A DNA stretch of 35,295 nt from a virus. The DNA lies in IMG/VR virus record IMGVR_UViG_3300020470_000080, positions 1 through 35,295 of that record, one strand, 5' to 3'. The notes under the pieces were generated by a model, which was not told the origin of the DNA, made no database searches, and saw nothing but the letters and a program-made list of their open reading frames with translations. Positions 1-35,295 of the stretch are shown here, one piece after another; position 1 is the stretch's first letter, and every line of letters begins with the position of its first letter. The position numbers were made by a program, and so were the translations under genes.

Positions 1-361
1 ACTCCTCTTTTTTCTCCTGTGGAATATCATCATTACTATTCTGACGATTCTTCAAGTCCTGACTACGAAGATCTGGTACAGGAATCTCAGTATCTAAGAG
101 TTTTGTATCAGCATATCTCTGAGAAAACTCCTGAAACGTGAAGGATCTATGCCTCAAAATTTGGGCCGCTAAACCCCTCGTCGTCTCGATCTCCAAGGTC
201 ATCGAGGATTGTTCAAATACACTCCAATGATTATGTTTAATACAATACTTCAATAACCCTGAATAATTTTCATTTTGCTGATTGGAAGGATTTGATACCC
301 TAGCGATATACGCCATCATCTTCTCAGCATCGGGTGTGATACTTACAAATTTAACATCCAT
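1..361 (-). CDS. thyX: Flavin-dependent thymidylate synthase ThyX, 3' end cut by the window
   Basis: Makes dTMP from dUMP using methylene-tetrahydrofolate and FAD, supplying thymidine for phage DNA. I translated 120 residues from an ATG at 361; the frame stays open to base 1. Seen: the ThyX signature RHR-x7-S at residues 70-80 (RHRSFTFQEFS followed by QRYA), preceded by the family-typical HWSVFEQ at residues 45-51 and by ARVSNP near residue 20. Full ThyX proteins are about 200-250 residues, so roughly the C-terminal half lies outside. The start is 2 bases after the stop of the upstream gene, so it is probably the last visible member of an operon with the genes at 364-815. ThyX is common in T4-like cyanophages. 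The family call is secure. Confidence 0.96.
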   Translation of the reverse strand, partial: MDVKFVSITPDAEKMMAYIARVSNPSNQQNENYSGLLKYCIKHNHWSVFEQSSMTLEIETTRGLAAQILRHRSFTFQEFSQRYADTKLLDTEIPVPDLRSQDLKNRQNSNDDIPQEKKEE

Positions 362-363
362 AA

Positions 364-654
364 TTACAAAATAAGTTTCTTTCTAGGTGGAGTTGCAATA
401 GGAGCAAACATATCTCTATACTGATCTACAACCTCATCTTGAGTCTCAGAAATATAAACAACATATTTCTTAGTTATATCTAACTCAGTATTCCTTCCTT
501 TAAGAAGAGGTGACCAAGGAGCAAATCCAACTTGCCCATCACCTTGAGGAACAGCAAAAATAGGATTCTGAATAACAATAGAATCATCATTCTCTTTAAT
601 AAGGTCTGCTATTACATCCTCACCAGACCACATTCTAATTAGTTTTACATTCAT
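364..654 (-). CDS. Conserved cyanophage hypothetical protein, possibly Sm-like fold
   Basis: A 96-residue protein whose function I do not recognise beyond its resemblance to small proteins found near thyX in other cyanophages. It starts MNVKLIRMWSGEDVIADL, then has alternating hydrophobic stretches, a central proline and glycine-rich part (residues 32-50) and a strand-like KKYVVYI near residue 63. The early pattern of a hydrophobic strand followed by GEDVIADL recalls Sm/LSm proteins, but this is a guess from pattern only. It overlaps the upstream 54-residue gene by ATGA and precedes thyX by 2 bases, so it is co-transcribed with both. Confidence 0.8.
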   Translation of the reverse strand: MNVKLIRMWSGEDVIADLIKENDDSIVIQNPIFAVPQGDGQVGFAPWSPLLKGRNTELDITKKYVVYISETQDEVVDQYRDMFAPIATPPRKKLIL

Positions 655-815
655 TTACCAAATCCTTTTGAGTTTTTTGCTTCATTTTCTGCAAGTTCTT
701 CTTTAATAACTCGCAATTGAGATTTCATTAACTTAAGCTGATCATCAGTATAAAGATGTTCTTTAGAAATTAACCTTTCTAACATCTTTACTAATCGCTT
801 TGCTCTAGCACTCAT
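651..815 (-). CDS. Small helical hypothetical protein
   Basis: A 54-residue basic, charged protein starting MSARAKRLVKM, rich in Lys, Glu and Leu and predicted helical or coiled-coil throughout. I chose the ATG at 815 rather than the in-frame TTG at 833, because the TTG sits directly against the -10 element of a promoter (837-842) and would leave no leader. A GAAAG stretch about 12 bases upstream could serve as a weak ribosome binding site. It overlaps the next gene by ATGA. It is the first gene of the short operon that ends with thyX. Function unknown. Confidence 0.7.
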   Translation of the reverse strand: MSARAKRLVKMLERLISKEHLYTDDQLKLMKSQLRVIKEELAENEAKNSKGFGK

Positions 816-836
816 TAACGTTATTTCTTTCAATAT

Positions 837-865
837 ATTATAGCATAAAAAAAGAAGGGGTACAA
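837..865 (-). promoter_or_regulatory. Sigma70-like promoter with extended -10, overlapping a terminator
   Basis: Read on the minus strand: TTGTAC at 865-860, a 17-base spacer, then TATAAT at 842-837 preceded by TGC (an extended -10, TGnTATAAT). The -35 matches only three positions of TTGACA, but the -10 is perfect and extended. The spacer is the U-tract of the terminator at 847-870, so the upstream transcript would end where the new one begins. It should drive the operon 815 to thyX. Confidence 0.6.
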
Positions 866-870
866 CCCCT
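847..870 (-). terminator. Intrinsic terminator after the DUF4278-like gene
   Basis: On the minus strand a 6-bp perfect stem AGGGGT/ACCCCT with a 3-base loop (870-856) is followed by UC and seven U residues (853-847). It lies 25 bases after the stop of the gene at 896-1036. Confidence 0.8.
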
Positions 871-895
871 CCCTCTTTCTTTTTGTTCTGTGGAA

Positions 896-1036
896 CTAAA
901 CAGCAGTAAGTTTCTTAGAAACTTTAACACCACGATACATTAGATCGAAGTTTCTGTGCTTATTATGCTCTTCGATAAGAGCTTTACGATACTCTTCGGT
1001 ATCATACTGGTTTCCACGGTAAGTGACTTTTGCCAT
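896..1036 (-). CDS. Small DUF4278-like protein (YRG repeat)
   Basis: A 46-residue protein starting MAKVTYRGNQYDTEEYRK, with a second YRG box (MYRGVKV) near the C-terminus. The paired YRGxxY/YRGV pattern is that of the small DUF4278 proteins of cyanobacteria and their phages, whose function is unknown. The frame is open further upstream, but I chose the ATG at 1036 because a GGAGAAAG ribosome binding site lies about 6-13 bases before it and the conserved YRG box begins right after it. It lies 40 bases after the stop of the 49-residue gene and is followed by an intrinsic terminator. Confidence 0.8.
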   Translation of the reverse strand: MAKVTYRGNQYDTEEYRKALIEEHNKHRNFDLMYRGVKVSKKLTAV

Positions 1037-1076
1037 TGGCTTTCTCCAAAGTAGTAGGGATTTTTGCCCCGTTCCT

Positions 1077-1226
1077 TCAGTCGGCATTTGCGTCCCATAT
1101 ACATCCATAAGTACTACCCTTTACCATTTGAACCAATTCGGTTCTATATTGAGTCGAAGGTGCTATCTTATCGATAACTGCCTTCGCTTGCTCACAAGTT
1201 AAAAGAGTAGCGAGTAGTATGTCCAT
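1077..1226 (-). CDS. Small hypothetical protein (49 aa)
   Basis: A short gene I found by reading the minus strand: ATG at 1226, TGA at 1077-1079. The product begins MDILLATLLTCEQAKAVID and ends GSTYGCIWDANAD, with two cysteines (residues 11 and 42). The hydrophobic N-terminus could be a weak signal or membrane-contact segment, or simply a helix. The ending CxWDAN(A)D resembles small proteins I associate with marine cyanobacteria and cyanophages, but I cannot name a family. The promoter at 1291-1319 and a structured leader lie directly upstream, which supports expression; the ribosome binding site is poor. It seems to be transcribed with the DUF4278-like gene. Confidence 0.65.
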   Translation of the reverse strand: MDILLATLLTCEQAKAVIDKIAPSTQYRTELVQMVKGSTYGCIWDANAD

Positions 1227-1231
1227 GAGAT

Positions 1232-1276
1232 GAACGATCCGTTCCGTGTCGGCTTACTTGCGACCTCTTATGAGGT
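1232..1276 (-). promoter_or_regulatory. Structured 5' leader with two hairpins
   Basis: Between the likely transcription start (about 1284) and the ATG at 1226, the minus-strand RNA can form two 5-bp hairpins: ACCTC/GAGGT with a 4-base loop (1263-1276) and GAACG/CGTTC with a 3-base loop (1232-1244). The second is 5 bases before the start codon. The leader is visibly more GC-rich than its surroundings. It could control translation or stability; this is inference. Confidence 0.4.
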
Positions 1277-1283
1277 TGAACGT

Positions 1284-1301
1284 TGTGTTAATACTAACAC
1301 A
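1284..1301. promoter_or_regulatory. Operator-like perfect palindrome over the -10 element
   Basis: TGTGTTA and TAACACA form a perfect 7-bp inverted repeat separated by 4 bases (18 bp in all). It covers the -10 hexamer at 1291-1296 of the adjoining promoter. Size and position are those expected of a repressor or activator site; no regulator is recognised in the window. Confidence 0.5.
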
Positions 1302-1319
1302 GTTATAGTATATAGTCAA
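1291..1319 (-). promoter_or_regulatory. Strong sigma70-like promoter for the small genes at 896-1226
   Basis: Minus-strand TTGACT (1319-1314), a 17-base spacer and TAGTAT (1296-1291). The -35 and the start of its spacer, TTGACTATATACT, are repeated exactly in the promoter at 10737-10765. The promoter sits 38 bases downstream of the terminator of the previous operon. Confidence 0.75.
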
Positions 1320-1357
1320 GCAGAAATGTAATATCTGATACAAAAACCCTACAGAGC

Positions 1358-1384
1358 AAAAAAATACCCCGATTTTTTTTCGGG
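1358..1384 (-). terminator. Intrinsic terminator after the gene at 1414-1779
   Basis: Minus strand: 5-bp stem CCCGA/TCGGG (1384-1368) with an A-rich loop, then GTA and seven U residues (1364-1358). It lies 29 bases past the stop of the upstream gene and separates two transcription units. Confidence 0.75.
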
Positions 1385-1413
1385 ATATAATGGAATTAAA
1401 AGTCGAATTTGGT

Positions 1414-1779
1414 TTAGCCCTTTCTTCTTTTCTTTTTAGTTGCTTGCTTAGTTCTATGACCCCATAACTTAGGACTTACAGTTCCTTTACCATACTGAAT
1501 ATCCCTTAAACCGTTTTTAAACTTATCATAGTACATATCAAACAACTTAGTTTTAGTTCCTCTAGTTAAATCATATTTAACTTGATCTTCTAAAGTATAA
1601 GTTACAATATATGCATCTGTAGGTGCTTCAGAAGTAGAAACATCCTGAAGAGATCCATTTTCAACTAATAGTTCACATCCGTAAACAGATTTAATATTAC
1701 CTGCTTCTTCTGTTGTCCAACTAGATACTTTCTTTTCAGGTTTTTTCAACTCTGGTACTTCTTTGGTTTCGTTAGTCAT
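1414..1779 (-). CDS. Hypothetical cyanophage protein, basic tail
   Basis: A 121-residue protein with no family I recognise. The N-terminus is charged (MTNETKEVPELKKPEKK), the middle is a plausible small mixed alpha/beta domain (WTTEEAGNIKSVYGCELL, then YIVTYTLEDQVKYDLTRG), and the C-terminus is very basic (KKKRRKG), which suggests nucleic-acid contact but does not prove it. The start overlaps the stop of the 47-residue gene by ATGA. It is the last gene of a cotranscribed run (2723 to 1414) and is followed by a terminator. Confidence 0.75.
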   Translation of the reverse strand: MTNETKEVPELKKPEKKVSSWTTEEAGNIKSVYGCELLVENGSLQDVSTSEAPTDAYIVTYTLEDQVKYDLTRGTKTKLFDMYYDKFKNGLRDIQYGKGTVSPKLWGHRTKQATKKKRRKG

Positions 1780-1919
1780 GATTTATTTTGTTGCGATTGT
1801 AATTCTTTAACTGCATTTTCAAGAGCAGTAAGACGTTCTCCATGATTAGTAGAAGGTGCTTTATGTGCCTGTGCTTCTAATGCTTGCAATCTTTCTTCAA
1901 TTGTCCATAAATCATTCAT
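1776..1919 (-). CDS. Small coiled-coil hypothetical protein (47 aa)
   Basis: A short gene found by reading the minus strand: ATG at 1919, TGA at 1776-1778. The product starts MNDLWTIEERLQALEAQ and ends KELQSQQNKS. Leucines and alanines recur at heptad-like spacing (LQALEAQ, LTALENAVKEL), so a short coiled coil or helical hairpin is likely. Both ends are coupled by ATGA overlaps with the flanking genes, which argues strongly that it is real and translated. Function unknown. Confidence 0.75.
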   Translation of the reverse strand: MNDLWTIEERLQALEAQAHKAPSTNHGERLTALENAVKELQSQQNKS

Positions 1920-2533
1920 GCTCTACCACCCCAAGTAATATCAGGAAACGCTTCAGATACAATATCTTTTGTAATCTTATACTTATCCTCTAATCTACCA
2001 TCCTTAACCAATATAAGAATTTCTGCTTCTAATGGATGCAATCCTTGAAGTATGTTTATAAACATAGTTTCTCTACGAAGAGAACTCATACTAGGATTTC
2101 CACCCTTTAAAAAATTATAAAATTTTTGAAACTCTTTACGAATAGTAGTTCTTCCCTGATCCTGAGATCCAAGAGATTGAGATCCCAATTCTTGCATCTT
2201 ACCTACAGCATCATTTATCTTACTTGATAAAGAACCTGATTTAGTTTCATCTTCTATATTACTACCATAAGGAACTTCACCTTCAGGTAAAAGAGTTATA
2301 ATAGTTTCATCAAAATTCCAAATAAGAATTGCCTTTAATGAACTATCACCATATCTCTGAAGAACTTGTACTTTATTTGCTTTACTTCGCATTTTAGAAG
2401 CAGCATTAAGAACCTCATATGCAAAAGGATTCTTAGGTAAATCAGGAATCTTTTGTGTAACTGTTCTAGGTTTTGCAGTAACCTTTTTAGTTGTTGACTT
2501 CTTTCTAGTCGTCGTCTTCTTCGTCGTTGTCAT
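1916..2533 (-). CDS. Hypothetical cyanophage protein with a Lys/Thr-rich N-terminus
   Basis: A protein of about 205 residues. The first 30 residues are almost only Thr, Lys and Arg (MTTTKKTTTRKKSTTKK), a disordered, strongly basic tail. The rest (from NPFAYEVLNAASKMRSKANK) looks globular and helical and ends in a compact domain with ETMFINILQGLHPLEAEIL and a C-terminal WGGRA. The pattern of a helical core and LHPLEAEIL is familiar from cyanophage proteins of unknown function. I preferred the ATG at 2533; the frame also allows a TTG at 2545. It overlaps the upstream membrane-protein gene by 29 bases, and no clear ribosome binding site is seen, so translational coupling is likely. Confidence 0.75.
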   Translation of the reverse strand: MTTTKKTTTRKKSTTKKVTAKPRTVTQKIPDLPKNPFAYEVLNAASKMRSKANKVQVLQRYGDSSLKAILIWNFDETIITLLPEGEVPYGSNIEDETKSGSLSSKINDAVGKMQELGSQSLGSQDQGRTTIRKEFQKFYNFLKGGNPSMSSLRRETMFINILQGLHPLEAEILILVKDGRLEDKYKITKDIVSEAFPDITWGGRA

Positions 2534-2723
2534 AATTGTTTTCAAATCTAAATGCTACAATTTCATCTGGAACTAAGTTTCCATTACCATCAAACATCTC
2601 AGGATGTACTTTAATATCATGATAATTCATAAAGTATTCTCTGGCAACCCAACCACCAATAGCTCCTACTATGAGAAACAATACCGTTAGAAAAGATCCA
2701 AATACTAAACTTATCGCTAACAT
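2505..2723 (-). CDS. Small single-pass membrane protein with acidic tail
   Basis: A 72-residue protein from the ATG at 2723, which has a textbook AGGAGG 8-13 bases upstream. The N-terminus MLAISLVFGSFLTVLFLIV is one membrane helix (residues 1-25, with GAIGGWVA). A soluble part follows (YFMNYHDIKVHPEMFDGNG) and ends in an acidic run (NDEEDDD). Other cyanophages carry a similar protein, of unknown role. The reading frame is open upstream to 2888, but the ribosome binding site and the membrane helix favour the shorter form. It is the first gene of the run ending at 1414. Confidence 0.8.
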   Translation of the reverse strand: MLAISLVFGSFLTVLFLIVGAIGGWVAREYFMNYHDIKVHPEMFDGNGNLVPDEIVAFRFENNYDNDEEDDD

Positions 2724-2829
2724 GTTTCTTCCTCCTAATTCTAGTGTGGTAATATGTGATGGTTTGATTTTCTTTGATTTACCTCCTGTTAGTATAAACT
2801 CAAAACCACGATCAATATTATAATCTGGT

Positions 2830-3081
2830 TTATTTAGTTTCTTGTTTGACGATTTGATTTTCCTTAAGGAACTGGACTGTATCAACACATCCTCCTATCT
2901 TTTTTCCATCAACAACCACTTGGGGAAAAGTAGATCCTTGACCGAATTCTCCATAAAAAGAATCCCTATCAAAGTGTTGACCTAAATTATACACTACAAA
3001 TTTACTTTCTGTCAACTGTAATACTTCTTTTACTTTCTCGCAATATGGACATCCATCCCTAGTATAAACTGCAAAATTCAT
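2830..3081 (-). CDS. Glutaredoxin
   Basis: An 83-residue thiol-disulfide oxidoreductase. The active site CPYC is at residues 11-14 (DGCPYCEKVKEVL). The cis-proline region is TFPQVVVDGKKIGG, followed by the C-terminal helix start GGCVD. Size and motifs are those of a dithiol glutaredoxin. In T4-like phages such proteins supply electrons to ribonucleotide reductase, which would fit the nearby thyX in nucleotide metabolism; the reductase is not in this window. A TATAAT box lies about 33 bases upstream (in the gap after 3081), so it may have its own promoter. The 106 bases between its stop and the next start hold no convincing gene, only the ribosome binding site of the membrane-protein gene. Confidence 0.93.
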   Translation of the reverse strand: MNFAVYTRDGCPYCEKVKEVLQLTESKFVVYNLGQHFDRDSFYGEFGQGSTFPQVVVDGKKIGGCVDTVQFLKENQIVKQETK

Positions 3082-3126
3082 TATGGTATTTGATAAAAAA
3101 TTATTTAGTATCTATTATAACACAAA

Positions 3127-4638
3127 TTACCAACCACCAGTTAAAAAGTATTGTTCTGCTGACCAATTCCTTGCACGTTTAGTAACTGCTATTGCTGTAG
3201 GAATATAATTTGTATTATCATTACTAACTATAATCTCATCAGTAAGTTCTCTACCTAAAACAGTATTAGCAGTAATAACATTAGTAACACCAATTGAAAT
3301 ATGAGCATTTTCATCCATTATCTGCAATCTTCCAGCATTTAATGTAATTCCACTGCTGAAATGGAATCTATCATTAGAATCCTGCCACAAGATAGACTTA
3401 TCTGTGGTTCCTTTAATTATTATTCCACCACCAGTAGCAGTATTATTAGTAGGATCTCCTACAACAAAAGTTCCAATACCAACACCATTACCATTAATAA
3501 CCTCACTTAAAGTAATAGTTGATGAAGCTATTGATACTATAGTAACTCCAGTACCTAAATCTAAATTACCTGTAGCTTGAGCTAAGGAAACAGAAGCTGT
3601 AGGTGTTAAATTATCTGTAGGATTACAATTAGTAACAATAGATGATCCAGCACTTATCGATCCTACAAAATTTTCAGTTTCAGTAACACCTAAAACAATA
3701 TCTTTTGATTTTGTTTTTAAAACATGTGATTGTATATCAGTAGTATCACCTTTAATAGTAACATCGCCAGTAAATGTAGATATTCCTATCGTTCTTAAAT
3801 TTCTAACATTATCAATATCTTCATTATAATTTACACTCTTAATCCTTGTATCACCAGTTATATTAACTGTACCAGTTAAGATTGAATTACCTAATACATC
3901 TAATTTTGTACTAGCAGTTTTTCCTAAACCAAGATTACCATCAAGTCTAGTATTACCTAAAACAACAAAATCATCACTTGTAGGTAATCCACTTATTGCA
4001 TAATATAATCTACCGTGGCAAAGAAATGTTACCTTTGATCCAGGATTTGAAAATCCTATTAAAGATTGCCCTGAACCTAATTTTATATCAGGTCTAGTAT
4101 ATGTTTGCCCTGGTCCAATCTGAAAACCATAATCTAGATACTCATCAGAATCAAAATTAGATACACCACCTTCAGAAATACCCAACTTTACAGTTGCTAC
4201 ATCTGGTCCTAAATTACAAATAGATAATGTTACCTTAGATTCAGATCCTGAAGGAGCAGTAAATAATGCTTGCTTTAATACCCCAGTAGATATTGTATGA
4301 CTTAAAACTCCAGATCTTACAGGGTTTATAACATCATTAATTGTTTCACCATAAAATAAAAAGTTTACATCAGTTTCAGTTGACCTACATACTAATTCTT
4401 GACCTGCACCCAAATAAATATTTTCAGTTTCAATTACTTCACCATATTTAATATACCTATTATATTCAAAATATCTTACATCACTACCAAATCTATATCC
4501 AAGTTGGATTCTTGAAGGATTATAATTCTTACTACCGATAGTTACTTTACCTACCGTTAATTTATTGGTAGGACCTGTAAAAAGGTTGATAACTGGACCA
4601 GGAGATGGTATAGTAGCGTTTAACAGACCAAATGCCAT
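3127..4638 (-). CDS. Virion structural protein, fibre-like, with duplicated N-terminal domain
   Basis: A 503-residue beta-rich protein with no signal peptide. Residues about 27-100 and 135-213 look like two copies of one domain (strand patterns around KVTIGSKNYNPSRIQLGYR and KVTLSICNLGPDVATVKLG, each ending in FLFYGE or FLCHGR). The rest is fibre-like: GNLGLGKTASTKLDVLG, TGTVNITGDTRIKS and a FTGDVTIKGDT stretch, similar to proteins at 18400-19155 and 24354-28061. The C-terminus is aromatic (AEQYFLTGGW). An exact T4 late-promoter motif lies 29 bases upstream. Likely a tail fibre or head decoration protein; which one is unknown. It is separated from the other structural genes by the sugar cassette. 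Confidence 0.8.
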   Translation of the reverse strand: MAFGLLNATIPSPGPVINLFTGPTNKLTVGKVTIGSKNYNPSRIQLGYRFGSDVRYFEYNRYIKYGEVIETENIYLGAGQELVCRSTETDVNFLFYGETINDVINPVRSGVLSHTISTGVLKQALFTAPSGSESKVTLSICNLGPDVATVKLGISEGGVSNFDSDEYLDYGFQIGPGQTYTRPDIKLGSGQSLIGFSNPGSKVTFLCHGRLYYAISGLPTSDDFVVLGNTRLDGNLGLGKTASTKLDVLGNSILTGTVNITGDTRIKSVNYNEDIDNVRNLRTIGISTFTGDVTIKGDTTDIQSHVLKTKSKDIVLGVTETENFVGSISAGSSIVTNCNPTDNLTPTASVSLAQATGNLDLGTGVTIVSIASSTITLSEVINGNGVGIGTFVVGDPTNNTATGGGIIIKGTTDKSILWQDSNDRFHFSSGITLNAGRLQIMDENAHISIGVTNVITANTVLGRELTDEIIVSNDNTNYIPTAIAVTKRARNWSAEQYFLTGGW

Positions 4639-4666
4639 TTATAGAGCAACCAAGTACAATTTTAAA

Positions 4667-4674
4667 TATTTATA
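4667..4674 (-). promoter_or_regulatory. T4-type late promoter motif TATAAATA
   Basis: Exact match on the minus strand, 29 bases before the ATG of the virion gene at 3127-4638. Late genes of T4 use this -10 box through the phage sigma factor gp55. Exact copies before two other structural genes lie at similar distances (33 and 36 bases). Confidence 0.65.
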
Positions 4675-5493
4675 ATGATTATACTAACAGGGTCAAAAGG
4701 ATTCATAGGTCAGAACTTTCTTAAGTATCTGATAGAACATTCTGATGAAGAGATCATCACTGTTGATGAATCTGATTGTTGGGATTGGATAGCATACTTT
4801 AAAGAATGGGATAAAGTATCTCTTATACTGCATCAGGGAGCGATCTCAGACACGACAGAAACTGATATAGATAAACTCCATAGGATGAACGTTTGGTTCA
4901 CCATAGAACTCTTTGAGAGGGCAATAGAGCATCAAATAAACGTTAAGTTTGCATCTTCTGCATCAGTATATGGTAATACAAGAAAAAGTTTATTTGCAAC
5001 TACTCCTAATAAAATATCTCCATTAAACTACTACGCAATTACTAAGTTGCAAATAGATTATTACATCCAAGATAACTTAGATAAGTTCTCATCTATTCAA
5101 AGTTTCAGATACTTTAATGTATACGGAGAAGGAGAAAATCATAAAGGAGATCAGGCAAGTCCAGTACATAAGTTTACCAAACAAATAAAAGAAACAGGTA
5201 AACTAAAACTGTTTGAAGGATCAGGTAAGTATCTAAGAGATTTTATATGGGTTGGTGATATAGTAGAAGTCGTTCTTAATAATGATAAACCATCTGGGAT
5301 CTATGATCTAGGAACAAGTATGCCAGTTAGTTTTAAAACTGTTGCAGAATTGATAGCAGCAAAATATAATGGGGAAATAGAATATATTCCATTCCCAGAA
5401 CATCTAAAAGGAAAATATCAATATCTAACTATCGCAGAACAAATATGGGATTATCAATTTATAAACGTAGCACAGTATCTTAACTTAATTTAA
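4675..5493 (+). CDS. hldD: ADP-L-glycero-D-manno-heptose-6-epimerase-like (HldD/RfaD family)
   Basis: A short-chain NAD(P)-dependent epimerase, 272 residues. Seen: the Rossmann start ILTGSKGFIGQN (residues 3-14), the HldD-typical LHQGAISDTTE near residue 52, SSASVYG, the catalytic YxxxK as YAITK (near residue 121), FRYFNVYGEGE and HKGDQASPVHKF, then LFEGSGKYLRDFIWVGDIV. The HQGAISDTTE and YFNVYGEGE-HKG motifs point to HldD rather than to generic UDP-sugar epimerases. The family inverts carbon 6 of ADP-heptose, the last step before transfer. It is somewhat shorter than bacterial HldD (about 310). It is on the plus strand, against most of the window, with no Shine-Dalgarno before its ATG. It is followed with no gap by the oxygenase gene. 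Confidence 0.88.
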   Translation: MIILTGSKGFIGQNFLKYLIEHSDEEIITVDESDCWDWIAYFKEWDKVSLILHQGAISDTTETDIDKLHRMNVWFTIELFERAIEHQINVKFASSASVYGNTRKSLFATTPNKISPLNYYAITKLQIDYYIQDNLDKFSSIQSFRYFNVYGEGENHKGDQASPVHKFTKQIKETGKLKLFEGSGKYLRDFIWVGDIVEVVLNNDKPSGIYDLGTSMPVSFKTVAELIAAKYNGEIEYIPFPEHLKGKYQYLTIAEQIWDYQFINVAQYLNLI

Positions 5494-6060
5494 ATGCTAA
5501 GAGTCACATTTCCACATAATTTTCATTCAGAAATAATTCCAGAAAATAAAGAAGAATTAATATATGAACTTGAAAATGCAAAATTAGATGAATATCAGAG
5601 TTTTGAATGGAATGATGGATGCTCAGTAAAATTAGAAAGATTATCTATAGATCAAAAATATGCAAAAATATTTAAACCTTCTCTAGACATATTTTTTAAT
5701 GAATTAAATGTAAATCCAAATCAAGTAAGTATATTTTTACATGAGATATGGAGGAATACTTATGAGAAAGGATTTTTTCAAGAAATTCATGATCATACAC
5801 CACTACATTTATCAGGTGTTGTTTTCTTAACTGATGAACAAGAAGGTGATTCTAGATTCTTCTTTAGTCATAGATATGGTTCAGAAATTCCTAGAGAATG
5901 GAGAGATCTAAAATGTCTTTGGGATGATAGACTTTATATAAAAGCAGAACGAGGAAAAGTTTTATTATTTCCATCATATAATCTACATGGAGTAACTATA
6001 CATAAAACAAATAACATTAGAAAAACTGTATCATTTAATTTTATATTTAATCACCCCTAA
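5494..6060 (+). CDS. 2-oxoglutarate/Fe(II)-dependent oxygenase-like protein
   Basis: A 188-residue protein. Residues about 75-185 carry the double-stranded beta-helix pattern of these oxygenases: FQEIHDHTPLHLSGVVFL (HxDH, likely iron ligands), then KVLLFPSYNLHGVTIH (the distal His) and an Arg in NNIRKTVSFNFIF that would bind 2-oxoglutarate. This resembles the 2OG-Fe(II) oxygenases often found in cyanophages, whose substrates are mostly unknown. The ATG directly follows the hldD stop (TAAATG), so they form a two-gene operon. Its 3' end overlaps the cupin gene on the other strand by 14 bases. The neighbours suggest a sugar or glycoprotein substrate, which is inference. Confidence 0.8.
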   Translation: MLRVTFPHNFHSEIIPENKEELIYELENAKLDEYQSFEWNDGCSVKLERLSIDQKYAKIFKPSLDIFFNELNVNPNQVSIFLHEIWRNTYEKGFFQEIHDHTPLHLSGVVFLTDEQEGDSRFFFSHRYGSEIPREWRDLKCLWDDRLYIKAERGKVLLFPSYNLHGVTIHKTNNIRKTVSFNFIFNHP

Positions 6061-6403
6061 AGATCCTGTGCGAATCCTCATCAAAATGTTGTGTAGAAAA
6101 CTCAAACAGTTCTGAATCTACAAGAGCAACCATTTGATGTCTCATCTTTCTTGGAATATGGAATTTATCTCCAGGTTCCAAGATTTTACTTTGGGAAAGT
6201 CCTATATCACTATCGAAACCATAATATAAATGCATCTTACCTGACTGTAAATAAAAAGTTTCATCCTTCAAAAGATGATAATGCCAAGAGCATCTCTTAC
6301 CTTTACTAAAGAATAAAAGCTTACCACAATATTCTGGGGTGTTACATATCCACTTCTCGTAACCCCATCCTTTAGGAACAAATTTAATCTCTGAAGAAGT
6401 CAT
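6047..6403 (-). CDS. Cupin-domain protein, sugar isomerase-like
   Basis: A 118-residue single cupin. Seen: FVPKGWGYEKWI (residues 8-19), the first metal motif SWHYHLLKDETFYLQSGKM (two His and a Glu), and the second motif GDKFHIPRKMRHQM. The opening KGWGYEKWI and the ending TQHFDEDSHRI resemble cupins found with nucleotide-sugar genes. Function could be a sugar-phosphate isomerase or binding protein; I cannot choose. I set the start at 6403 because AAAGGA lies about 10 bases upstream; the ATG at 6424 has no ribosome binding site. It overlaps the HAD gene by 20 bases and is the last gene of the operon. Confidence 0.78.
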   Translation of the reverse strand: MTSSEIKFVPKGWGYEKWICNTPEYCGKLLFFSKGKRCSWHYHLLKDETFYLQSGKMHLYYGFDSDIGLSQSKILEPGDKFHIPRKMRHQMVALVDSELFEFSTQHFDEDSHRIFRGD

Positions 6404-6728
6404 CACAATTGATTCCTTTGTCATCTATGAATAAATCTGCATGAGGTTTACCCATAATTAATTCATTATACTTACAACCCCAATCATCTAATTGTTGTTT
6501 TGTAAGATCAAATAAAACTGCCTCTGCCGATACAGATGCAATAGAATGGGGTTGATCAGAAAATCTACCCATAGCCCGTGCAGTGAAGTAGATAATATAA
6601 TTACCCTCATCGTAAAGTTTATTTATTACCTTGATCTTATCTTGCCAAGGTTCTGCTTTATGGTAATCTCTACCAACCGTTGGAGTACAGATTGTACCAT
6701 CAATATCAACGCAATATCTTTTTGACAT
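6384..6728 (-). CDS. HAD-family phosphatase, EcbF/BcbF-like
   Basis: A 114-residue HAD hydrolase without a cap domain. Seen: the nucleophile motif VDIDGTIC (Asp8 and Asp10), motif II IIYFTARAMG (Thr in FTAR), and a late GKPHADLFIDDKGI with the acidic pair. The order and the closing GKP...DDK...F match small phosphatases of capsule-biosynthesis loci (EcbF/BcbF). In this setting it could remove the 7- or 1-phosphate of a heptose, the step done by GmhB in bacteria, but it lacks the zinc-binding cysteines and longer length typical of GmhB, so that role is inference. Overlaps the kinase gene by 23 bases. Confidence 0.85.
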   Translation of the reverse strand: MSKRYCVDIDGTICTPTVGRDYHKAEPWQDKIKVINKLYDEGNYIIYFTARAMGRFSDQPHSIASVSAEAVLFDLTKQQLDDWGCKYNELIMGKPHADLFIDDKGINCDDFFRD

Positions 6729-7443
6729 CTTCCTCCGTTAAAATGTAAGTGCCTGGTTGCTGAACAGCAATTCCTGCTGCTCTATTACCCAACATAAGGG
6801 ATTGATCTATGTTGTTAGTAGTTATATACCCGTAGACAAGTGCTGCTAAAAAAGTATCTCCAGCACCAACTACATCATATACATTTACTTTTTCTGCTGG
6901 ATATAAAGTTTGTTTGTAAATACAACCTTCAGATCCTTTAGTGACAATTAGATTCTCTATATTATAGTTATCTAATTTCTCATATTCTACATCATTTATT
7001 TTAATAAAGCAATTAGGTCTATTAGGAAGTATAGATTTTTTACTATCAATAAACACAGGACAAGATGAACTATCCACAATTTCAAATATTTTTTTAGTTG
7101 TAAGATACCCCTTATCATAATCAGATATAACAACAGCATCAAAAGTATCTGTTGCTACAGGTATCATAAGAGGTTTTATCTTTTCCTCATTATCAACCCT
7201 AAGTATTTGCTGATTAGATTTCTCATCAATAAATCTTGTCTTAACTAACTGTTCATTATTAGTTAAGAATGTAATATCAAGACCAAATGATTGTAAGTTT
7301 AAACAAACATTACCTGCCATACCAGATTTAGTTTGTATCTTAGCATAGTCTAAAATAGGAACAGGTGCTTCTGGACTTAACCTAGTACATCTACCATAGA
7401 TGTATTCATCCTCACAACTATCACCCAGTAACAGTACTTTCAT
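6706..7443 (-). CDS. PfkB-family heptose-phosphate kinase-like (HldE kinase half)
   Basis: A 245-residue ribokinase-type sugar kinase. Seen: the start MKVLLLGDS, YGRCTRLSPEAPVP, the substrate-binding GMAGNVCLNLQSFG, QQILRVDNEE, the DYDKGY motif (VVISDYDKG), VTKGSEGC, and the ATP/anion-hole motif DVVGAGDTF. LSPEAPVP, MAGNV and QILRVD are typical of HldE1/RfaE, which phosphorylates heptose-7-phosphate at carbon 1. It is about 70 residues shorter than the bacterial kinase domain. I chose the ATG at 7443 because the protein fold begins there; the frame is open further upstream inside the neighbour. Overlaps the nucleotidyltransferase by 23 bases. Specificity is inferred. Confidence 0.87.
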   Translation of the reverse strand: MKVLLLGDSCEDEYIYGRCTRLSPEAPVPILDYAKIQTKSGMAGNVCLNLQSFGLDITFLTNNEQLVKTRFIDEKSNQQILRVDNEEKIKPLMIPVATDTFDAVVISDYDKGYLTTKKIFEIVDSSSCPVFIDSKKSILPNRPNCFIKINDVEYEKLDNYNIENLIVTKGSEGCIYKQTLYPAEKVNVYDVVGAGDTFLAALVYGYITTNNIDQSLMLGNRAAGIAVQQPGTYILTEEDVKKILR

Positions 7444-7837
7444 TAATCTTTTTGATGACATTACTGCTGGCATATCCACCTACTCTAGGAAGATGTCTTA
7501 CCTCACCAGCGTGTTCCCAACCAACTACATCACCATCCCTCCAATCATCACCAAGTAATAATATATCAGGTTGATATAGTTCAATTAGATCTTCTAACTC
7601 TTGTCTACTACCAAAGGTATGAACAACATCAATATACTTGATTGCCTCAAGCATAGCAACCCTATAATGAAGATCATTTATAGGGCGATGCTCTCCTTTG
7701 TCAGTACGAATCTTTTCATCCGTGTCTGTAGCAACTATTACTTTGTTTCCTAGAGATCTAGCAACCTTGAATAGTTCTATGTGTCCTGGATGAAGAATAT
7801 CGAATGTGCCGTTGCACCAAACAATATCATTCTCCAT
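7421..7837 (-). CDS. HldE-type heptose-1-phosphate nucleotidyltransferase-like
   Basis: A 138-residue cytidylyltransferase-fold enzyme. Seen: CNGTFDILHPGH (residues 8-19, the HxGH nucleotide motif), ATDTDEKIR, RPINDLHYRVAML, DILLLGDDW and a C-terminal GYASSNVIKKI, the counterpart of the YSTTNIIxxI helix of the family that carries ADP-heptose synthase. In bacteria this domain is fused to the kinase as HldE; here the two halves are separate neighbouring genes. Glycerol-3-phosphate cytidylyltransferase is the main alternative, less likely because of the kinase beside it. The start overlaps the carbamoyltransferase stop (TAATG). Confidence 0.88.
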   Translation of the reverse strand: MENDIVWCNGTFDILHPGHIELFKVARSLGNKVIVATDTDEKIRTDKGEHRPINDLHYRVAMLEAIKYIDVVHTFGSRQELEDLIELYQPDILLLGDDWRDGDVVGWEHAGEVRHLPRVGGYASSNVIKKINESTVTG

Positions 7838-9600
7838 TATAGTTGTTCCTCTTCCTCTTCATTATATACTCTAGAAACAATACGATTATTATTTCTATCA
7901 ACAAAAACTAACTTCTGTATCTCTGGTAGATACATATAATTAATTTTACTATTACTTAAAGTATCAATTGCATCTTCAATAGTTTCCACTAAAGGATCTC
8001 CACCAAGATTAAATGAAGTATTAAATAATAAAGGAACTCCAGATAATTTTTCAAACTCACTAATCAATTCATAATAATTTTTATTTTGTTTCTCTGTGAC
8101 AGTTTGTATTCTACAAGTACCATCTACATGAATAACTGAAGGAATCTTTTCCTCTACACCAGGTAAACAATCAACAGCGTACATCATATGAGGTGCATCA
8201 TCCATTCCTGCAAGATCAAACCACTCATTAACTTTATCAGCTAGAATAGAACAAGCAAAAGGTCTAAAGTACTCTCTATGCTTTACACTATTAATAATAT
8301 CTTTACCATCCTTAATAGTAGGATCAAATAATATAGAACGATTACCAAGTGCTCTAGGACCACCTTCAGATCTTCCTTGGAAGATAGTAACTATCTCACC
8401 TTTACGGATTAATTTTGCAACATCTTCAGGAGAAGTATCTGTTACTTTACATCCATCATCAATCTGCTCTAAATATGAATCTGGATCATACTGTGGTCCA
8501 TAATATAAGTTATCAAGTGGTTTTAATTTTGGAATATTAGGATTCCAATAATTATTAGCATATACATGATATGCACCACCCATAGATGTTCCACCATCAT
8601 GTGAAACAGGTTCTACAAAAATATTTAAATCTGGAAAATGTTTTACAAACTTATAATTACCAACACAATTCAAAGCATATCCACCAGAAATACAAATATT
8701 CTTTTCTCCAGTTATATCATGTGCTTTTTGAATTAAAGCAATCATTTGTTCTTCAGATTCTTTTTGGATAGCATAAGCCATATCCTTTTGTATTTGAGTC
8801 CATTCACCCCTCTCATGCTTATTATAATCTTCTAAAATCTTTGGAAATCTGGTTGCAAGAAGTCTAGCACCATTAGGATAATTTGGACTGAATAAATCTC
8901 TATTACCAAATCCATTTCTAAACATTGGAGGTATATCTGAATTTGGTTTTCCATATGGGGATAAACCCATTGTCTTTCCAGCTTCTATAGAAGACCACCC
9001 ACAATATTCAGTTACAGCCTCATACTCTTTAACTATACCAGGAAATTCAGTAACTACAACTTCAGGATTAGAGTAATCATCACCTACAGGTACATAACCA
9101 ATAGCAGCAGAAGTTCCTAAGTGCTTATATACAGATTCAAGTTTAAGAGGTTTCTTTGCTTTAAATATACTTTCAAATTCAAATACTACATCATCAACAA
9201 TCTTTGTACCTAAAAAGCTTCCTGCACCATCAACAATAACACAAGCAGCACTATCAAAACCAGAATTTACAAAAGCTGCACTAGCATGCATCTGATGATG
9301 TATAGTATCAATGAATGTTACTTTAAATTCAAACTTCTTTCTAGATAATTTTCTTACCCATCCTTTATACAAATCTTCCCCAGTCCAATCACATTTAGGA
9401 CCATTACGATGTGTATGACATACAACCAAATGATCTATGTAATCAACATACTCAAATACTTTTTTTAAACCTAATAAAGGTGTTCCATCACGTTTCCATC
9501 TGGATAATCTTTCTTCTTCAAGATAAAATACTATTTCACCATCAACCAATAATGTAGTACTGGAATTATGTCCACGGGCACAAGATACAATGATACTCAT
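7837..9600 (-). CDS. NodU/CmcH-family carbamoyltransferase
   Basis: A 587-residue enzyme that transfers a carbamoyl group from carbamoyl phosphate through a carbamoyl-AMP intermediate, usually to a sugar hydroxyl. Seen: N-terminal ARGHNSSTTLLVDGEI and LEEERLSRWK, the metal-binding HHQMHASAAF (near residue 153), VDGAGSFLG, CISGGYALNCVGN, the C-terminal (YrdC-like) GRSEGGPRALGNRS, YFRPFACSIL, and FNTSFNLGGDPLVET. The length is typical. Such genes occur in some cyanophages next to sugar genes. It starts 8 bases after the glycosyltransferase stop. The acceptor is unknown; a heptose or derivative is suggested by the adjoining HldE and HldD genes. Confidence 0.93.
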   Translation of the reverse strand: MSIIVSCARGHNSSTTLLVDGEIVFYLEEERLSRWKRDGTPLLGLKKVFEYVDYIDHLVVCHTHRNGPKCDWTGEDLYKGWVRKLSRKKFEFKVTFIDTIHHQMHASAAFVNSGFDSAACVIVDGAGSFLGTKIVDDVVFEFESIFKAKKPLKLESVYKHLGTSAAIGYVPVGDDYSNPEVVVTEFPGIVKEYEAVTEYCGWSSIEAGKTMGLSPYGKPNSDIPPMFRNGFGNRDLFSPNYPNGARLLATRFPKILEDYNKHERGEWTQIQKDMAYAIQKESEEQMIALIQKAHDITGEKNICISGGYALNCVGNYKFVKHFPDLNIFVEPVSHDGGTSMGGAYHVYANNYWNPNIPKLKPLDNLYYGPQYDPDSYLEQIDDGCKVTDTSPEDVAKLIRKGEIVTIFQGRSEGGPRALGNRSILFDPTIKDGKDIINSVKHREYFRPFACSILADKVNEWFDLAGMDDAPHMMYAVDCLPGVEEKIPSVIHVDGTCRIQTVTEKQNKNYYELISEFEKLSGVPLLFNTSFNLGGDPLVETIEDAIDTLSNSKINYMYLPEIQKLVFVDRNNNRIVSRVYNEEEEEQL

Positions 9601-9608
9601 AATTTACC

Positions 9609-10712
9609 TCAAGATTTTTTAGCTTCTATTTCTAGTATTTCATCAATAGGTTTTTTCTTTTTCTTAGATTTTGGTACAGTAAAAGGTTCTCCAAACTTCT
9701 TAACTGGTGGTGTAACATTGGTACTTGCAGATATTGCCATTGGTCTATCAGATTTTTTTGGAGAAAATGCTTTTAAACCGAAATTTTTTGAGTTGCTTCC
9801 TACTTTATCCTTAATAGATTTAACAATTTTTTTAACAGTATCCTTATCAACAACCATTAAATCCTCATTATTTCTATCAGCATTAAGATCTATTGTCATT
9901 CTAATAGGACTATACCGTCTCTTATCTTTACCATTATCAATAATAGTGAAATCTTTACTTTCTGGATATGATATATTCTCAGGAAAAGTTGACCCAATAA
10001 CAACAGTTGCTGGTTTACCAACAGCATGTGCTAAATGTTGTCCTACACTATCACAACCTAAGAAATAATCTGCAGCATTAATTACACCTGCCCATCCATT
10101 TAAACCAATACCAGTAGGTTTAGCAACTCCAAGAGATGTCCATCCTGGTATCTCAATTTCAGACATTAATATTACACAAAAATCTTTATTCAATTCTTTT
10201 ATTATTTCAATAATATTAGAAACTTCAAAACTTCTGCCAGTACTATCGTATATAAAATTACCTTCTGCTTTAGCACTCTGACCAAATGGTTGGAATATTA
10301 CAACCTTATCTTTCTTAAGGGTTTCCTTTACTTCTAAAATTAGATTATGTCCAGTAATTTGATCTTCCTTATTAAGATCTAAATTGATCTTCCCAGTTTC
10401 TGGTACTTCATCAAGTTCATTAATCTCTATATCAAAAGCCTGTATAAGATTACACTTCTGATTAAAGTATTGATTAACTCTATAAGGTTCTGGTGATATA
10501 ATCTTCTTATCTTTTAACTTCTCTTCAAATAAATCTTTATGACCTAAAGGATAAACATGATCCCTTAAATTCTTATTATTTAAATACAACTCAGACCAAG
10601 ATTCAGAAACGATTATAAAATCATCATTCCCATTTTCTTTATGTCTCTCTAATGCTGGCATAGAGCAAAGCACACGCCCTGCTCCACCATTAATGAAAAA
10701 AGCTTTATTCAT
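9609..10712 (-). CDS. Glycosyltransferase family 9-like (heptosyltransferase-like)
   Basis: A 367-residue protein resembling ADP-heptose:LPS heptosyltransferases. Seen: the N-terminal FFINGGAGRVLCSMPAL (the usual GxGD replaced by GGAG), a central VVIFQPFGQSAK, and the C-terminal donor-binding part YFLGCDSVGQHLAHAVGKPATVVIG, close to the family motif DSGxxHLAxAxGxPxVxLFG. A long basic tail rich in Lys and Pro (from about residue 310, ending KKKKKPIDEILEIEAKKS) lies beyond the GT-B fold and may be disordered. It is the first gene of the six-gene sugar operon, behind a strong promoter, with a GAGG site about 10 bases before the ATG. Donor and acceptor are inferred. Confidence 0.82.
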   Translation of the reverse strand: MNKAFFINGGAGRVLCSMPALERHKENGNDDFIIVSESWSELYLNNKNLRDHVYPLGHKDLFEEKLKDKKIISPEPYRVNQYFNQKCNLIQAFDIEINELDEVPETGKINLDLNKEDQITGHNLILEVKETLKKDKVVIFQPFGQSAKAEGNFIYDSTGRSFEVSNIIEIIKELNKDFCVILMSEIEIPGWTSLGVAKPTGIGLNGWAGVINAADYFLGCDSVGQHLAHAVGKPATVVIGSTFPENISYPESKDFTIIDNGKDKRRYSPIRMTIDLNADRNNEDLMVVDKDTVKKIVKSIKDKVGSNSKNFGLKAFSPKKSDRPMAISASTNVTPPVKKFGEPFTVPKSKKKKKPIDEILEIEAKKS

Positions 10713-10736
10713 TCAAGTCAAACCTCAATGTTTAAT

Positions 10737-10765
10737 ATTGTAGCATTGGTTGAGTATATAGTCAA
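10737..10765 (-). promoter_or_regulatory. Strong sigma70-like promoter of the sugar operon
   Basis: Minus strand: TTGACT (10765-10760), 17-base spacer, TACAAT (10742-10737), 24 bases before the ATG of the GT9-like gene. The -35 and following bases (TTGACTATATACT) are identical to the promoter at 1291-1319. It looks like a host-type early promoter rather than a T4 late one. Confidence 0.78.
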
Positions 10766-10799
10766 CCAGATAAAGAATGTTATGTAAGGATTATACTAC

Positions 10800-11876
10800 T
10801 TAACTATAGCAAACGTGAACCTTACCAAACTTACCAGAATCTCCATAGAGACTATTACCACCACCCATTGCGTGTGAACCCCATCCACCAGCACCAGGCA
10901 TCCTTAAGCAATTCATCGCCCAAGCACTACACTGGCATCCACAACAGTTACCAGAAGTATATTGAACACAACATTTACTTTCATATGCTTGAGTGCCATC
11001 CCAAACTGGAGCATGTATTTCATAACCATAATGGTTGCCATCCCAACAATTTCTTGGCCATATTCCACGAAGACCGTATACAACATTCTCCGCAGTTGGA
11101 TTTTCTATATCTTTAATATTTCCATGATACCCTGCACCAGCAATGTACATAACTTCACCTTGAGAGTTCTCACCATCCCAACACCAGTCAGAACCTTGGT
11201 TACAGAATCTCATTCCGTTACCATTAGTATAATATTGGTATCTACAAGTACAAGGTGTACCAGTCATTGCCATCCAAGTACCCATTGATCCTTGTCCACC
11301 AGAAGCACAGAAATTACATAACTTACAACCTTGAACATAAGAACAATGTCCAGACCATCTTCGATGGTTCTCTGTTGTATATCCATAACAACAGTATGCA
11401 CAACCAGCACATAATGTATATGTCCAACCAGCTTCTACTGGAACAATTACAGAAGCATAAGCACCTGTTGAACCAAAAACTGTATGTCCACAACAGCAAG
11501 GTGGTTTATTAGCACCACCACCTGCACCCCAAATTTGGAATCTTGCTTTTGTTACTCCTGCTGGAACAGTCCAAGTACAGCTAGCACCACAACGATAATA
11601 TCCTGATGTATCACAAACTTCTACTTCTCCAGTCCAACCACCACCAGTGTAAATTGTCCAAAGAGAAGTATCATCTGGACAGAACCAATGAGCTTTCTCA
11701 TTACCAGTGCTTCCTAACCAAGCTTTAGCACATTCAACAGGGTCTCCAGCAGCACCACCACCAGAAGATGGATCTTTAGCATTTAGCTTAAGATCAAATA
11801 AACATTTTTGTTTTTCAGCTATATCCTTTTTTAATGCAGCTTGTTCATTAAGTGCACTATAAATTAATACATCCAT
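10800..11876 (-). CDS. Cysteine-rich, glycine-rich virion protein (paralogue of 12587-13633)
   Basis: A 358-residue protein with about 30 cysteines. An N-terminal helical part (residues 1-45) is followed by CTWTVPAGVTKARFQIWG, a glycine-rich AGGGANKPPCCCG, then GAYASVIVPVEAGWTY and LCAGCAYCCYG, and many more Cys pairs. The WTVPxGVT...WGAGGG core is the same glycine-rich adhesin module as in 20040-21689, but with cysteines added. No signal peptide or zinc-enzyme motif is seen. It begins right after the stop of the 224-residue gene with GGAGG 10 bases before the ATG. I infer a virion surface protein stabilised by disulfides or metal; the function is unknown. Confidence 0.78.
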   Translation of the reverse strand: MDVLIYSALNEQAALKKDIAEKQKCLFDLKLNAKDPSSGGGAAGDPVECAKAWLGSTGNEKAHWFCPDDTSLWTIYTGGGWTGEVEVCDTSGYYRCGASCTWTVPAGVTKARFQIWGAGGGANKPPCCCGHTVFGSTGAYASVIVPVEAGWTYTLCAGCAYCCYGYTTENHRRWSGHCSYVQGCKLCNFCASGGQGSMGTWMAMTGTPCTCRYQYYTNGNGMRFCNQGSDWCWDGENSQGEVMYIAGAGYHGNIKDIENPTAENVVYGLRGIWPRNCWDGNHYGYEIHAPVWDGTQAYESKCCVQYTSGNCCGCQCSAWAMNCLRMPGAGGWGSHAMGGGNSLYGDSGKFGKVHVCYS

Positions 11877-12551
11877 TTAGACAGCACCTCCAATCCCACT
11901 AATAGAGACTTTATTAAGTTCAATACTAACATCAGAAGGAATCTTTGGAATAGTTCCTACTGCATCTGGAAGAGTTACAAACTTCCAAGGTTTATGATAA
12001 GGATTGGCAGCAAGATATGTTCCTATACCTGCTATATAATGATCAATCTTAGTGTTTATTGTATCACCAAAATCATATTGATCTGCATAAGTTTTTACAA
12101 AATCTCTTCTCCTTACTGCTTCATCCGCATTAGGATTCTCTAATTTCTTTAATATTTGCTTAAATGTCCATTGACTATTAGCAAAATCCCAATAAACCTC
12201 ATAAGCATCTCTTAAATCAGGATTGTCAATCTTCTTATATACATCACCATTACTCTGGGTTTCATCAGTATAAGTATAACTATAAGAATAATCATCAACA
12301 AATTGATGTGATAATGCATATGCCATAGGAAGTTGTGAACTATCCTTTGCATTTATAGTTTTAACTAACGAACCACTAGGAGCAGCAGATTTAGTATCAA
12401 CCTTTTCAACTTTACCTGTTGATGCACTAATCCACACATCAAAATCTTCTGGTCCTTTATAAGTATAACTTCCTGTCACATTAGTAGATATACCAGCGAC
12501 ATACAATTCAGTCGGAAGAAGATATGTAAACGATGATGTAATGTTTGCCAT
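11877..12551 (-). CDS. Virion-associated hypothetical protein
   Basis: A 224-residue protein between the two cysteine-rich paralogues. It has no cysteine, starts MANITSSFTYLLPTELYV, and is beta-rich at first, with a helical middle (WTFKQILKKLENPNADEAVRRRDFVK) and an ending SISGIGGAV. I recognise no family; the tyrosine-rich DDYSYSYTYTDE near residue 90 is unusual. A late-type TATAAATA box lies 33 bases upstream and the gene abuts the next one, so it is probably a late virion or assembly factor for its cysteine-rich neighbours. Confidence 0.72.
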   Translation of the reverse strand: MANITSSFTYLLPTELYVAGISTNVTGSYTYKGPEDFDVWISASTGKVEKVDTKSAAPSGSLVKTINAKDSSQLPMAYALSHQFVDDYSYSYTYTDETQSNGDVYKKIDNPDLRDAYEVYWDFANSQWTFKQILKKLENPNADEAVRRRDFVKTYADQYDFGDTINTKIDHYIAGIGTYLAANPYHKPWKFVTLPDAVGTIPKIPSDVSIELNKVSISGIGGAV

Positions 12552-12583
12552 TGTTTTTAACAGTCTCTGATTTTTCTTTTAGT

Positions 12584-12591
12584 TATTTATA
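12584..12591 (-). promoter_or_regulatory. T4-type late promoter motif TATAAATA
   Basis: Exact minus-strand match, 33 bases before the ATG at 12551 and overlapping the last codons of the upstream gene. Confidence 0.6.
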
Positions 12592-13633
12592 AGTAGGAAA
12601 CACATACCATTCCCATTCTACCAATGTCAGCACATCCATGATTATCTCCACCACAAGTAGCATAACCAAATGCACCAGCATTAGGTATTTGATGAGCACA
12701 GTAACATGCTTGATAGCAACATCCACCATTCTCATTACTAAAGCAGAAGCAGCAGCAAGATTCAGATGGGAATCCATATACACCAGGTGACCAAGTACAG
12801 AATTCATTTGCACCATGATCATAATGTGCATAACTAAACTGTCCAGGAATACCCCAAACATCACCATTTGTTGCTTCCCCATAGAAAGTCTTACAACTTG
12901 CAGTTGATTGATAATGCATATCTCTATATCCTTCTGGATATGCTACACCACCAGTTTCAGTACTTTCTGAACAATAATCTGTTCCAGTATTACAAATACA
13001 AGAACCCATCCACATACAATAACTATCACTTATAACCTGTACACATTGCTGTCTTGATTTAACTTCACAGAAAATACTACTTTCTCCACCTTCAGCACAG
13101 AAGTTAGTTAATCCATTACCTGTTACATAAGATGGGCATCCATCTTGAGTCATCTGGTTTCTTTCTGTATAACAACAGTAAGCACAACCAGCACAAAGAT
13201 TATATGAATCACCAGCAGTTACTGGAATAATTACAGAAGCATAAGCACCAGATCCACCATTAGGAGATCCACCACAACAACAACTAGTTCCTGATCCACC
13301 ACCAGCACCCCAAATTTGGAATCGAGCACAAGTTACGCCACCTGGAACAGTCCAAGTACACTGAGCGTTACACCTTCTATAAGATGAAGTTTCACAAACT
13401 TTAAAACCACCAGTCCAAGAACCGCCTGAAGCAGCTGTCTTTGGTATCATACACCATAAACCAGTGTTAGGAGCACCAGCACCTTTAAGAATTTCAATAC
13501 AATCTGCTGCATTACCAGCACCACCTTCTTCTGGTGCAGCAGAAGTTATTCCAACCTGTAAAGATGCTTGTTCTGCCTTCAATTCTTGATTAATCTCTTG
13601 AATAGCATTATAGGTCAATACATCAGCTGCCAT
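12587..13633 (-). CDS. Cysteine-rich, glycine-rich virion protein (34 Cys)
   Basis: A 348-residue protein with 34 cysteines (almost 10 percent), far above normal for a phage protein. Layout mirrors the gene at 10800-11876: an N-terminal helix (MAADVLTYNAIQEINQEL), an Asp/Cys linker, then RRCNAQCTWTVPGGVTCARF, WGAGGGSGTSCCCGG, GAYASVIIPVTAGDSY, LCAGCAYCCYTE, a long Cys-rich tail (for example SESCCCFCFS) and a closing MGMVCVSYL. AGGT lies a few bases before the ATG at 13633. The glycine-rich core and the genomic place suggest a tail or fibre adhesin. Cysteine roles (disulfide or metal) cannot be told from sequence. Confidence 0.78.
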   Translation of the reverse strand: MAADVLTYNAIQEINQELKAEQASLQVGITSAAPEEGGAGNAADCIEILKGAGAPNTGLWCMIPKTAASGGSWTGGFKVCETSSYRRCNAQCTWTVPGGVTCARFQIWGAGGGSGTSCCCGGSPNGGSGAYASVIIPVTAGDSYNLCAGCAYCCYTERNQMTQDGCPSYVTGNGLTNFCAEGGESSIFCEVKSRQQCVQVISDSYCMWMGSCICNTGTDYCSESTETGGVAYPEGYRDMHYQSTASCKTFYGEATNGDVWGIPGQFSYAHYDHGANEFCTWSPGVYGFPSESCCCFCFSNENGGCCYQACYCAHQIPNAGAFGYATCGGDNHGCADIGRMGMVCVSYL

Positions 13634-13676
13634 TTCTTATACCTCAGTAATATGTGTAACTTGGTTTTTCATAATT

Positions 13677-13997
13677 TTATACTGCTTGTTCGATACCAAA
13701 TATAGTAACCGTAACATCACCAGTTGATGAATAAGCAACAATATTACGAGCTGCCTGTAATGATAATGCAGTCCTTTCAAGAACACCGTTCTTAGGGATA
13801 GATACATCGTGTTCAATCCATTCGGCATTGGTAGGAGTACCAGTAGATGCCAGTGCAAGTCTTACCAAAGCTGGAGCAGTTGCAGATCGATTCAAAACAT
13901 TTACATTGACAACAGAGTGAGTGTTTGCAGGAACCGTATATACTGTAGTATTGGTTGTAGCAGCCAACGCACTTTGTCCTAAAATACCAGAAGCCAT
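13677..13997 (-). CDS. Small beta-sandwich virion protein
   Basis: A 106-residue protein starting MASGILGQSALAATTNTTVY, followed by TVPANTHSVVNVNVLNRSATAPALVRLALAS and a repeated hydrophobic beta pattern, with IPKNGVLERTALSL in the middle. It looks like the same fold as the 109-residue protein at 28067-28396 and the two copies inside 3127-4638: Y-TAP/VPA at the start, an N-x-S/D turn, then VxLxL and a late G-L-E. Such small proteins occur among cyanophage structural genes. An exact late-promoter box lies 36 bases upstream. Exact function unknown. Confidence 0.75.
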   Translation of the reverse strand: MASGILGQSALAATTNTTVYTVPANTHSVVNVNVLNRSATAPALVRLALASTGTPTNAEWIEHDVSIPKNGVLERTALSLQAARNIVAYSSTGDVTVTIFGIEQAV

Positions 13998-14032
13998 TTT
14001 CTCTAATTCTTAAAGTTTCCTTTGTCTTGTAT

Positions 14033-14040
14033 TATTTATA
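14033..14040 (-). promoter_or_regulatory. T4-type late promoter motif TATAAATA
   Basis: Exact minus-strand match, 36 bases before the ATG at 13997 of the small virion protein. Confidence 0.6.
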
Positions 14041-14053
14041 GTTATAATCAACT

Positions 14054-17000
14054 TTAAATTTGTCCAGCAAAGAATTCAGATACCTGAATACCTTTTGTTA
14101 GATCAGATCTAAGAGTAGCTATATCAGCAACAGTCTGTGTTCTTTCAGAAGTTAACCCTGCAGTTGCATGATTTTGTGCCATTACTAGATGTTCTGCATC
14201 TTTAGTAGCGACATAAGTTCTAATTGCAGCCTGTGTTGGAACTTTCTCATGACTGTTTTGTGACATTGTTCCATCAGTTGAGAACTCATTAATTTGAGCA
14301 CCTAACTGAGCACCAATTGAACCCAATCTCAATGAAGTTAGACCAGATAGATCGAAAGCACTAGCATTCAATGTTGCTGATCCAGTTGCCTGGTTAACAC
14401 GGAAGTACTTACCAACACGGAAGTTACCCTGTTCATCAGTAGAAACATAGAATACCCTTCCTGGGAAGTCCTCAGTAATTTCCTGAGTTTGAACTGGATC
14501 TACTGATGGAACTGATGGCCAATTAGTAGTTGCAGTTCCTCCTGTACCAACTTGTAAGAAGTCATGACCAGTTAATCTTGCCTGACTGTAGATATAACGT
14601 ATCCTTATATCCTGTTCATCAAATGCCTTAGCAGCTTTTTCTTCAACCAAACTTACCTGAGTAGTACCATAAGTATCTGTAGATACTCCAGTAACCTTAA
14701 CAAATTCATCATCTATTTTAAGATAATTGCCAATAGAATCCCAGAATCTTGTTGATAATGTTGCTCTGAAATTGGTAGAAACTCCAGTAAAGTCTTTATT
14801 AATTTCAGCAGCACTAATATAACTAGTTGCTCCAATAGCAACGAATGTAGAACCAATTGCATATGAAGTAGCAATACCAGCACCATCTTGTTCTCTAGTA
14901 ACAGTCATTGAGTTTGCAGTTGGGAAACTAACAATCTTACAAAGTTCGTTAGTTGGTGATAAACAATATTCACCAGGGTTAAATCCACTAATAGTACTTG
15001 TACTGAATGTAGTATCAGTATCAGAAGCAGGAGTTAATAGCGTAAATGAACCAGAATTAGCAGGATAATCAATTATAGATGTATTACCACCAGTATGTGC
15101 AGCACCTGTTGTAGTCCATTGTGCCCTGTCAATATTGATAGTACCTTTTCCAGTAGGACCAACTTGACTTACACCTGAAATAACAAATGTAAATGGATCA
15201 GCACCAGTAATGTTATCATCATTATAACCACCATTACCAAGTCCAGTAATAAACTCTATACTACCATTCTCTTCAAGAGTAGGTGAAGTTCCTAAACCAG
15301 AAAGAACAAGTGTAAATCCAGTTTGACCTTGGTTTGCACTAGTATTATTAATAAGATCTGCAGTAACTCCTGAAGTTTGTCCTGTAATAGTTTCACCTGG
15401 AGCAAAACCAGTACCAACACCAACTGCACCCTGACTAATTACTGAATAATAAATTTGATCTAATGTAGTTCCTTGAACAGTATTAATTTGTCCCCAAGCA
15501 CCAGAAGTATTACCTCTAATTCTTTCACCAATTTGGAAATCTCCTCCAACTTTAGTATCAACATCATATCTAAGTACTAATCCTTCAATTTGTCCTTTTC
15601 TAAAATCCTCAAGAGGACTGAATCCAGAACTTACAACACCATACTTACCCCAAGAACTGTTTCCAACAAGAGATCTAAGTCTTCCACCACGAGTAGCAGC
15701 ATAACTTATATGGTTATAATATGTGAAACAAGAAACTGTTTCTGCCACAGCACCATCTGTGATCCAGAATGCCATTCCTTCATCGTGAATGTTTGTGAAT
15801 GAGTCAAACACGATAGATTTGTTAGAAGGTGTTGCCGATCCATCTACAAATTGTCTATGAACTCCACCATCTACTATTGCACCAACACCTTTAGTTGATT
15901 TTGCAGAACAGTTTGATACATATGGAGATTTAATAACTCTACTTTCTGGATTTAATGCAACAAATACACCTTTAATATGTGCATTATTAGGATCATATGA
16001 ATTTGCAGTGAAGGTAAGCTCAGTCGCACCAAGATTTTGTTGCTTATCAACTTCTATTTCAGTACCACTAATAAATCCACTAACCCTTGTTGCAGCAGAT
16101 ACACCAGCACCAGTTACAGTTGTTCCAACTAAATCTGGGAATAAATTTGTACCAGATACTTTAGATCCAGTAATAGTACAAGTTCTAGTTGTAACTATAC
16201 CTGCTGGAGTAAATCCAGTAAGATCTTCCATTAGAATATCTTTAAGCATCGTAGCGTTACTTAACATAAACATTGTAGAATGCTTATTTGGTCGAGTAAC
16301 AGCAGATGTAATTGCTATATCAGTTCCACCATTCTCCCAAGTATCTGATGTTGTCCAAGGACCACCAGAAAGATTACGAATTTGAATTGCTGTCTCAGCA
16401 TAATCAGAATCTAAAATAACAGCACATTTAGTTCCTGCTCCATTCCATATTGAAGAACCATATGAAACAGTAGTAGGAGCAGATGCCAATACCAAATCTT
16501 GATGGTTAGATGAATCTGCTTTACCAACATTAACTGTAATTGTGTCTGCTGTAGTAGCAGTGATTGGTATAGCAGTGTTACCAAAAACTGGATCTTTTAC
16601 TCTTGGATAAGCATGTTGAGTTTTATGATTATCCTGAGAACAAGTAAATACTAATCCGTGTCCACCAATTTGAATTGTATTAGCAGTAGTTAAAGAATGT
16701 CCACCTACCTTTAATACAAGATCTCCTGTTGCAGAATCATAAGTTGTACCAGATAATGGCGTAAGTGCAGGTCCAGAATTAGGAGTAATACAACCAGCAA
16801 CACCACTTATAAATGTATGATCGTACTGAACACCAGCTTTAATTGTAGATGTTCTTAAGTTATCACCAACAATTGATACACCTTCTGGAACTACAATAGG
16901 AAGTGTTTCAGAATATGTTCCTGCCTTTACATAAATTGTTGCAGGTCCAGTTGCTATACCACAAGCTTTTTGAATAGTAGCAAATGATCTACTAATATTT

Positions 17001-18007
17001 GATCCATCATTAGTATCTTTACCTTCTTCTGTTACATAGTAAACTGGATGCGTTACTCCAGAATTTTCCCAATTGGGCATACCGTCACTACTCATTGAGA
17101 GTACTTGACCGTTAGTTCCTTTCGGTAATCTTGCAGCACCAGTTGTATAGTAAACAATGTCACCCTGTGTGGTCATCACATTGTTTGATGCACCCTCAGC
17201 TAACATACTCCAGTAAACACTGGTTGTATCCGTTGAAGGATCTTGACCTATACTTCCAGCAGTTGAAACACCAACATAACTATTACTTAATCTCTTTACA
17301 GCATCACCAAGTTGGTAAGTAGTATTAACATCCCAGTTACCTCTCCAATTAAAACCTTTATTAACTAGAGACCAATTAGCTACTGTTGTAGGAGGAATAT
17401 TTACACTCGTTGTAATTGCAACGTATGAATATCCACCCCAAGTAACAACATCACCTTGAGTATAATCAGTTGTACTTGTCCAATCACCAACTACATTAAA
17501 TCCTGTAGTTATAATATCCCAATCATTACTTAAGTTATATGCAGGTGGTTTATTTGTATGAACACTCTTTGAAACATATGTGTAACCACCATAAGTTACA
17601 ACATCCCCATCTTGATACTGTGCTACAGAACTCCAAGTATCTTCATAATTAAATGACTGTACATATTCTACTACACTACCAGTAGTATCCGCTTCATCAA
17701 AAGTTGCACCAGAAGTAAATCCAGCAGTTACTCTATACTGAGTATTACCATATTTAAATATATCGTTTATCTTATACCAATTATTATTCTGCCATTCTCC
17801 TTTATGAGTAATGCCTTCCGTATGCAATGACCAATTAGAAAAATCTGAAGAATAAAAAAGATTCTCGTTTCCAGCAGATGTATGATTAGTTTTACAAACG
17901 TAAGTATTGGCACCATACTTTATAATGTCATCAATGACATACGCAGTACTAGTAGTCCAATCATTACGCCAATTAAATTTTAATCTGCCAAGTCTAAATT
18001 CAGCCAT
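14054..18007 (-). CDS. Large modular tail fibre protein with carbohydrate-binding repeats
   Basis: A 1317-residue protein. Residues 11-268 hold five tandem repeats of about 50 residues, each with W, then Y..GD/DD.V/I.Y/W.G..Y (for example DWTSTTDYTQGDVVTWGGYSY, repeat four), like carbohydrate-binding module families 5 and 12. A spacer follows, then VYYVTEEGKDTNDGS and a right-handed beta-helix (VPEGVSIVGDNLRTSTIKAG), as in 28401-30875. A module with FTCSQDNHKTQHAYPRVKDP lies near residue 460. The C-terminal FYVSTDEQGNFRVGKYFRV is also shared with 28401-30875. The role is a host-binding fibre, inferred from the modules and size. Upstream AGGAT could be its ribosome binding site. Confidence 0.85.
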   Translation of the reverse strand: MAEFRLGRLKFNWRNDWTTSTAYVIDDIIKYGANTYVCKTNHTSAGNENLFYSSDFSNWSLHTEGITHKGEWQNNNWYKINDIFKYGNTQYRVTAGFTSGATFDEADTTGSVVEYVQSFNYEDTWSSVAQYQDGDVVTYGGYTYVSKSVHTNKPPAYNLSNDWDIITTGFNVVGDWTSTTDYTQGDVVTWGGYSYVAITTSVNIPPTTVANWSLVNKGFNWRGNWDVNTTYQLGDAVKRLSNSYVGVSTAGSIGQDPSTDTTSVYWSMLAEGASNNVMTTQGDIVYYTTGAARLPKGTNGQVLSMSSDGMPNWENSGVTHPVYYVTEEGKDTNDGSNISRSFATIQKACGIATGPATIYVKAGTYSETLPIVVPEGVSIVGDNLRTSTIKAGVQYDHTFISGVAGCITPNSGPALTPLSGTTYDSATGDLVLKVGGHSLTTANTIQIGGHGLVFTCSQDNHKTQHAYPRVKDPVFGNTAIPITATTADTITVNVGKADSSNHQDLVLASAPTTVSYGSSIWNGAGTKCAVILDSDYAETAIQIRNLSGGPWTTSDTWENGGTDIAITSAVTRPNKHSTMFMLSNATMLKDILMEDLTGFTPAGIVTTRTCTITGSKVSGTNLFPDLVGTTVTGAGVSAATRVSGFISGTEIEVDKQQNLGATELTFTANSYDPNNAHIKGVFVALNPESRVIKSPYVSNCSAKSTKGVGAIVDGGVHRQFVDGSATPSNKSIVFDSFTNIHDEGMAFWITDGAVAETVSCFTYYNHISYAATRGGRLRSLVGNSSWGKYGVVSSGFSPLEDFRKGQIEGLVLRYDVDTKVGGDFQIGERIRGNTSGAWGQINTVQGTTLDQIYYSVISQGAVGVGTGFAPGETITGQTSGVTADLINNTSANQGQTGFTLVLSGLGTSPTLEENGSIEFITGLGNGGYNDDNITGADPFTFVISGVSQVGPTGKGTINIDRAQWTTTGAAHTGGNTSIIDYPANSGSFTLLTPASDTDTTFSTSTISGFNPGEYCLSPTNELCKIVSFPTANSMTVTREQDGAGIATSYAIGSTFVAIGATSYISAAEINKDFTGVSTNFRATLSTRFWDSIGNYLKIDDEFVKVTGVSTDTYGTTQVSLVEEKAAKAFDEQDIRIRYIYSQARLTGHDFLQVGTGGTATTNWPSVPSVDPVQTQEITEDFPGRVFYVSTDEQGNFRVGKYFRVNQATGSATLNASAFDLSGLTSLRLGSIGAQLGAQINEFSTDGTMSQNSHEKVPTQAAIRTYVATKDAEHLVMAQNHATAGLTSERTQTVADIATLRSDLTKGIQVSEFFAGQI

Positions 18008-18022
18008 TGTTTTTTTTAAATC

Positions 18023-18403
18023 CTATTTTGGTCCTGCGGAATAATCATGATCACTAAACGATACTGTTAGATATCCATCATCATCGATATAATAGGAAGT
18101 CTTCCTAAAATCGAATCTAAACTGTTGGTATTTATCGTACTCGTTGTTCTTATAAGTTTTTTCTTCAGTGGTTTCATCCACATAATCTAAACCTTCTAAG
18201 AATTCTGGGTATGGTGTGCCATCAAGTCTATGAGATACGTCAACTACCTCATCATCAGTAGTCTTCACTTTAGTATACCTAAGCATTCCATCATCATCTC
18301 TTCTCAATGCATGAACATAGAATCTATCTTGTTGACCAAATTGAAGTGCACCGCCACCACCACTGGTGCCAGATAGCATACTTCCACTTAGAAACATTGT
18401 CAT
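18023..18403 (-). CDS. Conserved virion-associated hypothetical protein
   Basis: A 126-residue protein starting MTMFLSGSMLSGTSGGGGAL, with GGGG followed by RFYVHALRRDDDGMLRYTK, an acidic middle and an ending LTVSFSDHDYSAGPK. No family recognised, but its place among fibre genes suggests a small virion or assembly protein. The start is decided by the ribosome binding site: GGAGGG lies 7 bases before the ATG at 18403, while the ATG at 18418 has none. It overlaps the upstream stop by ATGA. Confidence 0.72.
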   Translation of the reverse strand: MTMFLSGSMLSGTSGGGGALQFGQQDRFYVHALRRDDDGMLRYTKVKTTDDEVVDVSHRLDGTPYPEFLEGLDYVDETTEEKTYKNNEYDKYQQFRFDFRKTSYYIDDDGYLTVSFSDHDYSAGPK

Positions 18404-19155
18404 GCAAATACCCTCCAATAAGTATTAGTCCAAACTAATTTTACAGATGCACCAGCAACATCACATGCTAAGGGAGAATCAATCGTGCCAGTATAATTTT
18501 TAAACTGCTCGTTATTTTGGGTTGCAACCATAAGATTATTTATGTCCCAACATGATTCTGTGTCATGTATTTCAACAAAGTCTCCAGCGTTCTTACTTAA
18601 AGGAAGAGTTACTGTAAATCCTGCACCCACTGTATTGGTCAAATAACCTTTATTAGAATCCAAATTAGCAGAAGAATTTAATAAGGTTAATGGTGGTATT
18701 GTAGCATCTGCTCTAACAGAAAGATTATTAAAATCAACAACTACTGTACTTCCATAACCAGTAATAGTTAAACCAGATCCAACAAAATTAACATCTGTAA
18801 ATCCAATACCTATTCTATATCCAACATCACCACTTTCTGCATTAACTGTTGTTGATCCAATACCAACACCAGATGTATATAATTGACCATCATTAAATAA
18901 TTTACCTTTAAAATCTAAATCACCACCAATGAATAACTTATTTTGGAATGTAGATACTCCAACAACAGTTACTCCAGCACCTACAGTAAGGTCACTAGAA
19001 ATTCTAGTATCACCAAGAACATCCAGTTTATATTGAGGATTTAAACTTCCGATACCAACATTAGGAGATGTCGTACTGGTAATAGCAATCTTACCTGTAG
19101 TGTCATCTACTACAATATAATGACCAAGTTGTGAAAGCTCTCTATTGAATGCCAT
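18400..19155 (-). CDS. Tail-fibre-like virion protein
   Basis: A 251-residue beta-rich protein. The N-terminus MAFNRELSQLGHYIVVDDTTG leads into fibre repeats (VGIGSLNPQYKLDVLG, DLTVGAGVTVVGVSTF, KLFIGGDLDFKG). The C-terminal 90 residues, from LTNTVGAGFTVTLPLS to WTNTYWRVFA, look like the terminal beta-domain also seen at the end of 19182-20003. YKLDVLG, repeated in 3127-4638, recalls fibre proteins of other phages. A box one base off TATAAATA (AATAAATA, 19176-19183) lies 21 bases upstream. Likely a small fibre or an adhesin tip; partner unknown. Confidence 0.75.
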   Translation of the reverse strand: MAFNRELSQLGHYIVVDDTTGKIAITSTTSPNVGIGSLNPQYKLDVLGDTRISSDLTVGAGVTVVGVSTFQNKLFIGGDLDFKGKLFNDGQLYTSGVGIGSTTVNAESGDVGYRIGIGFTDVNFVGSGLTITGYGSTVVVDFNNLSVRADATIPPLTLLNSSANLDSNKGYLTNTVGAGFTVTLPLSKNAGDFVEIHDTESCWDINNLMVATQNNEQFKNYTGTIDSPLACDVAGASVKLVWTNTYWRVFA

Positions 19156-19181
19156 TATATGATTACTTTATTAGATATTTA

Positions 19182-20003
19182 TTATTGTATTCCATTACCA
19201 GTTAAAAACCACTTATCATTATCAAAATATGTTAGAGTAACTAATGAATAAGCATTCAATGTTCTTGCACCAGTACTATAACTTGAACCATTTGCCCAAT
19301 AGAGAGATAATCCAACAGCATTTAGAGTTGTACTTTGACTACTATTTGTAAGAATTTGGAATGAATCTCCATTTACCCATCCTGAAGTAGACTTATTTGT
19401 AAGGTTTACTGATAAATTAACATTACTTGCAATCTCAATAATCTTTCCAACATCAGACTTTTGTACTGTATAAGATGTAGTTTGACTATTAATTTCAGGT
19501 GTATGACTATGCTCCTTTTCAATAATTAACTTTCCACCCATATTAGGGTGTGCTGTACATTGATAGTACAACGTGTCAGGTGCATCCTGTGGAACATCAA
19601 ATATAATATCGGTTGGTGCAGAACCATCATTATTAGTTACACCAGTATTATATGCTGTCCCTGCAGATCCATTAGGAGTACTTTGAATCCTAAAAGGATG
19701 ACCTGAAGATCTATTATGAAAGATATATTTCTGACCTCTAACAAGATTTAAATTTGGATCATCTACTGTACCAGTTAATCCAGGACCAGTAAATGTATAA
19801 TGACTTGAACCATCATTACCAATTATCCAACCAGATATAGCACCACTAAATTCTGTTGCCGTACAAGTACCGCCTATTGATACATCAGTACTAATAGCAA
19901 CATTTACAGCATTTAAATTTAAATTATTGGGACTTAAAATTGTTGGAGTACCAGAATCTCCAATCAAATTAAGTTCTTTTACACCAAAACCTTTATCTGC
20001 CAT
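19182..20003 (-). CDS. Virion protein with a cupredoxin-like domain
   Basis: A 273-residue protein. Residues about 68-164 form a cupredoxin-like domain: YTFTGPGLTG, then LVRGQKYIFHNRSSGHPF (His102), and YYQCTAHPNMGGKLII with Cys149, His152 and Met155. These are the four expected ligands of a type 1 copper site, in the usual order. The end (from about residue 176, with IEIASNVNLSVNLTNKS, closing DKWFLTGNGIQ) resembles the terminal domain of 18400-19155. No signal peptide is seen. The role in the virion is unknown; the domain may be used as a fold for binding rather than for electron transfer. Neighbours are all structural. Confidence 0.78.
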   Translation of the reverse strand: MADKGFGVKELNLIGDSGTPTILSPNNLNLNAVNVAISTDVSIGGTCTATEFSGAISGWIIGNDGSSHYTFTGPGLTGTVDDPNLNLVRGQKYIFHNRSSGHPFRIQSTPNGSAGTAYNTGVTNNDGSAPTDIIFDVPQDAPDTLYYQCTAHPNMGGKLIIEKEHSHTPEINSQTTSYTVQKSDVGKIIEIASNVNLSVNLTNKSTSGWVNGDSFQILTNSSQSTTLNAVGLSLYWANGSSYSTGARTLNAYSLVTLTYFDNDKWFLTGNGIQ

Positions 20004-20039
20004 TATGCCTTTTTAATTATTTAGTTTTGAAGGCAGATA

Positions 20040-21689
20040 TTAATACTGCCTCTGAACACCCTCTACACCTTCTGTAACGGTTGCATCATACTGATCAGTT
20101 CTATCTACATTAGTAGAAGGGAATGATCTGTTTACTCCACTTACTTGTCCCCAGATAATTCTAACAATACCGTTTCCACCCCATCCAGCAGGTGAACTAC
20201 CATTTGCTCCTCCAGCACCACCACCAGGGAATCCACCATCAGGAGTTGTTCCACCACCCTGTCCATGTTGATTCATCTGACTATTTCTATCATAATTATT
20301 ACCCAGATTAGTACCACTTGCCCACTCACTATTAGAAGACTCGTTAGAATAACCTCTTAAACCAGTATTATATGCGGTTGATCCTCCTCCACCACAGAAG
20401 TCATTAACACCCTCATTACTACCATTATTATTTGCATCACCTTTAGCACCATTAGTTCCTTCACCGTAGACACCAGTTCCTCCACCACCAGCAGAGTAAC
20501 CTTGAGAAGCACCGTTATTAGAGCATGCACCGCCCCCACCACCATTTTGCCCAGCCTGTCCTTGCTGTCCTGAATAACCTGGATTACCACAGCGTCCAGA
20601 GTTTGAACCACCTCCTCCATTATAACCGCCACATCCACCGCCACTTTGACGAGATCCACCTTGATGGTATCCAGAACCACCTTGTCCACCACCATCACTA
20701 TTGGTATTAGGGAAACTATTTGAATTATTATACCAACCATCACTTTGGTTTCCATCACCACCTACTCCACCATTCGCTCTTGCGTAAACAGTGCCACCAT
20801 ACTGAATATAAGAATCTTGTCCATTAGGAGAATCAGTTACACCCCAAGATGTAGCGAATCCACCAGCACCAACTTTAACAGTAACAGTAGAACCTGGTGT
20901 TACAGCTATACCATTTTTATATGCTAATCCACCTCCACCACCTGATGCACCATCATGGTTAGTTTCACCTGCACCACCTCCACCAACACAAACAACAGAT
21001 ATTGCTGTTACTCCTCCAGGAACAGTCCAACTATAAGTTGCTTGTGTATTCCAATCTCCAGCATGGAAAACGTGCCCACCCATATTAGAACCTTCTGATG
21101 TATCATTTATAGTTACACTAGGACTAGAACCAACTCCCTGAGTAAATCCAGCATCAACAAATATATCAACCATAAATGTTTCTGTACCTTCTGTTGTACT
21201 ATCTTCAGATGGTGTACAATCAAACGTTCCAGTATTACTATTAATTGTAAAGCTTCCTGAACTTGGTGAAAAATCATCTACACTACTTACTTTCCAATAT
21301 AATGTAGTACCATCTGCAACCTTAGTCGTAGTAACAGTAAATGATACCGTAGAACCTTCATCAACAGCAGATGCACTTGCTGTTACTGCATAAGTTGGAA
21401 AGGTGTCTACTTCAGTTATTGTATCTACTAAATTCTTAGAATCGTATGTAAGTGCCCATCCCTTTTCATCACTACCGATTATCTCATTATACCCCGTAAC
21501 TAATCCAACAGCATTATATAAAATACTTTCATACCTATTTTCTCCCAGAATTACTGAGGTTACATTATTAGATGAGTTTGTTGTAATACCAGTAGCTCTA
21601 GTAAAAGCCTCATTACTGAGAATGGAGCCACCGCCACCACTACCTTTACCTCTTTGGTTATTTACACTTAATCCTACAAAACGTCCCAT
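20040..21689 (-). CDS. Glycine-rich tail adhesin-like protein
   Basis: A 549-residue protein. After a short N-terminal part, residues about 90-210 look like a Calx-beta-type domain (AVTASASAVDEGSTVSFTVT, with an acidic SEDSTTEGTETFMV). A glycine-rich region follows: YSWTVPGGVTAISVVCVGGGGAG, then many GG and GGGG runs with Asn, Ser and Tyr. This polyglycine-type architecture is like the adhesins of T-even phages (gp38 type) and the core of the cysteine-rich genes. Host-recognition tip is a likely role, inferred. The upstream gap has (TTAT)-type repeats with several boxes one base off the late promoter. Confidence 0.8.
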   Translation of the reverse strand: MGRFVGLSVNNQRGKGSGGGGSILSNEAFTRATGITTNSSNNVTSVILGENRYESILYNAVGLVTGYNEIIGSDEKGWALTYDSKNLVDTITEVDTFPTYAVTASASAVDEGSTVSFTVTTTKVADGTTLYWKVSSVDDFSPSSGSFTINSNTGTFDCTPSEDSTTEGTETFMVDIFVDAGFTQGVGSSPSVTINDTSEGSNMGGHVFHAGDWNTQATYSWTVPGGVTAISVVCVGGGGAGETNHDGASGGGGGLAYKNGIAVTPGSTVTVKVGAGGFATSWGVTDSPNGQDSYIQYGGTVYARANGGVGGDGNQSDGWYNNSNSFPNTNSDGGGQGGSGYHQGGSRQSGGGCGGYNGGGGSNSGRCGNPGYSGQQGQAGQNGGGGGACSNNGASQGYSAGGGGTGVYGEGTNGAKGDANNNGSNEGVNDFCGGGGSTAYNTGLRGYSNESSNSEWASGTNLGNNYDRNSQMNQHGQGGGTTPDGGFPGGGAGGANGSSPAGWGGNGIVRIIWGQVSGVNRSFPSTNVDRTDQYDATVTEGVEGVQRQY

Positions 21690-21714
21690 GTTACTTAATA
21701 ATCTGGTTCCTAGA

Positions 21715-21735
21715 TATTATTTATTTATTTATTAA
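21715..21735. repeat. TTAT tandem repeat between the protease and adhesin genes
   Basis: Four TTAT units (21717-21732) and a partial fifth overlap the stop codon of the protease gene. On the minus strand they give overlapping AATAAATA boxes, one mismatch from the late promoter TATAAATA, 26-43 bases before the adhesin ATG at 21689. Confidence 0.55.
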
Positions 21736-23606
21736 TGTGAGAATGATATACCAGTAACAGCAATACCAACCATAGATGCTTTTCCATTATTACAAAAGGG
21801 ATTTAATAAAACTCTTCTCTTTGAACTCCTTAAACCATAGTTACTACCCCAATAGAGTGCATCAGTTGCACTATTACTTTGATATGGATCATAAAATCCA
21901 GGAGTTGATGTAGTAGCATCATTATCTGAAACCTCAACTGAACCATGAGTTAATACCCATTTCCTAGCTTGTGCTCTAGTTGCATCTGGTTGTGATTGCA
22001 AATATAACGCCATAACTCCAGCAAGATTTGGACAAGACATACTGGTTCCCTGAAGATACTCATTGTAAAAATTAGGATCTCTAGGATCATCATATCCACT
22101 ATTATACGGACTAAGAATAGATGATCCAGCAGACCAAATATCAATCTTAGGTCCCCTACAACTAAAGTAAGAACATCTTTCTTGTCCATTTGTTGTCTGC
22201 CTAAAATTATCCATAGAACCAGAAACTATAACCTGATCCTCTCTACCTTCAGCACCAATAGCAGGTGTTCCTGACCTATTATAATGATGACCCCTATCAC
22301 TATAATAAAAAGTAGCATTAGTTATTTCATTATCATAATCTATCCCTCCAGGTATATCCTGCTTATCAACAGAATTACCTGCAGAAAAACAAAATACTAT
22401 ATCTTTACAATCAGGATCATCAAGTATTTCATCAACTTCTGCCTGTTTAACTGTATGAACTGCAGTAAACTGCTTATAAGATGCATTCAAATTATCCATA
22501 TAATATACAGATGGACAAGTTGTTGAATTCATATTTGATTTATTATATGAAACTCCTCTTTGTGTTGCATCATAATCAAGATCACTACGAAAAAATTGTC
22601 TAAATCCCCAACTACCATTAACAACAGTAGGATTTCGTCTACCAGTTTCTGGATTAATTGGTTTATTTTTATGCCAAACTTTAATATAATCAAATCCATC
22701 GCAAGGATCTGCCCATCCTAAATCAGATCTATCAATACAAGCAATAGACCATATATTTGCTTCAAAAGCCCATCCAAATTGATTTCCTGCAGCAGTTCCA
22801 GCAACGTGACTACCATGCCAACTAATAGTCCAAGGATAAGAACTATATCCCTTCTCCATTAATAATGCCCCATCAACATCATAATAATTTAATGGATTAG
22901 ATCCAGGAGCAGCTAATCCTTCCGCAGCCCAATTGATACCATATTCAGATGCACCATGAATTAATATATCTCTTACCCTAGTATGTTGTTCACAATTAGT
23001 AGGAGAAGGAACAGGACTTGTAGATCCTGGTTTTAAAAACTCTGGATGGTCCCATCGAACCCCAGTATCCATAATAACAACATCAACATTTTTTCCAGAT
23101 AATGTAAATGGAATATCTATATCTACCTGACCTGCATCAACAAATTTATTAGCTCTATATGAATGTCTATACAAACCCCATTGAGTATAATCCAATTTAG
23201 GTGGAGCAGTAACAGGACTTGCCCCACTCCTCATATTTCTAACATCATACTTATACCTATTAGCATCTATAAACTTATCAAATCCTTCATCATATTTTCT
23301 CTGCTCTAATACATACTCATTATATAATGTAGATTTTTCAACAAATCTAATCTTAGGATGTTTTCTTAAAACTTCTGCTTCAGCAGGAGACATTTCATAT
23401 ACACTTCTCTTAGGAGAACACTTCATCTCCGAAGTACAATCAATCTTTCTATTTGGAATATCATCTATATTATTTTCGTTAATTATATAATTATGAATCT
23501 CATTCCAATCTTCAGCATCATTTACGTAAACAGTATATGGTTGTTGCTTATCTGAATGAACAACAAGAACTCTACCTGTTTTTGGATCTGTTGTTGTAGC
23601 AATCAT
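21732..23606 (-). CDS. Subtilisin-like serine protease (S8) within the tail cluster
   Basis: A 624-residue protein with a full S8 catalytic set: Asp180 (VVIMDTGVRWDHPEF), His264 (SWHGSHVAGTAAG), the oxyanion Asn411 (FSAGNSVD) and Ser522 (QGTSMSCPNLAGVM). Residues about 70-92 (MSPAEAEVLRKHPKIRFVE) look like the end of an inhibitory propeptide, so it may self-activate. The C-terminal 50 residues are outside the catalytic core. No signal peptide. Its place among adhesin genes and tight overlap (4 bases) with the upstream gene suggest it is late and packaged, perhaps to process fibre proteins or to attack the host surface; neither is shown. Confidence 0.93.
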   Translation of the reverse strand: MIATTTDPKTGRVLVVHSDKQQPYTVYVNDAEDWNEIHNYIINENNIDDIPNRKIDCTSEMKCSPKRSVYEMSPAEAEVLRKHPKIRFVEKSTLYNEYVLEQRKYDEGFDKFIDANRYKYDVRNMRSGASPVTAPPKLDYTQWGLYRHSYRANKFVDAGQVDIDIPFTLSGKNVDVVIMDTGVRWDHPEFLKPGSTSPVPSPTNCEQHTRVRDILIHGASEYGINWAAEGLAAPGSNPLNYYDVDGALLMEKGYSSYPWTISWHGSHVAGTAAGNQFGWAFEANIWSIACIDRSDLGWADPCDGFDYIKVWHKNKPINPETGRRNPTVVNGSWGFRQFFRSDLDYDATQRGVSYNKSNMNSTTCPSVYYMDNLNASYKQFTAVHTVKQAEVDEILDDPDCKDIVFCFSAGNSVDKQDIPGGIDYDNEITNATFYYSDRGHHYNRSGTPAIGAEGREDQVIVSGSMDNFRQTTNGQERCSYFSCRGPKIDIWSAGSSILSPYNSGYDDPRDPNFYNEYLQGTSMSCPNLAGVMALYLQSQPDATRAQARKWVLTHGSVEVSDNDATTSTPGFYDPYQSNSATDALYWGSNYGLRSSKRRVLLNPFCNNGKASMVGIAVTGISFSH

Positions 23607-24343
23607 GATACATCATTTCTTAAAAACTTAAAAGCAATTAGTCCATTGATACCAGTTTCTGGTACAGCATTGATAGTTAATTTATTTTGACTAATAGATG
23701 ATCCAACAGAAACAAGTAAATTATTATCATAAACAACACCATATTCTTGAATATAAGAATTTACTCCATTATTCAAAACAAGAACTTTTTGTGCTTGAGT
23801 TGTATTACTACCACTATGATCAAAATATAAAATATATTCTGAAACTAAATTGTTTATAGAAATATTATCTAATTCATAAAGAACACCTGCTGTAGCAGTC
23901 CAAGACCCATTACCAGCAGTACCACCTTGTCCAGCTCCACCACCAACTCCAGTTAAGTTTGAACCATCACCGTAATATGCACTTGCAGTTACAATACCAG
24001 AAGAACTTATATGCCTAGATGTAATATCATTTACTGTAATATCTGGAGTACCAGTAAGACCTTGAGCATTAGTTGCAATACCAGCAACAGTTGCATAATC
24101 AGAATTTGTTGCAGCAATACCAACTAAACCAGAACCATCACCATAAAAAGTAGATGCAGTTACAGAAGATGCAACTGATACATTATAAAAATAAGATGTT
24201 CCTGTTGTAGAAATACCTGGAATAGTAGCAGCATTAATTGTAGATATACCAACTTTCCAAGTTGTTCCATCCCACTTCCATGTTATATCATTTGCAGAAT
24301 GAGTATCACCTACACTTGGATTATTTGGAAAATTAATAGCCAT
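23603..24343 (-). CDS. Fibre-like virion protein with GDGSNLTG repeats
   Basis: A 246-residue protein starting MAINFPNNPSVGDTHSAND and ITWKWDGTTWKVG, the usual start of short cyanophage fibre proteins. Two copies of a fibre repeat follow (TASTFYGDGSGLVGI and TASAYYGDGSNLTGV), joined by YATVAGIATNAQGLTGTPDI, which is nearly the same as linkers in the next gene upstream. A glycine-rich hinge (GGAGQGGTAGNGS) precedes a C-terminal beta-domain ending LIAFKFLRNDVS. Likely a fibre tip or a short fibre co-assembled with the 1235-residue protein. Confidence 0.8.
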   Translation of the reverse strand: MAINFPNNPSVGDTHSANDITWKWDGTTWKVGISTINAATIPGISTTGTSYFYNVSVASSVTASTFYGDGSGLVGIAATNSDYATVAGIATNAQGLTGTPDITVNDITSRHISSSGIVTASAYYGDGSNLTGVGGGAGQGGTAGNGSWTATAGVLYELDNISINNLVSEYILYFDHSGSNTTQAQKVLVLNNGVNSYIQEYGVVYDNNLLVSVGSSISQNKLTINAVPETGINGLIAFKFLRNDVS

Positions 24344-24353
24344 CTATTTACCT

Positions 24354-27300
24354 CTATAACTGTGCTTGAATGTCAGCATGTTTTGTATCTGGTGCTGGTT
24401 GGTCTGGTTCAACAATTAAGTTACCCTCACTATCAGTCATATCCAATGACTTAACAGTATCATCTTGTCTTTCACCAACAACCATCCAAGAAATAGTGTC
24501 GGTGCAAGTATTATCCTGTGCAGTAATAGTTAATATATTACCAGAAACAGACCCCTTAACAGCAGTCCATCCTGTTTCATTTGAGGTGAAGCATTGTATA
24601 TCTCTATTTAATAGAACAAATGTTCCTTCAGTCATTCCTGCTTTTGTATCAATATTAACTGTAGCAGTACCATCAACCAAATCAATCTTACCACGATATA
24701 TAAGATCCATCTGAGGACCTTCAAGGAATGAATGAACCAAATGCTTGGTAGTAGATAACCCAGCTACTGGATGAGGAATCTTAAATGATCCACCACTCTT
24801 ACTTAAGGTTCCTGTAATTGTAACACCACCAGAAGTTGTCTCTAGTTTCTTAGATCCTGTATTTCCATAATACAATTCTGTAGCACCACCCCACCAACAA
24901 GCAACACCACTAAAAGCATTCAAATAAGGTCTAAGGAAAATATGTCCCCAACTTCCAGAAGTATTTTGTCCAGTAATCCAAAGGTTTGTATCCTTATTTT
25001 TATTCTGAATATATGTTGCAAAAGCACCAGGTCTATGATGTAACTCTAATCCATTAGATCCAATCTTTAAAGTATTATCAGTTCCTGCAGTAGTACAATC
25101 TCCAATCTCAATATTCTTATTATTAACATCAAGATTACCACCAAGTTGTGGAGTTGTATCTCCTACAATATCAGTACTAATACCAGTTAGTGAAGTGTAT
25201 GGATAAGATGTTGCATTAGATATATCACCATAAAACTCAGTAGCAGTTACAGAACTTCCACCAGAAACACTACCACCACTAATATTACCGCTTATATCTA
25301 AAGTTGTAGCAGTTACAATACCCGTACCACCAAACTGAGCATTACCAGCAATACTCATTGTAATAGCTATACCTACACCTGCATCAGGATTACCAACCTC
25401 AAATTTATCAGTATAACTACGTGCTATTTTAGTTCCACCACTATACAGAATAGCACTACTACTAGTTGCTTCAAATCTTGCACTATTATGTGCTTCATTT
25501 CCTACCCAGAAAGAACCATTTTGTCCGATAAAAATACCACCAGTACCACCCTTTATCCTATTATCTCCATCATTATAAATTCTTAATTCTGCACCATTAC
25601 CAAAAGCAAGTGATGTTGAAACAGGGAAATCTAATCTATTAAGAGATTCATTCCACTTAATATTAGCAGATGAACCAGTAAAAGTTACATCATTTCTAAA
25701 TGTAGAGATACCTGTTATATCAGTATTACCATTAGCAGTTGTATTATTAAGAGTAACTGGTCCAGTATTAGCAGTCAATGCACCTTGGAAGGTTGCAGCA
25801 GCAGATACAATAACATCATCAAAACTTGCTTGCTTATCTACATCAAGAGTTCCAGCACAATATACATTAGTAAATCCACTATATCCAGTAGTACTAATAC
25901 CTGCTGGAGGTGCAGCATAAATGTCTGTTAAAGCAGATCCATTACCATAAAAATAAGTTGCTGTTACAGCACCCGAAACATTAACTCCCGATTCGGTAGT
26001 CCTTATCTTTTCATCTCCATTATAGAAGAGATCAACACTCCCATTATTATTAAATTGTGCATATCTCGCACCAAATGATAATTCTGATGAACTGTTAGAT
26101 TGACCTAATATAATTGATGAAGAACCACTAGTACCCAATAATCTAAATTCTGGATTTGTATATCTTATACCACTTCGATTTGCTGAATCATGATATATTT
26201 CCATATCATCAGAATCACCAATCAATATTTTCTTCTCATCAGGAAGATTAACATTATCACTAAATGTAGATACACCCGTTACACTTAAACTACCTATACC
26301 AGCATGAGTACCTACAGTTAAAGTATTATTAAATGTTCCATTACCAGTAAATGTTCCACTACCAGTTATATTAAAATCACCAATTCCAGAAACATCATAA
26401 TTATTAAGATCCAAATTACCACCAAGTTGGGGTGTGGAATCATTAATAAGGTCAGAAGAACCACCACCAGAACCACCAGATCCTCCTCCACCAGGAGAAG
26501 CATCTACCCATTGAGAACTATCAACATCTTGATAATATATCTTTAAAATACCTTCATCAGATTTCCACCAAAGAGAACCGTCATTAGGATTACTTGGTGC
26601 ACTATCCGATGTTGTTACAATATTTGTTAATTTAGATCCATCACCATAAAATCCATTTGTTGCAGTTATTGAAGCAGCAGCAGATACGTTATTAGTAAAT
26701 GTTCCATTATAAGCATTTACATTACCACCCTGAACACTACCAACTAAGTTACCTACAAATGTGCTTGCAGTACAAAGTCCAGTAATCTGAATTCCAGTAC
26801 CAGTTAATCCACGAATACTAATATTAGGACTATTAGCTAATCCTTCAGCAAGAACAGCAGAACCAGCAGTACCACTAACATTACCAGTAACATCACCAGT
26901 AAGAGGTCCCACAAAATTAGTTGCTGTTACAACACCAGAAGCAACATTTATACCACCAGAAATAACTCTAATACCACTTCTTGCAGTTATTAATCCTACA
27001 GAATCTACATTCTTTACATCTTCGTATGTTAATGTCTGTGCAATTGAAACATTATTAGCAACTATCTCATCTACAACAATAGTTGGAGTTCCAATTAATC
27101 CTTGTGCATTAGTTGCAACTGTTGCAACACCAGCAATACGAGCATAATGATCACCAACATTAACAGTTGCAGTACCATTTGAGAATGTTGCTGTTATAGC
27201 AGTACCAACAAAATTAACTGTAGTAGCTGTTCCTATATTACTACCTTCTTCTTCAACTATAATTCCTGCAGCAACCCCACTTAAAGATGATCCATCACCA

Positions 27301-28061
27301 TAATACTTAGTAGCAGTTACAACACCAACATTAATATTTGGTATACCTGTTAATCCTTCAGAAAGTGTTGAAATACCAGATACAGTTGCATATCCAGAAG
27401 AAGTATTAATACCAGTTAAATTAGATCCATCTCCATGAAACTGAGCAGCAGTTACAATTCCACTTGCAGATATATGAGTAAAATATGAATGTCCTAACGT
27501 ATTAATACCAATAGTAGCACCACCACCTCCACCAGATCCATTAGTTTGAGAACCAGTATTATAAGAAATTAATTCAACATTATCTCCAGCAAAACATCCA
27601 GTATTTAAAACAACTTGAGTTCCATTATCAGCAGTAAATTCACTAGCAGCTAACTTAACACCATTAACAAATACATCAATATAATTTGTATTATATGCAA
27701 AAGTAAATGATGTTTGATTTGCAGTAGCAATAAAATCTTGCCTATCTCTAACTGAAGCAAATCCTGTCCACTTAATACCAGTTCCAGTAGCTCTTAAATA
27801 TGCACCATCAGATCCAGATTGACTATGACCATCATATAATAATCCACCAATAGTAGTAATTCCTACTATATTTAAATTTCTAGCATTAATATCACCTTCA
27901 ATAGTAGCACCAACACCAGTAACAGTTAAGTTTGGTACATTTAACGTACCACTAATATTGGCATTTCCTATTACATCAAGGACAAGCTTATCCTCGGTAA
28001 ATGAACTTATACCGATATGTTGATGAGGTACTCTTCCGCTTCTGAATCTATTTGCCAGCAT
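24354..28061 (-). CDS. Large repetitive tail fibre protein
   Basis: A 1235-residue protein. The N-terminus (residues 1-100: RFRSGRVPHQHIGISSF, GTLNVPNLTVTG) leads to a domain around residues 105-170 with DRQDFIATANQTSFTF and YIDVFVNGVKLAASEF, common in phage receptor-binding proteins. The middle has fibre repeats of the form SGIVTAxxFxGDGSNLTGI (at least four complete and several partial) and GVSTFSDNVNL-type strands. Glycine or serine hinges occur (GGGGSGGSGGGSS). The C-terminal domain ends with a beta-sandwich (IDLVDGTATVNIDTKAGM, then ISWMVVGERQDD). Likely a long tail fibre. Confidence 0.85.
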   Translation of the reverse strand: MLANRFRSGRVPHQHIGISSFTEDKLVLDVIGNANISGTLNVPNLTVTGVGATIEGDINARNLNIVGITTIGGLLYDGHSQSGSDGAYLRATGTGIKWTGFASVRDRQDFIATANQTSFTFAYNTNYIDVFVNGVKLAASEFTADNGTQVVLNTGCFAGDNVELISYNTGSQTNGSGGGGGATIGINTLGHSYFTHISASGIVTAAQFHGDGSNLTGINTSSGYATVSGISTLSEGLTGIPNINVGVVTATKYYGDGSSLSGVAAGIIVEEEGSNIGTATTVNFVGTAITATFSNGTATVNVGDHYARIAGVATVATNAQGLIGTPTIVVDEIVANNVSIAQTLTYEDVKNVDSVGLITARSGIRVISGGINVASGVVTATNFVGPLTGDVTGNVSGTAGSAVLAEGLANSPNISIRGLTGTGIQITGLCTASTFVGNLVGSVQGGNVNAYNGTFTNNVSAAASITATNGFYGDGSKLTNIVTTSDSAPSNPNDGSLWWKSDEGILKIYYQDVDSSQWVDASPGGGGSGGSGGGSSDLINDSTPQLGGNLDLNNYDVSGIGDFNITGSGTFTGNGTFNNTLTVGTHAGIGSLSVTGVSTFSDNVNLPDEKKILIGDSDDMEIYHDSANRSGIRYTNPEFRLLGTSGSSSIILGQSNSSSELSFGARYAQFNNNGSVDLFYNGDEKIRTTESGVNVSGAVTATYFYGNGSALTDIYAAPPAGISTTGYSGFTNVYCAGTLDVDKQASFDDVIVSAAATFQGALTANTGPVTLNNTTANGNTDITGISTFRNDVTFTGSSANIKWNESLNRLDFPVSTSLAFGNGAELRIYNDGDNRIKGGTGGIFIGQNGSFWVGNEAHNSARFEATSSSAILYSGGTKIARSYTDKFEVGNPDAGVGIAITMSIAGNAQFGGTGIVTATTLDISGNISGGSVSGGSSVTATEFYGDISNATSYPYTSLTGISTDIVGDTTPQLGGNLDVNNKNIEIGDCTTAGTDNTLKIGSNGLELHHRPGAFATYIQNKNKDTNLWITGQNTSGSWGHIFLRPYLNAFSGVACWWGGATELYYGNTGSKKLETTSGGVTITGTLSKSGGSFKIPHPVAGLSTTKHLVHSFLEGPQMDLIYRGKIDLVDGTATVNIDTKAGMTEGTFVLLNRDIQCFTSNETGWTAVKGSVSGNILTITAQDNTCTDTISWMVVGERQDDTVKSLDMTDSEGNLIVEPDQPAPDTKHADIQAQL

Positions 28062-28066
28062 TATTC

Positions 28067-28396
28067 TTAATTAAGAGTTTCTAATATACTTCCAATAAAT
28101 TTCACATGATTAGGATTACTTGCAGATATTTTAAGAGAATCACCTGACTCAAGAACTAATTTTCCTTGAGTAAGATTCATAGTATCATGACCTTGGATAG
28201 CCATACTCTTAACAACAGGCGTTACTGTACCACCTCTTACATGATCTAGTGAAACTGTATGTGCTGTTGAATCAACATTAGTTGCTTGTGATAATAATAC
28301 AACACCACTATAACCAACTGGAGCAGTATAAATTCCAACTGGGTTTGTGGGTGCAATATATGTTATTGTTTTGAATACATTTAATGGTAAAGCCAT
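28067..28396 (-). CDS. Small beta-sandwich virion protein
   Basis: A 109-residue protein: MALPLNVFKTITYIAPTNPVG, then IYTAPVGYSGVVLLSQATNV and KLVLESGDSLKISASNPN. It has the pattern of a single beta-sandwich and shares it with 13677-13997 and with the two copies in 3127-4638. Small proteins of this kind sit beside fibre genes in cyanophages. It lies 4 bases after the stop of the fibre gene upstream and 5 before the next, so they are one transcript. The exact role is unknown. Confidence 0.75.
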   Translation of the reverse strand: MALPLNVFKTITYIAPTNPVGIYTAPVGYSGVVLLSQATNVDSTAHTVSLDHVRGGTVTPVVKSMAIQGHDTMNLTQGKLVLESGDSLKISASNPNHVKFIGSILETLN

Positions 28397-28400
28397 TTTA

Positions 28401-30875
28401 TTAATCTCCTCCTAATGCTAGAATTAATGGCGTGACGTTAGCGAACAAACTCTTGGAGTAAAAATTACCAGCAATAGTTCCGCTAATCTGGTCTATGACA
28501 ACACCCTCACCAATTCTAAAGTTTCCACCTTGGTCAGTGCTAGTGTAAATAACCAATCCACCGTTACGATTGTCAACTTCATTCTCCTGTATAGTAACAC
28601 CTCCACGAGAAGGAAGAGAACTAATAGGATCAACACCACTTCCGATATATTGGAATGAATGACTTGATGCTAATATTCTACTTTGTCTGTAGAAAGGAAC
28701 GGTGGTTCCCACACCAACTGCATATGGAAGATTTTCATTAATGGTAATTGTACAAATTCCAGATGAAACTGGAGTTGAATTCTTAACCGAATAATATGTT
28801 GGAAGTAATTCTACGGTAGCAGTTGCTGTATTTATCCCCACATCAGGAGCAGAGAATGTAATAGTTGGTGTAGAAGTATATCCTCTACCATTTGAGATAA
28901 TTTCAATCTCATCAACTTTACTACCAATAATACTAGGAATAGCAGTTGCTTTAACACCCCAAGAAACACTTGGATCATCAATTGTAATAGTTGGTGGATT
29001 ATTATATCCACTACCAGGATTAGTAAGTTTTATCTTACCAATACTATAATATTGATCATCAAAATAAACTACCTTACCATCAAATGGTCTAATAAGATTT
29101 ACAGCTGCTCTACCACCTCCAAGATATGTGTGTCCAAATCTATTAGGTCCAACATATGCAGTAAAGTTCTTACTATCAATAACAGATTCAACACTAAAAA
29201 CATTCCCATTTTTATCTGGGAATATTTCATTGGTTGCTATACCAACATTAACAGTAAATGTATTATTATCTGGTACTGTTTCAACACCTAATACTTGATT
29301 ATATGCAGGATCTTTTGTTCTTGGATATGAATGCTGTGTAACATTACCATCCATAGCACAAGTAAATGTTAATGACTCTGCATCAAAACTTACAGAACTA
29401 GTTGCTTTCTTAAATCCATTTTCATCTCCTGCTCTAAACCAATGTTCTGAAAGATCTTCAGATATTCCAACATTAACATCAAACTTATGATTCGGAGTAT
29501 CTACATTAGAAACTTCTAACCACTTATTATAAACAGGATCACTTTGTCTTGGATAAGAATGCAATGTAGCATGATTATCTCTAGCACAAGTAAATGTTAA
29601 AGATTCTAACTCCAACTTAATTCTATCACCATTAGATAATCCATGATTAGTTTGATGAAGTGTTAGTACACCAGTAGATGGTATGTATGTTGCAGTTGAG
29701 ATTGTACCTGAAGTTGAAGCTGTTAATCCGTGATTATTAGCAGTTAATGTCATAAGACCCGTTTGAGGATCATAAGAAACATCACTAGGTGTTGTTTGAC
29801 CAGCACCAGTTATATTAATAGAATTATTATCCGCAGATACAAATGTATGTGCATAATTACCATAATCACAAGTATAAGCAAGCCTTGATAAGGTAACACC
29901 CATACCAACGGTAAATCCGTGATCAGTATGCGTAGTTATAGTAACGATTCCAGTTACATTATCATAAGGTGCATTTGTAATTGTATGAGATGGATTATCT
30001 AAGTAAACCTCAAACTTATCAGCATTTTCTGTTGTTGCTGATGTAATGATACCAGTATATTGAACAGGTCCTTTTCCATCACAAATTAATCCATAATTAC
30101 CAAAGGAAGAATTAGAGTTTGTTACATCACACTGTCCACCAGAATGGCAAACTACTGCAGCATCAAGATTCATTGTAAATAATGAAACTATCTGAGCATA
30201 CCCCTCATTACTAACAGAAACTCCTATACCATTTACATTGTACTGGGTATAGGAGTCAGTGACCATACTCTTGAATGGTCCGATTGATTTATTACCATCT
30301 ACCTTTAATCCAATACTATTAGCAACTCTATTAGTACAAAATCTAATATATGGTGATTGTGGATTATATTGAATCTTGTCTGGATCAAATGCAACTACTG
30401 CAACTCCAGCATCTACTGTTCCTGAAAAAGTAAGTTCACTCATCATGACTCCAGGAGAGACATGGAACATATCCTTATCAGAATTTAAAGGAGATATAGT
30501 AACTTCTCTTAAACTATCACCAACAATACTGATTTGTTTTGGTACTTTAATTGGGTTATCTTCTACGTAAGTTCCAGCAGCAACTTTAATAGCAGTTCCT
30601 GCTGATGCAATTCCGACTGCTCCCTTGACTGTTGCTTTTGCGTCTGCTGCTGTGAGTCCTGTATTTTCGTCGTTTCCATCTTTGTTTACATATAATACAT
30701 TTTTTACCGAAGCACCACCAATCTTAACAACTTCCGTACCAATACCAGGACGTGAACGTAAAGTATACAGTTCAGCATCATAGGTATTAAGAGCTAATTC
30801 ACCTAATTGTAAGTCCGATACTGCAGGAGCCTTTCCAGGAACAGCAGATCGTTTAATTCTAAACGGAGTCGCCAT
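28401..30875 (-). CDS. Large tail fibre/adhesin with beta-helix and SYPR-type repeats
   Basis: An 824-residue protein. The N-terminal PFRIKRSAVPGKAP with LGELALNTYDAELYTL (residues 4-39) resembles the N-terminal domain of phage tropism determinants (Mtd-type). Residues about 60-130 hold VLYVNKDGNDENTG and VPKQISIVGDSLREVTIS, the beta-helix also in 14054-18007. Then come at least two full copies of a module with LTFTCxxDxxxTxHSYPRxxDPxYN, each followed by FDVNVG or FTVNVG, plus a degraded earlier one (YTCDYGNYAHTF). The end has VIYTSTDQGGNFRIGEGVVI. Role: host-binding fibre. A palindrome and a near-late promoter lie upstream. Confidence 0.83.
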   Translation of the reverse strand: MATPFRIKRSAVPGKAPAVSDLQLGELALNTYDAELYTLRSRPGIGTEVVKIGGASVKNVLYVNKDGNDENTGLTAADAKATVKGAVGIASAGTAIKVAAGTYVEDNPIKVPKQISIVGDSLREVTISPLNSDKDMFHVSPGVMMSELTFSGTVDAGVAVVAFDPDKIQYNPQSPYIRFCTNRVANSIGLKVDGNKSIGPFKSMVTDSYTQYNVNGIGVSVSNEGYAQIVSLFTMNLDAAVVCHSGGQCDVTNSNSSFGNYGLICDGKGPVQYTGIITSATTENADKFEVYLDNPSHTITNAPYDNVTGIVTITTHTDHGFTVGMGVTLSRLAYTCDYGNYAHTFVSADNNSINITGAGQTTPSDVSYDPQTGLMTLTANNHGLTASTSGTISTATYIPSTGVLTLHQTNHGLSNGDRIKLELESLTFTCARDNHATLHSYPRQSDPVYNKWLEVSNVDTPNHKFDVNVGISEDLSEHWFRAGDENGFKKATSSVSFDAESLTFTCAMDGNVTQHSYPRTKDPAYNQVLGVETVPDNNTFTVNVGIATNEIFPDKNGNVFSVESVIDSKNFTAYVGPNRFGHTYLGGGRAAVNLIRPFDGKVVYFDDQYYSIGKIKLTNPGSGYNNPPTITIDDPSVSWGVKATAIPSIIGSKVDEIEIISNGRGYTSTPTITFSAPDVGINTATATVELLPTYYSVKNSTPVSSGICTITINENLPYAVGVGTTVPFYRQSRILASSHSFQYIGSGVDPISSLPSRGGVTIQENEVDNRNGGLVIYTSTDQGGNFRIGEGVVIDQISGTIAGNFYSKSLFANVTPLILALGGD

Positions 30876-30906
30876 TTATAATGATCTCGGTATGTACCTT
30901 AAAACA

Positions 30907-30922
30907 AGCAGTATATACTGCT
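30907..30922. promoter_or_regulatory. 16-bp perfect palindrome before the fibre gene
   Basis: AGCAGTATATACTGCT reads the same on both strands. It lies 31 bases before the ATG at 30875 and directly downstream of a box (AATAAATA, 30927-30934) one base off the late promoter. If that box is used, the transcript would begin with this hairpin. Confidence 0.45.
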
Positions 30923-30933
30923 GATTTATTTAT

Positions 30934-31305
30934 TCAAGTTAAATTATTCCTTCTTGGGCGATATGCAAATAAATCCTTTGGTGGATCGGGTCTCATCCAT
31001 TTTCTAATCTCATGGTATCTTTCTAAAGAGAAAAAACTTTGATTAAAGAACCATTCTTCCCAATCTTCATGTCCCTTATCTTGATTACAAGAATGACAAC
31101 AACATAATACATTCTTTGTAAAATCAGGACCACCTTTTGCTCTAGGAACTATGTGATCTATTGTAAGATTATCTTCACTACCACAATAGGCACATTTAAA
31201 ATCCCAACTCTCTTTTATATCCCTCCTCCATAATCGTCTTGCTTCTGATGAACTTGTAGTTTGCAAATTAAACACATAAGCCTTCGGAGTATGGAGAATA
31301 GTCAT
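30934..31305 (-). CDS. HNH endonuclease
   Basis: A 123-residue protein with a single HNH domain. Seen: a first zinc pair CAYCGSEDN (residues 38-46), the catalytic LTIDHIVPRAKGGPDFTKNV, and a second pair CCHSCNQDKGHEDW. The fold is complete and the zinc cysteines intact, so the enzyme is probably active. N-terminal residues (RRLWRRDIKESWDFK) are basic and could bind DNA. Freestanding HNH enzymes are common in T4-like phages, often as homing endonucleases; packaging or recombination are alternatives. It lies between the fibre cluster and ho1, with weak overlap to neither. Confidence 0.9.
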   Translation of the reverse strand: MTILHTPKAYVFNLQTTSSSEARRLWRRDIKESWDFKCAYCGSEDNLTIDHIVPRAKGGPDFTKNVLCCCHSCNQDKGHEDWEEWFFNQSFFSLERYHEIRKWMRPDPPKDLFAYRPRRNNLT

Positions 31306-31338
31306 AAACTATTGAGAGTTACAATTATTTATTGATTG

Positions 31339-32040
31339 CTATTCGCTTTTTCTTTTCTTTAGAATTGAAGTAATAAAACCAATTATCATTTTTATCAAAG
31401 ACTGCAACCAATTACCTTCTAGTGTATCAAACATATACATGTTTAATCTAAAAGCATAATTTGCTTCTACTATGATAGCATCTACCTGATGCTGATTTAC
31501 ATCGAGTCCATTAAGAATTGCTCTATACCCATCCTTATATTTCTTAGCATTTTCTATCTTATCAAAATCATAGAAATATAATCCTTCATCCTTGAGACCC
31601 AACGCTTTCTCAGCAATACCTTTAAGTATTTGCCCACCTGATAGATCACCCAAGTATCTTGTGTAATGGTGTCCAACTAATAAAGTAGGATCTTCAATAG
31701 AACAACATTTGATTCTACTTACATAATTAGCACAAGCCTCAGAAGGCATAATTAAAGATCTCCATATAGGTCCATAATAGAATCTAAGATCTCTTTCAAG
31801 TGCATTAACTCTATTGAGTTCTGGAAGATATAGTTTACCAACTACAGGATGATCTTTATGTTTTTCAAACTCCTCTTCCAAGGTTCTGTAAACATAATAC
31901 AAATCCTTTACTAGATTTTTGTAACTCTCTTTACTTACAACACCTCTAAGAAATGATGCAACGAAAGAAGTATTCTCTGCTGCTGAATGGGACTTCTTTG
32001 TTCCCTCTTTTATTTGAACTGAAAAATCTGATACTGTCAT
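31339..32040 (-). CDS. ho1: Heme oxygenase
   Basis: A 233-residue enzyme that opens heme to biliverdin with release of iron and CO, using reduced ferredoxin. Seen: the proximal heme ligand His18 in EGTKKSHSAAEN, the family core YTRYLGDLSGGQILKGIA (the distal helix glycines), and FYDFDKI near residue 160. The alignment with cyanobacterial HO1 is close over almost the whole length; the C-terminus is short and basic (KKRKSE). Cyanophages often pair ho1 with a bilin reductase (pebS or pcyA), but none is in this window. The start overlaps the upstream DUF1415-like gene by 4 bases. Biliverdin may feed phycobilin synthesis or a light sensor. Confidence 0.96.
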   Translation of the reverse strand: MTVSDFSVQIKEGTKKSHSAAENTSFVASFLRGVVSKESYKNLVKDLYYVYRTLEEEFEKHKDHPVVGKLYLPELNRVNALERDLRFYYGPIWRSLIMPSEACANYVSRIKCCSIEDPTLLVGHHYTRYLGDLSGGQILKGIAEKALGLKDEGLYFYDFDKIENAKKYKDGYRAILNGLDVNQHQVDAIIVEANYAFRLNMYMFDTLEGNWLQSLIKMIIGFITSILKKRKSE

Positions 32041-32519
32041 TTGATTGATCCCGTTAATCGTTCTCTCATTTTTCTACGTCTTATTATACTCTTATTAAAC
32101 ATATATGGAATATATCTATTATAATATCCTTGCTTTTCTAAGATCCTACTTGCATCATCCAAATCAGTTATCTTTTGAATAATAACCAAAGTATATGGAT
32201 CTCCATGTTGTTTTAATAACCAAAGATCCTTATTCTGAGAATTCAGAAAACTATTCATAGAATCACAAGAACCAGAGAGTTGAGCAATATTTATGATTTC
32301 ATCATCAGTTAATGCTGCAACAATTACTGCATCATGTTTTGATGAATCATAGGTCATACACTCCTCTGATACTATAGACCAATAATTATCTAATGTAAAG
32401 TCTTCAACCATAATAACTTTACATCTATCATCATCCCATGCTCTTTTTGCAAATGGGCATAGATTGGATTTATCAATATTACCAATCCAGTTACTCAAAA
32501 ATTCAACTAACCTTGCCAT
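32037..32519 (-). CDS. DUF1415-like hypothetical protein
   Basis: A 160-residue protein. It starts MARLVEFLSNWIGNIDKSNLCPFAKRAW, and the LCPFAK motif at residues 20-25 is that of the DUF1415 family of unknown function. The rest (DAVIVAALTDDEI, then KQHGDPYTLVIIQKITDLDDA, and a basic ending KSIIRRRKMRERL) looks like a small alpha/beta protein. The family link rests mainly on the one motif. It lies between the membrane protein and ho1 with 4- and 13-base overlaps, so it is expressed with both; a role beside heme oxygenase is possible but unproven. Confidence 0.72.
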   Translation of the reverse strand: MARLVEFLSNWIGNIDKSNLCPFAKRAWDDDRCKVIMVEDFTLDNYWSIVSEECMTYDSSKHDAVIVAALTDDEIINIAQLSGSCDSMNSFLNSQNKDLWLLKQHGDPYTLVIIQKITDLDDASRILEKQGYYNRYIPYMFNKSIIRRRKMRERLTGSIK

Positions 32520-32788
32520 ATCATATCAGGCATTGCTTGTTGCCCTGGTCTCATTATGAATAGTAATATACCATAGCAAACAAACCATATTATATTAAAT
32601 AACCAAGCTTGTCTCCAAAGATATTTTCTAACACCCATTGAGAGAAATACATTTCGTACTGCTTTAGGATCATCTTCATCACCTATTGATCTGAAGATCT
32701 GCTCTATTATAACAGCAATAATAGTACCTATCACTAGAGGATAGAATACAAAATTTGCAAATGACATTATTGAAATTAAAAAAGCCAT
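32507..32788 (-). CDS. Small membrane protein, two helices
   Basis: A 93-residue protein with two membrane helices: FANFVFYPLVIGTIIAVIIE (residues 10-29) and LFNIIWFVCYGILLFI (residues 63-78). The linker between them is polar (QIFRSIGDEDDPKAVRN). No family recognised; similar small membrane proteins occur in other cyanophages. Starts at 32788 and 32767 are both possible, neither with a clear ribosome binding site. It lies 6 bases after purC and overlaps the next gene by 13 bases. Confidence 0.75.
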   Translation of the reverse strand: MAFLISIMSFANFVFYPLVIGTIIAVIIEQIFRSIGDEDDPKAVRNVFLSMGVRKYLWRQAWLFNIIWFVCYGILLFIMRPGQQAMPDMIWQG

Positions 32789-32794
32789 TATTTT

Positions 32795-33556
32795 TTATGT
32801 AAATTTTCTTAATTGTTGAAGTATATATTTGTATGCCTCTACAATATTCCCTTCATCTTTTCTGAATAAGTCCTTATCAAAACGTTCTTTAGACCCCTTT
32901 TTCCAGAGTCGCATGTTGTCAGGTGATAATTCATCAGCCAAGAATAAATCGCCATGAGCATCGTAACCAAACTCCAATTTAAAATCAACAAGATCAATAC
33001 CCATTAGGGTAAATAAAATTTGAAATTGACTATTTACTTCTAGTGCAATTTCTTTCATATGTTCAGGATTAATACCCATAAGTCTAACACGATCTGGTGT
33101 AAGTAATGGATCATCCTTTTCATCATCCTTTAAAAAGTATTCTACTATAGGTGGATTAATATTAGTACCCTCAGTAATAGTAGTTTGACTTACTATAGAC
33201 CCTGCAGCAATATTTCTAACAATAACTTCTACAGGAACAATATCTAATTTTCTACAAAGTAGAACATCAAGATTTGGGCAATCAAGATAATGAGTTTTAA
33301 CACCTCTTCTCTCTAATAACTCAAATAATAATGCAGATATAAGACAACAAGTCTTACCTTTACCTTCATAAAACTCAGTTCTTTTACCATTACCAGCAGT
33401 TACTTTATCATGAAAATGTATGTACACCTTTTCAGGTTCATCAGTAATCTGATAAACAGATTTTACTTTACCTTGAAGTAGTACATAATCTTTTGCTTCA
33501 GTAAACTCCTTTGAATAAAAAAGATTAAGTTTATCAATACCTGGATCTCCACTCAT
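32795..33556 (-). CDS. purC: Phosphoribosylaminoimidazole-succinocarboxamide synthase (SAICAR synthetase)
   Basis: A 253-residue enzyme joining aspartate to CAIR with ATP, in purine synthesis. Seen: the family signatures IVPVEVIVRNIAAGS (near residues 106-120) and LVDFKLEFG (near 190-198), with HFHDKVTAGNGKR and FLKDDEKDDPLLT as further substrate-binding parts and LADELSPDNMRLW near residue 208. Length matches bacterial PurC. Purine genes are well known in cyanophages as host-derived metabolic genes. It overlaps the upstream gene by ATGA and is probably coupled. The product would feed phage DNA synthesis together with thyX. Confidence 0.96.
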   Translation of the reverse strand: MSGDPGIDKLNLFYSKEFTEAKDYVLLQGKVKSVYQITDEPEKVYIHFHDKVTAGNGKRTEFYEGKGKTCCLISALLFELLERRGVKTHYLDCPNLDVLLCRKLDIVPVEVIVRNIAAGSIVSQTTITEGTNINPPIVEYFLKDDEKDDPLLTPDRVRLMGINPEHMKEIALEVNSQFQILFTLMGIDLVDFKLEFGYDAHGDLFLADELSPDNMRLWKKGSKERFDKDLFRKDEGNIVEAYKYILQQLRKFT

Positions 33557-33792
33557 GGTTTTTCATACTTTTTAATACTATCTTCCCACTCCTTTAAAGA
33601 AGAGGAACAATCAGGGGGTTCTGGATCTTTATAACCTTTCATCTTCTTCCACTTATTATGCAATGCACCCATCATCCAAGATTGAGAAAGACTCTTAGGT
33701 CCATTCTCTAAGAGATCTAACTCATATTTGGATGAAGTATAACCCTTATACTCTTCTCTCCAATTAGAATCATCATAAGGTTTATTCGACAT
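33553..33792 (-). CDS. Small hypothetical protein
   Basis: A 79-residue protein starting MSNKPYDDSNWREEYKGYTSS, with a helical middle (KSLSQSWMMGALHNKWKKMKG) and an acidic, proline-containing ending (DPEPPDCSSSLKEWEDS). No family recognised. The start is decided by GGAGG about 8 bases before the ATG at 33792, at the end of the upstream gene; the longer frame from 33846 has no such site. It overlaps the upstream gene by 11 bases and purC by 4. Confidence 0.7.
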   Translation of the reverse strand: MSNKPYDDSNWREEYKGYTSSKYELDLLENGPKSLSQSWMMGALHNKWKKMKGYKDPEPPDCSSSLKEWEDSIKKYEKP

Positions 33793-33982
33793 CCCATGCC
33801 CTCCTTTTCCAATCAGCATACATCTGACCGTAAACCATTCCTTCATCAGATTTTATATCTCTACCTTCAAGAAGTTCTATCTGTTGTTTAGATAAATTAC
33901 CCTTCATAGATTCAAGATAAGTTTTTTCCCAATTAGGAATGTCTTTAATGTATTCACGAGATTCTACTTTCTTAGCAATCAT
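33782..33982 (-). CDS. Small hypothetical protein
   Basis: A 66-residue protein starting MIAKKVESREYIKDIPNWEK, largely helical and charged, with LSKQQIELLEGR and MVYGQMYADWKRRAW. No family recognised. It overlaps the 29-residue membrane peptide upstream by ATGA and the next gene downstream by 11 bases, so it is translated in a chain. The short middle (LSKQQIELLEGRDI) might form a DNA- or protein-binding helix, but this is a guess. Confidence 0.7.
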   Translation of the reverse strand: MIAKKVESREYIKDIPNWEKTYLESMKGNLSKQQIELLEGRDIKSDEGMVYGQMYADWKRRAWDVE

Positions 33983-34068
33983 TTTCTAAGAAACCCAAAT
34001 AAACGAAATTGAAATGCAGTGATAATAAATGCAGCAGCAACTACACCAAGAATTTCCATCATTGTCAT
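33979..34068 (-). CDS. Single-pass membrane peptide (29 aa)
   Basis: A very short gene read on the minus strand: ATG at 34068, TGA at 33979-33981. The product begins MTMMEILGVVAAAFIITAF, a membrane helix, and ends with a basic FRLFGFLRK, so its C-terminus would face the cytoplasm. GGAG lies 6 bases before the ATG, and the stop overlaps the next start by ATGA, both of which argue that it is real. Its size recalls small photosystem or cytochrome subunits, but I see no match to a known one. Confidence 0.72.
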   Translation of the reverse strand: MTMMEILGVVAAAFIITAFQFRLFGFLRK

Positions 34069-34089
34069 ATTAATCTCCATAGGTAAAGA

Positions 34090-34443
34090 TTATTTATTTT
34101 TAAGATTCTCCTGTAAGTATAGCATAGCATTTTTAATAATGTCAATATCACTTTTAAATTGTTTTAAACCATTATTACAAGTCTTACAAATACCCTTAGA
34201 TATTTTTATATCAGTACTATTACAAATATAACAAGTTCCTATAGTATCCTTTTCTGAATAATGTTTTTTAATTCTTATTCTTGCACACTCTTTACATTCA
34301 TAGGAATATGATGAAGGAAGATCTGGAGTATCAATTCTAGACAAATAAAAATCGGACAATAGATTCTTATGCCCACCACAAGTTCTACAAGTCCGATCTA
34401 CTAAGAGAAGATTCTCAGATTTTAGTTGCCTATCTATGTCCAT
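34090..34443 (-). CDS. Endonuclease VII-like zinc protein lacking the catalytic loop
   Basis: A 117-residue protein with four CxxC pairs: Cys19/22, Cys50/53, Cys71/74 and Cys86/89. The first two pairs form an N-terminal zinc finger (CRTCGGHKNLLSDFYLS, then YECKECARIRIKKHY) as found before phage endonuclease VII domains. The second half keeps the two zinc pairs of endonuclease VII and the following helix (KTCNNGLKQFKSDIDIIKNA, like the CNxGLGxFxD motif). Only 11 residues separate the last two pairs, whereas T4 gp49 has about 30 there with the catalytic Asp and His. The enzyme is therefore probably inactive or altered. It overlaps the Ycf35-like gene by 10 bases. Confidence 0.75.
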   Translation of the reverse strand: MDIDRQLKSENLLLVDRTCRTCGGHKNLLSDFYLSRIDTPDLPSSYSYECKECARIRIKKHYSEKDTIGTCYICNSTDIKISKGICKTCNNGLKQFKSDIDIIKNAMLYLQENLKNK

Positions 34444-34811
34444 CTAGTAACAACTAATTCTACCTCACCATTAACATTTTTAATTTCATTTTCAATAGTA
34501 AATCCATCCTTAGCAGTAACCTTTTTAATATTTTGAATAGCATACTGTTGAGTAAGTTTATCAATAAACCTTTGAACAGGGACATCCAAATCCCAAGTTT
34601 GTTCATCAGCAACTAAATCATATGACTCACCATTCCACTTAAATCCAATATCATCTGTAATAGAAACATCTACCTTCACCTTTTCATGTCGGTGATTAAT
34701 AGGATTTATTAACTCTTGATCATTCTGAACATTATATTGTAAAAGATTCAATGCTTCAATTAAAATTTCTTTATCCTTGATCTTCGTTTTGATTGTACTG
34801 AAGTGTGACAT
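34434..34811 (-). CDS. Ycf35-like protein (DUF1257)
   Basis: A 125-residue protein starting MSHFSTIKTKIKDKEILIEAL, the conserved opening of the DUF1257/Ycf35 family of cyanobacteria, plastids and cyanophages. Later parts also fit: a central KVDVSITDDIGFKWNG, VADEQTWDLD, VQRFIDKLTQQYA, and a beta-rich end (EVELVVTRWT). Function is unknown. It overlaps the DUF2997 gene by 41 bases; the same pair is found together in cyanobacteria, so the two proteins probably act together. Confidence 0.9.
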   Translation of the reverse strand: MSHFSTIKTKIKDKEILIEALNLLQYNVQNDQELINPINHRHEKVKVDVSITDDIGFKWNGESYDLVADEQTWDLDVPVQRFIDKLTQQYAIQNIKKVTAKDGFTIENEIKNVNGEVELVVTRWT

Positions 34812-34980
34812 TTTCTTGTGATTGATAGTATTCTGGTTTAGTTTCTACGTAAGTAACATTACCAAGTTTCTCTTCTATAGATTTAGTTATATCTTGACAT
34901 TCATTACCGATAGCACCGAAGACTTCTTCAGAAACCATACCATCCTGTCTAATAGTAAATTTAATAGATTGTTTTGCCAT
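34771..34980 (-). CDS. DUF2997-family protein
   Basis: A 69-residue protein: MAKQSIKFTIRQDGMVSEEVFG, then GNECQDITKSIEEKLGNV. The start IKFTIRQDGxVxEEVxG and the C-x3-T/I helix are those of the small DUF2997 proteins encoded next to Ycf35. The ATG directly follows the U-tract of the psbA terminator, so read-through mRNA has no normal ribosome binding site (the only GGGAGG is in the terminator stem, 19 bases away). No promoter of its own is obvious. Function unknown. Confidence 0.85.
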   Translation of the reverse strand: MAKQSIKFTIRQDGMVSEEVFGAIGNECQDITKSIEEKLGNVTYVETKPEYYQSQENVTLQYNQNEDQG

Positions 34981-35006
34981 AAAAAAAGGGAGGTATTAAC
35001 CTCCCT
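34981..35006 (-). terminator. Strong intrinsic terminator after psbA
   Basis: Minus strand: an 8-bp stem AGGGAGGT/ACCTCCCT (including the base at 34987) with a 4-base loop (34995-34998), then a run of U residues (34987-34981). It lies 25 bases past the psbA stop and ends exactly at the ATG of the next gene. Confidence 0.9.
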
Positions 35007-35031
35007 ATATTATATCATATATTTAGATATA

Positions 35032-35295
35032 TTACCCAACAGAAGGAGCAACGAGTGCAACTTCAGTAGACTCTGCAGCAGCAAGGTCTAGTGGGAAGTT
35101 GTGTGCATTTCTTTCATGCATAACTTCCATACCAAGGTTTGCTCTGTTAAGAACATCACCCCAAGTAGGAACAACCTTACCAGATGCGTCTACGACTGAC
35201 TGGTTGAAGTTGAAACCATTAAGGTTGAATGCCATTGTGCAGATACCCATTGAGGTTAACCACACACAAATAACAGGCCATGAGGCAAGGAAGAA
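35032..35295 (-). CDS. psbA: Photosystem II D1 protein, 3' end only
   Basis: The last 87 residues of D1, open to the right edge of the window. Seen: [19 protein letters not shown] (the last membrane helix and the loop), then [18 protein letters not shown] with the C-terminal ligands of the manganese cluster (His, Glu and Asp) and LDLA, the mature end. A C-terminal extension [15 protein letters not shown] follows, which the host processing protease would remove. Phage D1 is thought to replace damaged host D1 during infection. The full gene would be about 1080 bases. No intron is seen in this part. Confidence 0.97.

Follow-up and report, generated by a model that had tools for sequence, protein, structure and literature searches.

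We asked what two related, cysteine-rich proteins encoded on either side of a third gene might do in a marine cyanophage, and what their cysteines are for. The window, by which we mean the whole stretch of DNA analyzed here, is a virus record of 35,295 bases from a P-SSM2-like cyanomyovirus. Its first 25 kb align to the Prochlorococcus phages P-SSM5 and P-SSM2 with ∼82% identity over 67%.

Two cysteine-rich proteins and their predicted fold

Protein A (12587..13633, minus strand) contains 34 cysteines in 348 aa (9.8%) and protein B (10800..11876, minus strand) 30 in 358 aa (8.4%); the positions, lengths and counts given in the original prediction were exact. The other proteins of the window have mostly ∼1% cysteine, with nearly all counted genes at 0-2%, and at 1% cysteine the probability of such counts is ∼1e-22 for A and ∼1e-18 for B. 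The two are paralogues, as had been proposed, with CTWTVP, IWGAGGG, AYASVI, LCAGCAYCC and CCC present in both in identical order. The cysteine clusters had been described as common to both proteins, which is correct for CCC and LCAGCAYCC; CCxFC occurs in A only. A glycine-rich protein elsewhere in the window (20040-21689), said to have almost no cysteines, is indeed cysteine-poor with 6 cysteines in 549 aa. The dN/dS values of A and B (0.30-0.47 against two relatives), together with the presence of orthologues in P-SSM2 (PSSM2_304 and PSSM2_306, with PSSM2_305 between them), identify A and B as real coding genes. All three P-SSM2 genes are annotated as hypothetical, and A and B both match phrog_35878 and phrog_4205, which PHROG lists with unknown function. 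The databases and literature searched agree with the earlier statement that no function was described.

The structure models of A (pLDDT 82.3, pTM 0.82) and B (pLDDT 80.1, pTM 0.79) are confident and have an N-terminal helix of ∼30 residues followed mainly by beta strands. In Foldseek searches the best solved structure for A was the fiber of cyanophage Pam3 (7ypx, E 7e-7); next came the tail tip of Bxb1 and the ALK glycine-rich domain. With B the first two changed places, the tail tip of Bxb1 (9d93, E 1.7e-5) ranking above the Pam3 fiber (E 2e-5). A and the Pam3 fiber gave modest TM-scores of 0.36 (by query) and 0.47 (by target), so the kinship to solved structures is at fold level. Among predicted viral structures, A matched many proteins annotated as glycine-rich domain proteins and also gp38 of Syn9. 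On these models, A and B have a glycine-rich adhesin fold similar to Pam3 gp24 and gp38, with the TM-scores modest as stated.

At the sequence level, neither A nor B matched a Pfam family, the cutoff of Gly_rich_2 (PF21722) being missed, and a sequence search for relatives of known structure returned none. Gly_rich_2 matches were obtained for 12 of 97 A/B relatives (best E 1.5e-5). Profile comparison connected the A/B family to the cysteine-rich proteins in the same gene slot of S-SSM7 (E 2e-17) and S-CAM1 (E 1e-19), several of which score above the Gly_rich_2 cutoff. A and B keep the core order of this family (WTVP...WGAGGG...GAYA) but differ from it by having cysteine at many conserved positions. 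None of 24 pattern matches in genome contigs was confirmed as a cellular relative, and an N-terminal DVLxYxA motif, sought in the other proteins of these loci, was not found there.

The gene between A and B and its neighborhood

Gene M (11877..12551, minus strand), which lies between A and B, encodes 224 aa with 0 cysteines. It had been called an unrelated gene, a view that no longer holds: M is conserved, co-inherited with A and B and homologous to tail-fiber assembly chaperones. The M of the window gave no significant Pfam match, Phage_tail_APC (PF16778) included, and no credible relative of known structure in a sequence search. In other viruses, the C-terminal parts of proteins in the M slot pass Phage_tail_APC, a tail assembly chaperone family, at 38-40 bits. 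The M family aligned by hhalign with same-slot proteins over 195 columns (E 1e-15), and three proteins of that set carry Phage_tail_APC above cutoff. These sequence comparisons make it very likely that M is a tail-fiber assembly chaperone.

Upstream of A lie a gene for a 106-aa protein (13677..13997, minus strand; phrog_11338 tail fiber, E 2e-7), which is kept in most loci, and one for a 1317-aa tail fiber (14054..18007, minus strand; phrog_9851 tail fiber, 1609 bits). The region ∼1114-1268 of this tail fiber is its best-conserved part in distant loci, with mostly 57-64% identity, and the tail fiber is likely the scaffold that carries the adhesins. It also has four matches to CBM_5_12, a carbohydrate-binding family, and the tail-fiber cluster includes a gene for a subtilisin-type protease (Peptidase_S8, 21732-23606, minus strand, 82 bits). 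Elsewhere in the window, a glutamine riboswitch-like element (1234-1285, minus strand) matches Rfam RF01739 with 35.3 bits (cutoff 35) and is overlapped by a match to RF01704 (31.4 bits); the stretch 1229-1265 is 97% identical to S-SSM7 and S-SSM6a.

The motif TATAAATA, the T4-type late-promoter consensus, occurs on the minus strand 36 bases before the 106-aa gene (14033..14040), 33 bases before M (12584..12591) and 29 bases before a 503-aa tail-fiber gene (motif 4667-4674, gene 3127-4638). These three copies, all intergenic and close to a start, are fewer than expected by chance in the window. The motif is thus not over-represented, and its reading as a promoter is based on position only; given its presence, late expression of A, M and B would be expected.

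The module is widespread. Besides the P-SSM2 orthologues, searches of viral contigs yielded 111 A/B family members longer than 250 aa, each with 6-12% cysteine. At nearly every locus two cysteine-rich genes surround one cysteine-poor gene of 210-290 aa, the exception being two near-identical loci in which both cysteine-rich genes lie side by side with M after them. The middle genes of different loci are mutually homologous, which, together with the arrangement of two genes flanking one, indicates joint inheritance of the pair with M. Some carriers encode gp23, the T4-type major capsid protein, and only a few encode psbA; the module is therefore present in T4-like viruses and may extend beyond cyanophages.

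These data support the original description of A and B as adhesin-like, which now draws on the fold, the relatives at the Pfam level, the tail-fiber synteny and the late-promoter motifs. We hold with good confidence that A and B act as host-recognition adhesins, and they are probably the tips with which the tail fiber grips the host. Their evolution is faster than that of M and the neighboring glycosyltransferase (dN/dS 0.15-0.30), as would be expected of host-facing tips. That they are instead non-adhesin virion or secreted proteins with a glycine-rich fold is quite unlikely, as the tail-fiber synteny, the chaperone, the fold and the late-promoter motifs speak against this reading.

The closest known system is that of Pam3 (PMC9608196), whose fiber protein gp24 (PDB 7YPX) begins with a helix and ends in a glycine-rich tip, and whose chaperone gp25 combines one beta with one helical domain. 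A and B share with gp24 the N-terminal helix, the glycine-rich distal domain and the adjoining dedicated chaperone, and M, judged from its sequence, resembles gp25 in its beta and helical build. In contrast, the glycine-rich domain of gp24 has 39% glycine (PMC9608196), whereas A and B have ∼15% over the whole protein and 8-10% cysteine. A and B also differ in that they appear to share one chaperone and are followed by genes for a glycosyltransferase and a carbamoyltransferase. T-even gp38, for example of Salmonella phage S16, is likewise a glycine-rich adhesin at the fiber tip, a likeness drawn via gp24 only, with which the Pam3 paper compares S16 gp38 (PMC9608196).

Linkage of the probable adhesins to sugar-modifying enzymes

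The next gene of the cassette encodes a GT9-like (heptosyltransferase-like) glycosyltransferase (GT; 9609..10712, minus strand), assigned from Pfam and the conserved gene order. The window protein scores 17.8 bits with Glyco_transf_9 (PF01075), below the cutoff of 22, and 30 of 33 members of its family match (best E 1.8e-7). It is followed by a NodU-type carbamoyltransferase (7837..9600, minus strand), for which Carbam_trans_N (77 bits) and Carbam_trans_C (197 bits) are both above cutoff. Then come sugar genes usually named after the ADP-heptose pathway (6384..7837, minus strand; Pfam CTP_transf_like and PfkB, and P-SSM2 annotation), namely an adenylyltransferase (7421-7837), a kinase (6706-7479) and a phosphatase-like/phosphoheptose isomerase (6384-6728), all on the minus strand. 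The order tail fiber, 106-aa protein, A, M, B, GT and carbamoyltransferase is kept in most loci, and in most cyanophage loci sugar-nucleotide genes come after the carbamoyltransferase.

We tested this linkage in reverse by three scans that started from the GT, taking the best 80 loci per scan and counting loci, some of which come from one contig or from near-identical contigs. Among these best loci, 185 of the 205 viral ones with at least 3 kb available upstream had between one and four proteins of 5% cysteine or more directly upstream of the GT (median cysteine 9-10%), and 205 of 206 had a carbamoyltransferase within 4 kb. In the first scan alone, with a limit of 2.5 kb and four loci of annotated phages added, the carbamoyltransferase was near the GT in 68 of 69. 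One of the 20 exceptions among the 205 loci, L103, is on the same contig as L065, which carries the trio elsewhere. The cassette of that contig is rearranged, and ∼4 kb with other genes separate the GT and carbamoyltransferase from the A-M-B trio that comes after them. Nine further exceptions were inspected: two have a glycine-rich protein with 4.8-5.0% cysteine in the slot, and in seven the GT is in another setting. Contigs with a GT9-like gene apart from adhesins include L253 (7992-9912), L261 (7992-9915) and L308 (7986-9909), in which the gene right after the GT encodes a protein with an N-terminus of approximately RxFxFGCSYTxYxWPTWA that by eye appears SGNH-type hydrolase-like.

Cyanophage isolates served as a control. 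Among 12 isolates, the GT is present in four (P-SSM2, S-SSM7, S-CAM1 and S-CAM3), and the cassette adhesins of these have 8-11.6% cysteine. The Gly_rich_2 proteins of the isolates lacking the GT, and the unlinked one of P-SSM2, have 0-1.8% cysteine and 22-33% glycine, a glycine range that omits one partial Gly_rich_2 match in Syn1 (0.7% cysteine, 11.6% glycine). Hence, cysteine richness tracks the cassette and not the fold. The strongest fact of this locus, which the original prediction had missed, is that cysteine-rich adhesins are linked to both sugar enzymes, the GT9-like transferase and the NodU-type carbamoyltransferase. The literature searched, mostly outside subscription journals, contained no paper on the cysteines or on the linkage of adhesins and cassette.

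As the substrate of these enzymes we tentatively suggest the fiber or the adhesins, and host LPS could equally be the target. GT9-type enzymes encoded beside an adhesin have a precedent in the BAHT heptosyltransferases such as TibC (PMC4358343); in contrast to these, the GT family of the window lacks a sequence match to TibC structures and is accompanied by a carbamoyltransferase. Compared with structures, the GT family profile gave no BAHT match and a weak match to a lipopolysaccharide heptosyltransferase (E 0.8). The most serious alternative, which we consider possible, is that the GT and carbamoyltransferase alter the host surface polysaccharide for superinfection exclusion or receptor change, the link to the adhesins being that both concern the same receptor. 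This would agree with the annotation of such genes in large cyanophages as LPS clusters of unknown use (PMC3037559) and with the minority of contigs in which the GT is apart from adhesins, but the linkage across divergent adhesins and viruses is tighter than co-selection by one receptor needs.

A proposed role for the cysteines

The A/B family alignment has the conserved cysteine spacings CxxCxxCC, CCC and CxC. In a set of 84 sequences, Cys153 is missing from every one of the seven that have no Cys88 (nominal p 8.6e-6 across 2080 pairs), a coupled loss that was not repeated in a wider set of 172 sequences including a divergent subfamily and is, for the 84-sequence set, suggestive of a disulfide. 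With this coupling and the expected extracellular role in mind, we consider disulfides formed after lysis the likeliest role of the cysteines and give them about an even chance of being the main one; against them, no oxidase gene was identified in the cassette. Full pairing was considered and rejected: 48 of the 84 members have an even and 36 an odd number of cysteines, which is no signal for it, and in the 36 odd members not all cysteines can pair within one chain. The idea that cysteine merely replaces glycine in the lattice was also discarded, as Tyr, Arg and Lys are over-represented, and Gly is under-represented, among the other residues that occupy the cysteine columns within the family.

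Alternatively, the cysteines could bind Zn or Fe at the fiber tip, as in metal-stabilized phage spikes and fibers; metal clusters had been offered beside disulfides in the original prediction. The conserved spacings are compatible with this, and uptake of metal in the reducing cytoplasm would need no oxidase. We regard metal binding as unlikely, since a conserved His is absent from the alignment and conserved acidic partners are nearly so, and the Tyr, Arg and Lys enrichment at cysteine columns is unusual for metal ligands.

Even less probable is that the cysteines are themselves modification sites, with S-glycosylation or thiocarbamoylation of their side chains by the GT9-like enzyme and its neighbor, the carbamoyltransferase, yielding adhesins coated with carbamoyl sugar: BAHT enzymes modify Ser and not Cys, the GT profile hit none of the BAHT structures and had a lipopolysaccharide heptosyltransferase as a weak match, and the adhesin-GT linkage may be inherited gene order. 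The association of cysteine richness with the cassette instead of the glycine-rich fold, the adjoining sugar-nucleotide genes in P-SSM2 and most cyanophage loci and the existence of adhesin-glycosylating heptosyltransferases (BAHT/TibC; PMC4358343) are the points in its favor.

Overall, the explanation that we prefer, and consider reasonably likely, is that of a fiber-borne adhesin pair with its chaperone and with cysteines that are oxidized after lysis. A and B would form a host-recognition pair on the tail fiber, with the N-terminal helix used for oligomerization or docking and the distal glycine-rich domain displaying cysteines at many positions. Their chains would fold in the reducing cytoplasm with M, the assembly chaperone encoded between them, and after lysis the cysteines would oxidize, so that disulfides lock the loop lattice. 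As a weaker part of this proposal, the GT9-like enzyme and the carbamoyltransferase would most likely place a carbamoylated sugar on the adhesins, the fiber or the host surface.

In the annotations examined, no receptor-binding proteins are assigned in P-SSM2-like viruses, which infect Prochlorococcus. Our analysis names candidate adhesins and a candidate chaperone across hundreds of uncultured viruses and describes, in the A/B family, a cysteine-rich version of a fold that usually relies on glycine. It is a more doubtful, speculative idea that a self-contained 'adhesin glyco-cassette' exists in marine T4-like viruses, in which the cysteine-rich fiber-tip adhesins, their chaperone, the GT9-type transferase and the carbamoyltransferase would jointly give carbamoyl-sugar-modified adhesins, possibly through cysteine side chains. 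Modification of adhesins would give a testable purpose to sugar genes that have been filed as lipopolysaccharide clusters (PMC3037559).
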